A stretch of 64,000 nucleotides of DNA from Nosocomiicoccus ampullae (GTDB taxonomy: Bacteria; Bacillota; Bacilli; Staphylococcales; Salinicoccaceae). The notes beneath the pieces were generated by a model. The model was not told where the DNA came from. It did no database searches and saw only the letters and a list, made by a program, of their open reading frames with translations. Location of the stretch: assembly GCF_019357495.1 (NCBI RefSeq), contig NZ_CP079110.1, forward strand, positions 930,001 to 994,000, read 5' to 3'. Of this stretch, positions 1 to 64,000 are shown one piece after another. A program made the translations under genes and the position numbers. Position 1 is the stretch's first letter, and every line of letters starts with the position of its first letter.

Positions 1-10
1 TAACCACTCT

Positions 11-1084
11 TTAGATACTTTCATGTTTAACCCCTCTTTCTTCAATATATTTAAACTGTTCTAAGAAATTTAAATTGTTTGTGTACATATGACGGATGTC
101 TTCAATACCGTAATATAACATTGCAATACGGTCTGGACCCATACCAAACGCAAAGCCACTATACTCATTACTGTCAAACCCTGCCATTTCTAATACGTTC
201 GGGTGCACCATACCAGCACCAAGTATTTCTATCCATCCAGATTGTTTACATACGTTGCATCCTTTACCGCCACATTTAAAACATGATACGTCTACTTCAA
301 CACTTGGTTCAGTGAACGGAAAGTAACTTGGACGTAAACGAATTTCACGGTCTTGACCGAAAATTTCTTTTAAAAATAACTCTAACGTTCCTTTTAAATC
401 TGCAAGTGATACGTTTTTGTCAACTACAAGTCCTTCGATTTGAGTAAATTGATGTGAATGTGTTGCATCGTCACTATCACGGCGATACACTTTACCAGGA
501 CAAATAATTTTAATTGGTCCTTCACCATTTGCTGCATTTAATACACGTGCTTGTACTGGTGAAGTGTGCGTACGCAGTAACGTTTCGTTTGATATGTAAA
601 ACGAATCTTGCATGTCGCGTGCTGGATGTGTTTTTGGTAGGTTTAATGCTTCAAAGTTATAATAGTCACTTTCAACTTCATAACCTTCATACACTTCATA
701 TCCAAGCCCAACAAAAATATCCTCGATACTGTCGATAATATGTTGAAGCGGGTGTTTACCACCAATTGGACGTTGTCTACCAGGTAACGTCACGTCGATC
801 GTTTCACGCTCTAACTTTTCTTTTAATAATCTTGCTTCAATTTCTTCAATTCCATTTTCAATTCTTTCTTGAATCGACTGACGTAACTTGTTTACACGCT
901 GACCGAAATCTTTTTTATCTTCATTTGGGATTTCTTTCATATGTTGCATTAACGTCGTAACAGTTCCTTTTTTACCTAAAAACTTTACTCGTAAATCGTC
1001 GAGTTGTTTACGATCATTTACATCTTTAAATAGCGATTCAAATTTTTCTTTAATCGCATCCATATCAATGTCTTTATGGTTCAA
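11..1084 (-). CDS. pheS: Phenylalanine--tRNA ligase alpha subunit
   Basis: Class II aminoacyl-tRNA synthetase alpha subunit (357 aa), which charges tRNA-Phe together with PheT. PheT should lie just past the left edge of the window. An N-terminal coiled-coil tRNA-binding arm is followed by the catalytic core: motif 2 region ([17 protein letters not shown]), the Cys cluster [12 protein letters not shown], and motif 3 [13 protein letters not shown]. The open frame runs back into the T-box terminator, so the long version is wrong. I place the start at a TTG (1082-1084) because GAGGTG lies six bases before it. A later in-frame ATG at 1063 lacks an SD. Expression should follow uncharged tRNA-Phe through the leader T-box. 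Confidence 0.97.
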
Positions 1085-1109
1085 TTCATTCACCTCATTA
1101 TAATTTTTT

Positions 1110-1310
1110 GCATATAAAAACTCCGTCCAAATAAATAGGACGGAGTTCCGTGGTACCACCTAAATTCCTGTTAAACAGGCACTCTCATTTTATAAGGAAA
1201 TGACCCTTTAACTTCATCTGCTAGGTGAACCCTGACTATAGTATGAGAATACTTCCACCGATGTATTCACTCTCTGGTCATACTAATGTTGTCATTTATG
1301 CCTACTTCAC
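1110..1310 (-). promoter_or_regulatory. T-box leader of pheS
   Basis: The minus strand carries the canonical T-box element GGTGGTACCACGG (about 1148-1162). It is followed by a strong intrinsic terminator with a 10-bp stem (1119-1128 with 1138-1147) and a U-run. Upstream there is a stem I with AGAGAGTG and a GGTGGAA apical motif. A TTC triplet (1227-1229) lies in the 3' strand of stem I, between a GTCA pairing block and the basal CCT. This is the expected place for a Phe specifier. The specifier position is inferred by eye. Confidence 0.93.
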
Positions 1311-1359
1311 TTGAAGTTATTATTTAATTAAGTAAATTATACAATATTTTTTAAAAAAC

Positions 1360-2076
1360 TTAAAGGCTATACTGATGCATTAAAATTCCACCAGCAACAG
1401 AAACGTTTAAACTTTCTGCATGACCTGGCATATCGATTTTTACTTTGTAGTTTGCATGACTTAATACGTCATCACTTACACCTTGTCCTTCATTACCAAG
1501 AACAATCATTATTGGACCAGTGATTTTGTTTTTGTTTAGAGGTTCTCCTTGAAGGTCTGTCGTTAATACAATTCCGTCGAAATTGTTAATGGCTCCGATT
1601 AAATCCGTATCTTCAATCGATACGTGAAAGTGACTGCCTTGACTACTACGTAGAACTTTATCACTATACGGATCAACAGTGTCTTTTCCAATTAATATAC
1701 GCTTAAAGTTAAACGCATCAGCTGTTCGAATTAAAGTTCCGAGATTTCCAGGATCTTGAACACCGTCTAAAGCGAGAATTCGATTACTATCGACAGTTTG
1801 AGTGTTCATTTCAACTACTGCGATAATACCAGGTGGTGTAACAAGTGTTGAGAGTGACTTCATAACGTTTTTAGTCACAACTGTCGTTTTTAAATCAAAG
1901 TTAAACTCACTATTTTCTAATACAAATAACTCTAATATATTTGCATTCCACTTCAGCGCTTCTTCAATTAAATGTTCGCCTTCAATTAAAAATTGATTGG
2001 CTTTTAGACGCCCTTTTTTCGTCAACAGTTTGCGTACAGCTTTAATACGCTTATTATCTTTAGATGTAATTACCAT
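1360..2076 (-). CDS. TrmH/SpoU family RNA 2'-O-methyltransferase (YsgA-like)
   Basis: 238-aa SPOUT-class methyltransferase. The N-terminal part (about 1-95) is a substrate-binding RNA_sub_bind-type domain. The C-terminal part has the SpoU knot signatures DGVQDPGNLGTLIRTADAF, the IVLGNEGQGVSD loop and SLNVSVAGGILMH, which bind S-adenosylmethionine. Its position directly before pheS matches B. subtilis ysgA. The start ATG overlaps the last codons of the upstream M42 peptidase by 7 bp, so translation is probably coupled. The exact target nucleotide cannot be told from sequence. Confidence 0.9.
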   Translation of the reverse strand: MVITSKDNKRIKAVRKLLTKKGRLKANQFLIEGEHLIEEALKWNANILELFVLENSEFNFDLKTTVVTKNVMKSLSTLVTPPGIIAVVEMNTQTVDSNRILALDGVQDPGNLGTLIRTADAFNFKRILIGKDTVDPYSDKVLRSSQGSHFHVSIEDTDLIGAINNFDGIVLTTDLQGEPLNKNKITGPIMIVLGNEGQGVSDDVLSHANYKVKIDMPGHAESLNVSVAGGILMHQYSL

Positions 2077-3140
2077 TTAATTTCGTCAACGACTTCATCG
2101 TTTAATGATTTTACAATCTCAACGACAAGTTTAACAGCGTTTTTAAAGTCATCACGGTGCATAATACTAACGTTTGAGTGCATATATCTTAATGGCACAC
2201 CAATCGCAAGTGATGGTACACCATCATGCACAGTATGGAAGCGCCCAGCATCTGTTCCACCACCAGGAATTGCTTGAAGTTGTACGTCGATTCCTTTTTC
2301 TTCAGCAAGCTTTTGAACATGTTTTCTAAATCCTACGTGACCGATATTTGTCGCGTCTAAAATGACGAGTAGTGGACCATCTCCAAGTACTCCTACACCG
2401 TCACTTGTTTGAAGTCCTGGAGTATCTGTTGCGATACCAACATCAATCGCAATCGCGAGATCTGGATTCACTTTATGTGCAGCAGTCTGTGCACCACGTA
2501 GTCCAACCTCTTCTTGAACAGTTGCACCACTCACTAAGTTAACATCTATTTCTTCATTCTTTAACTCGTTTAACACTTCAACAGATAATGCACAACCAAA
2601 TCTATTGTCAAATGCTTTTGCTAAAACGTAATCCTTGTTTGCCATCTCAGTAAATTCAGTATACGGCACGATCATGTCACCAGGTTTAACCCCAAGTGAT
2701 TCTGCTTCTTCTTTATCTTTAACTCCGATATCTAAATACATATCTTTAATATCAACGGTTTTATTTCGTGCTTCAGGTGATAACATATGAGGCGGTGTAG
2801 AACCAACGACACCAATGTATTCACCGTTATCAGTAACAAGTGTCATTTTTTGTGATAAAATCACCTGGCTCCACCAACCGCCGATTGGTGTAAATTTAAT
2901 GAATCCTTTGTCATCAATTTGAGTGACCATAAATCCGATTTCGTCTAAGTGACCACCGATTAAAATCGTACGCGATCCGTTACCTTTTTTCTTACCGAAT
3001 ACACTACCTAAGTTATCTTCAATAATTTCATCTGATACTGGAGTTAAATATTCTTTCATTAATTTTTTAACATCATATTCAAAACCAGAAATTCCATTCA
3101 CATCTGTCAGTGATTTTAATAATTGTAATTGCTTATCCAT
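2070..3140 (-). CDS. M42 family metallopeptidase (glutamyl aminopeptidase-like, YsdC family)
   Basis: 356-aa cytosolic dinuclear-zinc aminopeptidase of the M42 family (often annotated endoglucanase or deblocking aminopeptidase). The expected ligands and catalytic residues are all visible: His64 (GGHLDEIG), Asp178 (AFDNR), Glu210/Glu211 (VQEEVGLRG), Asp233 (AIDVG) and His321 (YMHS). These proteins form dodecameric tetrahedral particles that trim peptides released by proteases. It lies between rplT and the TrmH gene, as ysdC does in Bacillus, and overlaps the latter by 7 bp. Specificity (Glu/Asp versus broad) is not determined. Confidence 0.93.
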   Translation of the reverse strand: MDKQLQLLKSLTDVNGISGFEYDVKKLMKEYLTPVSDEIIEDNLGSVFGKKKGNGSRTILIGGHLDEIGFMVTQIDDKGFIKFTPIGGWWSQVILSQKMTLVTDNGEYIGVVGSTPPHMLSPEARNKTVDIKDMYLDIGVKDKEEAESLGVKPGDMIVPYTEFTEMANKDYVLAKAFDNRFGCALSVEVLNELKNEEIDVNLVSGATVQEEVGLRGAQTAAHKVNPDLAIAIDVGIATDTPGLQTSDGVGVLGDGPLLVILDATNIGHVGFRKHVQKLAEEKGIDVQLQAIPGGGTDAGRFHTVHDGVPSLAIGVPLRYMHSNVSIMHRDDFKNAVKLVVEIVKSLNDEVVDEIKW

Positions 3141-3194
3141 ATGTATCCCCTTTCTTATATAAACTTTATTTTAGCATATTATTATATTATATAT

Positions 3195-3227
3195 AAAAAA
3201 ATCCACATTGAATGAATCAATGTGGAT
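3195..3227 (-). terminator. Intrinsic terminator after rplT
   Basis: Perfect stem ATCCACATTGA / TCAATGTGGAT around a short loop (3201-3227 region), followed on the minus strand by a run of seven U. It ends the infC-rpmI-rplT transcript. Confidence 0.9.
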
Positions 3228-3234
3228 CGTTAAA

Positions 3235-3591
3235 TTATTTTAAAGCATCTTTTGCTTTGTTTACTAATTCTTCGAATGCTTTTTCATCGTTAATTGCGAT
3301 TTCAGAAAGCATCTTACGGTTCATTTCGATACCTGCAAGTTTAAGTCCGTTCATTAAACGGCTATAGCTGATGTCGTGTTGACGTGCAGCTGCGTTAATA
3401 CGTGCAATCCATAATTTACGGAATTCACGTTTTCTATTTTTACGGTCACGGTATGCATACTGACCTGATTTAATTACTTGTTGCTTAGCAACTCTATATA
3501 AATTACCTTTGGCACCGAAGTAGCCTTTTGATTGTTTTAATAATCTTTTACGTCTTTTGTGAGTAGTTAATCCTCTTTTTACACGAGCCAT
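3235..3591 (-). CDS. rplT: 50S ribosomal protein L20
   Basis: 118-aa L20, the normal length for Firmicutes, with the basic N-terminal extension ([19 protein letters not shown]) that threads into 23S rRNA. L20 is an early assembly protein and, in Firmicutes, the repressor of its own operon through binding the leader upstream of infC. It is the last gene of infC-rpmI-rplT. A GGAGG-type SD lies just upstream. Confidence 0.98.
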
Positions 3592-3611
3592 TATTGTTCC
3601 TCCTTAATGAA

Positions 3612-3815
3612 TTATTTACCAGCTCTAGCGAGTAAATGTTTTAGTCTTTTAGCGTCTGATTTCGCAACTAATGCTGGTTGACGAAGTTTACGCTTTTGTT
3701 TTTTAGTTTTGTTTGCCATTAAGTGGCTAGTGAACGCTTGTGAGCGTTTGAAATTACCAGCTGCTGTTTTCTTAACACGTTTTTTGTAACCTTTATGAGT
3801 TTTCATTTTAGGCAT
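3612..3815 (-). CDS. rpmI: 50S ribosomal protein L35
   Basis: 67-aa, very basic large-subunit protein with the family start [15 protein letters not shown] and C-terminal LLARAGK. It sits between infC and rplT, the conserved Firmicutes order, and is co-regulated by the L20 leader. GGAGG SD (TTGGAGGAAATTTATC) before the ATG. Confidence 0.98.
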
Positions 3816-3840
3816 GATAAATTTCCTCCAAAATCAAGTA

Positions 3841-4359
3841 TTATTTTTCTTTTTTAGGTGCTAAAACAAGGAACATAGAGCGCCCTTCCATTTTTGGACG
3901 AACCTCAATTTCTCCTTCTTCTTTAAGCGCTTCAGCAAATTTAACAAGTACATCTCTTCCGATGTCTTTATGTGTAATTGCACGGCCTCTGAAACGAATT
4001 GAAGCTTTAACTTTATCACCTTTAGATAAGAACTTCTTCGCTTGATTTGCTTTAGTGTTAAAGTCGTGTTCTTCAATTGTTGGAGAAAGACGTATTTCTT
4101 TAACGTTAATGACACGTTGTTTTTTACGTGCTTCTCTCTCTTTTTTCTGTTGCTCATATTTGTACTTACCGTAGTCCATAATACGCGCAACAGGTGGTTT
4201 CGCATTTGGCGCAACTAAAACGAGGTCAAGATCTACTCTCTCTGCCATTTCTAGCGCTTCTTTTTTAGACTTAATACCGAGCTGTTCGCCATTTTGGCTG
4301 ATTAATCGAACTTCTTTTGCACGAATACGATTATTAATAATTGCTTGGTCTTTTGCTAT
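3841..4359 (-). CDS. infC: Translation initiation factor IF-3 (probable ATA start)
   Basis: IF-3 keeps 30S subunits free and proofreads start codons. The N-terminal domain (about 1-75, with [11 protein letters not shown] and [17 protein letters not shown]) and C-terminal domain ([27 protein letters not shown]) are complete. No in-frame ATG exists. The upstream open frame enters the leader terminator. The only strong SD, GGAGGTG, is six bases before an ATA codon (4357-4359), giving 172 aa. The in-frame GTG at 4366-4368 (175 aa) is part of that SD and so is an unlikely initiator. IF-3 genes commonly use AUU or a similar discriminated codon for autoregulation, so ATA fits. If GTG is used, the gene ends at 4368. 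Confidence 0.93.
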
Positions 4360-4382
4360 TGTTGACACCTCCAAAAATTTAA

Positions 4383-4525
4383 CGAACAAAAAAGAGCGAG
4401 TGCATAGCTACACCCGCTCTCTGAAATAGACACTAATGTGTCCAGTCCCGAAAAACCCTTTTACCTTAGGCTTAGGGTGTGAAGCGGGAGCTTCAACTTG
4501 TCCGTTCAATTCAACTCTTATAACT
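4383..4525 (-). promoter_or_regulatory. L20 ribosomal protein leader of infC-rpmI-rplT
   Basis: The minus strand contains the Firmicutes L20-leader hallmarks: GGACAAG, the GAAGCTCCCGCTTCAC hairpin, a pseudoknot-like stretch with CCTAAGCC, and a terminator stem GAGCGGGTG...CACTCGCTC ending in six U (about 4388-4425) just before infC. L20 binding should favour termination. Confidence 0.9.
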
Positions 4526-4557
4526 ATATACTAAGTTTTAATATAAGTCAAATATTT

Positions 4558-4992
4558 TTATAAATTAAATTTCGCTTTGACTGCTTTTTTCTTTAACTCT
4601 TTTAAAAATGCTTCTTTTTCTCTCGGTGAAACTTTTACGTTATCATAAACGCCACCTGTGTAATCAATTTGTATCGCGTCTTCACTTTTTGCTGCTTTAT
4701 TTCCACCGACGATAATATCCTCTGTCAATTCGACATGTGTAATTGCATCATAATAAATTTTTGATTTTTTAATCCCGTTATGAATAATCAATTGATGATC
4801 AGTAAACACATATTTTACAGGTTTAAATGTATTCACTAGTACGATAATGATAATGAGTAATATCGATACAGAAATTCGATATAACGAAATATCTCGAAAC
4901 ATTCCGAGTAAAAGTATAATAACAGTCGGTACAACGAATAATAAAATGTTGTACCGAATGAATTTACTGCCGTATTTTGAATAATAGGTCAT
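4558..4992 (-). CDS. Small membrane protein with PH-like domain
   Basis: 144 aa. Two hydrophobic segments at the N-terminus (about residues 16-32 and 37-55) are followed by a soluble stretch of about 80 residues with the strand pattern of a bacterial PH domain (YVFTDHQLIIHNGIKKSKIYYDAITHVEL). The ending is lysine-rich. It resembles short YdbT/SunI-type PH proteins. It lies between thrS and the L20 leader in the same direction, 15 bp after thrS. Function unknown; the PH assignment rests on pattern only. Confidence 0.7.
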   Translation of the reverse strand: MTYYSKYGSKFIRYNILLFVVPTVIILLLGMFRDISLYRISVSILLIIIIVLVNTFKPVKYVFTDHQLIIHNGIKKSKIYYDAITHVELTEDIIVGGNKAAKSEDAIQIDYTGGVYDNVKVSPREKEAFLKELKKKAVKAKFNL

Positions 4993-5007
4993 ATAATCAC
5001 CCGCCGA

Positions 5008-6942
5008 TTATTTTTTTAGACGAATTTCATCGACAAGTTTGTATAAGAAGTCTTCTTTTTCGTAACTATTTTGTTCTTTCTCTCCATATTTACGAACGTT
5101 TACTTCTTTTGCTTCAACTTCTTTGTCACCAACGACAACTTGGTAAGGGACTTTACGAGTTTGCGCATCTCTTATTTTATAACCTAGTTTTTCATCACGT
5201 GTATCAATGTCTGCGCGAATTCCGTATGATTTCATTTCATCTAAAATTTCTCGTGCATAATCATAATGTAAATCTAAGTTAACCGGAATAATTTGAACTT
5301 GCTCTGGTGCTAACCATAATGGGAATGCACCTTTATATTCTTCAATTAAGAATGCAACAAAACGTTCCATCGTTCCAACAACACCACGGTGAATTACAAC
5401 TGGACGATGATTTTGACCGTCTTCACCAATATAAGTGAGGTCAAAACGCTCTGGTAATAAGAAGTCAAGCTGAACTGTTGATAGTGTTTCTTCAATACCT
5501 GATGCTGTTTTAACTTGAACGTCAATTTTTGGTCCATAAAACGCCGCTTCATCGACTGCTTCAACATATTCTAGTTCTAAGTCATCTGCCGCTTCTTTTA
5601 GCATTTTTTCAGCCATTTGCCACATTTCGTCGTCATCAAAGTATTTCTCAGTGTTTTCTGGATCACGATAACTTAATCTAAATGAATAATTTTCAATATT
5701 AAAGTCTTTGTAAACTTCTTCAATTAAATGAAGTACACGTTTAATTTCTTCTTTAATTTGATCTGGACGTACGAATACGTGTGCGTCGTTTAAGACCATT
5801 CCTCTTACACGTTGTAACCCTGACACTGCTCCTGACGCTTCATAGCGGTGCATCATTCCTAATTCTGCGATACGAATTGGAAGTTCACGGTATGAATGTC
5901 TTTCGTTTTTATAGACCATCATATGGTGTGGACAGTTCATTGGGCGAAGAACTAATTCTTCATTACCGACTTTCATTGGTGGGAACATATCGTCTTGATA
6001 GTGATCCCAGTGTCCACTTGTTTTATATAAATCACTGTTTGCTAAAATTGGAGTATATACGTGGTCATAACCAAGCGCTACTTCTTTATCGACAATATAA
6101 CGCTCAATTTCACGACGAATTGTCGCACCGTTTGGTAACCAGAACGGTAGACCTGCACCAACGAGTTGTGACGTATCGAAAATTTTCATTTCACGTCCAA
6201 TTCTTCTGTGGTCACGCTCTTTTCTTTCTTCTAACATTTTTAAGTGTTCTTCTAAATCTTTCTTTTTAAAGAATGCTGTACCGTAAATACGTTGTAGCAT
6301 TTTGTTATCAGAATCTCCGCGCCAATATGCTCCAGCAATTGATAACAATTTAAACTCTTTAATTTTAGACGTTCTCGGTACGTGTACACCGCGACATAAA
6401 TCTGTGAAATCGTCTTGAGTATATACAGTAACGAGTTCATCTTCAGGAATCGCATCGATTAACTCAAGTTTATATTCGTCATCTTTAAATAATTCTTTTG
6501 CTTCATCTCTAGATAATACGCGACGCTCGATAGGAATATTTTCATCGATGATTTGTTTCATTTCACGTTCGATTTTAGGGAAGTCTTCAGAAGAAAGACT
6601 TTCATCCATATCAAAGTCATAGTAAAATCCGCCCTCAATGACTGGACCGACTCCGAATTTTACATCTTTATAAAGACGAGTTAATGCGTGAGCAAGTAAG
6701 TGTGCTGTTGAGTGACGCATCACTTCTAATCCTTCTTCTGATTTATCTGTAAACAATTCAATTTCAGCATCATTTACGATTGGTCTTTCTAAATCGTACA
6801 TATCTCCGTTTAATTTCGCAGCGACTGATGCTTTTTTTAAACCTGGACTAATTGACCCAGCAATTTCCTCTGCGGTAATGCCACTATCGAATTCTTTTTC
6901 ACTACCATCTGGAAATTTAATTTTCACTTTAACATCTGACAT
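5008..6942 (-). CDS. thrS: Threonine--tRNA ligase
   Basis: 644-aa class II synthetase with the full bacterial layout: N-terminal TGS domain (1-62), editing domain with [11 protein letters not shown] (about 77-87) and the CRGVHVP loop, catalytic core with [10 protein letters not shown] motif and the class II motif 2 FRLSYRD region, and C-terminal anticodon-binding domain (VQIIPVN onward). It charges tRNA-Thr and edits mischarged Ser. A T-box precedes it. AGGAG-type SD before ATG. Confidence 0.98.
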
Positions 6943-6971
6943 ATCTATTCCTCCATAATTGTTTTAAAAAT

Positions 6972-7200
6972 TAAAAAAAGTCGCCCCTAAATATAGGGAC
7001 GACTTAAACACCGTGTTACCACCCTGATTTACAAATTTAAAAAATTTGCCTCAGACAATAGGATATAACGCTCCAAAACGTATAGCGATTAAGCCATCAT
7101 CATTCAAGGTAGTAACTTTAGAGTTTTAATATGCATTTTCACCAAACATGCACTCTCTATAAATAAAACAAAAAAGCTTTGTCCTTTGGATTTATTAATG
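6972..7200 (-). promoter_or_regulatory. T-box leader of thrS
   Basis: The minus strand shows GGTGGTAACACGG (about 7009-7023). It is followed by a terminator stem AAGTCGTCCCT / AGGGGCGACTT with seven U (6973-7005). Stem I carries AGAGAGTG and a TTGGTGAAA apical motif. The stretch AGTTACTACC supplies ACT/ACC triplets suitable as a Thr specifier. Confidence 0.92.
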
Positions 7201-7243
7201 ATTTATCTCTTATTATTATACAATATTTTATATATGTTGCAAA

Positions 7244-8179
7244 CTATTCGTGGCGGTAATTGGGTCCAATTAACTCTACTTCATACGTTAATACCCGAAT
7301 TCTTTCTACCATTCGCGTCGCTTTGATATTATCGATAGTACCATCTTTTGTGTGAGAATATAACTCGACTAATTGATCGATACTATAATTTGAACTAATA
7401 AACGTTGGACGTTTTTCAGCCATACGGCTTTGTAAAATTGGTGTAAGTACCGTATCTCTACTCCAAGCTGTAATATCTTCTGCACCTAAGTCATCAAGCA
7501 TTAAAACATCCGCTTCTTTTAGTGCACGAATTCTCTCATCACTCGAATGATCTTTAAACCCTGCACGGAGTTCTTGAAGGAGTTCGGGAACATAAATGAT
7601 CATAGAAGCAATGTTTTTCTCTTTTAACTCATTCGCAAAACTTCCTAAGAAAAATGACTTCCCGACACCAAATTTACCATGAATGTACATGCCCTTATAA
7701 TCATTTCCACTCACAATATTATGAATGGTCTCAATCGACTTATGAATCACTGTTTCACGGTTTGATCCTTCAACGATTTCTAAATCATCAAACTTTGCAT
7801 CAACAATATCTTGAGCAATGAAAAAACTTTGAATTAATTTTTGCTTTTCTTTATATCGGTCTTGTTCAAGTTTCACTGGGCACGGTGTTAAATAATGGTT
7901 AATTGTACCATTTCTCACTTCTAAGTTAATTAAATACCCGTCCGGATGAGATACACAGTTTCCTTTTTTATCTGTCACACACTCAGTATTTTGATCGATA
8001 AACTTTTTAATAATTAATATTTCATCTTCAATCATTTTTTTAGTAATTGTTTCTTCAGTGTCTGCTTCGAACTGTTTGAATTTACTTGAATTTATAATTT
8101 CATTGTAAACTGCTTCATTTCTCTTATTTAATTTGTTAAGAATTTCGCTGTTTTTTAACATATCATCAAACGACTTCAT
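7244..8179 (-). CDS. dnaI: Primosomal protein DnaI (helicase loader)
   Basis: 311-aa AAA+ loader that places DnaC helicase on DNA with DnaB and DnaD. The N-terminal domain has a Cys/His cluster (CVTDKKGNCVSHPDG...TPCP) typical of the zinc-binding DnaC-interaction domain. The C-terminal ATPase has Walker A (HGKFGVGKSFF) and Walker B (VLMLDDLGAED), and sensor residues toward FISSNYS. The start is the ATG at 8179, with AGGTGA five bases before it. The longer frame begins at a GTG inside that SD. It follows dnaB with a 9-bp gap. Confidence 0.95.
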   Translation of the reverse strand: MKSFDDMLKNSEILNKLNKRNEAVYNEIINSSKFKQFEADTEETITKKMIEDEILIIKKFIDQNTECVTDKKGNCVSHPDGYLINLEVRNGTINHYLTPCPVKLEQDRYKEKQKLIQSFFIAQDIVDAKFDDLEIVEGSNRETVIHKSIETIHNIVSGNDYKGMYIHGKFGVGKSFFLGSFANELKEKNIASMIIYVPELLQELRAGFKDHSSDERIRALKEADVLMLDDLGAEDITAWSRDTVLTPILQSRMAEKRPTFISSNYSIDQLVELYSHTKDGTIDNIKATRMVERIRVLTYEVELIGPNYRHE

Positions 8180-8188
8180 TAGTATCAC

Positions 8189-9490
8189 CTACAACTTTCT
8201 AAAACGGTCAATCGCATCTTTAATTGAAGCGGACTGTTTTTTAGTTACTCGTTTTTCTGTGTGTTCTTTTTCTTTAGTACTTTCAGTAAACCATTTTGGT
8301 TCAACAGCTTGTCGATTCACTTTATAGTTATTATATTTTTTCTTCGACTGATTTTTATAAAATGAACGTGCTGCATTTTTTGCTTCTTCAGCTGTTTGGT
8401 ATCCTTTACTCTCCCAGTCTCGAGCAATCTTAAATACGTAGTTATCATATAATTGCCCATCTTTTTGAAGTAATGCATACTCGAGTAAAATGTTAATTAC
8501 ACCGTTATTCAAACCTGTTTCGGTGACGAGTCTCGTTACTAATATTTCATCATTTCTTGAAGGGTTATTGTTTCTTAATTGTCTAATTCTCGTAACAGGA
8601 CTAATCTTATCAAGTTGTGAAAAATAGTCCGCTTTTTCCTCATCTTTACTTTCTACTTTTTCAATCGTTTCAACGTTTACTTTAGTAGGTTCAGCTTCTT
8701 TTTCGTAGCGATAATAATCTAGTGCTGCGCGTCTTAAAATATTTAAATCAATACCTTTTGTTTTATCAGTTGCTTTTATAACTACAGATTTCATATCGTA
8801 TGCGTTTAATGAAAATAGTTCAGCGAGTTTTACGATATTTTCTCTCACTGTCTTTGTGAAAAATTTACGGTCGACAAATGTGCCTTTTAAATGTGTAAAT
8901 AATACTTCAAAGTCAAAGTCATCAAGCTCAACGTAGCTACCGTCACTCTTATTTTTGCCGTGATAAGAATCTTCACGAATATTTAATGGTTGTAATGAGA
9001 AGTTAGAGAACACTTCTGTAAATTTCCGACTGACGTTCGTAATATTTTGTGGAAGAGATGGATATTTCCAGTACTCACGCTTTTTGTTAAATGATGTACT
9101 ACCGATTTTTGTAAATAAATACATACTTAACATTGGATCATTAAAAAAATGTTCAGCGTCTAACGGTCGTTTTACTTCATATATTAATTGGTCAACGTGT
9201 GAATCATTACTGACATATGTTTTCACAAGTCCGACCGCTTCAAGTTTTTCAATTTCTTCACTGAATGTTGATAATGTCATGTTCATTTCATCAATAAATT
9301 CGCTATGCATACGTACTTCAAGCGGTTTAAATTTTCTACTAGAATCATGAAGATAAATGTAAATAGACGCTGAAATACTACCAATCATCGGCATATAAAT
9401 ATCATTTAACATTATACGTTCAGTTTCACTTAAAATCTCTTTATTGTGAACAAGAAATTCTGTACGTGGTGTTAAACGAGAATTACTCAA
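8189..9490 (-). CDS. dnaB: Replication initiation/membrane attachment protein DnaB
   Basis: 433-aa Firmicutes DnaB, which acts between DnaD and DnaI at oriC and in PriA-dependent restart. The N-terminal winged-helix dimer domain is followed by the DDBH2-type C-terminal region (TRLVTETGLNNGVINILLEYAL) and a basic tail. I take TTG at 9488-9490 as start, because AAAGGTG is six bases before it and the frame matches the LTPRTEF family beginning. This makes dnaB overlap the end of nrdR by 8 bp, implying coupled translation. Confidence 0.94.
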   Translation of the reverse strand: MSNSRLTPRTEFLVHNKEILSETERIMLNDIYMPMIGSISASIYIYLHDSSRKFKPLEVRMHSEFIDEMNMTLSTFSEEIEKLEAVGLVKTYVSNDSHVDQLIYEVKRPLDAEHFFNDPMLSMYLFTKIGSTSFNKKREYWKYPSLPQNITNVSRKFTEVFSNFSLQPLNIREDSYHGKNKSDGSYVELDDFDFEVLFTHLKGTFVDRKFFTKTVRENIVKLAELFSLNAYDMKSVVIKATDKTKGIDLNILRRAALDYYRYEKEAEPTKVNVETIEKVESKDEEKADYFSQLDKISPVTRIRQLRNNNPSRNDEILVTRLVTETGLNNGVINILLEYALLQKDGQLYDNYVFKIARDWESKGYQTAEEAKNAARSFYKNQSKKKYNNYKVNRQAVEPKWFTESTKEKEHTEKRVTKKQSASIKDAIDRFRKL

Positions 9491-9947
9491 TTGTTTCACC
9501 TTTATCAAGATGTTTTAATGCATCCATTAACTGGTTAATATCTGTGAATTCTCTATACACACTCGCAAATCGTACGTAAGCGACTTGGTCTAAGTTCATC
9601 AATTCTTCCATCACAATTTCTCCAATATCATTAGAAGATACTTCGTTATTGTTTGTATTTCTAATTTTCTTTTCAATACGTTCGACACATTTTTCTACTT
9701 CAAGATAACTAATCGGTCGTTTTTCACAAGACTTCATTAAACCATCGAGTATTTTATCTCTATCGAATTTTTCACGTGTATTATCTTTTTTAATAACGAC
9801 AAGTGGCGATAATTCTATTCGTTCAAATGTCGTAAATCTAGAGTTGCACGCTTCACACTCACGACGACGTCTTATACTTGTCATATCATCTGCGTGACGT
9901 GAGTCGATTACTTTTGTGTTTTCGTGTTTACAATTTGGACAACGCAT
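9483..9947 (-). CDS. nrdR: Transcriptional repressor NrdR
   Basis: 154-aa repressor of ribonucleotide reductase genes. The N-terminal zinc ribbon has Cys3/Cys6 (CPNC) and Cys31/Cys34 (CEAC). An ATP-cone (VVIKKDNTREKFDRDKILDGL) senses ATP/dATP. It is first in nrdR-dnaB-dnaI, the order seen in staphylococci, linking dNTP supply to initiation genes. It starts 10 bp after a CTAGGTGATTG SD. Confidence 0.97.
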   Translation of the reverse strand: MRCPNCKHENTKVIDSRHADDMTSIRRRRECEACNSRFTTFERIELSPLVVIKKDNTREKFDRDKILDGLMKSCEKRPISYLEVEKCVERIEKKIRNTNNNEVSSNDIGEIVMEELMNLDQVAYVRFASVYREFTDINQLMDALKHLDKGETIE

Positions 9948-10003
9948 ACAATCACCTAGCTTTTTTCATAATTATAACATGATATACCATTTAACATTTA
10001 ATT

Positions 10004-10038
10004 AAAAAAACTCTCTATAAGTCATCCTTATAGAGAGT
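10004..10038 (-). terminator. Intrinsic terminator after gapB
   Basis: Perfect stem CTCTCTATAA / TTATAGAGAG with a 7-base loop, followed by seven U on the minus strand. It separates gapB from nrdR. Confidence 0.9.
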
Positions 10039-10059
10039 ATAATTCACTTCAAAAATTAA

Positions 10060-11067
10060 TTAAAGTTCTTTCGCAACACGTTCAACTAACTCTACTGTAC
10101 GTGTTGAGTAACCCCACTCGTTGTCGTACCAAGAAAGTACTTTTACTTGGTTATCACCAATTACCATTGTTAAATCACTATCAATAGTTGATGAGTGTGG
10201 ATTTGTATTAAAGTCACTTGAAACTAATGGTGCATCAGAAATTCCAAGAATACCTTTTAATTCACCTTCTGCAGCGTTTCTAAGTGCTTCGTTTACTTCT
10301 TCTTTAGTAACATTTTTGTTTAAGTCTACAACTAAGTCAACTAATGACACGTTATCAGTTGGAACACGTAGCGCCATACCATCTAATTTACCTTCTAATT
10401 CTGGTAATACTAATGCTGTTGCTTTTGCAGCTCCTGTTGATGTTGGTACAATGTTTTGAGCTGCTGAACGCGCACGACGTAAATCTTTGTGCGGATTGTC
10501 TAAGATTTTTTGGTCTGAAGTGTATGCGTGAACAGTTGTCACTAAACCTTTATCAATACCAAATGAATCATTTAATACTTTCGCAACCGGTGCTAAGCAG
10601 TTTGTTGTACATGAAGCATTTGAGAATACATCATATTTTTCAACATCTAAATCTTTGTCGTTAACGCCTAAAACGATTGTTTGTACGTCTCCACCTTTAG
10701 ATGGACCAGTTAATACAACTTTTTTTGCTCCAGCTGTTAAATGTTTAGATGCAGTATCTCCATGGTTGAAAGCACCTGTTGCTTCAAACACGATGTCTAC
10801 ACCTAAATCTTTCCAAGGTAAGTTTTCTGGATTACGGTCTCTAGTAATTTTGATTTCTTTGCCGTCAACAACTAAAGTATCGTTATCTTTAACCTCAACA
10901 GTTTTCTCCCATTTACCGTGAGTTGTGTCGTAGTTAAGTAAGTGAGCTAAGTCTTCAGCATCATAACTTGCGTTTACTGCTACGAGATTTAACGTATCAA
11001 AGTCGTGAACGATACGAAATACTTGTCTACCAATTCTTCCTAAACCGTTAATCGCTACATTTGTCAT
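10060..11067 (-). CDS. gapB: Glyceraldehyde-3-phosphate dehydrogenase (GapB type)
   Basis: 335-aa GAPDH with Rossmann start INGLGRIGRQVFR and catalytic ASCTTNCLAP. After strand beta-2 the sequence reads VNASYDAE rather than the VND(L/I) found in NAD-specific glycolytic GapA. Absence of that Asp is the usual mark of NADP-using, gluconeogenic GapB. The next gene upstream is coaE, as in staphylococcal gapB loci. Cofactor preference is inferred from this residue. A well-placed SD (AGGAGAG) precedes the ATG. Confidence 0.95.
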   Translation of the reverse strand: MTNVAINGLGRIGRQVFRIVHDFDTLNLVAVNASYDAEDLAHLLNYDTTHGKWEKTVEVKDNDTLVVDGKEIKITRDRNPENLPWKDLGVDIVFEATGAFNHGDTASKHLTAGAKKVVLTGPSKGGDVQTIVLGVNDKDLDVEKYDVFSNASCTTNCLAPVAKVLNDSFGIDKGLVTTVHAYTSDQKILDNPHKDLRRARSAAQNIVPTSTGAAKATALVLPELEGKLDGMALRVPTDNVSLVDLVVDLNKNVTKEEVNEALRNAAEGELKGILGISDAPLVSSDFNTNPHSSTIDSDLTMVIGDNQVKVLSWYDNEWGYSTRTVELVERVAKEL

Positions 11068-11117
11068 AGTTATAATCTCTCCTAGAATTTATTCAAGTTC
11101 ATTATAGCACATGAACG

Positions 11118-11702
11118 TTATAGTTGTTCAAGTAATTCATCAATCTCTCTATAAAGTTCATCTAAACTGCCACGGTTATCTAACACAACGTCTGCGTTTT
11201 CTTTCTTTTTAGATAAAGATAATTGTGACTTAATTCTTGCTTTCGCTTCTTCTACCGTATAATCATTTCTTTTCATTAATCTTTTAATTTGAGTCTCTGT
11301 ATCAACGTAGACGACAATGACAAAGTCAAACTGATCTTCTAATTTATTTTCGTATAATAATGGTATATCTGAGAATACATGACCGTCTTTAATATACTTT
11401 TCAGCATCTCTATCCATGTCTCGTCTAATTATTGGATGTGTAATATTATTTAAAACAGCAAGTTCATCCTTGTCATTAAATACGATGTCACCAAGCTTTT
11501 TACGATTTAATGTCCCGTCATCTTCTAATACGTCTTCACCAAAATGTTCAACAACCTTTTTAAGTCCTTCAGTTCCTTTGTTTAGTACGTTTCTTGCGTA
11601 TATATCAGCATCGAGTACGGTGTAGCCTTTATCTTTTAAATAGTTACTAACGGCACTTTTACCGCTTGCAATTCCACCCGTTAGTCCAATTTTTTTATAC
11701 AT
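11118..11702 (-). CDS. coaE: Dephospho-CoA kinase
   Basis: 194-aa P-loop kinase for the last step of CoA synthesis. Walker A is GLTGGIASGKSAVS. The CoA-binding and lid regions (LDADIYARNVL, HPIIRRDMD, RLMKRNDYTVEEA) are present. Start is the ATG at 11700-11702 with AGAGGTG seven bases upstream. The longer frame begins inside mutM without an SD. It lies 4 bp after mutM in the conserved polA-mutM-coaE string. Confidence 0.96.
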   Translation of the reverse strand: MYKKIGLTGGIASGKSAVSNYLKDKGYTVLDADIYARNVLNKGTEGLKKVVEHFGEDVLEDDGTLNRKKLGDIVFNDKDELAVLNNITHPIIRRDMDRDAEKYIKDGHVFSDIPLLYENKLEDQFDFVIVVYVDTETQIKRLMKRNDYTVEEAKARIKSQLSLSKKKENADVVLDNRGSLDELYREIDELLEQL

Positions 11703-11706
11703 GCAA

Positions 11707-12567
11707 TCACCTCTGACACTTTGTACAATAATACGTATTTCGTTGGCCAATTACTTTCGTTTTAATTTCATGACCAAGCGGACAATACTTCTGACCATAA
11801 ACAGTGAATTTCGTCTGCATATTTCCAGATTCTCCAGACGTGCTTCTATAATCTGAAATCGTTGAACCACCAGCATTTAACGATAACTCAAACACTTCAA
11901 CAATTTTATCGAATAATAGCTCTAATCTTTTTCTAGAAATATTTTTAACACGTCTCGTTGGTAAAATACCACTTCTATATAATGCTTCAGACGCATATAT
12001 ATTACCAACACCTGGAATAATTTTAGAATCCATTATAATCGCTTTTATATATGAGTTTTCATAACGTTTAGATTTTAGCGTTTCAACGAAATAATTCTTT
12101 GCAGTTTCTTCTGTATATTCAGGCGCCATATTTTTAAACGGTAAAAAATCATCGAAATTTTTGATTGTCCGTATTTCACCGAAACGTCGAATGTCTGAAT
12201 AGACTAATATCTGTCCACTACTTAACTTAAACTGAACGTGCCAATGTTTTTTATAATTCGTTTCAGTAATCTCATCTAAATGATCGACGATAAAAAATCC
12301 ACCACTCATTCCGAGATGACTGATCATGTAAAACATCTCATCATCATTAATAAGTTCAAAGTACATATATTTACCACGACGTTTTATATTGATGATTTTA
12401 GAATTTCTTACTTTTAAAAAATCATCAATGTTTTCCTTAACAATTGTGAGTCGGTTGTTTTTATGGCCGTTAATTACAGTTTGTGATAATACGACGTCTT
12501 TAATCTCTAAACCGATTAAAGACGTTAAACTTCTTTTTACGAGTTCAACTTCAGGTAATTCTGGCAT
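11707..12567 (-). CDS. mutM: Formamidopyrimidine-DNA glycosylase
   Basis: 286-aa base-excision enzyme that removes 8-oxoG and formamidopyrimidines and cuts the strand (beta/delta elimination). The mature N-terminus must be Pro2, and the frame reads MPELPEVE from the ATG at 12567, with GGAG before it. Catalytic Glu3, H2TH region (PGVGNIYASEAL) and C-terminal zinc finger are present. The finger is odd: the first knuckle reads CPLGH instead of C-x2-C, so a Cys is replaced and a His could serve as ligand. The second knuckle is normal (CTKC). The gene starts 5 bp after polA ends. Confidence 0.95.
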   Translation of the reverse strand: MPELPEVELVKRSLTSLIGLEIKDVVLSQTVINGHKNNRLTIVKENIDDFLKVRNSKIINIKRRGKYMYFELINDDEMFYMISHLGMSGGFFIVDHLDEITETNYKKHWHVQFKLSSGQILVYSDIRRFGEIRTIKNFDDFLPFKNMAPEYTEETAKNYFVETLKSKRYENSYIKAIIMDSKIIPGVGNIYASEALYRSGILPTRRVKNISRKRLELLFDKIVEVFELSLNAGGSTISDYRSTSGESGNMQTKFTVYGQKYCPLGHEIKTKVIGQRNTYYCTKCQR

Positions 12568-12572
12568 GTTAT

Positions 12573-15170
12573 CTACTCCATTGTGTACCAATTTGGACCG
12601 TATTCATACTCAACCTTTAACGGAACTTCAATTTCTAATGCATGTTCCATAATTTCTTTAATGACTTCTATAAAGTCTTCAACCTCTATTTTTGGAATAT
12701 CAAAGACTAGTTCGTCGTGAATTTGTAACAATAACTCTGCGTCGAATTTTTCTTTTTTCTCACTTTCAAAGTAGTTAACCATCGCAAGTTTAATAATATC
12801 TGCAGCTGTTCCTTGAATTGGTGAATTCATAGCGATACGTTCTGAAAAGCTTCTCGCGTTAAAGTTACGTGAATTAATGTCCGGAACGTAACGTCTTCGA
12901 CCGAGTAACGTCGACACGTAACCGTCACGCTTTGCATCTTGAACGATATATTTCATATACTCTTTAACGTTAACAAACGTATCGAGATACGTATCGATAA
13001 ATTCTTTGGCTTCTTTACGTGTAATTCCAAGTTGTTGAGATAATCCGTAATCAGAAATGCCGTAAACAATACCGAAGTTAACTGCTTTTGCATTCGAACG
13101 CATCGTACTCGTCACTTCACTTGGTTCAACATTATAAACGTTGGCTGCTGTAATTGTGTGAATATCTTTACCTTCATTAAATGCTTGAATCATTTTTTCA
13201 TCTTTAGAAATTGACGCGAGTACTCTTAACTCAATTTGCGAATAGTCGAGTGATAAAAGAACGTTATCTTCACTTTTTGGAACGAACGCTTTTCTAATTT
13301 TACGTCCTTCTTCTAAACGAATTGGGATATTTTGTAGGTTCGGTTCGACACTTGAAAGACGTCCAGTTTGAGCAAGTGTTTGGTTAAATCTCGTATGAAT
13401 TCGACCATCTTCGTGAATTTGTCCTTGTAGACCGACAACGTATGTCGATTGTAGTTTTTGAATTTCACGATACTCTAAAATATATTCAATAATTTTATGC
13501 TTAGGACGAAGTGTTTCAAGTACATCTGCCGCTGTAGAGTATCCTGTTTTTGTTTTCTTAATTACTGGTAATTCTAGATGTTCGAATAATACAACTCCGA
13601 GTTGTTTCGGTGAGTTTATATTAAACTCTTCTCCAGCAATTTTGTAAATTTCACTTTTTAAATGGTTTAAACGTTCTTCAAGTTCTGTTTCCATTTCTTT
13701 TAACGTATCTAAATCAACAGTAATCCCTTTAATCTCCATAGCCGATAACACTTTAGATAAAGGAATTTCTAATTCTTTGAATAAATCGTACATCTCATCG
13801 TCTTTAAGTTTCTTTTCGAGTGGTTTTAACGCGTGATGAATCGCGAGTGTTTTTGTTTCAGTAAAATCTTTCGTTTCTTCAATTGTAGGATTTTTCTTAT
13901 TGCGACCTTTACCATAATGTGATTCGTCGCTATCAATTTGAATATTAAAAGTTTCGACTGTCGTCGATACGTCTACGATTTTTTTACCTGGATCAAGTAA
14001 AAATGACCCAAGCATAATATCACCAGTAAAATTAGTAAAAGTAACGTCTAATTGATTTAAAAATGCTATTTGTCGTTTTAAATCATACGTATTGACTGTA
14101 TCTCTAGTTGTTAAAAACTCTTTAAGTGACTCGGTGTCTATATCTTCGATATTTGTCACAAAGCTATTTTCTCCGTCAGTCACTGCGAGTACTGCTGGCT
14201 TATTTAATAAGTAGTTTGCATGTTCACTTTCAAAATATAGTGAGACGTTTTTACCGAGTTCTGATAAACTACCGACTCTCTTTGTTTCAAAAGTCGTCGC
14301 ATCGTTAACTGGTGCTTCATTTAAATTTTCAAGTAACGAGTTAAATTCAAATTCTTTAAATACTTTAATTTTGGCATCTAAATCTTCAGGTGGTAGTTTT
14401 AAATCATCTAAATTAAAGTCAAACGTCATGTCTCTATAAATTGTTGCAAGTTCTTTAGACATTAACGCATCATCTTTAAAGTTCTCTAAATTCTCACGTT
14501 GTTTCCCTTTTAACTCTTCAATATTTTCATAGACACCTTCGACTGAATCATATTTTTTAAGTAATTTAATCGCAGTCTTTTCACCGATACCTGGGACACC
14601 AGGAATATTATCTGACGTATCCCCCCATAATCCTTTCATATCAATGATTTGTTCTGGGCGAAGGCCATACTCTTCTTCAATAAACTCTGGTGTATATTTA
14701 TCGATTTGAGTGACTCCTTTTTTCGTAAAGTAAATCGTCACGTGATCACTTGCGAGTTGAGTCAAGTCACGGTCGCCAGTAATAATGATTGTCTCCATAC
14801 CGTTTTCATCTGCTAATTTAGACAACGAACCGATAATATCATCCGCTTCGTAGTTCTCTACTTCATATCGTTTAATACCATACGCATCAATCAATTTACG
14901 AATCGGCGCAAACTGTTCACCTAATTCTGGCGGTGTCTTTTGACGCCCACCTTTATACTCTCCGTATTTTTCGTGTCTAAATGTCTTTTTACCTGCATCA
15001 AATGCAATTAAAAAGTGTGTGGGATCTTCTTCACGAATAATTTTATCTAATATTTTTTGAAATCCAAAAATAGCATTCGTATGCAGTCCACTTTGGTTAC
15101 TTAAAAGTGGTAGTCCATAAAATGCACGGAACGCTAAACTATTACCATCTATTAAAATTAACTTATCCAT
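12573..15170 (-). CDS. polA: DNA polymerase I
   Basis: 865-aa family A polymerase for Okazaki-fragment maturation and repair. Order: 5' nuclease domain (1-290; IDGNSLAFRAFYG, GDRDLTQLAS, GVPGIGEKTA helix-hairpin-helix), a middle 3'-5' exonuclease-like domain without the usual Asp/Glu set (as in other Gram-positive Pol I), and the polymerase domain (LSLDYSQIELRVLA motif A, RSNAKAVNFGIVYG motif B, LQIHDELVFD motif C). First gene of polA-mutM-coaE. Good SD (AGGAG) before ATG. Confidence 0.97.
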   Translation of the reverse strand: MDKLILIDGNSLAFRAFYGLPLLSNQSGLHTNAIFGFQKILDKIIREEDPTHFLIAFDAGKKTFRHEKYGEYKGGRQKTPPELGEQFAPIRKLIDAYGIKRYEVENYEADDIIGSLSKLADENGMETIIITGDRDLTQLASDHVTIYFTKKGVTQIDKYTPEFIEEEYGLRPEQIIDMKGLWGDTSDNIPGVPGIGEKTAIKLLKKYDSVEGVYENIEELKGKQRENLENFKDDALMSKELATIYRDMTFDFNLDDLKLPPEDLDAKIKVFKEFEFNSLLENLNEAPVNDATTFETKRVGSLSELGKNVSLYFESEHANYLLNKPAVLAVTDGENSFVTNIEDIDTESLKEFLTTRDTVNTYDLKRQIAFLNQLDVTFTNFTGDIMLGSFLLDPGKKIVDVSTTVETFNIQIDSDESHYGKGRNKKNPTIEETKDFTETKTLAIHHALKPLEKKLKDDEMYDLFKELEIPLSKVLSAMEIKGITVDLDTLKEMETELEERLNHLKSEIYKIAGEEFNINSPKQLGVVLFEHLELPVIKKTKTGYSTAADVLETLRPKHKIIEYILEYREIQKLQSTYVVGLQGQIHEDGRIHTRFNQTLAQTGRLSSVEPNLQNIPIRLEEGRKIRKAFVPKSEDNVLLSLDYSQIELRVLASISKDEKMIQAFNEGKDIHTITAANVYNVEPSEVTSTMRSNAKAVNFGIVYGISDYGLSQQLGITRKEAKEFIDTYLDTFVNVKEYMKYIVQDAKRDGYVSTLLGRRRYVPDINSRNFNARSFSERIAMNSPIQGTAADIIKLAMVNYFESEKKEKFDAELLLQIHDELVFDIPKIEVEDFIEVIKEIMEHALEIEVPLKVEYEYGPNWYTME

Positions 15171-15232
15171 AGTTCGTCTCCTCTATGAGTGATTAGTTTC
15201 ATTATACAAGTCGGTTACTTTCTTTCCAAATT

Positions 15233-15260
15233 AAAAAACACGTCCGAAGACGTGTTTTTA
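15233..15260 (-). terminator. Intrinsic terminator overlapping the abgT-like stop
   Basis: Hairpin ACACGTC-TTCG-GACGTGT with a U-rich tail on the minus strand. It starts in the stop codon region of the AbgT gene. The UUCG tetraloop makes it very stable. Confidence 0.9.
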
Positions 15261-16814
15261 TGGATATATAATCGGCGCGTTTGGTCCTAGTGGTAAACCA
15301 AGAAGCATCCAGCCGATTAAGAATATTAACCATGTAATTAAGAAGAATATTGAGTACGGTAACATTATTGATATTAATGTTCCGACACCGATATCTTTTA
15401 CATATTTATTCGCAAACGCAATAATAACCGCGAAGTACGTCATTAATGGTGTGATGATATTTGTACTTGAATCTGCGATACGATAAGCCATTGTTGTTAA
15501 CTCTGGAGAGTATCCAAGTTGCATTAATATTGGCACGAATATTGGCGCCATCATTGCCCATTTTGCTGATGCACTACCAATGAATAAGTTAATAAATGCT
15601 GTTACTAAAACGAATCCGATAATTAAAGGAATTCCTTTAAGATTTAAACTTTCTAATAATTCTGCACCGTATACACCAATGACCATACCGATGTTACTTT
15701 CAGCAAAGTACGCAACAAATTGACCTGCGGTAAACGCGAGTACAATAATTGTACCCATTGTGTTCATCGTATCTGTTAACTGATGCGCAACATCTTTTTC
15801 ACCTTTAATCGTTTTCGTTACAAGACCATAAACGAGACCAGGGATAAAGAATAAAATCGCAATGATTGGTACTAAGCTTGACATGAACGGTGACTGGATA
15901 ATTTGATCCATGTAACTACCTTCATCTCCACGCATTGGTGAGAATGGGAATGCAACGAGTAAAGAAACAAGTAATACTGAAACAATAATTGAAATAAATG
16001 CGTAAAGTAATCCTTTTTTCTCTAAATTATTTAACGCATGCATATCCTCTGAATCATCAGTATTTAAATACTTACTGTCATATGTACCAAGTCGTGGTTC
16101 GACAATTTTATCTGACACGAACCAACCAACTATCGTTAATACAAATACACTCGCTGCAATGAAGTAATAGTTCATTGCCACGTTCATTGTTTCAACATAC
16201 GCTGGGTCTATCATCATTGCCGCATCCATTGATAATTCCGCGAGCATTGCGTCAGTACCACTAAGTAATAAGTTTGCACTAAATCCTGCAGAAACCCCTG
16301 CAAATGCTGCCGCAAGTCCTGCGATTGGATGTCTACCAAGAGCTAAGAAAATTACTGCCCCAAGTGGTGGTAATACAACGTATCCTGCGTCACTCGCTAG
16401 TGATGACATAATTCCTGCAAATACTAACCCTGCAGTGATTAAAGACTTTGGAATCGCTAAAATAAATCCTCTTAACGCTGCTGAAATTAACCCTGAACGT
16501 TCAGCGATACCGATTCCTAGCATCGTAGTCAGTACTACGCCTAAAGGCGCGAAGTTAATGAAGTTATCTACCATGCTTTCAAATATATATGTAATACCGT
16601 CTTTACTTAGTAGGTTGTTGACTTCAATTATTTCATTTTGATCTCCGGGATGTACGACTGAAATTCCAATCGCAGATAAAATCGCAGAATCGACTAAAGT
16701 TAATACTGCGAGAAGGAAAAACAGAGTCACTGGGTGTGGCAACTTATTTCCTGATTTCTCAACGAAGTCAAGAAACCTTTGGAACATCCCACCCTTTTTA
16801 TTTACGTTTTCCAT
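15258..16814 (-). CDS. AbgT family transporter
   Basis: 518-aa polytopic membrane protein of the AbgT family (p-aminobenzoyl-glutamate uptake in E. coli; some relatives export sulfonamides as antimetabolite pumps). An N-terminal amphipathic stretch (FLDFVEKSGNKLPHPVTLFFL) is typical. Two inverted structural halves carry hairpin motifs (GVSAGFSANLLLSGTDAML; FIGSASAKWAMMAPIFVP). About 11-13 hydrophobic segments. It is flanked by polA and the queuosine genes, in the same direction. Substrate cannot be told from sequence. Confidence 0.93.
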   Translation of the reverse strand: MENVNKKGGMFQRFLDFVEKSGNKLPHPVTLFFLLAVLTLVDSAILSAIGISVVHPGDQNEIIEVNNLLSKDGITYIFESMVDNFINFAPLGVVLTTMLGIGIAERSGLISAALRGFILAIPKSLITAGLVFAGIMSSLASDAGYVVLPPLGAVIFLALGRHPIAGLAAAFAGVSAGFSANLLLSGTDAMLAELSMDAAMMIDPAYVETMNVAMNYYFIAASVFVLTIVGWFVSDKIVEPRLGTYDSKYLNTDDSEDMHALNNLEKKGLLYAFISIIVSVLLVSLLVAFPFSPMRGDEGSYMDQIIQSPFMSSLVPIIAILFFIPGLVYGLVTKTIKGEKDVAHQLTDTMNTMGTIIVLAFTAGQFVAYFAESNIGMVIGVYGAELLESLNLKGIPLIIGFVLVTAFINLFIGSASAKWAMMAPIFVPILMQLGYSPELTTMAYRIADSSTNIITPLMTYFAVIIAFANKYVKDIGVGTLISIMLPYSIFFLITWLIFLIGWMLLGLPLGPNAPIIYP

Positions 16815-16889
16815 GCAAAATCCTCCATCTTAATATGTGTCTATCTTATTTTGTCAGAAAAGACAGTATATTTCAATAAATAGTTCTCT

Positions 16890-17459
16890 TTACCTAACGT
16901 CAGAGATATTAGGCTCATAAATGCCGAGTTTCATAACAATTTGTCGAATACTTCCGGCGACAACTAATTGCATTAAAACTTTGATCATCCATTGACCTAA
17001 TATCGCATATGGTACGTCACTCCATTCTATAAAGCCCATACCAAATGGAGAAATACCAATAATCACAAATAATGCACTATCTAAAAAACCTGACGCAACG
17101 CCTGAGTACATCACGCGTCTAATAAACGGGATTTTAAAACGTGTATAAATCTCAGTATCAATTGTTTCAGAAATTAAAAACGTTACTGTACTTGCCATTA
17201 CAATCCATAACGGATCTCCAAGTACACGACTTGAAACTGCAGATAAAATTAACGCGAGCGCAATAAAGCCATATGTTTTTTTACGTCCATACACGTTTTG
17301 AACCATGTCTCTCATAACGAGTGTTAACCCAATAAAAAACGATCCAAACGGAATTAAAAATACACCGAGTTGAAACGTTCCGTAGCGCGCTGTGACGACG
17401 TTAGCGCCGATAATTGTTAATAAATAAATAATAACCCTAATTAGATTTTTTTCTTTCAT
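16890..17459 (-). CDS. Queuosine precursor transporter (YhhQ/VUT family)
   Basis: 189-aa membrane protein of the COG1738 family, which imports queuosine precursors (preQ0/preQ1 or queuine). About six hydrophobic helices, with family features RYGTFQLGVFLIPFGSFFIGLTLVMRD and SETIDTEIY. It overlaps the end of queC by 23 bp, so the two are made together, supporting a queuosine role. GAAGG-type SD inside queC. Confidence 0.9.
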   Translation of the reverse strand: MKEKNLIRVIIYLLTIIGANVVTARYGTFQLGVFLIPFGSFFIGLTLVMRDMVQNVYGRKKTYGFIALALILSAVSSRVLGDPLWIVMASTVTFLISETIDTEIYTRFKIPFIRRVMYSGVASGFLDSALFVIIGISPFGMGFIEWSDVPYAILGQWMIKVLMQLVVAGSIRQIVMKLGIYEPNISDVR

Positions 17460-18078
17460 ATTGCTTTAAACCTTCATTTCTAAGTATGCAAGCTGGACAT
17501 TCACCACATCCGCTTCCTTTAATACCGTTATAACACGTTAATGTCTCTTCTTTTATATATTGAAACACATCTAAATCATCAGCCATTTCCCACACTTCAC
17601 TTTTATCCTTATCCATAAGTGGTGTGTCAATTTTAATATGACGATCTAAACCTAAACGAATTGCCTCTTCTAAAGCGACAACAAATTCATTTCTACAATC
17701 CGGATAACCGCTATAATCTGTATCACTTACTCCAGTCACAATCGTATCTGCACCAATTTGATACGCTGCGATACTTGCGATATTAAAAAATAATATGTTG
17801 CGACCTGGCACAAATGTATTCGGCACGTCACCGCTGCTTTCAATATCGATATCTCTCGTTAACGCATTTTCTGTTAAATCATTAATTAACGACACATCGA
17901 CAACAATGTTTTTTACGTTAAAATCTTTTGCAATCTTTTGTGCAATTTCAACCTCTTCAGCGTGTCTTTGGTTATAGTGAAACGTAATTGTTTCTACTTC
18001 ATCGTAGTGTTTAAGTGCATATGCTAAACATGTTGTGCTATCTTGCCCACCACTAAATACAATTAATGCTTTAGACAT
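17437..18078 (-). CDS. queC: 7-cyano-7-deazaguanine synthase
   Basis: 213-aa ATP-dependent enzyme that turns 7-carboxy-7-deazaguanine into preQ0. The PP-loop SGGQDSTTCL is at the N-terminus, and a C-terminal zinc site has C-x(8)-C-x2-C-x2-C (CYNGIKGSGCGECPAC). It lies 9 bp after queF and overlaps the transporter gene. queD and queE, which make its substrate, are not in this window. Confidence 0.96.
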   Translation of the reverse strand: MSKALIVFSGGQDSTTCLAYALKHYDEVETITFHYNQRHAEEVEIAQKIAKDFNVKNIVVDVSLINDLTENALTRDIDIESSGDVPNTFVPGRNILFFNIASIAAYQIGADTIVTGVSDTDYSGYPDCRNEFVVALEEAIRLGLDRHIKIDTPLMDKDKSEVWEMADDLDVFQYIKEETLTCYNGIKGSGCGECPACILRNEGLKQYERKKSN

Positions 18079-18087
18079 ATAAACTTC

Positions 18088-18576
18088 CTATCTATTATCA
18101 ATTTTTTCAGGGTACATATCATGTTCAAAGAGACGTTTTTCAGCCATTTTTTCAAACTTAGTCCCTGGTTTACCATAATTTGCATAAGGATCTATTGAAA
18201 TACCACCGCGCGGTGTGAATTTACCCCAAACTTCAATATACTTCGGATCCATTAACTCAATTAAATCTTTCATAATCATATTTACTGCGGATTCATGGAA
18301 TCCACCGTGATTTCTATAACTAAATAAATATAATTTTAATGATTTACTTTCAACCATTTTAATATCTGGTATATAACTAATATAAATTGTTGCGAAATCT
18401 GGTTGATTTGTCATCGGACATAGTGTTGTAAATTCTGGACAGTTAAACTTCACCATATAATCCATTTCTCTATGGCTATTATCAAATGTTTCTAACACAC
18501 TTGTATCGTAAGTAGTTGGATATTGTACGTTTTGATTACCCAGTAATGTTAAATCATTCATCGTTTCGTCTTTCAT
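18088..18576 (-). CDS. queF: NADPH-dependent 7-cyano-7-deazaguanine reductase
   Basis: 162-aa type I (YkvM-like) QueF, which reduces preQ0 to preQ1. Catalytic Cys in [20 protein letters not shown]/substrate loop [20 protein letters not shown] (a QueF signature), and a conserved C-terminal [12 protein letters not shown]. First gene of queF-queC-transporter. AAAGGAG SD. No preQ1 riboswitch is visible in the short leader. Confidence 0.96.
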
Positions 18577-18621
18577 TATGATTCTCCTTTAAATATAGTC
18601 TTATTAATTATATAAGATAAA

Positions 18622-18652
18622 AATAAAAAATAGAACCACCTCAGTGGTTCTA
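18622..18652 (-). terminator. Intrinsic terminator after icd
   Basis: Stem TAGAACCACT / AGTGGTTCTA followed by U-rich sequence on the minus strand, between icd and queF. Confidence 0.85.
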
Positions 18653-18660
18653 TTCATTTA

Positions 18661-19926
18661 CTATTGCATGTTTTCAACAAGTAAGTCGCCGAATTCAGAA
18701 GTTTTAACTTCCGACGCGTTATCCATTAATCTCGCGAAGTCGTATGTGACTGTTTTATTAGCGATAGTTGTTTCCATCGATTTATTAATTAAGTCCGCTG
18801 CTTCTTGCCAACCAAGGTGCTCTAACATAAGTACTGCAGATAAAATAACTGATGACGGGTTTACAACGTCTAAACCAGCGTATTTTGGTGCAGTACCATG
18901 TGTTGCTTCAAAGATCGCATGTCCTGTGTTGTAGTTGATATTTGCACCTGGTGCTATACCTACTCCACCGACTTGTGCTGCAAGTGCATCAGAAATGTAG
19001 TCTCCGTTTAGGTTCATCGTAGCTACAACTGTATGGTCTAGTGGATTTAAAAGAATTTGTTGTAAGAAAATATCTGCGATAGAGTCTTTAACGATAATCT
19101 TACCTGCTTTTTCAGCTTCTTCTTGAGCTTTGTTCGCAGCTTCTTTACCTTCTTTTTCTACGATTCTATCGTATTCACCCCAAGTAAATACTTTATCGCC
19201 ATATTCTCTTTCAGCTAGTTCATAGCCCCATTTTTTGAATCCACCTTCAGTGAACTTCATGATGTTACCTTTATGAACGAGTGTAACTGTTGGTTTATTG
19301 TGCTCGATCGCATAGTCAATCGCCGCTTTAATTAAACGTTCAGATCCTTCTTTAGAAACTGGTTTTACACCGATTGCTGATGATTCTGGGAAGCGAATAT
19401 TTTGTACACCCATCTCATCTTGTAAGAAGTTAATAATTTTTTTAACTTCATCACTGCCTGATTCGAATTCGATACCTGCGTAAATATCTTCAGTGTTTTC
19501 ACGGAAGATTGCCATATCAACTTCCTCAGGATTTTTAACCGGTGACGGCACACCGCTATAGTGTCTAACCGGACGTAAGCATACGTATAAATCAAGTTGT
19601 TGTCTTAATGCAACGTTTAATGAACGAATACCTCCACCGATTGGTGTTGTTAGTGGTCCTTTAATTGCGATTAAGTACTCGTTAATTTTATCGAGCGTGT
19701 CTTGTGGTAACCATTCGCCTGTTTTATCGTATGCTTTTTGACCAGCAAAAACTTCAAGCCATTCAATTTTCTTTTCACCGTTATATGCTTTTTCTACAGC
19801 ACTATCGATGACTTTTTTAGCTGCTGGCCAGATGTCTTGACCAATTCCATCTCCTTCGATAAATGGAATGACTGGGTGGTTAGGTACGTTTAGTACACCA
19901 TTTTCTAAAGTAATTTTTTCTGCCAT
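18661..19926 (-). CDS. icd: Isocitrate dehydrogenase (NADP+)
   Basis: 421-aa TCA-cycle enzyme. Substrate loop [20 protein letters not shown], metal-binding Asp residues in the C-terminal half ([17 protein letters not shown]) and the NADP loop [10 protein letters not shown] are present. It follows citZ by 12 bp, forming a citZ-icd operon. No malate dehydrogenase gene follows, unlike in Bacillus. Confidence 0.97.
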
Positions 19927-19938
19927 GAATGATTCTCC

Positions 19939-21060
19939 TTACTTTCTATTTTCGATTGGTTCATATTTTCTATTAGTATAACCAGCGTATTCTGCACGTG
20001 GACGGATGAGTCGGTTATTTTCGTATTGCTCTAACATATGCGCAATCCAGCCCGATGCACGGCTCACTGCGAAGATCGGTGTAAATAAGTCGTGTGGAAT
20101 ACCCATAGAATGATACACAGACGCACTGAAGAAGTCTACGTTTGGAAGTAAACCTTTTTCTTTTTCTACTAATTCAGCAATACGAACTGACATTTCGTAA
20201 AGTTCTGGTTGACCATTTTCTTCAGTTAATTTACGTGACATATCTTTAAGGTATTTTGCACGAGGGTCCCCTTCTTTATATACGCGGTGACCGATCCCCA
20301 TAATTTTTTCTTTGTTTTCAATTTTTCGATTAATATATTCATCAACATTATCTAAACTTCCAATTTCAGATAACATATTCATTACTTGTTCATTCGCTCC
20401 ACCGTGTAATGGTCCTTTTAAAGCACCGATTGCTGCAACTGTTCCTGAGTATAAGTCAGATAATGTTGCTACACAAACACGTGCAGTGAATGTAGAAGCG
20501 TTAATTTCGTGGTCAGCATGAAGAATCAGTGCTTTTTCCATCGCTTCAACTTGAATATCAGTCGGTTCTTCACCGTAAAGCATATACAAGAAGTTCTTCG
20601 CAAAACTATATTCTCTTTTCGGTTTTATTGTTTCTAAGCCGTTTCTAAAGCGTTCAAAGTTCGCAACTAGTGCTGGCATTGCCCCTTGAATACGAAGTGC
20701 TTTGTTCCAGTTTGCTTCTTCAGTTAATGTATCAGCTTCTTCATCAAAAATTCCTAAATAAGAAACCGCTGTACGTAGAGATGCCATTGGGTGATCTCCG
20801 TTTTGAGCAAACTGCTTAAATACTTCCTCTTTATCTTGAGAGATATACATATACTCATATAAATCATCTTTAAATTTAGCTAATTCTTCTTCGTTTGGTA
20901 AGCGATCATTCCATAATAAGTAAATCACTTCTTCAAACTGAGCATTTTCAGCTAAATCATCAATCTCATACCCAGCATACGTTAATTGAGTTCCAATGAT
21001 GGAACTAATTCTTGACTCTCCAATTACTACACCTTCTAAGCCAGAATTCTTTTCAGGCAT
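19939..21060 (-). CDS. citZ: Citrate synthase
   Basis: 373-aa citrate synthase. Active-site histidines are visible in LHADHEINASTF and GIGHRVYKEGDPRAKYL, and the catalytic Asp region is VDFFSASVYHSMGIP. First gene of citZ-icd, with a GGGAGG SD. The upstream region holds an extended -10 promoter followed by a cre-like box, suggesting CcpA control. A 2-methylcitrate synthase role is possible for this family but is less likely next to icd. Confidence 0.96.
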   Translation of the reverse strand: MPEKNSGLEGVVIGESRISSIIGTQLTYAGYEIDDLAENAQFEEVIYLLWNDRLPNEEELAKFKDDLYEYMYISQDKEEVFKQFAQNGDHPMASLRTAVSYLGIFDEEADTLTEEANWNKALRIQGAMPALVANFERFRNGLETIKPKREYSFAKNFLYMLYGEEPTDIQVEAMEKALILHADHEINASTFTARVCVATLSDLYSGTVAAIGALKGPLHGGANEQVMNMLSEIGSLDNVDEYINRKIENKEKIMGIGHRVYKEGDPRAKYLKDMSRKLTEENGQPELYEMSVRIAELVEKEKGLLPNVDFFSASVYHSMGIPHDLFTPIFAVSRASGWIAHMLEQYENNRLIRPRAEYAGYTNRKYEPIENRK

Positions 21061-21083
21061 AAAATAACCTCCCCTTATATCTG

Positions 21084-21113
21084 AAAACGTTTTATTGTTT
21101 TTATTATAACAAA
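21084..21113 (-). promoter_or_regulatory. citZ promoter with cre-like box
   Basis: Minus strand TGTTATAAT (21105-21113) is an extended -10. A cre-like palindrome around AAAACGTTTT (21084-21097; 12 of 14 positions of TGWAANCGNTNWCA on the plus strand) lies right after the expected start of transcription. There it could act as a roadblock for CcpA. Confidence 0.55.
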
Positions 21114-21284
21114 CATTTTACTTACCTGCTGAACATAAAAATCAACTTTCTTTGTGATTAAATAATCAAAAAACTACTACAACACTGTTCTATAAAGCTT
21201 TAAAAATAAAATTTAATTTAATATAAGAATTATAACTAAAAGTTAAGTTTCTTATAAAAATCAATAAGTTTTATTTATAAATAA

Positions 21285-21313
21285 AAACAGAGAGTATTAT
21301 CTACTCTCTGTTT
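21285..21313 (-). terminator. Intrinsic terminator after lipoprotein gene
   Basis: Stem CAGAGAGTA / TACTCTCTG that includes the last codons of the lipoprotein gene, followed by a U-run. The rest of the 240-base gap up to citZ is AT-rich and shows no other gene. Confidence 0.8.
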
Positions 21314-21978
21314 GGCATATCGATTGTATCTATATTATTAATATCGTTGAAGTTAACGTCTCCTTGAACATTATATGATTCATCGTCTTCAGAGAAAACT
21401 CCGTCAACGTGAGCTTCAACTAATTGATAATCGCTATTAAATTTTAGTATAAGTGACAATTCTTCAGTATCATACTCTTCAAGATACGATGATAAATTAT
21501 TACTAATTGCACTTAAATCTTCAACTTCTAATACATTATATGTGAGAACGTATAAATCATCTTCAGTCGTTAACTCACCTTCAGGTAAGTCTTTTAAACT
21601 TTCAATAATTTCAATATAATTCAGTGCATTTAATTCAGTATCTGTATCTTCAAGTTTACCGTTTTGCACTTCTTTTTTCTCACTATCTACATCATAAAAA
21701 GTATAGACCGATTCATTATTATCAACTTCGAATTTTACATTTTCATCATTATCCATCGTCACAAAGAACTCTAATGCCTCATTATCATCGATAGATAAAG
21801 TCCCGTGTTCTTCATACGATAAAACATCATTATTTTGATCGATAGAGTCATTAATAATTGTCTCTGTCGTCATAGACTTTTCTTGTTTCACTTCTGTTTT
21901 TTGCGCATCCTCAGCATCATTACTACATGCACTCAGTAAAACTGATGATGCTAACAAACTAACTAGAATCTTTTTCAT
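21301..21978 (-). CDS. Acidic lipoprotein of unknown function
   Basis: 225 aa with a type II signal peptide: MKK, a hydrophobic core and lipobox LSAC, so Cys19 should be lipidated and the protein anchored outside the membrane. The mature part is very acidic (many Asp/Glu) and reads as repeating beta-strand stretches. This resembles DUF6612-type or LolA/LppX-like lipoproteins, but I do not recognise a definite family. It lies 14 bp after pyk and may share its transcript. Confidence 0.8.
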   Translation of the reverse strand: MKKILVSLLASSVLLSACSNDAEDAQKTEVKQEKSMTTETIINDSIDQNNDVLSYEEHGTLSIDDNEALEFFVTMDNDENVKFEVDNNESVYTFYDVDSEKKEVQNGKLEDTDTELNALNYIEIIESLKDLPEGELTTEDDLYVLTYNVLEVEDLSAISNNLSSYLEEYDTEELSLILKFNSDYQLVEAHVDGVFSEDDESYNVQGDVNFNDINNIDTIDMPNRE

Positions 21979-21992
21979 AACTATCTCCTTAA

Positions 21993-23753
21993 CTATAGAA
22001 CATCTGCATGTCCACTATAAACGACATGCTGTTCGCTATCAACAGTGACATTCATACCTGGTTTTAACACTTCAAAAGCATCTTTAGCGCCAACAATCGT
22101 CGGTAAATCTAAGTTTAATCCAATAATCGCACCTGGGCTTGTTAAACCACCTTCAACAGTAATCAGTCCTGCTGCTTTAACGAGTAGTGGTGTCATCATA
22201 CCGTCGACTTTCTCTAATACGACAATTTTATTCGTCGTATCAACTTTAGATAACTCTTCATATGTTTTAGCAAGTACAACTTCTCCATACCCAGTATGTT
22301 TTCCGATACCTTGAGCGTTTATTAATGTGTCTCCGACAACGTGAAGTTTCATTAAGTTTGTCGTACCTGCCTGACCAGTTGGTACACCAGCAGTAATAAT
22401 GATTAAGTCACCTTCATTAACGATTCCTTTTTCAACAACACTTTGGACTGAGCCGTTTAATACTTCGTCTGTATTATTTAAGCCACCTTTAACAACTGGA
22501 TGAACGCCCCATACAAGACAAAGTTGTCTTGCGACATGTTCATACGGAGTAACTGCAACGATGTCACATTGCGGACGATGTTTAGAAATCATATTCGCCG
22601 TATGACCAGATTCTGTTGCAGCGACGATTGCTTTACAGTTTAAGTTTAATGCCGTATGTGCTGCTGCAACACCAATCGCTGTCGTGACAGTTGGATCTTG
22701 ATATTTCGTACGTTCTGTTAATAATGCTTTATAATTTTGTGCAGTTTCACTTGATTGTGCGATATCTGCCATCGTCATTACAGCTTCAGCAGGATATTCT
22801 CCAGCCGCTGTTTCACCTGAAAGCATTACTGCATCACTACCGTCGAAAATTGCGTTTGCAACGTCACTTGCTTCAGCACGTGTACATCTCGGGTTGTGTT
22901 GCATTGAATCTAGCATTTGTGTCGCTGTGATGACTGGTTTACCCGCATGATTACATTTTTTTATTAATTCCTTTTGAGCAATTGGAACAGATTCAGTTGG
23001 AATTTCAACACCTAGGTCCCCGCGCGCAACCATTAGTCCGTCAGAGACGAGTAAAATGTCACCAATATTATCGATCCCTTCTTGGTTTTCAATTTTAGGG
23101 ATAATTTTAATATATTCAGCACTGTTTTCTTCAAGTAATTGACGAATTTGTAAAACGTCATCTTTTTTACGAATAAATGACGGCGCAATAAAATCAACTT
23201 CATGTTCAATTCCAAATAGAATATCTCTTTCGTCCTTATCAGTCATAGATGGTAAGTTAACTTTAACTTGAGGGACGTTGACCCCTTTTTTATTTTTAAC
23301 TTCACCTTCATTTAAAACGATTGTACGAATAACTTCTTTTTCTAGATCAATACTCGTAATTTTAAGTGTAATAATACCATCATCAATTAAGATTTCGTCG
23401 CCCTCTTTAACGTCATGAATTAACCCACTATAAGTAATTGAAATGTGTGTGTTATCGCCGAGCACTTCATTCATATGAACGTCTAATTCTTGATTTTTCT
23501 CTAAATGAACGACACCATCTTTCATATTATGTGTTCTAATTTCTGGCCCTTTAGTATCGAGTAAAATTCCGATATGTTTGTCTAAACGTTTTGCAACGTT
23601 ACGAATCGATTTAATTCTCGCTAAATGTTCTTCATGGTCTCCGTGAGAAAAGTTTAGTCGAGCAACATTCATACCTGCACGCATTAATTTTTCTAACATT
23701 TCTTCACTTTCTGAAGCTGGTCCAATTGTACATACTATTTTTGTATTACGCAT
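21993..23753 (-). CDS. pyk: Pyruvate kinase
   Basis: 586 aa: N-terminal barrel ([27 protein letters not shown] active-site region), C-terminal regulatory domain, plus the extra domain of about 110 residues with [21 protein letters not shown] that is typical of Bacillales enzymes and related to the PEP-utilising phosphohistidine domain. Last glycolytic step. It follows pfkA by 9 bp in the accD-accA-pfkA-pyk run. Confidence 0.97.
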
Positions 23754-23762
23754 AATATCCTC

Positions 23763-24722
23763 CTATATAGATAACTCATTTATAATTTCAATGAGTGAAG
23801 TATCTAATTCCTTTTTTTCACTTAACACGGTATCGTATGATACGTGCGAAATCGTATTATTTTTAAGGTAAACCATCTCACCCGAATAGTCATTTAAAAG
23901 TAATGTAACTGCTTCGTGTCCAAATCTTGACGCGAGTATTCTATCTTTTGCCGAAGGTCGACCTCCTCGTTGAATGTGACCGAGAACACTAATTCTCGTC
24001 TCAATATCTAATTCTTTACTTAATAGTTTACTACATTCTTCTGCTGACATAACACCTTCAGCTACTAAAATAATTGAGTGAGCTTTTCCTCTTTCCATAC
24101 CTCGTTTAATTTTAGATGTGATTTTTTCGAAATCATATGGTTCTTCAGGTATTAATACAGATTCTGCACCACTTCCTAATCCACTATATAATGCGAGCAT
24201 TCCACTATCTCTACCCATTACTTCGATAATAAATGTACGTTCATGACTCGTAGCGGTGTCTCTAATTCTATCAACCGCTTCAATCACTGTATTTAATGCA
24301 GAGTCAAACCCAATTGAACTTTCTGTAATCGGTATATCATTATCAATTGTCGCTGGAATCGCAATAGTTTTAATACCATGATTTTCTAATGCCGTCGCTC
24401 CTCTAAAAGTACCATCTCCACCGATCACAACTAATCCTTCAATGTGATATTCTTTTAAGATTTTTACCGCTATTTCTTGGACAGATTCATCTTTAAATTC
24501 CGGACATCTTGCAGAATGAAGTGACGTTCCGCCGCGCTGAATAATATCACCAACGTCAGATAATGACATTTTTTTAATATCTCCACGAATTAACCCTAAA
24601 TATCCGTAAGAAATCCCATATACTTCTAAACCTCTATTTATACTAGAACGAACAACAGATCTGACTGCTGCGTTCATACCTGGTGCATCTCCACCACTTG
24701 TTAATACCGCAATACGCTTCAC
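23763..24722 (-). CDS. pfkA: ATP-dependent 6-phosphofructokinase
   Basis: 319-aa bacterial PFK. Motifs: TSGGDAPGMNAAVR, GGDGTFRGA, substrate loop IPATIDNDI, and GHIQRGGRPSAKDRILASRFG. The main control point of glycolysis, here directly upstream of pyk and downstream of accA, linking glycolysis and fatty-acid synthesis. Confidence 0.97.
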   Translation of the reverse strand: MKRIAVLTSGGDAPGMNAAVRSVVRSSINRGLEVYGISYGYLGLIRGDIKKMSLSDVGDIIQRGGTSLHSARCPEFKDESVQEIAVKILKEYHIEGLVVIGGDGTFRGATALENHGIKTIAIPATIDNDIPITESSIGFDSALNTVIEAVDRIRDTATSHERTFIIEVMGRDSGMLALYSGLGSGAESVLIPEEPYDFEKITSKIKRGMERGKAHSIILVAEGVMSAEECSKLLSKELDIETRISVLGHIQRGGRPSAKDRILASRFGHEAVTLLLNDYSGEMVYLKNNTISHVSYDTVLSEKKELDTSLIEIINELSI

Positions 24723-24791
24723 TTTTACACTCTCTTTCTAAAAAAATACTCCCTTACTAAGTATCATACTTAAAAGAGAGTTAAATTTGTA

Positions 24792-25736
24792 TTATTTTTC
24801 TTCGATTTTAAAATCACCGATATTCATATATTTTTCAAAACGTGAATCTATCAGAACATCTTCATTGAATTGAGATAATTCATCTAAACCGTTTAAGATT
24901 GTTTCTTTAGTATCTTTAAACACAGCCTCTTTATCGATATGCGCGCCACCAATCGGCTCTTTAATTACTTTATCTGCAACATTTAAATCATATAAGTCTG
25001 AAGCGGTTAATTTTAATGATTTTGCTGCTTCTGCTTTTAACGATCCATCTTTAAATAGTATACTCGCTGCACCTTCAGGAGATATCACTGAATATGTACT
25101 ATTCTCTAACATATATAGACGGTCACAAACACCTAATCCAAGTGCACCGCCAGATCCACCTTCTCCAATGACTATTGAAATAATCGGTACATTTAAACCT
25201 GCCATCTCAACTAGGTTTTTAGCAATCGCTTCACTTTGTCCACGTTCTTCAGCTTCTTTACCAGGATAGGCGCCTTTTGTATCGATAAAAGTAATAATCG
25301 GTCGGTTAAACTTTTCAGCTTGTTCCATTAAACGTAGTGCTTTTCTATATCCTTCTGGATGTGGCATACCGAAATTACGTTTAATATTTTCTTTTGTCGT
25401 CATCCCGCGCTGATGACCAACGACCGTTACCGCTTGATTGTTAATACTCGCAATACCACCGACAATTGCTTTATCGTCACCGTATACTCGGTCACCAAAA
25501 AACTCGATAAAGTCATCGAAAATATTCTCAATATATTCTAAAGTTGTCGGACGCTCTAAAGTTCTCGCAAGTTCTACTTGCTCCCAAGGACTAAGTTGAG
25601 TGCTTTTTTTATTTATTTTTGCTTTTATCTTATTAATATCATCACTTAAATCGATATTGTTTTTTTGTTCATAAGTTTCTAATTCTTTTCGTCGTGCTTC
25701 TAACTGTTCAATACTTTCTTCAGAATTTCGTGACAT
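24792..25736 (-). CDS. accA: Acetyl-CoA carboxylase carboxyltransferase alpha subunit
   Basis: 314 aa. N-terminal coiled coil, then the crotonase-fold core with FGMPHPEGYRKALRLM, FIDTKGAYPGKEAEERGQSEAIA and IGEGGSGGALGLG. Pairs with AccD to move CO2 from carboxybiotin to acetyl-CoA. Starts 11 bp after accD. Confidence 0.97.
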   Translation of the reverse strand: MSRNSEESIEQLEARRKELETYEQKNNIDLSDDINKIKAKINKKSTQLSPWEQVELARTLERPTTLEYIENIFDDFIEFFGDRVYGDDKAIVGGIASINNQAVTVVGHQRGMTTKENIKRNFGMPHPEGYRKALRLMEQAEKFNRPIITFIDTKGAYPGKEAEERGQSEAIAKNLVEMAGLNVPIISIVIGEGGSGGALGLGVCDRLYMLENSTYSVISPEGAASILFKDGSLKAEAAKSLKLTASDLYDLNVADKVIKEPIGGAHIDKEAVFKDTKETILNGLDELSQFNEDVLIDSRFEKYMNIGDFKIEEK

Positions 25737-25747
25737 AATCCATCCCT

Positions 25748-26590
25748 CTATTCGTGTAAACGTAAGATTTGTGCGAGTAGTGATCTCATTTCAGTTCGGT
25801 TAACAACTTTATCCAACTGACCATGGTCGATTAAAAATTCTGCAGTTTGGAAATCATCCGGTAGTTTTTCTTTAATCGTTTCTTCAATAACTCTACGACC
25901 TGCAAACCCGATGAGTGCTCCACTTTCTGCTAAGTTAATATCGCCAACTGAAGCAAATGATGCACTAACACCACCAGTTGTTGGATGCGTCATATATGAA
26001 ACATATAATAATCCTTTATTTGAGTGACGTTTCACTGCAACAGATACTTTTGCCATTTGCATTAACGATAAAATACCTTCTTGCATTCTTGCACCACCAC
26101 TCGCTGTAAATACAACAACTGGTAAATTTCGATCAGTCGCATAATTAAATGCTTGTGCGAGCATTTCACCGACTGCACTTCCCATACTCCCCATACGAAC
26201 TCTCGTATCCATGACCGCAACGACGACTTCTTTACCGTCAATTTTACCGTGTGCGACACGAAGCGCTTCATTTAAACCTGTTTTTCTTTTATCATTTTCT
26301 AATTTTGAAACATAATTAGGAAAGTTTAATGGATTTTTAGAAGTGATATTTGTAAATAGTAGTTGCTTACTGTCTTTATCGAGTAACGCATCGAGTCTCT
26401 CGTCACTTGTGACTGGAAAATGATAATCACATTTCGGACACACATGGACGTTTCGAATTAATTCTTTAGTAAAAAGTAAATTTTTACAGTTTGGACATTT
26501 TGTCATCACCGGCTCTGAGTCTTTATAAGTCCCCTTTTTGGTCGGCTCATTCGTCTTTTTATTTAACTTATAAAATAGATCTTTTAACAT
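25748..26590 (-). CDS. accD: Acetyl-CoA carboxylase carboxyltransferase beta subunit
   Basis: 280 aa. N-terminal zinc ribbon (CPNC...CPKC, about residues 32-54), then the crotonase-fold core with [32 protein letters not shown] and [12 protein letters not shown]. It forms the A2B2 carboxyltransferase with AccA. Directly downstream of a FadR-like GntR gene (21-bp gap), suggesting they share a transcript. Confidence 0.97.
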
Positions 26591-26611
26591 AACTTCTCCT
26601 CGACTCTATGT

Positions 26612-27022
26612 TTAATCGGTATATTTTTTAATAATTGTGTATATCGCACGAAGAATTTTATTATCCTGTTCTTGAACATTTTTATTGCCGTGATATTCCC
26701 TTTTAACATAATCTTCAAATACCCGATTAATTTCTTTTAATTCCTCACGCTGTTCGTCTGTTTTAATTAAAAATTGTCCGATAATATCAAATAAGCGGTG
26801 ATCTTTAAAATCAGCAAGATACGTGCCTTCACCAATTTTTACGTGAACAACACCGAGCATTTCTAAAGCACGGAGTGCTTCTCGAACACTCTGTCTTGAA
26901 ACGTTTAGTTTATCTTTTAGATAACGTTCACTTGGAAGACGATCACCAGGTTTAATGTTATTTTCGCGAATAATTTTTTCTAGCTCAATTAAAATATATT
27001 CAAATCTTGTTTTATTATTCAT
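26612..27022 (-). CDS. Short FadR-type GntR transcriptional regulator
   Basis: 136 aa. The winged helix (residues 8-72: LEKIIRENNIKPGDRLPSER, VSRQSVREALRALEMLGVVHV, GEGTYLADF) is textbook FadR-subfamily GntR. The ligand-binding FCD domain is cut to about 60 residues against a usual ~150, so it may not bind an effector in the usual way. Upstream of accD-accA, with a 15-bp palindrome just before it that matches the FadR-type operator. Likely autorepressor and regulator of the acc-pfk-pyk run (inference). In Staphylococcus this place is usually occupied by malic enzyme. Confidence 0.88.
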   Translation of the reverse strand: MNNKTRFEYILIELEKIIRENNIKPGDRLPSERYLKDKLNVSRQSVREALRALEMLGVVHVKIGEGTYLADFKDHRLFDIIGQFLIKTDEQREELKEINRVFEDYVKREYHGNKNVQEQDNKILRAIYTIIKKYTD

Positions 27023-27041
27023 TTTTTACCTGCCATTTTTA

Positions 27042-27056
27042 AGTGGTCATACCACT
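27042..27056. promoter_or_regulatory. FadR/GntR-type operator upstream of the regulator
   Basis: Perfect palindrome AGTGGT-ATG-ACCACT. Its core TGGTATGACCA fits the FadR-subfamily consensus TnGTnnnACnA exactly. It lies 20 bases before the ATG of the GntR gene, a place expected for autoregulation. Confidence 0.75.
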
Positions 27057-27088
27057 GATAATAACATGACTTTAACGATCATTCAATT

Positions 27089-30000
27089 TCAATGAATTAA
27101 GCGCACATTCTCTTTCCCAAGTGCATCAAATAAATATTCTAATTGTGAGTAATTTATAAATCCGAGGCGATTTTTTTTCATATCAATTACAGGAATTCCA
27201 TTATGAGTGAGTATATGTGTTAAATCTTTCGTTTCATGATTACGAACAACAACATATTTAGTATGTTTAATATAATCTCTCACAAAATCATCCACCATAT
27301 ATAATCGATTGATAATAAGTTGTTTATTATTTTTATATTCATCCATCACACCATCAATAACAAGCATATTTTGCTGGAGTTTAGATAAGTTTATAATATA
27401 ATTTTTTGGAAACAACACAGCATCCGTCTCTGTATGACCATCTGTAATTTTAACGTAAGCCATATCTTCATTTTTTTTCGTACGAATTTGACGAACTTCT
27501 AATATATAAACGAGAAATATCCCTTGTTCACGTTTGTTTTTATTACTGAGTAAATGAAAAGGAACGTACTGTATATCTTGATGTTTTAAAATTATCGGGT
27601 GTTCAGATATAAAGAATCCTAATACTTCCTTTTCTCCATTAATTTTTTCAGTTTGAGATAGTTCTTCAACATCTGCTTCAGATCGAACGGGGGTTAACCC
27701 GAGAACCATGTCGATTAAATTAATTTGGTTCACTCCATCTTTGACTGCATCTAACGCTTTTTTAGATTCTTGTAAAAGTGACTTTCTCGAACGATTAAAC
27801 TCATCTAAACTTCCAGATAAAATGAGTGCATTAACCTGTTTTTCTGTTAAACGAATGCCGAATTCATTTAACCGTGAGATGAATTCATAAATATCTTCAA
27901 ATGGCTGTTCTTGACGTGCTTCTATAATCTTATCGGCTAATTCTTTTGAAATACTTTTTAACATTGAAAAACCAAGTCGAATTCCGTTCCCTTCACTTGT
28001 ATTTTGATACAGTGACTTGTGAATGCTAGGTTTAACCAATTTAATGTTTAATAATTTTAATTCTTGTAATGTACGTTCTAATTTATCTGGTTTTGTTTTA
28101 TGCTCGAGTAACATCACCGAGTAAAATTCTTTCGGGTAATGTGCTTTAATATATGCCATACGATACGTAATAATTGAGTAAACTAACGCATGACTTTTTG
28201 GGAATCCATAGTCTGCGAACTTTAAAATTAAGTTAAAAAGTATTTCACTCACATTTTGATCGTAATTATTTTTTAATGCACCTTGGATGAATTTTGTTTT
28301 TTCGTTCATGAGTTCTTCTCGGTTCTTTTTTGACATCGCACGCCGAGTAATATCCGCTTCTTGCAGCGTGAAACCAGCGATTTTACGCGTCGTTTGCATA
28401 ATTTGCTCTTGGAAGATCATGACTCCATACGTATCTTTTAATATGTCTTTTAAATCATCATGTGGGTATTGGATAGGTGCATTAGCATGTTTAATATGAA
28501 TAATATGATCAATTTGTTCCATTGGTCCTGGACGATACATTGCTAAAACGAGCGCAAGATCTAACAAACTATTCGGTTTATATCTTTCAATCACTCTCGT
28601 AATACCTTCAGATTCTAACTGAAAAATCCCTGCTGTTAACCCAGAAGATAATAACTTAAATGTTTTTTCATCATTTAACGGGATATTATTTACATCAAAC
28701 CCTGGATTTTTATGTTTAATACGTGTACTCATATAACGAATTAGCGACAGTGTTTGTAAACTCAAGACATCGATTTTTAGTAACCCAACTTTTTCACAAT
28801 CAGCCATCGGCCACTGACTACTAATCCCATCACTAGTAAACATAATCGGTATTTCTTCATTTAAAGGATTTCTACCAAGTAACACACCACTTGCATGAAT
28901 AGACGTATTTCTTGGTAAGTTTTCAATTTTTAATGCGTACTTCTTTAGTGACTTGTATTTTGGGTGAATTTCGATTAAATGGTTAAACCTCTGAGAATTA
29001 AAAGCATCTTCTAAATTCATATTGTTTTCATCAATAATATTAGAAACTTCTCTTAATTCACTATCTGTAAAATTAAAAATTCTTCCGATTTCTCGTGCTG
29101 CACTTTTAGCAGTCATATTGTTGTAAGTTAATATATTCGCTACATGCATCTCACCGTATTTATCTTGTAAATATTTGAGTACTTTCGGACGATCTACTGA
29201 CGCAAAGTCAATATCAATATCTGGCATTGTTACGCGTTCTTTATTTAAAAATCTTTCAAAAAGTAAATCATATTCAATTGGATCGATATCAGTAATATCG
29301 AGTAAATACGCAACTAAACTTGCTCCAGACGACCCGCGACCTGGGCCGACGTAAATATCGTTATTTTTTGAATATCTTACGAGGTCTGAAACAATTAAAA
29401 AATAATCCGCATATCCCATTTCTACAATCGTCGTATATTCTTTATTTAAACGATTTGTATAGTTAGACGTGATATTTTTGATTTTTTTATTTAACGCATT
29501 CTTTAATTCTTCTTTTAATAATTCCTCACTCGAATCGTTTGTAAATTTTGGAAGTGTAAATTCAACTTTTGGGATATACATTTCGCATTTACTGACGATT
29601 TCTTTATTTACTTCTAAAAAGCCTTCAAATTCTTTGACTTCTTCTCTTAACTTAACGTGAGATGTACCTTCTGATTCGTTTAAATAGTCTAAATTTATTT
29701 TTTCATTTTTTTGAATCGCATTTAAAATAGTTTTTACTGGCGCGTCTAATTGTTTATAGTAATAACTCTCAGAAATATATGCACGTTTATACGTATCGTG
29801 ATTTAATTTGTGAGAAACGTATTTATCTTCTCTAGGGATATTAATTTCATTCAAGATACCAATTCCATCTTCATTTTTTAATACGGCGATACAACCCGTG
29901 GTATCTTTTAAAAATGATAATGGTGTCGTGTCTATTTGTTTATAGCTAATTCGAGAAGATAATTTTGATAAAAAGTGAAAGCCATCTAAGTTTTTAGCAT

Positions 30001-30235
30001 ATAAAACTACGTTCGCATTTTCAAAGTTTGATTCAATTTCAACTTCTAGACCGACGATTGGTTTAATGTTCTCTTTTTGTGCTTTTTCGATAAACTCATA
30101 TGCCCCGTGCATATAGTTAAAGTCTGTTATCGCAACACTTGTTTGCTTATCTTCTTTTAAAATATATAGAAGTGGATCAATTTGAATATTGCTGTTTAGA
30201 AACTCGTAACTACTATGCACATTTAAATTGATCAT
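27089..30235 (-). CDS. dnaE: DNA polymerase III subunit alpha (DnaE)
   Basis: 1048-aa family C polymerase of the DnaE (not PolC) type, which in Firmicutes extends RNA primers before hand-off to PolC. PHP domain at the N-terminus (LNVHSSYEFLNS), catalytic aspartates in MPDIDIDF, GPGRGSSGASLVAYLL and QLESEGITRVIERYKP region, helix-hairpin-helix and a C-terminal OB fold (LVYILEVRQIRTKKNEDMAYVKITDG). It lies 17 bp after nrnA, as in staphylococci. Confidence 0.97.
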   Translation of the reverse strand: MINLNVHSSYEFLNSNIQIDPLLYILKEDKQTSVAITDFNYMHGAYEFIEKAQKENIKPIVGLEVEIESNFENANVVLYAKNLDGFHFLSKLSSRISYKQIDTTPLSFLKDTTGCIAVLKNEDGIGILNEINIPREDKYVSHKLNHDTYKRAYISESYYYKQLDAPVKTILNAIQKNEKINLDYLNESEGTSHVKLREEVKEFEGFLEVNKEIVSKCEMYIPKVEFTLPKFTNDSSEELLKEELKNALNKKIKNITSNYTNRLNKEYTTIVEMGYADYFLIVSDLVRYSKNNDIYVGPGRGSSGASLVAYLLDITDIDPIEYDLLFERFLNKERVTMPDIDIDFASVDRPKVLKYLQDKYGEMHVANILTYNNMTAKSAAREIGRIFNFTDSELREVSNIIDENNMNLEDAFNSQRFNHLIEIHPKYKSLKKYALKIENLPRNTSIHASGVLLGRNPLNEEIPIMFTSDGISSQWPMADCEKVGLLKIDVLSLQTLSLIRYMSTRIKHKNPGFDVNNIPLNDEKTFKLLSSGLTAGIFQLESEGITRVIERYKPNSLLDLALVLAMYRPGPMEQIDHIIHIKHANAPIQYPHDDLKDILKDTYGVMIFQEQIMQTTRKIAGFTLQEADITRRAMSKKNREELMNEKTKFIQGALKNNYDQNVSEILFNLILKFADYGFPKSHALVYSIITYRMAYIKAHYPKEFYSVMLLEHKTKPDKLERTLQELKLLNIKLVKPSIHKSLYQNTSEGNGIRLGFSMLKSISKELADKIIEARQEQPFEDIYEFISRLNEFGIRLTEKQVNALILSGSLDEFNRSRKSLLQESKKALDAVKDGVNQINLIDMVLGLTPVRSEADVEELSQTEKINGEKEVLGFFISEHPIILKHQDIQYVPFHLLSNKNKREQGIFLVYILEVRQIRTKKNEDMAYVKITDGHTETDAVLFPKNYIINLSKLQQNMLVIDGVMDEYKNNKQLIINRLYMVDDFVRDYIKHTKYVVVRNHETKDLTHILTHNGIPVIDMKKNRLGFINYSQLEYLFDALGKENVRLIH

Positions 30236-30252
30236 TCACTTCACCTCAACTT

Positions 30253-31212
30253 TTATAATTTTTCTTCTAATTTTTCGATTAACTTGTTTAAATCTTCTTT
30301 TCTTCTAAATCTAATTCCACTCGCATGCGGGTGTCCACCCCCACCGAAATGTGCAGCAACGTCATTAATCTCAACATCTTTTGAACGTAATCTTACTCTA
30401 ATTTCATCACCAGATTCTAATGCCATAAACCAAACCTTGACGTCTTCAACGTCTCTAAATAAGTTCACTTGTAATGCGGCAGCTGTTTCATCTACTCCGT
30501 AATCTTCGCGGTCTTTTTCAGACACATACACGCTTAAAACGCCTTTATCAGTTAAGTTAAAGTTGTTAATTAAAAATCCTGAGAACTTAAAATCCTCTAA
30601 TGATTTTTTGTATAATTTCATAAGAAGTCCATTTGTATCGACTTCTCCTCTTGCAATGTCACTCATCACTTCATATGTTGATGGATGTGAGTTATATAAA
30701 AATCGTCCCGTGTCTCCAATAATCCCTAAATAAACGAGTGAGCGTACTGTTTTATCGATTGAATGACTATCTACAAGTGATAAAAGAATATAAATTAACT
30801 CACTCGTTGAAGAGACTGACGGTTCAACAATATTAATGTCACCATATGGTTCGATATTTGGATGGTGATCGATTTTAATAACACCTTTACCAACTGTAAA
30901 GTCACCGTCATAATCGATTCTTTCAACATTCGCTGTGTCTAAAACAATGACGAGATCTTTTTCAGTAATTTCGCCATCATCTAATTCACCCATAAATTTA
31001 AGTTCGTTTTCATAAACACCTAGCGCACGGATTTCTTTTTCAGGATATTTATTTTTTAAATATTGTTTTAATGATAATTGAGAACCTAAAGCGTCAGGGT
31101 CCGGTCGAATATGTCTTAAAATAACAATGGACTCAGCGGCCTCGATCTGTTTAAATACATTATCTTTATATTCATTTAATGATCGTAGTTGTTCTAAAAA
31201 TTGATTAAACAT
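30253..31212 (-). CDS. nrnA: Bifunctional oligoribonuclease/PAP phosphatase NrnA
   Basis: 319-aa DHH/DHHA1 phosphoesterase that degrades 2-5 nt RNAs and 3'-phosphoadenosine 5'-phosphate. Metal motifs: RHIRPDPDALGSQ, VLDTAN, the DHHPN signature, and the C-terminal GGGGHPHASG. Start at the ATG 31210-31212 with GAGGTG six bases ahead. The longer frame has no SD. Divergent from ytpI. Confidence 0.95.
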   Translation of the reverse strand: MFNQFLEQLRSLNEYKDNVFKQIEAAESIVILRHIRPDPDALGSQLSLKQYLKNKYPEKEIRALGVYENELKFMGELDDGEITEKDLVIVLDTANVERIDYDGDFTVGKGVIKIDHHPNIEPYGDINIVEPSVSSTSELIYILLSLVDSHSIDKTVRSLVYLGIIGDTGRFLYNSHPSTYEVMSDIARGEVDTNGLLMKLYKKSLEDFKFSGFLINNFNLTDKGVLSVYVSEKDREDYGVDETAAALQVNLFRDVEDVKVWFMALESGDEIRVRLRSKDVEINDVAAHFGGGGHPHASGIRFRRKEDLNKLIEKLEEKL

Positions 31213-31232
31213 TAAAAACACCTCAGTAATAG

Positions 31233-31261
31233 TTGTGATATTCTCTTTAAGCAATTATACT
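31233..31261 (+). promoter_or_regulatory. Sigma-A promoter of ytpI-like gene
   Basis: TTGTGA (31233-31238), 17-base spacer, TATACT (31256-31261), 22 bases before the ATG. Confidence 0.7.
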
Positions 31262-31283
31262 ACAGTAGAATGGAGTTGTAATA

Positions 31284-31619
31284 ATGAGTACAGGTTTTCA
31301 GTTATTAATCACTACTCTAGTTACTGCATTAATTGTAAGTTTCTTTGTATTTTTATTTTATAAAGTGCTTCAAATACGTACTAAAAGAGACGTAAGAAAG
31401 GCATATTATAATGCGATGGCTAGATTTTGGTTTGGTATATTTTTAATTGTATTTGGTATGAATTCCATCATACAATTTCAAACAGTCGTGACGTATTTAG
31501 TTGGCGGAATTTTTATCACTTTTGGTATTATTAACGTCACTCATTTCAACAAAGCGCGTAAATACTTTAAACAAAATTTACCGATTGAAGATGAAGCATA
31601 CGAAAAAACTAAACAATAA
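31284..31619 (+). CDS. ytpI: YtpI-like small membrane protein
   Basis: 111 aa with three hydrophobic segments (about 8-28, 48-64, 66-84) and a charged tail. Composition and location, divergent from the NrnA gene, match B. subtilis ytpI beside ytqI. Function is unknown in the family. A GGAG SD precedes the ATG, and an intrinsic terminator follows. Confidence 0.8.
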   Translation: MSTGFQLLITTLVTALIVSFFVFLFYKVLQIRTKRDVRKAYYNAMARFWFGIFLIVFGMNSIIQFQTVVTYLVGGIFITFGIINVTHFNKARKYFKQNLPIEDEAYEKTKQ

Positions 31620-31628
31620 TTTGCATGA

Positions 31629-31658
31629 CCATCTAACAAAAGTTAGATGGTTTTTTTT
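31629..31658 (+). terminator. Intrinsic terminator after ytpI
   Basis: Stem CCATCTAAC / GTTAGATGG with a 4-base loop and eight T. Confidence 0.93.
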
Positions 31659-31667
31659 AATTTTACA

Positions 31668-31696
31668 ATGACAATACAATCTTTTTTTTATATGAT
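31668..31696 (+). promoter_or_regulatory. Promoter of the purC-like gene
   Basis: ATGACA (31668-31673), 17-base spacer, TATGAT (31691-31696). No PurR box is seen. Confidence 0.55.
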
Positions 31697-31727
31697 AAAT
31701 ATATCACTTATTTATAAGGAGTTTGTT

Positions 31728-32414
31728 ATGGAACGTATTTATGCTGGTAAAACAAAAGATGTGTTTAAAGATGATAACGGTGAAATCGTCCTTTACTTTA
31801 AAGATGATATGACTGGTAAAGATGGTGTATTTGATCCGGGTGAAAACCAAGTCGGCCTCACAGTCGAAGGATCTGGACGTGCAGGATTAGAAATGACATC
31901 TCATTTCTTTAAAACTTTAGAAGCCAACAACATTCCAACACATTATCTTTCAAGCGATTTAGATAAAAAAGAAATGCGCGTAAAAGAAATTGAGAATTTC
32001 GGTGACGGCTTAGAGGTTATTTGTCGCTACGTTGCAGTTGGAAGCTATTATAGAAGATACGGTAAATACATAGAAAACGGCACAGTATTAAACTCACCAA
32101 TCGTAGAATTTACATTAAAAGATGACGATCGACAAGATCCAGTCGCTTCAAAAGAAACGTTAGACATTTTAGGACTACTAACAAACGACGAGTACGACAA
32201 AATTGAACAACTTACAATTCAAATTTCAAATATCATTAAAGAAGAACTACTAAAAAAAGACTTAGAACTTTATGATATTAAGCTTGAATTCGGTAAAGAT
32301 AAAGAAACTGGCGACATTTTATTAATCGATGAAATTTCAGGTGGAAACATGCGCGTGTATAAAGGCGAAGACAACATCCACCCACTCGACATTGGTAAAT
32401 ATTTATTTAATTAA
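31728..32414 (+). CDS. SAICAR synthetase-like protein (divergent PurC)
   Basis: 228 aa with the SAICAR synthetase fold signature from YAGKTKDVF through VICRYVAVGSYYRRYG, ELYDIKLEFG and LLIDEISGGNMR. Canonical PurC joins CAIR and Asp in purine synthesis. This copy departs at the place where most PurC proteins read DEISPD(S/T)xR: here it is DEISGGNMRVY. It also has an unusual DGVFDPGENQVG segment, is slightly short, and stands alone outside any pur operon. It could still be the housekeeping PurC of this lineage or a paralogue with another amide-forming role. Start chosen at the ATG with AAGGAG six bases ahead. Confidence 0.8.
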   Translation: MERIYAGKTKDVFKDDNGEIVLYFKDDMTGKDGVFDPGENQVGLTVEGSGRAGLEMTSHFFKTLEANNIPTHYLSSDLDKKEMRVKEIENFGDGLEVICRYVAVGSYYRRYGKYIENGTVLNSPIVEFTLKDDDRQDPVASKETLDILGLLTNDEYDKIEQLTIQISNIIKEELLKKDLELYDIKLEFGKDKETGDILLIDEISGGNMRVYKGEDNIHPLDIGKYLFN

Positions 32415-32416
32415 AC

Positions 32417-32478
32417 CTAAAAACTCCCTTAAACCAAGGCACCGAATTGCGCCTAGTTTAGGGGAGTTTTATATTTTA
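32417..32478. terminator. Bidirectional intrinsic terminator between purC-like gene and repeat array
   Basis: Long stem AAAACTCCC...GGGAGTTTT with an inner GGC/GCC stem. U-rich on the plus-strand exit, A-rich start for the reverse direction. Confidence 0.88.
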
Positions 32479-32548
32479 AGAGTTATAGGCAAGTTATTTA
32501 ATATATTTATAGTTTCTTATCGAAATTTATTTAACAAAAAGTTTCATC

Positions 32549-32730
32549 TTTTGTTAATTAATCAACTTTATTTCACAAATATCGATTACTCAAACTCGTT
32601 TTTGTTAATTATAATTTTTTACTTAACATATTTCGGATGATTAAACTAAATTTTGTTAAATATATTGTTTTATTTAACAAATTTCAGTCTCAAATTTATA
32701 TTATTGTTAAATAATAATTATAAAGTTGTC
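32549..32730. repeat. Degenerate 51-bp tandem array (iteron-like)
   Basis: TTGTTAA begins at 32551, 32602, 32653 and 32704, exactly 51 bp apart each time. At the same offset in the first three units comes a TTTAACA-like half-site: TTTCACA 32571, CTTAACA 32622, TTTAACA 32673. This is followed by an A/T-rich TTTC(A/G)G-like block. The half-sites are inverse to TTGTTAA (outer starts 20 bp apart). An extra TTTAACA lies at 32530. The rest of the unit is only loosely conserved. The array lies between the 3' ends of two convergent genes. No gene is seen in 32479-32759. Confidence 0.75.
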
Positions 32731-32759
32731 CACTCACCTTAAATAACTACTTTATACTC

Positions 32760-33449
32760 TTATTTAAAATCTACCGCTTCACCAGGTTTTAAAATCTGGC
32801 ACTCTGTTTCAAGTGCTTGTTTAAAGTTTTCAGGATCTTGCTTAATTGGTGGGAACGTATTGTAATGGACTGGTACTACGACTCGCGGTTGAATTAGTTG
32901 GTCAGTAGCATGAATCGCGTCACTAATTCCCATCGTAAAGTGGTCACCAATCGGTACAAATGCAACATCAAACTCTCCGTTAAGCTCACTGATAAGTTTT
33001 AAGTCACTAAAGATTGCTGTATCTCCGACATGGTAAATCTTTTTATCGCCGAGTGTTAATATAATACCTGTTGGCATACCACCGTAATGAACGTTACCAT
33101 CATCATCTGTAAAGCTTGATGAGTGAAACGCTTGAACATATTTCACTTTAAAATTATCGTACTCTTTTGCCCCGCCGATATTCATACCGACCGTGTTTAA
33201 GCCTTGAGTTTCTAAATATCCTGCTAATTCAACTGGTGCAATGACTGTCGCGTCATTATTTTTAGCAATTTCAACAGTATCTCCAACGTGGTCATTATGT
33301 GCGTGTGTGAGTAAAATATAATCTACTTTAACATCTTCTACTTTTAAATCTGTTAACTCATTCCCGGTAATATACGGGTCAAAAATCCCTTTAACACCGT
33401 CATGTTCAAATTGAACGATAGAATGTCCATGATAAGTTACTTGTGTCAT
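32760..33449 (-). CDS. Metal-dependent hydrolase, UPF0173 (YtkL-like)
   Basis: 229-aa metallo-beta-lactamase-fold protein. HxHxDH motif THAHNDHVGD, later metal ligands in YHVGDTAIFSDL and VPVHYNTFPP. Family members are widespread Firmicutes hydrolases of unknown substrate. Staphylococci carry it near ald and the usp gene, as here. SD AAGGAGG before ATG. Confidence 0.93.
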   Translation of the reverse strand: MTQVTYHGHSIVQFEHDGVKGIFDPYITGNELTDLKVEDVKVDYILLTHAHNDHVGDTVEIAKNNDATVIAPVELAGYLETQGLNTVGMNIGGAKEYDNFKVKYVQAFHSSSFTDDDGNVHYGGMPTGIILTLGDKKIYHVGDTAIFSDLKLISELNGEFDVAFVPIGDHFTMGISDAIHATDQLIQPRVVVPVHYNTFPPIKQDPENFKQALETECQILKPGEAVDFK

Positions 33450-33542
33450 TATATTTCCTCCTTATTATCTACTCTAATTATATAACCGAATTTTTACTTA
33501 ATTAATCATTATATTGTGCTATATTATGTGAGAGGTGTTACT

Positions 33543-34112
33543 ATGACTACAATTTTTAATATAAATAATTTTAGTGAAAGTAAAGATTTCGTCTTCTTTA
33601 CAAACGATTTAATAGAATCAAATCCAGTCGTTACAAATATGTATAAGATGATGCACCAAAATAGTACGGTGTTAATGTCCTTAAATTATTTTAATGAAAT
33701 AGATCCATTTATCATTCAAAATATCCATTTCGAAACGATAAAAGAAACACCAAATATTGACGGATATGTGACTGATCAATGCATTGTAAAAAATGAATTA
33801 GATGAAAATTTTCTAAGAGAACTATCTAAAATTATTCAACAAAAACATTTGATTATCGGTCCATCGTTTTCAAATATCCCCTATTTTTTACAATCTAAAA
33901 ATTTAGAAATTGCAATTAAGCATAACGTGACTGCAGTAATGTATGATGTCAGAGATTTAGATTTTAAAAATTATAATGAGCTAAAACCACTTGCACAACT
34001 AAAATCGTTCGCAAGAAAACGTATCGAAATTATTCCAGTCGTCAATTCTATTAAAAAAAGAGATGAGCTATTAGCACTCATCCCTTTTAAATCTACTTGT
34101 ATATTAGATTAA
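33543..34112 (+). CDS. Unrecognised cytosolic protein
   Basis: 189 aa, no signal peptide or membrane segment. Alternating strand/helix blocks ([34 protein letters not shown]) suggest an alpha/beta fold. I do not recognise the family. The start is the ATG at 33543, with AGAGGTG five bases ahead. Its last 9 bp overlap the end of ald on the other strand, an unusual tail-to-tail overlap with no terminator room. Codon use looks like its neighbours, so it is probably a real lineage-specific gene. Confidence 0.75.
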
Positions 34113-35216
34113 TGAATCAATTTCAACGTATTCTAAATCTTGTGCTTCTGCAACTGCTTTATATGTCACGTGACCTTGATAGACGTTAAATCCTTCTTTA
34201 AGTCCTGCGTTACGTTTTGCTGCTTCTTCTGGACCTAAGTTTGCGATTTGAAGTCCATATTGTAATGTTGAGTTTGTTAAAGCAATTGTAGAAGTTCTTG
34301 GCACTGCACCTGGCATGTTCGCTACAGTGTAGTGAATTACACCATGTTTCACATACGTTGGGTCATCATGTGTTGTGATGCGGTCAGATGTTTCAAAGTT
34401 ACCACCTTGGTCAATTGCAATATCGACAACCACTGATCCGTCACCCATATTTTTAATCATTTCTTCAGTGACTAACACTGGTGCTTTTGCACCTGGAATT
34501 AATACCGAACCAATAACAACATCACTTGATTCGACTTCTTTTTTGATATTCATTGGTGTAGACATTAACGTTTGAACTTGGTCTCCAAATAACTCATCTA
34601 ACTCTCTTAAACGGTGTGGGTTTAGGTCTAGAATTGTAACTTTCGCTCCGAGTCCAACTGCAATTTTAGCTGCGTTCGTACCTGCGTTACCTCCACCGAT
34701 AATTGTTACTTTACCACGGTCAACTCCAGGGACACCTGAAAGTAAAATACCGCGTCCACCTTTAATCGCAACTAGGTTCTCAACCGCAACTTGTGTTGCC
34801 ATACGTCCCGCAACTTCACTCATCGGTTGTAATAATGGTAATCCACCGTATTGATCGACAATTGTTTCATAAGCGATTGCTGTTACTTTTTTGTCAATTA
34901 ACGCTTTCGTTAATTCTACTTCTGGTGCTAAGTGGAAGTACGTAAAGATAATTTGATTTTCTTTGAACAAATCAAATTCCGGTTCAAGTGGTTCTTTAAC
35001 TTTAACCACCATGTCAACGTCCCATGCTTCACTTGCAGAGTCTACGATTTTTGCGCCTTTTTCTTCATATTCTTCGTTAGAGAAAAATGATCCAAGTCCC
35101 GCATCTTTCTCAATAAGCACTTCGTGACCTGCTTGAACAAATGCATACGCAGCATCTGGTGTTAGTCCGACACGATTTTCGTTGTTTTTAGTTTCCTTTG
35201 GTACTCCAATAATCAT
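34104..35216 (-). CDS. ald: Alanine dehydrogenase
   Basis: 370-aa NAD-dependent L-alanine dehydrogenase (alanine to pyruvate plus ammonia). N-terminal signature [17 protein letters not shown], catalytic region with Lys/His ([20 protein letters not shown]), NAD-binding [22 protein letters not shown]. Beside the usp gene as in staphylococci. Its 3' end overlaps a convergent ORF. Confidence 0.97.
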
Positions 35217-35328
35217 TTGATTACCTCTTTTCTTATTGATTATAACAACTTCCTCTTAATTTCATCATAACATAATAAGTAAAAAAATTGTTATCCATAC
35301 ATTAGTAAATTTGGTAAAATAAATATGA

Positions 35329-35380
35329 CAGTACTACTCTTTACTGATTATTAATTACAGAAAAAGGGTATGGAGTACTG
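35329..35380 (+). promoter_or_regulatory. Inverted repeat in the usp leader
   Basis: CAGTACT (35329-35335) and AGTACTG (35374-35380), 38 bases apart. They lie just after an extended -10-like TGGTAAAAT (35312-35320) and before the AAGGAGG SD. It could form a leader hairpin or mark paired operator sites. Function unknown. Confidence 0.4.
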
Positions 35381-35399
35381 AAGTTAAGGAGGAATATTC

Positions 35400-35900
35400 A
35401 TGAAAAATTACCAAAACATTTTAATCGCAGTCGACGGTTCTCATGAAGCAGAATGGGCATTTGAAAAAGCGGTGAACTTAGCAAAACAATCTAACGCGCG
35501 TCTTATTGTAACTAACGTAATCGATACAAGAAGTTATGCTTCTGTTGAAGCTTATGATCGTACAATTTCAACACGTGCAAAAAACTTTGCTGACAAGCTT
35601 TTAGAAGGCTACAAAAATAAAGCGATTTCTGATGGTGTTGAAGACGTTGTTAAACTCATCGAGTACGGTTCTCCTAAATCAGTAATTCCTAAAAAAATCG
35701 TTAAAGATACGAATGCTGACTTAATCGTTGTTGGTTCTACAGGTTTAAACGCCGTTGAACGTTTCATTATTGGATCAGTATCTGAAGCTATTGTACGTCA
35801 TGCTTCATGTGACGTTTTAGTCGTTAGAACTGAAACATTACCTGATGACTTTGAACCAACAGTTGCAACTGATGAATTAGTACAAGAACACAGAAACTAA
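35400..35900 (+). CDS. Universal stress protein (UspA family)
   Basis: 166-aa ATP-binding-type USP: N-terminal ILIAVDGSHEAEWAFEKAV, and the nucleotide motif GSTGLNAVERFIIGSVSEAIVRHASCDVLVVR (G-2x-G-9x-G-(S/T)). Acts in stress or starvation persistence; the target is unknown. The long leader (from about 35320) carries an inverted repeat. The stop is followed by a shared terminator. Confidence 0.95.
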   Translation: MKNYQNILIAVDGSHEAEWAFEKAVNLAKQSNARLIVTNVIDTRSYASVEAYDRTISTRAKNFADKLLEGYKNKAISDGVEDVVKLIEYGSPKSVIPKKIVKDTNADLIVVGSTGLNAVERFIIGSVSEAIVRHASCDVLVVRTETLPDDFEPTVATDELVQEHRN

Positions 35901-35908
35901 AGCATTAA

Positions 35909-35942
35909 AACAGGGCCTCTACTTTTAGTAGAGGCCCTTAAT
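35909..35942. terminator. Bidirectional terminator between usp and aldehyde dehydrogenase
   Basis: Stem AGGGCCTCTAC / GTAGAGGCCCT, with T-rich sequence on the plus exit and A-run/U-run on the other side. Confidence 0.92.
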
Positions 35943-35946
35943 TTAT

Positions 35947-37362
35947 TTACTCTGTATATAACACTTTTAGTTCTGTATATTCTTCAATACCAATCCACCC
36001 GATTTCTCTACCGATACCAGATTGTTTATATCCTCCAAATGGAGCTGCAGGGAGTCTAGGCGAACCATTTACAAGAATACTTCCTGTACGGATTTGTTTC
36101 GCAAATTCATATGCTTCTTCTTTTGTTTCACCAAATACGGCACCGAATAATCCGTAACTAGAATCATTTGCAATTTCGAGTGCTTCATCAACATCTTTGT
36201 AAGTGATAACAGCTAATACAGGACCAAAGATTTCTTCTTGAGCGATTGTACTCTTATTATCGACGTTTGTGAATACAGTCGGTTCAACATAGTAACCTTT
36301 GTCTTCACTTTCTACTTTACCGCCTCCAAGTAGTAATGTCGCTTCTTTTTTACCTGTTTCAATATATTCGTAAATTTTATCTTGTTGTTGTTTAGATAAT
36401 ACTGGTCCAATTGTTTTATCTTCATCTTCAGGGCTACCGATACGTACTTTTTCTTCAACGTATTCTTTAATGTAACTTTCAACTTCTTCTAATCTTGATT
36501 CAGGTACAATGATACGCGTTAATGCAGAGCACGCTTGTCCAGCATTATTAATAATTGCATCCATCGATTGTTTTACAGATTTTTTAGCGTCTCCGTTAGG
36601 GAGTAATACGTTTGGTGATTTACCGCCCAGTTCTAGGTGAATATTTTTAATATTTTCTTTTGCTTGCTCGTAAATTCCTCTTCCTACTTTTGTAGATCCA
36701 GTAAATGACACCATATCAACATTCTCGTGACCTGTCAGTGAATCTCCGACTTCGCTACCAGATCCTGGAACTAAGTTAAATACGCCTTTTGGTAGGCTTG
36801 TATTGTCGATTACTTCAGCAAGTAAATAAGCTGTAACAGGTGTTTTTGTACTTGGTTTTATAACAGTTGTCGCACCCGCTAATAAAATCCCCGTTAATTT
36901 TCTTTGGATTTGGTTTAATGGATAGTTCCATGGTGTGATTGCTGCAACAACCCCCACACCTTCACGTACTAAGTCAAATCCTTCGTGATGCTCTGTAAAA
37001 TCTACTTTATCAGCATTTTCAAGAGCTGCTTTAATCTCATTGATTGCTTGCTCAACTTGTGCGGTTTTTGTATAGTTATATGAACTTCCAAGCTCTTGAC
37101 GAATCGTTTCTTCAAACTCTTCTTGACGCTCGATTATACCATTTAAAATTTCTTCAACATATTTTTTACGTGTTTCTAATGATGTTTGATTATATTCTTT
37201 ATACGCACGAGTTGCTGCTTCGACTGCTTTGTCGACATCTTCACTTGTCGCTTTTGCTACTGTCGTAAAAATCTCTTCTGTTGCTGGATTTTCAACTTCA
37301 ATTACATCTGTTGTTGATGGTTCAACCCATTCACCATCTATATATAATTTATCGTATTTCAT
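35947..37362 (-). CDS. NAD(P)-dependent aldehyde dehydrogenase
   Basis: 471-aa ALDH superfamily member. Cofactor motif GSTKVGRGI, catalytic Glu in LELGGKSPNVLLP, catalytic Cys in NAGQACSALTRI, and late EEIFGPVLAVI. Substrate unknown. It lies downstream of ytxK, the slot where Firmicutes usually have ackA. The 65-base gap holds a perfect 10-bp anti-SD/SD inverted repeat that could hide its ribosome-binding site (see separate entry). Confidence 0.95.
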   Translation of the reverse strand: MKYDKLYIDGEWVEPSTTDVIEVENPATEEIFTTVAKATSEDVDKAVEAATRAYKEYNQTSLETRKKYVEEILNGIIERQEEFEETIRQELGSSYNYTKTAQVEQAINEIKAALENADKVDFTEHHEGFDLVREGVGVVAAITPWNYPLNQIQRKLTGILLAGATTVIKPSTKTPVTAYLLAEVIDNTSLPKGVFNLVPGSGSEVGDSLTGHENVDMVSFTGSTKVGRGIYEQAKENIKNIHLELGGKSPNVLLPNGDAKKSVKQSMDAIINNAGQACSALTRIIVPESRLEEVESYIKEYVEEKVRIGSPEDEDKTIGPVLSKQQQDKIYEYIETGKKEATLLLGGGKVESEDKGYYVEPTVFTNVDNKSTIAQEEIFGPVLAVITYKDVDEALEIANDSSYGLFGAVFGETKEEAYEFAKQIRTGSILVNGSPRLPAAPFGGYKQSGIGREIGWIGIEEYTELKVLYTE

Positions 37363-37370
37363 TAATAAAG

Positions 37371-37419
37371 ACCTCCTTAAAAGTCTGTACTATACAGAGT
37401 ATCCATTTCTTAAGGAGGT
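37371..37419 (-). promoter_or_regulatory. SD-sequestering hairpin before aldehyde dehydrogenase
   Basis: On the minus-strand RNA, ACCUCCUUAA (from 37419 to 37410) is perfectly complementary to UUAAGGAGGU (37380-37371). The latter is the SD of the ALDH gene, eight bases before ATG. The 29-base interval holds a second perfect hairpin/palindrome, TCTGTA-TAG-TACAGA (37384-37398). The whole could be a translational switch, a thermosensor-like element, or an operator. There is no U-run, so it is not a simple terminator. Confidence 0.7.
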
Positions 37420-37427
37420 TAAACATT

Positions 37428-38312
37428 TTATTTATTATTCCATTCTTCAATCGTTTTTAAAAAGTTTTTCATACTCGCTTCATTTTTAAAGTCAGGAATA
37501 TCTCCAATTAAGACATCTTTATTTTGTAAGGCTTCATATCCTTTTTTAAGAACGATAATTGACTTTTGACTTTTTTCATCTTTAAAAATTGTTCTTGGTA
37601 AATTTAAAAACATAAGTAATGTGACGTCTTCTTTAATATACTTTTTAAAGGTCTCTTGATTTTCAGTTAAAATATTTGATGGTACTGTAAAAATACCGAT
37701 GCCATCGCTTTTAACTTTGTTCATACCTGCTTCAATTATTAATAGATGTGCGAAGCTATTACCTTCTTTAAACGCTGTTTTGTATCCTTCAACTTGCACC
37801 GGATAATAGCCAACTGGTAAGTCACCAACTGCCGTATCGACTGTTTCAATGAAATTTGGTTCGATAATGTTTTGAGGATAGATTTTCATATGTGTTTCTA
37901 AAAACTCACATAGATTTGCATTGAGCTCTGCGAGTGTCGGATCGATTTCCACACCATTTAAATCTAATTCTGGATTTAATTCACTTAACGTCATTGATAA
38001 ATGACCTGTCCCACTACCAACATCTAATAAAGATACTTCTTTATTAGTATTTAAAACATTACTAATATATCCGATTGTATACCCAATAACATCAGGCGTT
38101 AATTGATGATTCGGTTGAATAGTTTCATCTTTTAACTGTTTTAAGTATGCAAACTGAAACGCTTTTCTTTTTTCGGCTTTTGTTCCATCTACTTCCACTT
38201 CAAGTAGTGCGCGTGACAGCGATTCTATTCTCGATAAATCAGTTTCTTTTTTAATTTCATCAGTTTTACTGACGAGTGTTTCATAAATCTTCTCTAAATT
38301 ACTCAATTCCAT
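37428..38312 (-). CDS. YtxK-like class I SAM-dependent methyltransferase
   Basis: 294-aa protein related to N6-adenine methyltransferases. SAM motif I LLDVGSGTGHLSMTL, acidic motif II NGVEIDP, and a DLPVGYYP motif in place of the classic (N/D)PP(Y/F). C-terminal NLPRTIFKDEKSQKSIIVL. This matches the YtxK family, thought to act on RNA or DNA of unknown identity. It lies between tpx and the ALDH in one direction, with GAGGTG ahead of ATG. Confidence 0.9.
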   Translation of the reverse strand: MELSNLEKIYETLVSKTDEIKKETDLSRIESLSRALLEVEVDGTKAEKRKAFQFAYLKQLKDETIQPNHQLTPDVIGYTIGYISNVLNTNKEVSLLDVGSGTGHLSMTLSELNPELDLNGVEIDPTLAELNANLCEFLETHMKIYPQNIIEPNFIETVDTAVGDLPVGYYPVQVEGYKTAFKEGNSFAHLLIIEAGMNKVKSDGIGIFTVPSNILTENQETFKKYIKEDVTLLMFLNLPRTIFKDEKSQKSIIVLKKGYEALQNKDVLIGDIPDFKNEASMKNFLKTIEEWNNK

Positions 38313-38327
38313 TTAAATATTCACCTC

Positions 38328-38361
38328 TAAAAAAATAAGGACTATTCTTTCGAATAGTCCT
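38328..38361 (-). terminator. Intrinsic terminator after tpx
   Basis: Stem AGGACTATTC / GAATAGTCCT with U-run on the minus strand, separating tpx from ytxK. Confidence 0.9.
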
Positions 38362-38375
38362 ATTATAGCAATTCA

Positions 38376-38876
38376 TTAAATACTTTTTAAAGCTTCGATT
38401 GCTTTCTCATAATCTGGTTCGTTCGTACCTTCAGGTACATATTCAAAGTATACGACTTTATCATCTTCGTCTAAAACGAACACACTTCTCGCTTGAAGGC
38501 GTAAGTTTGGCATTAGTGTACCAAATTGTTTTGCAAATTCAAGATCTTTATGGTCAGATAAAGTAACTGCATTATCGATACCTTCATCTGCACAGAAGCG
38601 TTTTTGAGCAAATGGTAAGTCGTTTGAAATAGTAATTAGTTGTGTGTTTTCAACATCAGCAACTTTATTATAAAATGTTTTTGTTTGAACTTGGCACACA
38701 CCCGTATCAAGTGAAGGTACTGCACTAATTAGCTTTTTTGTACCTTTAAACTCTTTTAACGGTTCAACATCTTTTAACTCATTGTTTACAACTTTAAAAC
38801 TTTCAATTTGTTGACCTTTATCTACTGCTTTACCGTCTAATGTGACTTCATTGCCACCAAAAGTAATTGTTGTCAT
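38376..38876 (-). CDS. tpx: Thiol peroxidase
   Basis: 166-aa atypical 2-Cys peroxiredoxin. Peroxidatic Cys61 in PSLDTGVC, resolving Cys95 in FCADEG. It detoxifies H2O2 and alkyl peroxides with thioredoxin. Lies 3 bp after an RDD protein gene, downstream of sppA, as in Bacillus and staphylococci. Confidence 0.97.
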   Translation of the reverse strand: MTTITFGGNEVTLDGKAVDKGQQIESFKVVNNELKDVEPLKEFKGTKKLISAVPSLDTGVCQVQTKTFYNKVADVENTQLITISNDLPFAQKRFCADEGIDNAVTLSDHKDLEFAKQFGTLMPNLRLQARSVFVLDEDDKVVYFEYVPEGTNEPDYEKAIEALKSI

Positions 38877-38879
38877 AAG

Positions 38880-39389
38880 TTAAATCAGCCCTTCTTTTCT
38901 GTTAGATTCTATATCCACAGTATATTCAACATCATTAGAGTTTACAACTAAAGTGTCTCCGATGAAGTCGTGAAGACCCATACGGTTTTTGTTAAATAAA
39001 ATCATTAAGTATGGTAAATTTAGAAGCGCTTGTGTGATATATCGACCAATTAATTCTCTAAATATTACTTGCATAAATGATAAATTATATCCTTTACTTG
39101 AAACGACTTCTATACCAAATATCATCTTTCCTAACGTTTGATGGAAGAAATATGTCATCAAGACAAAGTATGTGAAAAATACAATTGTCGATACAACAGT
39201 TGATACTGGAATCGCATCAAATATTATATTTTTGTTCATAAGACCAAGCATCGTTAAAATTGGAATGACTGCAATTTGACGAATCGACCATAAAACGATG
39301 AGATCGATGATGTAGGCAATGAGACGTACAATCGTATCTGCAACAGGATATAATAATTCTTTTTGCAAGATTACTGTTTCTTTTTTCAT
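38880..39389 (-). CDS. RDD family membrane protein
   Basis: 169 aa with RDD-type features: an early charged residue within the first helix (VRLIAYIIDLIVLW), the second helix pair, and the conserved FHQTLGKMIFGIEVV segment. About three to four TM segments. Family role is unsettled (ion exchange or stress membrane role). Between sppA (10-bp gap) and tpx. Confidence 0.85.
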   Translation of the reverse strand: MKKETVILQKELLYPVADTIVRLIAYIIDLIVLWSIRQIAVIPILTMLGLMNKNIIFDAIPVSTVVSTIVFFTYFVLMTYFFHQTLGKMIFGIEVVSSKGYNLSFMQVIFRELIGRYITQALLNLPYLMILFNKNRMGLHDFIGDTLVVNSNDVEYTVDIESNRKEGLI

Positions 39390-39399
39390 TACCTCACCT

Positions 39400-40401
39400 C
39401 TATTCTTCGTATAAGTACATTGGTTTTGGACCTTGACGTTTATTTAATAAGTTTTCAACGATTAATGCCTCGTTATCTGTAAATAACTTTTGAACCATAT
39501 TCGGTGCTTTAAACCTAAATTTTGATAAGCTATTTAAGTCTTGACCGTACGTGTAAACTTGTGGGTTATCAACATCGATTTCTTTTTTAAGATCGTTTAG
39601 TGCATCATCATAGTAACCAATCTCATCGACTAAACCATTTTCTAAAGCATCGTTCCCTAAATATACTCGACCGTCTGCGAGTTTACGAACTTCTTTTTCA
39701 CTCATATCTCGACCTTCAGAAACGACTTTTACAAAGTCACTAAACATTGAATCGACCATATGTTGAACATACTCTTTTTCCTCTTTAGATGGTTTTTTAG
39801 ATGGAGATAACATATCTTTCATATCTCCAGATGTATACGTATTAAATTTTACGCCGTATTTTTCTGCAAGTTCGCTGTAATCAATACTTTGCATAATTAC
39901 ACCGATTGAGCCTGTTAACGTTTCATTACTTGCATAGATTTTATCCGCAGGCGCTGATACGTAATATCCACCGCTAGCTGCCATTGTTCCCATTGAACTG
40001 TAGATTTTTTTACCTTTATCTTTTGCTTCTTTTAAATACTTATGTACCTCAGCACTTTCATAAACGCCTCCACCTGGAGAGTTAACATCTAATAATATAG
40101 CTTTTACTGAGTCATCTTCGATAATTTCTTTTAATGCTTCAATTGTTAACTGGTGATTATAGCCAGCAGTAGGGTTTAAAAACCCTGAACTTTCCGGAGC
40201 AGACTGAATTACTCCTTCGATGTTAATGACTGCGATTTGGTTATTTGCGTCACCTTCTTCTAAAACTGTGACGGGTGACTGGTCTGAAAAACTACTGAAA
40301 AAATCATCTAATTGTTCTTTTTGAAATACATTAAATACGCTCATTACAACACCTGAAATAAGGAGTGCAATTGCAGCAATTAATGCAATAACTCTTTTCA
40401 T
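39400..40401 (-). CDS. sppA: Signal peptide peptidase SppA
   Basis: 333-aa membrane-anchored serine protease that cleaves leftover signal peptides. One N-terminal TM (about 3-22), nucleophile Ser in GTMAASGGYYVS and general-base Lys in the TGSIGVIMQSIDYSELAEKYG region, with Clp-like repeats (VNSPGGGVYES). Start ATG 40399-40401 with AAGGAG; the longer frame is upstream of the SD. Confidence 0.94.
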   Translation of the reverse strand: MKRVIALIAAIALLISGVVMSVFNVFQKEQLDDFFSSFSDQSPVTVLEEGDANNQIAVINIEGVIQSAPESSGFLNPTAGYNHQLTIEALKEIIEDDSVKAILLDVNSPGGGVYESAEVHKYLKEAKDKGKKIYSSMGTMAASGGYYVSAPADKIYASNETLTGSIGVIMQSIDYSELAEKYGVKFNTYTSGDMKDMLSPSKKPSKEEKEYVQHMVDSMFSDFVKVVSEGRDMSEKEVRKLADGRVYLGNDALENGLVDEIGYYDDALNDLKKEIDVDNPQVYTYGQDLNSLSKFRFKAPNMVQKLFTDNEALIVENLLNKRQGPKPMYLYEE

Positions 40402-40450
40402 ATTTCCATCTCCTTTCAACATCTGTACTAGTTAGTTTAACACAGCTAAA

Positions 40451-41647
40451 TTATAATAAGTCACTAAACTTTGAATTTTTTTCTTCACTATTTGAATGAT
40501 AAATTTCAATATCTTTTAATGCTTCTTCAATGAATGGCTCAAAATCTATGTTAGATTCATATTTCTCGACATTTTCTAAGTTTGGTTGTGTTTTAGGCTT
40601 TTTTGGTTTAAATATTGTACAACAATCCTCATACGGTAAAATCGACGTTTCATATGTTCCGTAGTACATTGATTTTTGAATAATTTCATTTTTTTCATAC
40701 GTTAATAGTGGTCTTAGTACTGGGAAATTTGTCACTTGATTGATAGTATTCATACTAGTTAACGTTTGTGACGCGACTTGTCCGATGTTTTCACCGTTCA
40801 CAATCGCTTCAGCACCGATTGATTTTGCAAGTCTTTCAGCAATAATTAACATCACCCGTCTCGTTGTTGTCATTGAGTAACCATCTGGAATTTTATCGTA
40901 AATCGCTGTTTGAATCTTTGTAAACGGTACAATATGCATCTTAATACTGACACCTGTTTTTTCCGCCATAATATCAACTAGTTTTTTAACTTTTTCTAGC
41001 GACCGTTCGCTTGTATATGGTGGTGAAAAATAGTGAATTGCCTCAACTTCAATCCCGCGCTTCATAATTTCAAATCCAGCAACTGGGCTGTCTATTCCAC
41101 CAGATAACATTAAAACAGTTTTACCACCTGTACCAAGTGGTAATCCACCATTACCTTCGAACACTTCGCTGTACATATATACTCCTTCAAAACGTACTTC
41201 GATCATAATTGTGTGGTCAGGTTGTTTAATATTAACTGGTCGATTTGTTTCTCTTACCACGTATCCACCAATCAGTTGCTGGATATCATGTGTTTTTAAA
41301 TGAAATGATTTGTCCACACGTTTCACTTCGACTTTAAATGTATCGTCCTTATTAAATGTTGACTCTAATTCTAGAGCAACTCGCTTCATTTCATCTTCAG
41401 ACTTGCGGAGTCGAATAATCGGTGACATACTTAAAATCCCATTTATATGCTTTAAACGGTCGATAATGTCGTATGCATCTTCATTGTCTAACTCAATATA
41501 CATTCTGTCTCTATTTGCTCGAACCACAACACTTTTACCTTCTAATGCTTGTTCAATTTGAGAAACGAGTTTACCAATAAACATTTTTCTATTTTTCTTT
41601 TTTAACGTAAGTTCTCCGTATCTTACGAGTATTAAATCATAATTCAA
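40451..41647 (-). CDS. thiI: tRNA 4-thiouridine synthase / thiamine sulfurtransferase ThiI
   Basis: 398 aa: NFLD and THUMP domains (1-165), PP-loop LSGGIDSPVAGF, and Cys pair in LPYEDCCTIF. No C-terminal rhodanese domain, as usual in Firmicutes, where a dedicated NifS hands over sulfur. The start is probably TTG (41645-41647), reading MNYDLILVRYGEL as in B. subtilis, since the in-frame ATG three codons earlier overlaps the SD AGGAGATG. It overlaps the end of nifS by 11 bp. Confidence 0.93.
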   Translation of the reverse strand: MNYDLILVRYGELTLKKKNRKMFIGKLVSQIEQALEGKSVVVRANRDRMYIELDNEDAYDIIDRLKHINGILSMSPIIRLRKSEDEMKRVALELESTFNKDDTFKVEVKRVDKSFHLKTHDIQQLIGGYVVRETNRPVNIKQPDHTIMIEVRFEGVYMYSEVFEGNGGLPLGTGGKTVLMLSGGIDSPVAGFEIMKRGIEVEAIHYFSPPYTSERSLEKVKKLVDIMAEKTGVSIKMHIVPFTKIQTAIYDKIPDGYSMTTTRRVMLIIAERLAKSIGAEAIVNGENIGQVASQTLTSMNTINQVTNFPVLRPLLTYEKNEIIQKSMYYGTYETSILPYEDCCTIFKPKKPKTQPNLENVEKYESNIDFEPFIEEALKDIEIYHSNSEEKNSKFSDLL

Positions 41648-42764
41648 TGAATACATCTCCTAATTCTTTATAAATCTCGTCGAATACTTCTATAAACCGA
41701 TCCACTTCTTCTTCAGTTGTATACTGCCCCATCGTAATGCGAATACTTCCTTCGATGACACTGTTTTTATTGCCCATCGCAATTAGAGTTTCGTTTAATT
41801 CATCACGCTGTGACGCACATGCACTTGTTGTTGACACGTAAATCGAGTGCTTAGATAATGCATTTACTATCACTTCGCCCTTTACACCATTAATTGACAT
41901 ATTAATATAATTCGGTAAATGTGACGGCTGAATGTAAATCGCTTTGTAGTCTTTAAAATAATCGGTGATTTTTTTATTATATGACTTTAAATTTTTGCTC
42001 GCACGGTTCATGTTTTCAATCGCCAGTCGTAACGATTTTGCCATTGATACAATTCCCGGTACATTGACTGTACCACTTCTAACGTTTAACTCATGACCGC
42101 CCCCGTACATGACTGGTTGCAACGCGTCAACCTCTTTTACAAATAATGCCCCAACACCTTTTACACCGTAAAACTTATGTGCTGATAAAGTTAAAGCATC
42201 CACACCGTTATAATTTAAATCAATTTTTCCGATGGCTTGAGTCGCATCAATATGTAGAAATGCACGATTATATTCTTTCACAACTTTTATAATCTCTTCT
42301 ACAGGATTCACGCTACCAACAATATTATTTACAGCGATAATTGATACGAAAATAACATCGTCATTCATTTTCTCTTTTAAGTCTTCGAGGTCAATAATAC
42401 CGTCTCTTTTTGTATTAATATAGACAAGATTAATACCTTCAATATTTCTTAACACCTCAATGACACTTGGGTGTTCAAGTTCAGATACAAGAACTGTCTT
42501 ACCAAACTTAATTTTACGTTTAATTGTACTTTGTATCGCAATATTATTACTTTCCGTCGCACCAGAAGTAAATATGAGTCCATAGTCATTTAAATTTAAT
42601 AACTCTTTCATTTGTGAACGAGAAGCTTCGAGTAACTGACTGACTTCTTGACCACCTTTATGGATACTCGCTGAGTTAAAAAAGTATTGTTCATTGACAG
42701 TATTATACGTTTCAAGAGTTTCTTTAAACGGCTTTGTCGTTGCTGCATTGTCTAAATAAATCAT
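41637..42764 (-). CDS. Cysteine desulfurase (NifS/IscS family, ThiI partner)
   Basis: 375-aa PLP enzyme. N-terminal IYLDNAATTKP, PLP Lys in SAHKFYGVKGVG, and active Cys in STTSACASQRDEL. Translationally coupled to thiI, so its sulfur is likely destined for 4-thiouridine in tRNA (as NifZ in Bacillus). Start ATG 42762-42764 with GGAGAG ahead. Confidence 0.95.
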   Translation of the reverse strand: MIYLDNAATTKPFKETLETYNTVNEQYFFNSASIHKGGQEVSQLLEASRSQMKELLNLNDYGLIFTSGATESNNIAIQSTIKRKIKFGKTVLVSELEHPSVIEVLRNIEGINLVYINTKRDGIIDLEDLKEKMNDDVIFVSIIAVNNIVGSVNPVEEIIKVVKEYNRAFLHIDATQAIGKIDLNYNGVDALTLSAHKFYGVKGVGALFVKEVDALQPVMYGGGHELNVRSGTVNVPGIVSMAKSLRLAIENMNRASKNLKSYNKKITDYFKDYKAIYIQPSHLPNYINMSINGVKGEVIVNALSKHSIYVSTTSACASQRDELNETLIAMGNKNSVIEGSIRITMGQYTTEEEVDRFIEVFDEIYKELGDVFIEL

Positions 42765-42782
42765 AAAAATCTCTCCTACCAT

Positions 42783-42812
42783 AAAAAAGACTTAGGACAT
42801 CGCCTAAGTCTT
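42783..42812 (-). terminator. Intrinsic terminator after ezrA
   Basis: Stem AAGACTTAGG / CCTAAGTCTT overlapping the ezrA stop, with a U-run on the minus strand. Confidence 0.88.
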
Positions 42813-44505
42813 ATCTGTTTTCATATGCTTCAAAAATTCGATCAACTGCATCTTTATCAATTTCACTTAATGCTTCTTCCGCAATTTCTAATGAACGTTT
42901 ATAACGATTTTCATTAAACAAACGCGTCGCCTCTTCGATATGACTATCAAGTTCAGCATTATCTTTACGGTAACGGTTTGCATACTGAATAATGAGTTCT
43001 GAGAGCTCTGCGTCATGAATCACTTCATAAGCTTCTTGCTCGAAGTTATTTAAAAGAATAACTGCCTTGTCGACTTTTTCTTTTATATAACGCACATTTA
43101 ATGGTCGGCGCTCTAGATATCGATCGATTTCTTTCACTTCGTTATCCAGTTCATGTTTCATAACGATGAACTGCTCAGGAATTCTCACTAAGTTAGAAGT
43201 CGTTAAGCGATGCATAATCTCTTCTTTTTTCTCATCGATTAAGTCTGTGTTATCGATTGCTTCTTCTTCATCATATTTTAATGACTGTAAATATTCGAGG
43301 ACTTCATCTTGTTTGTTATTAATACTTTCAATTGTACTATCGATATATTCTAAGTTATCAATTATTCTACTGTAACGTGTCGTGTTTTTATTCACTTCGT
43401 TTTCAATACCTGAATACATTGTGACGAGTTCTTCAATTTCATGTTCATACTTATGAATCGTCTGAACTTCTCTATCATTAATGTAATAAGATTCTTTTAT
43501 AAAGTTAATTTCTGTGCGAAGTGACATATTAGTATCTTTTGCTTTAAACAATGAGTCGGTAACTTTATCTTTTAAATCATCGTATTTAATTTTAGCTTCA
43601 ACTTCGTGTTCGATTAAGTCAAACATATCATCAAGTTCATTGTTAATACGATCTAAATCTGCTTCAGCTTCTTCTAATTCTAACTTCGCAATTTTTGGCT
43701 CGATTAAATTTAATTCTGTACGTAGGCGTGAAAGTGTCATATCAACTTTAATATGTTCTAAGTCATATCCGTCTAATCTCAACTCTCTACAGCCATAACG
43801 TACTTCTTGAAACTGTGTCGGTAAGTCTTTTTGAACTTCTTTAATTAATGAAGGGATTCTCTCCATACTTTCTTTTAAGTTCACGAGTTCTTCGTGTACA
43901 TCAGAAATATGACTATATGCCTCATTATAATCTCCGTTATCTACAAGAGAGCTATACTTTTCTAATTCTGGTTCGTATGAATTAATTAAAGACTCTAACG
44001 GTTTTCTAGAATCACCAAATTTATGACCATCTGCTAAAACGTCACGGTTTGCTTCTCGTTGTAGGTCTACAGACTCATCATAAAGTTTACGACTTTCGTC
44101 ATTTTGATTTACAAAAGATGAAATTTCAGATGATAACTCATCATACATTGTTTCGATATTATCGATGTGCTGAACTGCATGATCTTCATTTTGTTTACTA
44201 TCACTAAATTTAAACTTCTTTAAATTCTCATCTGCTGCTTCAAAGTTACTTTCAGCATGCATTTTGTTGTTTTTTAATGTGTCTTTCCAGCGGCCATCCA
44301 ATTGTTCATATAATTCTTTAGCCTCTCCATGTAGATTAAAAGATTTAAATTTTTCTAAATCTAAATGGAATGGTAATTGAATTACTTGTTGTAGTCGTTC
44401 TTTTTCTTTTGAAACTTCTTCTTGTTTAGACTTTCTTAAATAAAATAAAACCCCGACTACGATAATAACAAGGATAATCAGTCCAATTAATAAATAAATC
44501 CACAT
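42811..44505 (-). CDS. ezrA: Septation ring formation regulator EzrA
   Basis: 564-aa negative regulator of FtsZ ring assembly, and in cocci a division scaffold. One N-terminal TM (about 4-24) followed by a long, charged alpha-helical region of spectrin-like coiled coils to the end. The C-terminus is rich in Glu/Arg. Between nifS and the GAF gene, as in staphylococci. Confidence 0.95.
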   Translation of the reverse strand: MWIYLLIGLIILVIIVVGVLFYLRKSKQEEVSKEKERLQQVIQLPFHLDLEKFKSFNLHGEAKELYEQLDGRWKDTLKNNKMHAESNFEAADENLKKFKFSDSKQNEDHAVQHIDNIETMYDELSSEISSFVNQNDESRKLYDESVDLQREANRDVLADGHKFGDSRKPLESLINSYEPELEKYSSLVDNGDYNEAYSHISDVHEELVNLKESMERIPSLIKEVQKDLPTQFQEVRYGCRELRLDGYDLEHIKVDMTLSRLRTELNLIEPKIAKLELEEAEADLDRINNELDDMFDLIEHEVEAKIKYDDLKDKVTDSLFKAKDTNMSLRTEINFIKESYYINDREVQTIHKYEHEIEELVTMYSGIENEVNKNTTRYSRIIDNLEYIDSTIESINNKQDEVLEYLQSLKYDEEEAIDNTDLIDEKKEEIMHRLTTSNLVRIPEQFIVMKHELDNEVKEIDRYLERRPLNVRYIKEKVDKAVILLNNFEQEAYEVIHDAELSELIIQYANRYRKDNAELDSHIEEATRLFNENRYKRSLEIAEEALSEIDKDAVDRIFEAYENR

Positions 44506-44548
44506 ACAATTACCCTCCCTAACTTATAATTTATTATAGACTAAATCT

Positions 44549-44577
44549 TTGAAAGAAAAAACATTAAACGGTATAAT
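44549..44577 (+). promoter_or_regulatory. Sigma-A promoter of the GAF/fRMsr gene
   Basis: TTGAAA (44549-44554), exactly 17-base spacer, consensus TATAAT (44572-44577). Confidence 0.85.
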
Positions 44578-44625
44578 TTTTAAAAATATACAAAATTCAT
44601 ATTCACATTATTAGGAGGCAATACG

Positions 44626-45096
44626 ATGTTTGATAATACACCTATTCAATCATACGAGGAATTACACCAAGCACTCGATGCGTTACTTGAAGAGAATTTA
44701 AACGTAACTGCAAACCTTGCAAATGCATCTGCACTACTCGATCACTTCTTAGAAAACATTAACTGGGTGGGCTTTTACTTATTTGATGAAGATAAAGAAC
44801 AACTCATCCTCGGGCCATTCCAAGGAAAACCCGCATGTACAACAATAGAAGTTGGTAAAGGAGTGTGCGGCACAGCATATCGTGGGAATGATATTTTTAT
44901 CGTTGATGACGTCAACGAATTTCCAGGACATATCGCTTGTGACGCAAATAGCAAATCAGAAATCGTCTTACCAATCTATAAAGATGGAAAAGGCATCGGT
45001 GTATTAGATATCGATTCACCAATTTACGAACGATTTGAAGAGAAAGATAGAGTCGGATTAATCGAGGTCGTTGAAATTATTAAAAAATATATATAA
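44626..45096 (+). CDS. Free methionine-(R)-sulfoxide reductase (GAF domain, YtsP-like)
   Basis: 156-aa single GAF domain. The three redox cysteines are present with family spacing: Cys71, Cys81 and Cys105 (10 and 24 apart, as in E. coli fRMsr). It reduces free Met-R-sulfoxide. AGGAGG SD and consensus promoter. Next to rpsD, as in staphylococci and Bacillus. Confidence 0.93.
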   Translation: MFDNTPIQSYEELHQALDALLEENLNVTANLANASALLDHFLENINWVGFYLFDEDKEQLILGPFQGKPACTTIEVGKGVCGTAYRGNDIFIVDDVNEFPGHIACDANSKSEIVLPIYKDGKGIGVLDIDSPIYERFEEKDRVGLIEVVEIIKKYI

Positions 45097-45108
45097 TTAG
45101 TTCTTCTC

Positions 45109-45137
45109 TTGACATTAGTAGTCATTTCACGTAATAT
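45109..45137 (+). promoter_or_regulatory. Sigma-A promoter of rpsD
   Basis: TTGACA (45109-45114), 17-base spacer, TAATAT (45132-45137). Transcription would start about 180 bases before rpsD, leaving a long structured leader. Confidence 0.88.
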
Positions 45138-45170
45138 ATTAAATTGTGTAAATGAACAATATAAGTAGCA

Positions 45171-45275
45171 GGTAATTATTCTATGACCTTATGTGATTAG
45201 CGGTTGCGATGTGTTGTGTAACCAATGCTATGAGGCGAAGACACTTTGAATCACATACCCATAGAAGTAACTACC
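45171..45275 (+). promoter_or_regulatory. Structured rpsD leader (probable S4-binding autoregulatory RNA)
   Basis: Nested pairings: an outer stem GGTAATTATTCTATG (45171-45185) with CATAGAAGTAACTACC (45260-45275), an inner perfect 9-bp stem TATGTGATT (45190-45198) with AATCACATA (45249-45257), and an inner GGTT/AACC hairpin. Firmicutes rpsD is autoregulated by S4 through its leader; assignment to that class is inferred from position and structure. Confidence 0.75.
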
Positions 45276-45324
45276 CCTTATGATGTTATTTGCATATAAA
45301 TAAATCATTAAGGAGGAGTCAATA

Positions 45325-45927
45325 ATGGCTCGTTTTACAGGATCGACTTGGAAAAAGTCACGTCGCCTAGGTATTTCATTATCAGGCACAGGTAAAGAAT
45401 TAGAAAAGCGTCCATACGCTCCAGGGCAACATGGACCAAACCAAAGAGTTAAACTCTCAGAATATGGTTTACAATTAAAAGAGAAGCAAAAGCTTCGTTA
45501 CATGCATGGAGTAAACGAACGTCAATTCCGTTCACTATTCGACCGTGCGGGTAACATGCCAGGAATCCACGGTGAAAACTTCATGATCTTACTTGCTTCA
45601 CGTTTAGACAACGTAGTATTACGTTTAGGTTTAGCAAAAACTCAACGTCAAGCACGTCAATTAGTAAACCACGGACACATCACTGTTGATGGTAAAGTAT
45701 TAGACATTCCGTCTTACCAACTTTCACCAGGTCAAACAATCGGTGTACGTGAAAAATCACAAAAATTAGACATCATTGAAGAAGCTCTAGAATTCAATAA
45801 CTTCGTTCCAGAATACCTAGACTTCGATGCAGACAAATTAGAAGGTACATTCGTACGTCTACCAGAACGTAGCGAATTATCAGCTGAAATTAACGAACAA
45901 TTAATCGTTGAGTACTATTCAAGATAA
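45325..45927 (+). CDS. rpsD: 30S ribosomal protein S4
   Basis: 200-aa S4, the usual Firmicutes length. N-terminal [19 protein letters not shown], core [14 protein letters not shown], and the S4 RNA-binding domain [26 protein letters not shown]. Primary 16S binder and translation-fidelity protein. The N-terminal zinc cysteines of C+ forms are absent. AAGGAGGAG SD. Confidence 0.98.
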
Positions 45928-45950
45928 ACAACTTAATTTCTACAATCACC

Positions 45951-45990
45951 CTACAAACGTTGTTAAATCAATGTTTGTGGAGGTTTTATT
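45951..45990 (+). terminator. Intrinsic terminator after rpsD
   Basis: Stem ACAAACGTTG / CAATGTTTGT (one mismatch) and GG/CC extension, then TTTTATTTT. Confidence 0.8.
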
Positions 45991-46026
45991 TTATATTAAA
46001 TATTAACATAATACCCTTATTTACCC

Positions 46027-46080
46027 CTATTTATATTTGAAATTGGGGCAAAATTGGGGCAAAAATATAGGTACAAAATA
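46027..46080 (-). pseudogene. Integrase-tail-like remnant with direct repeat (candidate att region)
   Basis: Read on the minus strand this gives YFVPIFLPQFCPNFKYK and a stop, which resembles the C-terminal tail of Firmicutes phage tyrosine recombinases. No catalytic part precedes it. On the plus strand it contains two adjacent copies of ATTGGGGCAAA (46042-46063). It lies just past the rpsD terminator, at the edge of the accessory region, so it may be what is left of an attachment end. Resemblance is from memory only. Confidence 0.4.
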
Positions 46081-46090
46081 GATTGTATTT

Positions 46091-46122
46091 AGCACTCGCA
46101 TAAGAATGTGGGTGCTTATTTT
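46091..46122. terminator. Terminator-like hairpin at island edge
   Basis: AGCACTCGCAT...ATGTGGGTGCT with T-rich exit on the plus strand (TTATTTTTATG). Confidence 0.55.
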
Positions 46123-46131
46123 TATGCAAAC

Positions 46132-46208
46132 AAAAAAGAGGTAGCATATAGCTACCCCAAAACGTCTGCTACTGGGACACATCATTGAGAGGTGCGAGCA
46201 GTCCTATT
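46132..46208 (-). ncRNA. Candidate small RNA in prophage remnant
   Basis: The minus strand has an extended -10 TGGTATAAT (46215-46223). About 75 bases of sequence without a reading frame follow: one stem CTGCTCGCACC...GTAGCAG, then a terminator GGTAGC-TATAT-GCTACC and TCTTTTTT (46132-46156). This is the layout of a stand-alone sRNA. No toxin ORF is seen opposite, so a type I antitoxin role is unsupported. Confidence 0.4.
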
Positions 46209-46227
46209 AAATATATTATACCATATA

Positions 46228-46256
46228 AAAAGACGCCTATAATATAGACGTCTTTC
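46228..46256. terminator. Terminator downstream of the small island genes
   Basis: Stem AAAGACGTCTATA / TATAGGCGTCTTT (one mismatch), with U-run on the minus strand. It ends transcription from the 72/47-aa gene pair before the sRNA promoter. From 46257 to 46373 no further feature is seen. Confidence 0.75.
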
Positions 46257-46373
46257 GCAAACAGTCCGCGTACGGATACTGAAGCTGTTCCTAGATATAT
46301 TATTTTTCATAAATTAATGATAATAAGAAGATAGTAAACTAGATAATATTATATTAAAAGTAACTGAATAATT

Positions 46374-46517
46374 TTATATAAGTAATGAATCTGCTCCTAA
46401 ATTTTGAGTATAGTAATATTCTTGTGGAATTCTAATTAAATCATCCAACTTATTTGTTTTCATTTTTAATATAAAAGTTTTTAAATCATATTTATTTAAT
46501 ATTTTAAATTTCTCCAT
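46374..46517 (-). CDS. Tiny ORF (47 aa) overlapping the end of the zinc-ribbon gene
   Basis: ATG at 46515-46517 lies inside the last codons of the 72-aa gene (overlap 14 bp), so it would be translated by coupling; no independent SD. The product starts MEKFKILNKYDLKTFILK and ends GADSLLI, with a protein-like helix pattern and no Cys or TM. Unrecognised. Alternatively it is the frame-shifted second half of one protein of about 115 aa with the upstream gene. Confidence 0.5.
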   Translation of the reverse strand: MEKFKILNKYDLKTFILKMKTNKLDDLIRIPQEYYYTQNLGADSLLI

Positions 46518-46722
46518 CTTTTACCAAAAACTCATACTGATCTATAAAATAGCCCCTATCTCTCAAACACACTATTTTTTTCTCTGGTCCTTCTGGTAAT
46601 TCAACAGTATTTAAAAACTCTCCACATGCAAAACAACGACCTAAGAATTCTTCTTTTGGAAGTACTTCTTCATCTGTATAATCTATCCATTTTTCAATTT
46701 CTTCTTCAGTGAATATTCTCAT
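46504..46722 (-). CDS. Small acidic protein with Cys knuckle
   Basis: 72 aa. A CFACG knuckle plus one further Cys (VCLRDRG) suggests a minimal zinc-binding motif. Otherwise acidic. Start at 46722 with GAAGGA seven bases ahead. Lies in the accessory region downstream of the Kiwa-like pair, after a weak terminator-like hairpin (46786-46806). It may be a separate moron gene or an extra partner of the defence pair. Not recognised. Confidence 0.65.
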   Translation of the reverse strand: MRIFTEEEIEKWIDYTDEEVLPKEEFLGRCFACGEFLNTVELPEGPEKKIVCLRDRGYFIDQYEFLVKDGEI

Positions 46723-46812
46723 TGTTATTCCTTCTTTCACTTATATATAGGTAATTATGCTGACCAATAACTTTAAGGTGTTAAAAATAAGGCGATTACC
46801 TTATATTAATAT

Positions 46813-47373
46813 TCAAGATTTATTGTATAAATAATATACATTGTCAAATAAATTTACCCTAGTGCTCTTACTCTTAAGAACCTTTTTATCTTTTACAAGT
46901 ATATATCCTTCTACTATCCTATCTCCATCTTTAAAAACGGCATAATATATCTTATAACCACTAAATAAAAAGATAGGATTTATAATGATATATTCTGTTT
47001 TAACCATAATTAATATTATGAAATTCAAGATGACTAATAAAACAAAATAATCAAATTGCGTTCTAAACTCTAAGAATAGGAATGGCATCAATAACGATAG
47101 AACAAAAAATGTATACTCATTCGCTGATATCTTATCATATTTTTTAATTTGTATAATATCAGTAGTTTTACTTTTCTTCTTTTTCATATTTATAAAAATT
47201 GTCGGCACTAGTTTATAGGTGACAATATAAATTATCGTAATAATTATTAAAAGAATAACCATTTCATATTTTGCAAAAATGTTCTTTGTAACTAAATAAT
47301 CTCGTATTTCACCATAAATTATTAAAACTAATAATGGTGTATAGGCAACAAACCATAAAATATATTGAAACAA
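46813..47373 (-). CDS. KwaA-like four-TM membrane protein (Kiwa-type defence)
   Basis: 186 aa with four hydrophobic helices (about 3-21, 36-60, 86-103, 107-124) and a soluble tail (INPIFLFSGYKIYYAVFKDG...). This is the size and layout of KwaA, the membrane partner of Kiwa, which senses phage attachment at the envelope and works with KwaB. It is immediately downstream (21 bp) of a KwaB-like gene. Start is uncertain: TTG at 47371-47373 with AAGAAG almost touching it; in-frame alternatives are ATA/ATC a few codons earlier. The identification rests on topology plus neighbour. Confidence 0.6.
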   Translation of the reverse strand: MFQYILWFVAYTPLLVLIIYGEIRDYLVTKNIFAKYEMVILLIIITIIYIVTYKLVPTIFINMKKKKSKTTDIIQIKKYDKISANEYTFFVLSLLMPFLFLEFRTQFDYFVLLVILNFIILIMVKTEYIIINPIFLFSGYKIYYAVFKDGDRIVEGYILVKDKKVLKSKSTRVNLFDNVYYLYNKS

Positions 47374-47394
47374 CTTCTTAGATTCGATTATTAA

Positions 47395-48405
47395 TCACTC
47401 TTCTCTATATCCAATTATTGATTGAATTTTTTGCGTCAAATAAGAAGTTACAATTTTGTTTTGAAATAAATAAATTACTGGAGTTAAATCATTCTTATCA
47501 CTCTCTTTAATTTCAATTGTATTGTTTTCGAAATTAATAAACTTCATTAAATCATAAACAATGTCTAACTCCTTTTTTAAACTATCTACTGAACTAGGGC
47601 GTTTCTCCATTGCATCTTTTATGTCTTTTAATTCATTACATCTATCGTCAAAATGACTTTTTAAATCACTTAAAGTATCCTCAGATATTTGAGCCATTGA
47701 TCTTGAGCGTACATATTTAGTAGCTTCACTCCTAAAGTAATCAATCGAACTTTGGTTAGCAAAAATATTTTGATTAACTATTCTATCAATATTACTATCT
47801 CTTTGCATTTCTATGTGTTCACTATACTTAAACGCCCATTCAAAATGTTGTGGATTATTAACAATTATATAATTTTTATATATAATAAAACTTATATAAC
47901 CACCAACTTCAATGACTGATTCGGTTACTTCTTTATATTCTTCAAGTAATATACCTAATTTTTTATTTCTTCCAGCACCTTTTTCTCCTCTATAATAACC
48001 AAAATAACACCATTCATTTTTTGATGTGCAATGAATTTTTAACAAATGAAAAGAGGCATTTTTCATATCAAGTTTATTTTCAGACATCGATTTATATATT
48101 AATTCCAAATTGTTTTTTATACTTTCAAATTCATCAATATTAATAACTGGTAAAGTCTCGTTAACGTGGAATTCATTGTTATAATTAGTAAAATAAAACT
48201 CATCTTCTACTTTTAACCTGTTTAAATTATCGATAATATTAGACTTTAAAAAGTCTTGTAATTTAGTATCTATATTAACTTCTTTACACTCGTATTTTAA
48301 ATCTAAATTATTAAAATGCCCAAAATAAAATAACTCTAACTCAAATTCCAAGGTTCTTTGTGATAACTCATTTAAAAAGATTTTTAAATCTTCGATTTGG
48401 TTCAT
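47395..48405 (-). CDS. KwaB-like DUF4868 protein (Kiwa-type defence)
   Basis: 336 aa, soluble, no signal. The middle part has the DUF4868/KwaB pattern: FGYYRGEKG..., then IIYKNYIIVNNPQHFEWAFKY with a hydrophobic strand followed by N-x(4)-FE-x2-FxY. The C-terminal half is mostly helical. In Kiwa, KwaB binds DNA and blocks phage replication/late transcription after KwaA senses infection (established for E. coli Kiwa). The order here is kwaB then kwaA, the reverse of E. coli. Start ATG 48403-48405 with GAGG/GGGGA ahead. Lies between a dead endolysin and the remnant edge, a typical prophage moron slot. Confidence 0.68.
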   Translation of the reverse strand: MNQIEDLKIFLNELSQRTLEFELELFYFGHFNNLDLKYECKEVNIDTKLQDFLKSNIIDNLNRLKVEDEFYFTNYNNEFHVNETLPVINIDEFESIKNNLELIYKSMSENKLDMKNASFHLLKIHCTSKNEWCYFGYYRGEKGAGRNKKLGILLEEYKEVTESVIEVGGYISFIIYKNYIIVNNPQHFEWAFKYSEHIEMQRDSNIDRIVNQNIFANQSSIDYFRSEATKYVRSRSMAQISEDTLSDLKSHFDDRCNELKDIKDAMEKRPSSVDSLKKELDIVYDLMKFINFENNTIEIKESDKNDLTPVIYLFQNKIVTSYLTQKIQSIIGYREE

Positions 48406-48423
48406 TCCCCTAACCTCTTTCAG

Positions 48424-48534
48424 TGTGTAGTTATACACATTTTAACTGTAAGCAGTTCAATAAGCAATAAAATTATACAAAAATAGCTGTTAGCGAGGTG
48501 ACTAACAGCTTAACTACACATTTATATTATATCA
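48424..48534 (-). promoter_or_regulatory. Promoter and attenuator-like leader of the Kiwa-like operon
   Basis: Extended -10 TGATATAAT on the minus strand (48526-48534). RNA would start near 48519, at GTGTAGTTA. Next comes a terminator-like hairpin GCTGTTAG...CTAACAGC + ATTTTT (about 48479-48509). Then TAACTACACA (48433-48424), which is the perfect 10-bp complement of the RNA's 5' end, just before the kwaB SD. A second possible -10 (TATAAC, 48430-48435) lies inside the 16-bp palindrome TGTGTAGTTATACACA (48424-48439). Confidence 0.55.
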
Positions 48535-48571
48535 CAAAGTTATATATAGGAACATACATTCGGTTATAAAT

Positions 48572-48600
48572 AAAAACAGGGAGCATTTCAGCTCCCTTTG
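48572..48600 (-). terminator. Intrinsic terminator after endolysin remnant
   Basis: Stem AGGGAGC / GCTCCCT with a short AT loop and U-run on the minus strand, directly at the stop of the lysin C-terminal frame. Confidence 0.85.
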
Positions 48601-49390
48601 TTAATATCTCTTATTCACTTCACGCTGAATTACGTTTGGATCGTAGTCTGCTCTTTTCAATCTATTAAATCTATCTTGACCATTACCCCATTTGCCTGCG
48701 ATAACTTCGTTCACAATTGTTGCGACCGACTTAGATGTCGGTCGCACATTAACGCCCATTCTACGATTGATTTCTGTCTGAACTTTAGCATAGTTACTAC
48801 CTAAAGAACGTTTACGTGCATCTCCATTACCATGCTTTCCAGCTAATACTTCAACTGCAAGTTGTGAGATTGTTTTAGATTTAGGTTTAATCGTTGTTTT
48901 CTTTTTACTCACTTTTTTTAGATTTAGCCTTAGTAACTTTCTTACCATTTAATTGGTCTAAATATCGTTGTACTTTACGTCTAAACGCTTGGTAACTATT
49001 AGTAGCGTGCATTTTATGTGGACAGTCTTTACGTGACCAGTCATAGTGACGTTTAAGTCTGTCAATACCCCAACCGTACTGCTTTAATACATGTGCGATA
49101 TATAGTGCTGCATTATCCTCTGCTTTCTTGTATCGTGCAGATTTAGCACCACTATAACCGTTATCCATACTGTAGCAAATTTCAATACCGATTGATTGTC
49201 GGTTACCTGCACCATTACCATCGCCTGCATGCCACGTATTACGGTTAAATGGTATTAATTGAACAGCTTCTTTATCGTCAATTGCAACGTGATAACTGAC
49301 TTGTAGATTATTATAGTTGTGGAACGATGCTTCATTTCTTGCTGAAGCAGTATTTCCAGTATTATGCATCGTATTATATTGAGGTTTCAT
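48601..49390 (-). pseudogene. Phage endolysin remnant: amidase_2 + two Cpl-7-type repeats, frameshifted
   Basis: Frame one (49390 to 48905) is an N-acetylmuramoyl-L-alanine amidase catalytic domain: MHNTGNTASARNE, WHAGDGNGAGNRQSIGIEIC, and zinc/His-Cys region KRHYDWSRKDCPHKM. Frame two (to 48601) has two Cpl-7 (CW_7) cell-wall repeats, each with VxAGKxGNG. The frames meet in a run of seven A (about 48914-48920): one A fewer would join them. The amidase also starts abruptly at MKPQYNTMHN; normal homologues carry about 20-30 more residues. Upstream codons (IKVPYA) look like the lost lead-in but have no start. So probably a dead prophage lysin, although slippage on the A-run could rescue a fusion. 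Confidence 0.85.
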
Positions 49391-49518
49391 AGCGTATGGT
49401 ACTTTAATATAGATTATTATCCATACAATAAAATGTCACTAATTAATATTATACTGAATATTTATGTATTTTACATTTATATTTAAAATCATTAGAAAAT
49501 ATTAATGGTATAACAATA

Positions 49519-49551
49519 AAAAAACATAGATAGTTAAACACTATCTATGTG
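49519..49551. terminator. Bidirectional terminator downstream of DoxX gene
   Basis: Stem ACATAGATAGT / ACTATCTATGT with A/T runs on both sides. The stretch 49391-49518 is AT-rich with no gene seen. Confidence 0.88.
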
Positions 49552-49560
49552 ACTTTGTTT

Positions 49561-49926
49561 TTATCTTCTTCCTAATTTTAATGCTCCGATGATTAGTGGG
49601 ATTTGAAGCGGAAGGCGTCCGTATAATACGTATGGATTTGCTTCAGTGCCTGGTTTAAATGGTATTTTCTTTAAAGCCATATATACATTCGCTGGAAATA
49701 CTGCAATCATAAATAATGCAATGAGTTTTCCATAAATGTTGTGTTTACTTTTCACCCATAATAAAAACGAAAATAGTATTTCTAATACACCAGTAAATTT
49801 TACGATAAACGTCTTACAAGGTAATACTGATGGGACGATTCTTCTAAATCCTTCTAGATTAATAAAGTGTAATACTCCTGCACCCATTAATAAAATTGAG
49901 TATAATGTTCTTAATATTACTTTCAT
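49561..49926 (-). CDS. DoxX family membrane protein
   Basis: 121 aa with four hydrophobic helices. DoxX-like features: AGVLHFINLEGFRRIVPSVLP, FTGVLEILFSFLLW, PANVYMALKKIPF. Related proteins take part in membrane redox or organic-acid stress roles; the exact function is unknown. Divergent from an OsmC gene, with which it may share oxidative-stress control (inference). Confidence 0.85.
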   Translation of the reverse strand: MKVILRTLYSILLMGAGVLHFINLEGFRRIVPSVLPCKTFIVKFTGVLEILFSFLLWVKSKHNIYGKLIALFMIAVFPANVYMALKKIPFKPGTEANPYVLYGRLPLQIPLIIGALKLGRR

Positions 49927-49976
49927 CTAAATACTTCCTTTCATTAATATAATAAAATAAATTTAAAGGTGATTCT

Positions 49977-50420
49977 ATGATTATGCATGATTTTAAAGTA
50001 CAAACAAACTGGGAAAATGGTAGGAGTTCTATCGGAGATTTTAAAGCTGATCATATCGATGGTAAGATTTCGATTCCAAGTGAACTTGGCGGTCCGGGTG
50101 ACGCATCAAATCCTGACGAATTATTAGTTGCTGCTGCATCTAGTTGTTACATTATTAGCCTTGCTGCGACACTAGAGCGCGCGAGATTTACGAATGTTAA
50201 AATTACTTTAAACTCTGTCGGTACCGCTTCTTTAAGTGAGAGTGGTAAATTTAAAATGGAGACAATTACTCACTATCCGACTATTTTTACTGATGATACT
50301 GAAAAATTAGAAAAACGTATCGATAAATTAATAGAAATTGCAGACAATAACTGCATGGTATCTAACGCGATCCGAGGAAATGTCGAGATTATTGTTAAAC
50401 CAACAATTGATAGTAAGTAA
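49977..50420 (+). CDS. OsmC/Ohr family peroxiredoxin-like protein
   Basis: 147 aa. OsmC fold with the two catalytic cysteines in AAASSCYIISLA and DNNCMVSNAIRG (GPGDASNPDELLVAAAS lead-in). Reduces organic peroxides. AAAGGTG SD before ATG. Confidence 0.92.
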   Translation: MIMHDFKVQTNWENGRSSIGDFKADHIDGKISIPSELGGPGDASNPDELLVAAASSCYIISLAATLERARFTNVKITLNSVGTASLSESGKFKMETITHYPTIFTDDTEKLEKRIDKLIEIADNNCMVSNAIRGNVEIIVKPTIDSK

Positions 50421-50479
50421 TATTGAATTTTAAATCATTTTAATCTAAAATCTAACTATTACTCTATTCAGGTGATGAA

Positions 50480-51019
50480 ATGAATACGTACTTGATTTTA
50501 GCTATTGTTTTCGGTTTGATTACTCTCGCATTATTTACTTTAACAGTTAAACACGCATCACAAGGTGAGCGGTCTGCGATGTGGTCAGGGTTTACAATCG
50601 TCAGTTTGGTCATTACAGTCATCGTTGTTGGTGTTTATCAACAGGAAAAATTATATTATAACCCAAAAGAAATCGCGGATAACGTATTGAGTAAACAAAT
50701 ACAAGATGTTGTCCATGCGTATAATTTACAAGATGATTATTATGAAGCAGATATTCCAAAGTTTGAAAAAGGTGAGTACCGAGAAAATACCCCTTTAAAG
50801 TTTTCAGACTACACGGTAACAAATATTGTGAAAAAACCACGCGGTCAATATATTACGATTGAAAAGAATAACAAATCTGTCATTATATATGATCCGATTG
50901 GTAAAAGAGATATTAAACTCGAGCAGCAATATACATTTTTAGGATCTCCAAGCTTATCGTATCCGTTTGTAGTAAAACTTCATTATAAAGATGACCAGTC
51001 GAGGTTTGTTTTATTTTAA
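50480..51019 (+). CDS. Two-TM membrane protein of unknown function
   Basis: 179 aa. Two N-terminal hydrophobic helices (about 3-23 and 33-53), then an extracytoplasmic-looking domain of about 120 residues rich in beta-strand patterns (YTVTNIVKKPRGQYITIEKNNKSVIIYD). Family not recognised. Stands between OsmC and a convergent GNAT gene. GGTGATGAA SD region is weak. Confidence 0.7.
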   Translation: MNTYLILAIVFGLITLALFTLTVKHASQGERSAMWSGFTIVSLVITVIVVGVYQQEKLYYNPKEIADNVLSKQIQDVVHAYNLQDDYYEADIPKFEKGEYRENTPLKFSDYTVTNIVKKPRGQYITIEKNNKSVIIYDPIGKRDIKLEQQYTFLGSPSLSYPFVVKLHYKDDQSRFVLF

Positions 51020-51053
51020 AAAAGAGAAGAGTTAAAAACTCTTCTCTATTTTT
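51017..51053. terminator. Bidirectional terminator
   Basis: AAAAGAGAAGAGTT-AAA-AACTCTTCTCT followed by T-run; shared by the two convergent genes. Confidence 0.88.
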
Positions 51054-51669
51054 TATAATACGTAATATAGTCGTCTTTTAATTCTACACCGATATAGTCT
51101 TTGCCGTTTTCTAGCATCCAATCAAAATCATCATATTTAATTTTAATTGGATCTCCACTTAGCATTTGTTCATTTTCTAAGTCGAGCATTAAAATATGAC
51201 GTCTTTTATTTCCATATTTAATTTTTGTGTTTACAATATTTAAACCAAGTGACATTGTATTTTTTAAACTTGGTAAATTTGTCGGCATTACTGTACCTAT
51301 TAAATATTTAAACTGTTTATCTTTACGTAACTTTTCTAGTAATACCTCCCCCATTTTTAATTGAAGGTTTTTGCCACGTAAATCTTCATGGATAAATGTA
51401 ATCTCTGAGTAAATCGTATCTTCACGACTCACATTTGCGTCATCTGCTAAATGCTCATCTTCATTTATTTTTGGTATATAAAATGCTCTAAGTGCTTTTA
51501 ATTTTTCACCATCAAACACACCAACACTATATTCACTTTCTAATAATGTCAGCATGTCTTCTCTACCTAATGTTTCTAATACTTCTTTATCTTCAAGATT
51601 ATCATAGACTTCTTTTTGAAGACTAAGCACTTCGTCGATATATTTCGGGGTAATATTTACAATCTCCAT
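51046..51669 (-). CDS. GNAT-like N-acetyltransferase
   Basis: 207 aa. N-terminal EIVNITPKYIDEVLSLQKEVYDNL and central strand-loop ITFIHEDLRGKNLQLKMGEVLLEKLRK (acetyl-CoA binding region like R/Q-xx-G-x-G/A, here RGKNLQ) followed by IGTVMPTNLPSLKNTMSLGL. These fit GNAT. The C-terminal 50 residues are variable. Substrate unknown. Runs with two membrane protein genes upstream. Confidence 0.75.
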   Translation of the reverse strand: MEIVNITPKYIDEVLSLQKEVYDNLEDKEVLETLGREDMLTLLESEYSVGVFDGEKLKALRAFYIPKINEDEHLADDANVSREDTIYSEITFIHEDLRGKNLQLKMGEVLLEKLRKDKQFKYLIGTVMPTNLPSLKNTMSLGLNIVNTKIKYGNKRRHILMLDLENEQMLSGDPIKIKYDDFDWMLENGKDYIGVELKDDYITYYKK

Positions 51670-51680
51670 TTACAGCCTCC

Positions 51681-51965
51681 TTAACTAAACAAGTACTGAT
51701 TAATTAAATCTAATGATTCAATTGGTTTTCCAGTAAAGTATACATAGAAATAATATAAAACAATTAAGACGATTACAATTATAAATAAACTCGCAAATGA
51801 TTTTATAAACTTAAAGATAATACGATAAATCATTGAAACAATCGCTAAAAATATAATCATGTATATTAAGCTCTGGACTGTTAAATCAATATTATACAAT
51901 CCAGTATAATTTAAACCGAATATTAATATGACAGACAACATAATTAGAACAAAAATTCTTTTCAA
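51681..51965 (-). CDS. Small three-TM protein
   Basis: 94 aa, almost wholly hydrophobic: helices about 4-22, 30-48, 56-75. Not recognised. It starts 1 bp after the MFS gene stops and lies 11 bp before the GNAT gene, so it is part of that operon. Confidence 0.7.
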   Translation of the reverse strand: MKRIFVLIMLSVILIFGLNYTGLYNIDLTVQSLIYMIIFLAIVSMIYRIIFKFIKSFASLFIIVIVLIVLYYFYVYFTGKPIESLDLINQYLFS

Positions 51966-51966
51966 A

Positions 51967-53106
51967 CTACTTCCTACTTTCTACATACGTCAGCTGAGTC
52001 GCAATAACAATTCCAATGACTAAAAATACGGCACTAATAAATGGTAAATATGATACTACAATTTTATCGATAAATATTCCACCAATAACCGCACCAAGTC
52101 CAATTCCTAAGTTTAAACTCGACATGTTCCAGCTAAATACTTTAGAAGCACTTCCCTTTACACTATTAACAAGTCCTGACTGAATCATTGGTGATGTACT
52201 CCACTGGAAAACGTTAAACAAGTAAAATGCAATAAAAAATAGGAGTGGTATATTAAACGTAAATGGTAACGAAATTGCCATTGTCGTAAATAATATTAGC
52301 ATCGTAATAATCGCATGCTTAATGTTGAATTTGTCAACGAGTATACCACCTAAATATGTTCCAGACATTCCACCAAGGCCAGCAACAAATAATGCAAGTG
52401 ATACTTGATTTAATGAAAAACTATTTTCTGTTAATAATGGTGAAATATATCCAATAATATTAAAGTTTGCTGTCAGTACAAGTAGTGTAATCGTAATATA
52501 TAATACGACGTTCTTTTTATTTAATATGATGTTTTCATCGTCTATATTTGAAATGTGAGAAGTTTCTGGAAGTTTTCTTAATAAAATTGTCGATACGATA
52601 ATTGTTAAAATAATGATGATAAAGAATACTTCTCGCCATCCAAAAATATTACCAACGAGTGTGCTAATTGGTATTCCAAAAACATTCGCTGCACTAAATC
52701 CCATGTAAACGAGTGCAATCATTTTTCCTCTTAAGTGTGCTTCAGATAATAGTGAAGTTAAATCTAAAATCTTAACAATTAAAACTGACGCACCCATCGC
52801 TGTAATCACACGACCAATAGCAAGTGTAAAAAACGACTGGCTGAGCATAAAAATAACATTACCAAGTATAAATATTAAAAATGAATACAATATCATTTTC
52901 TTTTGACTAAATTTTTCACTGATTTGTATTAATAGTGGTCCAAAAACCGCAAATGACACAGCGTACACTGTAATCAGTTGTCCAGTTAATCCGTAACTAA
53001 TATTTAAATCACTACTGATCATTTCTATTAAACCTGAAATAATCAGTTCCATAATTCCAAGTAAAAATATTGTAAACATAAATATTATAACTAACTTTCG
53101 ATTCAT
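51967..53106 (-). CDS. MFS transporter (drug/nucleoside efflux type)
   Basis: 379 aa, 12 predicted TM helices of the DHA1/AraJ-like MFS group. First-helix MELIISGLIEMISSDLNIS, motif A-like loop after TM2 (ISEKFSQKKMILYS), and motif C-like GFSAANVFGIPISTLVG. Substrate unknown; relatives export drugs, sugars or purine analogues. Confidence 0.87.
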   Translation of the reverse strand: MNRKLVIIFMFTIFLLGIMELIISGLIEMISSDLNISYGLTGQLITVYAVSFAVFGPLLIQISEKFSQKKMILYSFLIFILGNVIFMLSQSFFTLAIGRVITAMGASVLIVKILDLTSLLSEAHLRGKMIALVYMGFSAANVFGIPISTLVGNIFGWREVFFIIIILTIIVSTILLRKLPETSHISNIDDENIILNKKNVVLYITITLLVLTANFNIIGYISPLLTENSFSLNQVSLALFVAGLGGMSGTYLGGILVDKFNIKHAIITMLILFTTMAISLPFTFNIPLLFFIAFYLFNVFQWSTSPMIQSGLVNSVKGSASKVFSWNMSSLNLGIGLGAVIGGIFIDKIVVSYLPFISAVFLVIGIVIATQLTYVESRK

Positions 53107-53251
53107 CTAATCACCTTACAAAAAGTCTTACACTAATATAACACGAAATGATTGTTCGATATATAATGACAATATAATAAGCTTTTATTTAAATTTTCAT
53201 TTTATTTTTAAACATTATAATGTATAATTATAAAAATAAAGAGGTGTTGTC

Positions 53252-54592
53252 ATGTATTCACTAAAAAATAATTTAAAATTTATTATCCCTTCTTTAATCG
53301 GGATATTTATTTTTATATGTCCAATTAAAAATGAAAATAATGAAGTCACAGTACCAGTTGCTTTTATCGCCAATAAAATACTCGATTTTATTAGTTTATT
53401 TGGTGAGAATGCGATTAGTTATATCGTTGCGGCAATTATGGTCATTTCAGCAGTGTTTTCTTTAATATATTCCTATGTTGTTAAATCTAAAAACACTTTA
53501 ATGAATCAATTATTTAACGAATCCTTTGCTTGGAATATTGTACGTATATTAGGTGCGGTATTTGGAATACTAGTCTTATTTGATATCGGACCGATTCAAA
53601 TTACGTCTGAAGATACTGGTGGTACAGTTTTTTATGACTTACTGCCGACGCTATTTGCTGTATTTTTAATTGCTGGATTTTTACTACCACTACTTTTAAA
53701 CTATGGACTGCTTGAATTTATCGGTACATTATTTAGAAACTTAATGCGTCCGATTTTTACATTGCCTGGACGTTCAACAGTCGATAACTTAGCGTCATGG
53801 GTTGGGGACGGAACAATCGGAGTATTACTTACAAGTAAACAGTATGAAGCAGGTTTTTACACAAAACGTGAGGCAACAGTTATTGCGACGATATTCTCTG
53901 TCGTATCGATCACATTTACAATTGTAATTTTAGAATACTTAGAGATGTTAAATTACTTTGTACCGTTTTATGCAACAGTTATATTTTCAGGGCTAGTGTG
54001 TGCGATTATACTACCGCGAATTCCACCACTATCTAAAATTGATGATACGTATTACGTTGAACATAACGGATATAGTGAAAAGATTCCTGACGGTGAAACG
54101 ACTTTATCTTGGGGGTATAAGCAAGCGATTGAAGCGGCTAAAAAAGCAGATGGTCCTATTGAGATTGTAAGAGATGGTTATAAAACTGTACTAGATATGT
54201 GGCTTGCAGTGCTACCTGTCGTTATGGCCGTTGGTACACTCGGTACAGTTCTTGCTGAATTTACACCGATATTTAGTATTATTGGTGCACCGTTCGTTCC
54301 AATTTTAGAAACGATTGGAATTCCAGATGCTAAAGCTGTATCTGAAACATTATTTATCGGATTTACAGATATGTTTTTACCGACACTGGTCATCGGTAGT
54401 GAAGTATCAGAAATGGCGAGATTTATTGTTGGAGCGTTAAGTATTACACAGCTTCTATACTTATCAGAAGTTGGAGGAGTAATTTTAGGCTCAAAAATCC
54501 CACTAGGTATTGGAAAAATGTTTCTTATTTTCTTAATGAGAACAGCGATCTCACTTCCAATTATAATTATTGTAGCAATGATGCTTTTCTAA
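53252..54592 (+). CDS. YjiH family membrane protein (nucleoside-recognition/Gate domain)
   Basis: 446 aa, about 9-10 TM helices. Gate-domain signatures SWVGDGTIGVLLTSKQYEAGFYTKREATVIATIFS and, in the second half, LETIGIPDAKAVSETLFIGFTDMFLPTLV. YjiH-type proteins are probably transporters or permease-like regulators of unknown substrate. GAGGTG SD. Ends at a bidirectional terminator. Confidence 0.88.
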   Translation: MYSLKNNLKFIIPSLIGIFIFICPIKNENNEVTVPVAFIANKILDFISLFGENAISYIVAAIMVISAVFSLIYSYVVKSKNTLMNQLFNESFAWNIVRILGAVFGILVLFDIGPIQITSEDTGGTVFYDLLPTLFAVFLIAGFLLPLLLNYGLLEFIGTLFRNLMRPIFTLPGRSTVDNLASWVGDGTIGVLLTSKQYEAGFYTKREATVIATIFSVVSITFTIVILEYLEMLNYFVPFYATVIFSGLVCAIILPRIPPLSKIDDTYYVEHNGYSEKIPDGETTLSWGYKQAIEAAKKADGPIEIVRDGYKTVLDMWLAVLPVVMAVGTLGTVLAEFTPIFSIIGAPFVPILETIGIPDAKAVSETLFIGFTDMFLPTLVIGSEVSEMARFIVGALSITQLLYLSEVGGVILGSKIPLGIGKMFLIFLMRTAISLPIIIIVAMMLF

Positions 54593-54598
54593 TAAATA

Positions 54599-54645
54599 AA
54601 GACACTTCCTTTTATAATGAGTCCCATTAAGGAAGTGTCTTTTTT
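54599..54645. terminator. Bidirectional terminator overlapping the P450 gene's last codons
   Basis: Stem GACACTTCCT / AGGAAGTGTC; A- and T-runs on both sides. The final codons of the P450-like gene form part of the stem. Confidence 0.9.
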
Positions 54646-55700
54646 ATATGCAGTGACGACAGTTCTTTAAAACCGAAAGTTGTCATCCACTCATAGTTTT
54701 CTATATCGTATTCATTTAAAATATCTAATTTTAATAATCGTTCTAAACCAATAGTAACAACTACAACACCTAAACAGTAATGTATACCGTGTCCAAACGT
54801 TAACCCGTAACCTTTCATAGTGTCATTCACAATATAAATTAGAATTAAAACATGATCGTTTTCTTCAATTGTCACATCGTCATATGTTTCTCTTTTTATG
54901 CATACTCTTCTTATATACGGAAACGGTGGATGCTTTTTAAGTACATCTTTTACAGTGTGCTCGGTTGCTGAAAGATTATATTTTACTTTTTCATAGATTA
55001 AACTATTTACACTACTTAAAAATGGACGGTGACCATCGATAACAAGGTTTAAAATAATATCTAGTACTTCTATATTAAAACCAGCTTCATGAATAATAGC
55101 TTGTATAAATCCATCTTCATTAATTTTTTTCTTTTGTATTAAATCTTTTAGAATTTCTCTAACAGACTGTATAGACGTTACGATTCTTTCACCGTCACCA
55201 TCCCCTGTCATAATGTATTCAATTAACGCATCGCCCTCTTTTAAGAGTAAATGATAGTCCGTTTCATTTAATCCATAAAACTGTGATAAGTATGATACAA
55301 CAAACGGCTCTGATACATCTTTAATAACATCAACATTTTTTTTAAAAATAATATCATTTTCTGCTTTTTTACTTGAACCTACTAAATGTTGAATCGTTTG
55401 ATTTATAGCGCGCTGCAAGGCACGTTTCATATCTGTATGATGTTCCCCTTCTTTTTGATACATCAGCCAGTGATTATAAAATTCTGTCATCACTCGTTTA
55501 TTTTCATTAGATGTACTTAATGACTCAATCTGCTCTTGCTTCCTAAACGCTGTAAAAGATTTACTTTTTAATATATCTTTAGCAATTTTTTCATCATTAA
55601 TAATAAAAGCATCCATTGACTCATCGTAAAAGAGACTAGAGTCGACATAGTCTTTAACACTATCTCGACTCGTAAATAGATTCTTAAGATTTTTCTTCAT
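54627..55700 (-). CDS. Degenerate cytochrome P450-like protein
   Basis: 357 aa. The heme loop is intact: FGHGIHYCLG with Cys309. Other hallmarks are changed. The K-helix ExxR reads DVLK (Asp252/Lys255) before KHPPFPYIRR. The I-helix (A/G)GxxT reads DGHRPF with Arg225-Pro226, recalling the Arg-Pro of CYP152 peroxygenases. The stretch between VLILIYIVND and the heme loop is short, so the meander with its Arg is missing. Either a divergent, perhaps peroxide-driven, P450 or a decaying one. Probable start ATG 55698-55700, one base after the tyrS stop, with no SD of its own: coupled to tyrS. Confidence 0.8.
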   Translation of the reverse strand: MKKNLKNLFTSRDSVKDYVDSSLFYDESMDAFIINDEKIAKDILKSKSFTAFRKQEQIESLSTSNENKRVMTEFYNHWLMYQKEGEHHTDMKRALQRAINQTIQHLVGSSKKAENDIIFKKNVDVIKDVSEPFVVSYLSQFYGLNETDYHLLLKEGDALIEYIMTGDGDGERIVTSIQSVREILKDLIQKKKINEDGFIQAIIHEAGFNIEVLDIILNLVIDGHRPFLSSVNSLIYEKVKYNLSATEHTVKDVLKKHPPFPYIRRVCIKRETYDDVTIEENDHVLILIYIVNDTMKGYGLTFGHGIHYCLGVVVVTIGLERLLKLDILNEYDIENYEWMTTFGFKELSSLHIKKTLP

Positions 55701-55701
55701 A

Positions 55702-56979
<1,278 letters not shown>

Positions 56980-56984
56980 TTAAA

Positions 56985-57180
56985 TATAAAAAAGCACCCA
57001 TACAGTTTTGTATGGGTGCTAAACACGGTACCACCATATTTTTTACTCAATTTAGATTACAGTTCTCACTTTTGAAATTTTAATTGTAAGTGTATTCGCT
57101 AAAAGAAAATTATGTGTTCACACCACCCACACACTCTCTAAAAATTTTTCAGTTAGTTACTTCTCTTACATTTCAATATA
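56985..57180 (-). promoter_or_regulatory. T-box leader of tyrS
   Basis: GGTGGTACCGTG on the minus strand (about 57024-57035), followed by terminator stem AGCACCCATA / TATGGGTGCT with U-run (56986-57020). Stem I has AGAGAGTG and a GGTGGTGTGAA apical region. GCGAATACAC offers TAC as Tyr specifier. Confidence 0.92.
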
Positions 57181-57284
57181 TTAAATTTAAATCTAATTAA
57201 TATTATAATATCAATAACTAAATAATACAATCCTTGTTAAGTACATGTCAAATTATGATATAATTTCCTCAATAGGAGGTCGTA

Positions 57285-59879
57285 ATGAACAAGAAAAATT
57301 TTACAGATCGTTTAAAACAATTATTCTCACGTCAAGATAAACCAAAGAACAAAGTTCAAGGGGATTCTTTTAAAGCACGTGCAAATAATATATCTCGTCG
57401 ATTTAAAGAAACGAAACATCCATACCGCTTCTTATTTAATACGACATACGATACGATATGGAACGTCTTACTATTTACGATACTCTCATTAAGTTTAATC
57501 GGAATCTTACTATTTAGTATAGGATTAGGCTATTTTGCAGCTCTTGTAAATGATGATGTCAATTATACTAATGAAGAAATTGAAACAAAACTTAGAGACG
57601 TCACTGAAAGCACGAATGTCTCATTTGCTTCAGGTGAGAATCTCGGTACGTTAAAGTCCGATTTAATTAGAGAGTCCATTAAATACGAAGATATACCAGA
57701 AAACGTTATTGACGCACTTATAGTTACAGAAGATGAAAATTTCTACGAACATAACGGTGTTGTTCCAAAAGCATTTATACGTGCATCACTTCAAGAGGTT
57801 GTTTCAAGTGGTGAAGGTACCGGAGGTAGTACGTTAACTCAGCAACTCGTTAAGAACCAACTACTCACTAACGATCCAACTTTCCAGCGTAAAGCTTCAG
57901 AATTATTGCTTGCATTTAAAGTAGAAGATTTACTTTCTAAAGAAGAGATTTTAACATCTTATTTAAATGCGGTATCGTTTGGACGTAATGCGAATGGTCA
58001 AAATATTGCTGGTATTAAAAGCGCTGCTAAAGGTGTCTTCGGTAAAGAAGCAAAAGACTTAAACTTAGCTGAAGCTTCATTTCTAGCGGGAATGCCTCAA
58101 AATCCATACGCATATACACCATTTAACGTAGATGGGTCTTTAAAAAGTGAAGATGAGCTTTCTCTTGGTAAAAAAAGACAAGAATATGTGCTCAGTCGAT
58201 TACTCACTGAAGGTAACATTACTGAAGAAGAGTATGACGAAGCAATGAACTATGACTTATATGACAATATGACAAGTTCAGTAGACGTACCAAATCAAAA
58301 ATATCCATTTTTAACTGAAGAAATCGAAAGACGCGCAGTTGGCGTTCTAAAATATATTCTCGCTGAGGAAGACGGTGTTTCTCGTGAAGACTTAAATGTT
58401 ACACCACTTTTAAATCAAGAATATACTCAAAAAGCAAATGATGCATTAAGAAATAATGGATATCAAATTGAGACAACAATTGATAAAAATATTTACGACA
58501 CGATGCAAGACGTTAAAAACAATCAATTTTCATACTATGGTGACCGTAGTTCGTTAGATGCGATTGACGCTTCATATAGCGATGAAGGTGAAATGCAGAA
58601 ACATGAAGTTGGTGCAATGCTTAAAAATAACAAAACTGGTGCGATATTAGGATTCATTGGTGGTAGAGATTTCAAATCATCAGAAAATAACCACGCAACT
58701 CAAACATCAAGAATGTCTGGATCAACAATGAAACCTCTAGCAGTATATGGTCCTGGAATTGACAAAGGACTGATTGCTCCAGATACGGTAATTTTAGACA
58801 AGCAGTTTTCAATTTATAACCCTCAGTCAGGTACAAGTTATTCTCCACAAAACTATGATAGAAAAGACTTTGGTCTACTATCAGTTAAAAATGCACTCGC
58901 AAACTCTTATAACTTATCAACGTTAAGATTATGGGCAGAAGTGAGAAAGCATAATCCAAGAGAATATCTAGATAACCTAGGGCTTAACATGCCTGATTCT
59001 CTATTTGATCAAGACGGTATAGGTATTCCTTCTTTACCACTTGGAGTTAATAATATGACTGTTGAAGAAGGTGTGAATGCATTTTCTAGTTTTGGTAACA
59101 ACGGTGTCATGACAGATAGTTATATGATTGAAAAAATAACAGATCCAACTGGAAAAGTGATTTATGAACATGAGCAAAAAGAAAAAGATGTATGGAATGA
59201 TTCAACTGCATATCTAATGACAGATATATTAAAAGAAGTATTTAAAACAGGTTCAGCCTATCACATCAAAGATTACTACCACTCAATATCATCCACATAT
59301 GATTGGGCAACAAAAACAGGTACTTCTGAGCAGTTTGTTGACTCTTGGATGATTGCATATAACCCTGAAGTTACACTCGGTATGTGGATGGGATACGATA
59401 GTAATATTCCTCAAGTATACGGTACAGAAAACGATGACCATATTACAATATATAACTGGCAATCACTATCAAGCGCGCTTCAAAATGCAGATAGTGAAAA
59501 AATGGGTGCAGGACAAATGTTCTCACAACCAAATTCAGTTTATAAAGAGTCATTTTGTGGTATGTTAATGCAAAAAGGTAACTGCGGAGAAGATAAAGAA
59601 ATCTCAGGATTAGTTGCAAACAATACTCAATTTAGTAATAAATCTGGTCTAGATGATAACGACGTATTAAATCGTAACGGTAAAGACTTTGATACCGGCT
59701 TATCTGCAAGTGATTTAAGAGGTGTTGTAAGAGGATCAGGTGATAACTATTATCGCATTGGTTCAACACCGAAAAAAGTCGTAAAGTCTATTAAAGATAA
59801 ATTAAAAGAAAGTAAAAGCAATTCCAATAGTTCAGATAACGAATCAGGATATGACTCACAAAATAATAGCTCACAATAG
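57285..59879 (+). CDS. Class A penicillin-binding protein (transglycosylase/transpeptidase)
   Basis: 864-aa membrane-anchored peptidoglycan synthase. Basic cytoplasmic tail (1-58), one TM (about 59-85), GT51 glycosyltransferase (about 120-300; catalytic Glu149 in TEDENFYEHNG, GGSTLTQQLVKN), transpeptidase (about 430-720) with SxxK Ser480-Lys483, SxN Ser541-Asn543 and KTG 677-679. The tail is Ser/Asn-rich and probably unstructured. Divergent from tyrS. AGGAGG SD. Confidence 0.96.
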   Translation: MNKKNFTDRLKQLFSRQDKPKNKVQGDSFKARANNISRRFKETKHPYRFLFNTTYDTIWNVLLFTILSLSLIGILLFSIGLGYFAALVNDDVNYTNEEIETKLRDVTESTNVSFASGENLGTLKSDLIRESIKYEDIPENVIDALIVTEDENFYEHNGVVPKAFIRASLQEVVSSGEGTGGSTLTQQLVKNQLLTNDPTFQRKASELLLAFKVEDLLSKEEILTSYLNAVSFGRNANGQNIAGIKSAAKGVFGKEAKDLNLAEASFLAGMPQNPYAYTPFNVDGSLKSEDELSLGKKRQEYVLSRLLTEGNITEEEYDEAMNYDLYDNMTSSVDVPNQKYPFLTEEIERRAVGVLKYILAEEDGVSREDLNVTPLLNQEYTQKANDALRNNGYQIETTIDKNIYDTMQDVKNNQFSYYGDRSSLDAIDASYSDEGEMQKHEVGAMLKNNKTGAILGFIGGRDFKSSENNHATQTSRMSGSTMKPLAVYGPGIDKGLIAPDTVILDKQFSIYNPQSGTSYSPQNYDRKDFGLLSVKNALANSYNLSTLRLWAEVRKHNPREYLDNLGLNMPDSLFDQDGIGIPSLPLGVNNMTVEEGVNAFSSFGNNGVMTDSYMIEKITDPTGKVIYEHEQKEKDVWNDSTAYLMTDILKEVFKTGSAYHIKDYYHSISSTYDWATKTGTSEQFVDSWMIAYNPEVTLGMWMGYDSNIPQVYGTENDDHITIYNWQSLSSALQNADSEKMGAGQMFSQPNSVYKESFCGMLMQKGNCGEDKEISGLVANNTQFSNKSGLDDNDVLNRNGKDFDTGLSASDLRGVVRGSGDNYYRIGSTPKKVVKSIKDKLKESKSNSNSSDNESGYDSQNNSSQ

Positions 59880-59882
59880 TTT

Positions 59883-59921
59883 AACACCCCTTAAATATAA
59901 CAATTTAAGGGGTGTTTTTAG
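59883..59921 (+). terminator. Intrinsic terminator after the PBP gene
   Basis: AACACCCCTTAAAT / ATTTAAGGGGTGTT and TTTTA. Confidence 0.9.
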
Positions 59922-59950
59922 TTCATTTAAGAAAATAAAACATTAATCAT

Positions 59951-59985
59951 TAAAAAACGCGCACATCTTTGTACGCGTCTTTTTA
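59951..59985. terminator. Intrinsic terminator after fhs
   Basis: AAACGCGCACA...TGTACGCGT with T-runs in both directions; serves the minus-strand fhs transcript. Confidence 0.85.
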
Positions 59986-60000
59986 GTTCGTTTGGTTTTA

Positions 60001-61668
60001 TTAGAATAAACCTGTAGAGTTACCTTCTGCGTCAACATCCATATGGTTTGCAGATGGAACTTTAGGTAATCCTGGCATAGTCATTACGTTACCAGTTAAT
60101 GCAACGATGAATCCTGCACCAGTTTTTGCAATTAATTCACGAACTGTGATTGTAAAGCCTGTTGGACGACCAAGTTTTTTCTCATCGTCTGATAATGAGT
60201 ATTGAGTCTTAGCCATACATACAGGGAAGTCTCCCCAACCGTTTTCTTCGATTTCTTTAATTTGACGTTTTGCTTTGTCAGTGAAGTTTACACCGTCTCC
60301 ACCGTATACTTCTGTAACGATTTTTTCAATTTTTTCTGGGATTGAAAGATCAAGGTCGTAAAGTTGTTTGAAGTTATTTGGCGTTTCAAGTGCTTCTTTA
60401 ACTTGTTTCGCTAACTCAATACCACCTTCTCCACCTTTTTCCCATACTTGTGTAAGTGCAACTTTTACGTCGCGCTCTTCACACCAGTCTAATACAAAGT
60501 TACGTTCAGCATCTGTATCTGTAACGAAGTCGTTTAATGCAACGATTGGTTCTACACCGAATTTACGAGCGTTTTCGATGTGTTTTTCTAAGTTAACGAT
60601 ACCAGCTTTAAGTGCGTCAAGGTTTTCTTCACCTAAATCACTTTTCGCAACTCCACCGTTCATCTTAAGCGCACGGATTGTAGCAACTAATACAATTGCA
60701 TCTGGTTGGAATTCACCAAAACGTGCTTTGATGTCCATGAACTTCTCAGCACCTAGGTCTGAACCGAATCCAGCTTCAGTAATTACAACGTCAGATAATT
60801 TTCTTGCAGTGTTTGTTGCAATTAATGAGTTACAACCGTGTGCAATGTTAGCAAATGGTCCACCGTGAATTAATGCAGGTGTACCTTCCATTGTTTGTAC
60901 AAGGTTAGGTTTAATTGCTTCTTTAAGAAGTAATGCTAGTGCACCTTCTACACCTAATTCTTTTACTGTAACTGGTTTTTTATCTTTCGTGTAACCAAAT
61001 ACAATACGTCCTAATCTTTCTTTAAGGTCGATTAAGTCTGTTGCTAAACAAAGAATAGCCATGATCTCACTTGCAACAGTGATGTCAAAACCGTCTTCAC
61101 GTGGAACACCTGAAGTTGGTCCACCTAAACCGATGACTACGTTACGTAATTCGCGGTCATTAATGTCCACAACACGTTTCCAAGTAATTCTTCTTTGGTC
61201 AATGTTTAATTCATTGCCTTGGTGAATATGGTTATCAATTAAAGCTGATAAAGTGTTGTTTGCTGATGTGATTGCATGTAAGTCACCGTTGAAGTGAAGG
61301 TTAATTTCTTCCATTGGTAATACTTGTGCATGTCCACCACCAGTTGCTCCACCTTTAATACCCATTACTGGTCCAAGTGATGGTTCACGTAGTGCAACCA
61401 TAACTTTTTCTCCAAGTTGGTTAAATGCATCCGCTAGACCAACTGTAACAGTTGATTTACCTTCACCAGCTGGTGTTGGGTTCATTGCTGTTACAAGTAC
61501 TACTTTTGAATCATTTTCGTTACCTTCGAGATTTTTAATATCAACTTTTGCTTTATATTTACCGTGAAGTTCTAATGCTTCCTCAGGAATACCTGCTTTT
61601 TCCGCAATTTCTTCAATCGGTTTTAAAGTTGCTTTTGCAGCAATCTCTTGGTCCGTTAAATGTGCCAT
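60001..61668 (-). CDS. fhs: Formate--tetrahydrofolate ligase
   Basis: 555-aa enzyme joining formate and THF with ATP to give 10-formyl-THF for purine and fMet synthesis. P-loop [14 protein letters not shown], folate-site [21 protein letters not shown], conserved ending [13 protein letters not shown]. Start taken at ATG 61666-61668 (MAHLTDQEI, as in S. aureus), although the GGGAG SD is rather far (11 bases). The longer frame lacks homology. Confidence 0.95.
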
Positions 61669-61794
61669 TCTGCTTTCATCTCCCAAATAAGATATTTTTA
61701 AGATTTTAATAAATCTCTCACTTATCATTATTACATAGAATCTAGTTCTGTGCCACAGTTATCAGTTTCTTAAACTACTATTTTAGAACAAATA

Positions 61795-61825
61795 GAAAAA
61801 ACAGCAGATAAAAATCTGCTGTTAT
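61795..61825 (-). terminator. Intrinsic terminator after acsA
   Basis: AACAGCAGAT / ATCTGCTGTT with U-run on the minus strand. Confidence 0.88.
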
Positions 61826-61826
61826 A

Positions 61827-63542
61827 TTAATCATCATCCATACTTGATAAATCTCCTGCGTCAAGATCTAATTCCCACGCTTTTAATACACGTCTCATAA
61901 TTTTACCACTACGTGTTTTTGGTAATTTATCTTTAAATTCTATTTCACGTGGTGCAGCGTGTGCTGCAAGACCAAGTTTTACAAAATTACGAATTTCTTC
62001 TTTCAACTCATCACTTGGTTCGTAGCCGTCACGAAGTGCAATAAATGCTTTAACGATTTCACCGCGTACTGGATCTGGTTTACCAATTACCCCAGCTTCT
62101 TGTACCGCTTCGTGTTCAACTAATTTCGATTCAATTTCAAACGGACCAACTCTTTCGCCTGCTGTCATAATGACATCATCAATGCGCCCTTGGAAGAAGA
62201 AATAGCCATCTTCGTCTACGAACGCTGAGTCTCCGGATACGAACCAATCACCGATAAAGTAAGATTTATATTTTTCGTTGTTATTCCAAATATCTCTCAT
62301 CATTGAAGGCCATGGTGCTTTCATTGCTAAGTTACCCATACGGTTTGGTGGTAATTCTTTACCACTATCATCTACGATTGATGCTTCAATTCCAGGTAAC
62401 GGTTTACCCATCGATCCTGCTTTAATATCTAATGACGGGAAGTTTACAATCATATGTGCACCTGTTTCAGTCATCCACCACGTATCATGAATTCTCAAAT
62501 TAAATACCTTATCGCTCCACTTAATTACTTCTGGGTTTAATGGCTCGCCTACTGAAAGTAAATGTCTTAAGTTGCTAAGATCATATTGTTTCATGACCTC
62601 GTCTCCAGCTCCCATTAACATACGAAATGCTGTTGGAGCTGAATACCAGATTGTTACTTTCAACTCTTCAAGTGCTGAGTACCATGCTTCAGGTGAGAAA
62701 CGACCGCCGACAATTACGTTTGTTGCACGGTTTAACCACGGTGCAAAAATACCATAGCTTGTACCAGTCACCCAACCAGGATCTGCTGTACACCAGTATA
62801 CGTCATCTTCCTTAATATCTGTAACGTATTTACCAGAAATATACTGCTGAATCATCACATTATGCACGTGATAGACACCTTTTGGTGAGCCCGTGGAACC
62901 ACTTGTATAATGTAAAATTAAACCATCTTCAAGATTGACCCACTCAATATCAAACTCATTACTTGCTTCATCAAATAAAGAGATAAAGTCGATTACTTTT
63001 TCGTCTTCTTTAACATCTTCACCAACAACAAATACGTGTTCTAACGAATCTATATTATTATATGGTACTCTTTCTAATAAATCAGATGTTGTAATTAAAA
63101 CATTTGCTTCAGAATCTTCTAATCGATCAACAACTGCTTTTTCCATAAATGCTTCAAATAAAGGTCCTACAATCGCACCGATTTTAATTGCACCAAGGAA
63201 TACGAAGTATAACTCAGGTGATCTTGGCATAAAGATAAATACACGGTCACCTTTTTTAACTCCTTTTTCGACTAGCATATTTGCTGCTTTATTTGATTTT
63301 TCTTTCATATCTTTAAATGTAAACGTTTTCGTTTTATTGCCATTTTTATAATGAAGCGCCACCTTATCACCGTAGCCTTCATCGACATGACGATCGATGG
63401 CTTCATAAGCCATGTTCACTTTACCTGTTTCGTACCAAGTAAAATGCTTTTTAGCTTCTTCCCATGAAAAGTTTTTTACTGATTCTTCGTAGCTCTTCAT
63501 ATTTGGATTTTGATCTACTGCTTTATAGATTTCGTGTTCCAT
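61827..63542 (-). CDS. acsA: Acetyl-coenzyme A synthetase
   Basis: 571-aa ANL-superfamily adenylating enzyme that turns acetate into acetyl-CoA. P-loop YTSGSTGSPKGVYHVH, WWMTETGAHM, GRIDDVIMTAGERVGP hinge, and the PKTRSGKIMRR motif whose last Lys is the usual target of AcuA acetylation. The acuA gene starts divergently next door, so this switch is probably kept. A cre-like box lies upstream. Confidence 0.96.
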   Translation of the reverse strand: MEHEIYKAVDQNPNMKSYEESVKNFSWEEAKKHFTWYETGKVNMAYEAIDRHVDEGYGDKVALHYKNGNKTKTFTFKDMKEKSNKAANMLVEKGVKKGDRVFIFMPRSPELYFVFLGAIKIGAIVGPLFEAFMEKAVVDRLEDSEANVLITTSDLLERVPYNNIDSLEHVFVVGEDVKEDEKVIDFISLFDEASNEFDIEWVNLEDGLILHYTSGSTGSPKGVYHVHNVMIQQYISGKYVTDIKEDDVYWCTADPGWVTGTSYGIFAPWLNRATNVIVGGRFSPEAWYSALEELKVTIWYSAPTAFRMLMGAGDEVMKQYDLSNLRHLLSVGEPLNPEVIKWSDKVFNLRIHDTWWMTETGAHMIVNFPSLDIKAGSMGKPLPGIEASIVDDSGKELPPNRMGNLAMKAPWPSMMRDIWNNNEKYKSYFIGDWFVSGDSAFVDEDGYFFFQGRIDDVIMTAGERVGPFEIESKLVEHEAVQEAGVIGKPDPVRGEIVKAFIALRDGYEPSDELKEEIRNFVKLGLAAHAAPREIEFKDKLPKTRSGKIMRRVLKAWELDLDAGDLSSMDDD

Positions 63543-63564
63543 TTAGTTCACTCCTAATAAAAAA

Positions 63565-63578
63565 GTAAAACGCTTTCT
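63565..63578. promoter_or_regulatory. cre-like box between acsA and acuA
   Basis: GTAAAACGCTTTCT matches 11 of 14 positions of TGWAANCGNTNWCA. Known acsA/acu promoters in Bacillus are CcpA controlled. It lies 23 bases before the acsA start. Confidence 0.5.
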
Positions 63579-63723
63579 TTTGTATTTAATTATCATGTTA
63601 AACCTTATTTTATAGAATTTCAAGATTATCTATTTTTTTATTTAGTACTATTTATCAAATATTCTATAAAATATTAATGTATACTATATTTAAACTAGTG
63701 AATTTTAGTTTAGGGGTGAGGCA

Positions 63724-64000
63724 TTGAAGCATAAAAAAACATTTCATAAATTAGAATATGAAATTAACAATCAGAGCATCGTAATTGAAGGTCCTATCGA
63801 TGAAAAAACATTAAAAACTTATTCTTTTGATTCTACTTTGGAAGCGTTTAGAAGACCAAACGATCAATTTGAAGCGCTTCAAGAAATCGCTACTCTAGAA
63901 GAAGGAAGAATCATTATCGCTCGCGTCGACAATCATATTATTGGATACGTCACATATCATAGACCTGACGAATTCGAACGATGGAGTTTAGGAAATCATG
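63724..64000 (+). CDS. acuA: Acetoin utilisation protein AcuA (N-terminal part, runs off the window)
   Basis: Partial: first 92 codons. Start TTG at 63724-63726 with GGGGTGAGG ahead. The product begins MKHKKTFHKLEYEINNQS and contains EIATLEEGRIIIARVDNHIIGYVTYH, a GNAT-type core as in AcuA, the protein acetyltransferase that inactivates AcsA. Divergent from acsA, the conserved arrangement. Confidence 0.88.
   Translation, partial: MKHKKTFHKLEYEINNQSIVIEGPIDEKTLKTYSFDSTLEAFRRPNDQFEALQEIATLEEGRIIIARVDNHIIGYVTYHRPDEFERWSLGNH

Follow-up and report, generated by a model that had tools for sequence, protein, structure and literature searches.

Kiwa of Escherichia coli carries its two genes in the order opposite to kwaB-kwaA. 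In Streptococcus thermophilus 90730, kwaB (0688) comes before kwaA (0689), and the pair blocks phages (PMC11514479). There are few worked examples of how prophages avoid self-killing by their own defense genes on induction; in one of them, Ith/Tha of Staphylococcus aureus phage 80alpha, the prophage shuts off its own defense on induction by means of an antisense gene together with an inhibitor protein (PMC11087260). A noncoding RNA adjoins and controls a prophage defense gene in the AbiF/RCd22 system of a C. difficile prophage, where RCd22 binds protein in a type III-like manner (PMC12373285). The window analyzed here (the whole stretch of 64,000 nucleotides of Nosocomiicoccus ampullae DNA) contains a Kiwa pair that has the same proteins as those of E. 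coli and S. thermophilus 90730 by profile and, for KwaB, by fold, in the gene order of S. thermophilus; it differs from them in the low identity of its KwaB (12 to 13% to structurally solved KwaB proteins) and in an sRNA-type leader that we did not find described. We propose, at a probability of about one-half, that an intact Kiwa pair in a prophage remnant is controlled by a same-strand upstream antisense small RNA (sRNA), by which the element would silence its own defense on induction.

The product of kwaB (336 amino acids [aa]; 48405 to 47395, minus strand, as are all genes and leader elements given below) scored 31.4 bits against the Pfam KwaB family (PF16162/DUF4868; cutoff, 26.3) and matched the PADLOC KwaB model; its AlphaFold model, made from an 8-sequence alignment with a mean pLDDT of 80, matched the KwaB crystal structures 9nyu and 9mtn in Foldseek (E of ~4e-8; probability, 1.0). 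The membrane protein KwaA (186 aa; 47373 to 46813), whose gene begins with TTG after a gap of 21 bp, has three strong hydrophobic stretches by hydropathy and matched 11 PADLOC KwaA models (best, 6e-11), and its family profile found the solved KwaA 9o0i (E of 1.7e-4); the match to NCBIfam NF041622 (3.5e-11) reached 43 bits, below the model cutoff of 100. The two genes are thus an intact Kiwa pair by every sequence test but the strict NCBIfam cutoff. An earlier sequence-only reading of this DNA had given the coordinates, strand, layout, and spacing of the genes correctly, and its assignment of them to a DUF4868/KwaB-like protein and a KwaA homolog is borne out by these matches; of the four membrane segments that it gave KwaA, hydropathy shows three strongly. 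That reading had also treated the gene order as reversed. However, kwaA lies directly 3' of kwaB, adjacent and codirectional, in all 12 Bacilli genome loci beyond the window's own and in all 9 viral loci fetched; because these loci and the active Kiwa of S. thermophilus all have it, kwaB-kwaA is the usual Gram-positive order and nothing new. Neither its proteins nor its gene order set the Kiwa of this lineage apart; it is a further member of a known system whose genes, as had been expected, occur together elsewhere.

Two small open reading frames beyond kwaA had been suggested as additional parts of the system, a suggestion that found no support. The 72-aa product with a CxxC motif (46722 to 46504) is an orphan, having no relative in profile and homolog searches of the 33 family genomes, phage records, viral contigs, and flanks of the other Kiwa loci checked, so that the gene does not accompany the pair at those loci. 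The overlapping 47-aa frame (46517 to 46374) gave no convincing family match in profile searches and may not be a real gene.

The pair sits in what is left of a prophage, an insert of ~3.5 kb at the rpsD attachment site, behind rpsD, with approximate ends at 45928 and 49465. The extent of this insert follows from the empty rpsD junction of a congener (G018, contig C84), in which the 3' end of rpsD is followed by ~38 bp and then by sequence matching the window from 49466 onward, and the edge of the remnant postulated by the sequence-only reading is therefore real. In another contig of this congener (C89; L343), the rpsD 3' end adjoins the end of a prophage that encodes a 406-aa integrase. This prophage end also includes a repressor region, and beside it lies a gene for a 345-aa nuclease-like secreted or anchored protein. 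Next to the Kiwa pair in the window, open reading frame calls and profile searches identified a broken endolysin (49390 to 48601), as had been noted: its Amidase_2 part (49390 to 48905) has lost the N terminus, and its CW_7 repeats (48927 to 48601) are in a different frame. The accessory slot after the lysin is likewise confirmed, since phage phi879 (KY389064) has an amidase gene followed by kwaB-kwaA in the same place, there annotated as DUF4868 and a hypothetical transmembrane (TM) protein and preceded by a leader as in the window, and three viral contigs (L325, L326, and L332) carry Kiwa in this position too. A tblastn search with KwaB against annotated phages and plasmids returned nothing, though the divergent phi879 copy is among them; it was reached via the leader.

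This leader, which the sequence-only reading had not noticed, spans 130 bp upstream from kwaB and has two -10 boxes either side of a predicted ~41-nucleotide (nt) RNA with a terminator hairpin. A 33-bp match 5' of kwaB recurs in other Staphylococcales, ahead of Kiwa and of other genes, and the leader elements always follow one order: a TATAAT box, 6 nt, the GTGTAGT arm, a hairpin plus T-run, another box resembling TATAAT, 6 to 7 nt, ACTACAC, the ribosome-binding site, and the start codon. In the window, the first box (P1; TATAAT; 48531 to 48526), the putative sRNA promoter, lies 18 bp downstream of a LexA/SOS-box-like operator, GAATGTATGTTC (48561 to 48550), and, at a conserved distance, 6 nt ahead of where the RNA is predicted to start; it is TATAAT in 22 of the 23 aligned leaders and TATACT in the remaining one. 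The predicted antisense RNA (48519 to 48479) consists of a 5' tail, GUGUAGUU (48519 to 48513), and a hairpin (48510 to 48485) with the loop UCACCUCG and a U-run terminator. Its fold has a z of -3.46 for 48519 to 48474, a terminator scan also picks up the hairpin, and the covariance model scores it at 105 bits, the window being among the sequences used to build the model. The second box (P2; TAAAAT; 48444 to 48439) is column equivalent to TATAAT or TAATAT elsewhere, has a weak -35, and would drive kwaBA transcription. At the predicted mRNA 5' end, AACTACAC (48432 to 48425, with ACTACAC at 48431 to 48425), is the 8-bp target of the sRNA tail, and GAGGT in the kwaB ribosome-binding site (48417 to 48413) is the target of the loop ACCUC (48499 to 48495). 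A simple sigma-70 scan called neither -10 element on this strand, so the assignment of P1 and P2 rests on their conservation across leaders. The earlier claim that the pair has its own promoter stands in part: -10-like elements are present at two places, but a terminator hairpin lies between them and the scan was silent on both.

That the leader works through RNA pairing is well supported by covariation among 23 distinct aligned leaders. The helix between tail and mRNA is paired in 96% of the cells of the alignment, and both partners have changed in 5 of its 9 pairs; the terminator hairpin is paired in 99%, with both partners changed in 8 of 11 pairs; pairing falls to 25 to 50% when the partner is slid by 1 to 3 columns, and none of 500 shuffles reached the covariation score. 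The leaders thus have the conserved structure with compensatory changes that is looked for in an antisense sRNA. Cognate sRNA/mRNA interaction energies, calculated in silico, were -6 to -11 kcal/mol, and the own mRNA was the best partner for three of the four arm classes (GUGUAGU/ACUACAC, GUGUAUU/AAUACAC, and ACGUUGU/ACAACGU), the fourth, a decayed variant (L006), showing no preference for its own partner. Complementarity to the 5' untranslated region and ribosome-binding site of the target is also kept across divergent copies: the loop pairs with the Shine-Dalgarno region as UUCCCC/GGGGAA in most leaders, as ACCUC/GAGGU in the window, and as UUCUCC/GGAGGA in G028, and complementarity persists in most of the divergent leaders, weakly in G033. 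The individual loop matches are short (4 to 7 bp) and taken singly do not go beyond shuffled loops in most cases. In two further phage lineages (L328, 12 bp; L329, 14 bp), the sequence ahead of Kiwa has a similar layout with unrelated arms; the antisense scores are within the shuffle range, and we regard these putative antisense layouts as leads. A free duplex scan over all Kiwa leaders was not discriminating.

If the pairings occur as predicted, P1 would give the ~41-nt RNA and P2 the kwaBA mRNA; the unpaired 5' tail of the sRNA would bind the 5' end of the mRNA and the terminator loop its Shine-Dalgarno region, and both pairings would block ribosome entry and thereby synthesis of KwaB, the presumed DNA-binding effector, and KwaA, the presumed membrane sensor. 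The leader resembles type I toxin-antitoxin and antisense-sRNA modules (hok/sok and SR6/yonT) in that a small antisense RNA is predicted to block translation of an adjacent, potentially harmful gene; it differs from them in that its sRNA is on the same strand, in tandem and nonoverlapping, and in that its targets are multigene defense systems of several unrelated families. As in AbiF/RCd22, an RNA lies beside the defense gene that it would control, whereas the pairing predicted for the leader is between RNAs at the ribosome-binding site.

The timing of the sRNA would be set at P1. A LexA-like box (GAAC-N4-GTTC, at most 1 mismatch) lies just 5' of P1 in 10 of 38 leader rows, compared with 0.8% of shuffles; the box of the window is imperfect, with 1 mismatch. 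Leaders of the phi879 type differ from that of the window in having the palindrome ATTAGTATCTACTAAT over P1 in place of the LexA-like box, and those of the S. aureus pathogenicity island (SaPI) type have the palindrome TTAGTACTAGGTACTAA there. Together, LexA boxes or palindromes cover P1 in about two-thirds of leaders; in the remaining third or so (for example, the S. pseudintermedius type), the scan found neither a LexA box nor a strong palindrome. At one SaPI locus (L272), the palindrome over P1 has, in its exact 17-bp form, a single further copy, which lies 77 bp upstream from the integrase gene; this suggests that the sRNA is made together with the induction programme of the element. No other step of the argument is as weak. 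The integrase-operator copy is found at that SaPI locus only, and the phi879 palindrome, sought at cI/cro, has no exact recurrence in the stretch read. With a LexA box, P1 would be shut in quiet lysogens, leaving Kiwa on, and would fire on SOS induction; a replicating element would thereby silence its own defense and avoid attacking itself, a parallel to Ith/Tha in aim and not in means, since the leader is proposed to act by a tandem sRNA. As no lytic genes are left in this remnant, its switch may have outlived its use or may only limit Kiwa during SOS. At two loci (L128, position 10528; L332, position 5647), a second LexA-type box, GAACATACGTTC, lies ~1 kb or more 3' of the Kiwa genes.

The chief rival to self-silencing on induction uses the same pairing with the sRNA on in quiet lysogens, as an infection-responsive switch like hok/sok: a labile sRNA would silence the defense mRNA until a phage stops host transcription; with its supply cut and the remaining sRNA decaying, translation of the stored mRNA would begin. 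It draws on the same RNA pairing evidence, and a review names inhibition of the host RNA polymerase among the triggers of Kiwa (PMC12904381). However, the LexA boxes and palindromes over P1 suggest a promoter that is shut in quiet lysogens, contrary to constitutive silencing, and nothing indicates a long-lived mRNA; we give this reading perhaps a little under half the weight of self-silencing. Somewhat less probable is a cis attenuator, in which tail and target act only in transcripts that read through from P1, the tail and the mRNA 5' region forming a long-range helix around the terminator that hides the ribosome-binding site. The fold of the full leader does pair GUGUAGUU with AACUACAC (z of -2.79), but the other -10 box, conserved in its position immediately 5' of the target, argues for a separate mRNA. 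We consider it unlikely that GTGTAGT and ACTACAC are inverted repressor sites in the DNA beside a hairpin that is merely a terminator: such sites would covary likewise, yet G-U pairs are present within the covarying helices, both arms lie at the predicted +1 of two promoters, and the loop and ribosome-binding site both change while staying complementary (window and G028). Slightly less probable still is a plain Kiwa accessory gene pair with a constitutive promoter, its leader resembling the others only because cassettes recombine at a border that they share, because recombination alone would not keep base pairing through double changes, even if the leader does serve as a common border across unrelated cargo.

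That cargo was surveyed in a census of 33 first genes behind leaders. Besides Kiwa, the first genes comprise a DUF6731 group of seven (the two that were tested scored ~116 bits each), clusters A and B, which are distantly related to that group, small clusters E and F, and singletons; clusters A, B, and C are distantly related to one another. Where the second gene could be read (27 leaders), its product is a membrane protein by hydropathy in 24, and the gene before it encodes a soluble protein of ~280 to 380 aa. A cluster A model matched lambda RexA (8twq; E of 1.4e-5) and also RdgC, with low TM-scores; this being a single model of moderate confidence, we call the predicted fold of cluster A RexA/RdgC-like and claim nothing further. 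By profile, no homology to KwaB or RexA was found for the cargo other than Kiwa, cluster A included. Behind one leader lie genes for an AAA ATPase and a D12 methylase, the latter matching PD-Lambda-5_B at 3.5e-107. Cargo outside the soluble-plus-TM type and of unassigned kind follows five leaders (L245, L072, L268, L127, and L315), with products of 304 and 100 aa, 174 aa, 254 aa, and 357 and 265 aa. The leaders reside in prophages, ~15 of them with a lysin gene at most 3 kb upstream, and also in SaPI contexts, with SaPI genes around, so that one leader is common to several unrelated (candidate) defense pairs in staphylococcal prophages and SaPIs.

A pattern of loop plus ribosome-binding site matched 10 of 157 genomes of the order, compared with none for the reversed-pattern control, and the leader is also on more than 20 viral contigs, lysogens with it including Mammaliicoccus sciuri IVB6223 and IVB6228 (phi6223 and phi6228); the window itself was missed by this pattern because its loop differs. 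The covariance model added divergent members outside its training set (G015, G022, G028, G033, and G052); among 301 genomes sampled from the class but not from Staphylococcales, it gave no convincing match. Weak matches in G005, G018, G042, G068, and G324 were judged to be chance or decayed. In G107, the ribosome-binding-site part and the cargo are kept, with no clear antisense arm. No Rfam family matched the leader at the curated score, and no description of it was found in the literature searched, in which subscription papers and preprints are thinly covered; the sRNA switch is apparently undescribed so far, and with this leader the locus would represent a new form of RNA control of phage defense.

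The leader suggests how phages and islands turn their own defenses on and off, and the short RNA, readable target, several unrelated cassettes, and LexA boxes in about one-quarter of copies make self-silencing directly testable. More tentatively, and with less assurance than for the Kiwa locus itself, we speculate that tandem antisense RNAs, controlled by SOS or by a repressor of the element, are a general off-switch for interchangeable defense cassettes (Kiwa, RexA/RdgC-like and DUF6731 membrane pairs, and ATPase-methylase pairs) in Gram-positive temperate phages and SaPIs, protecting the element on induction. The leader might then be a tag for finding unknown defense systems: most of the linked pairs are unnamed, candidate systems missed by current libraries, for which it could be used as bait.

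Several loci show further variation. In the Staphylococcus genome G102 (L043), two leader-linked pairs, Kiwa and DUF6731 plus a TM protein, lie 8 kb apart (9541 to 11164 and 17337 to 18839); P1 of the second leader has been lost, apparently through an insertion. In G113 (L051, 4908 to 6800), the leader is followed by a kwaB-like start that is broken by a transposase gene. Several Bacillaceae-type kwaB genes (L013, L016, L330, and L333) have a TGTCGAA motif shortly 5' of the start codon, which we take to resemble a Spo0A box, and at two of these loci (L013 and L016) an upstream stretch is able to pair with this motif.
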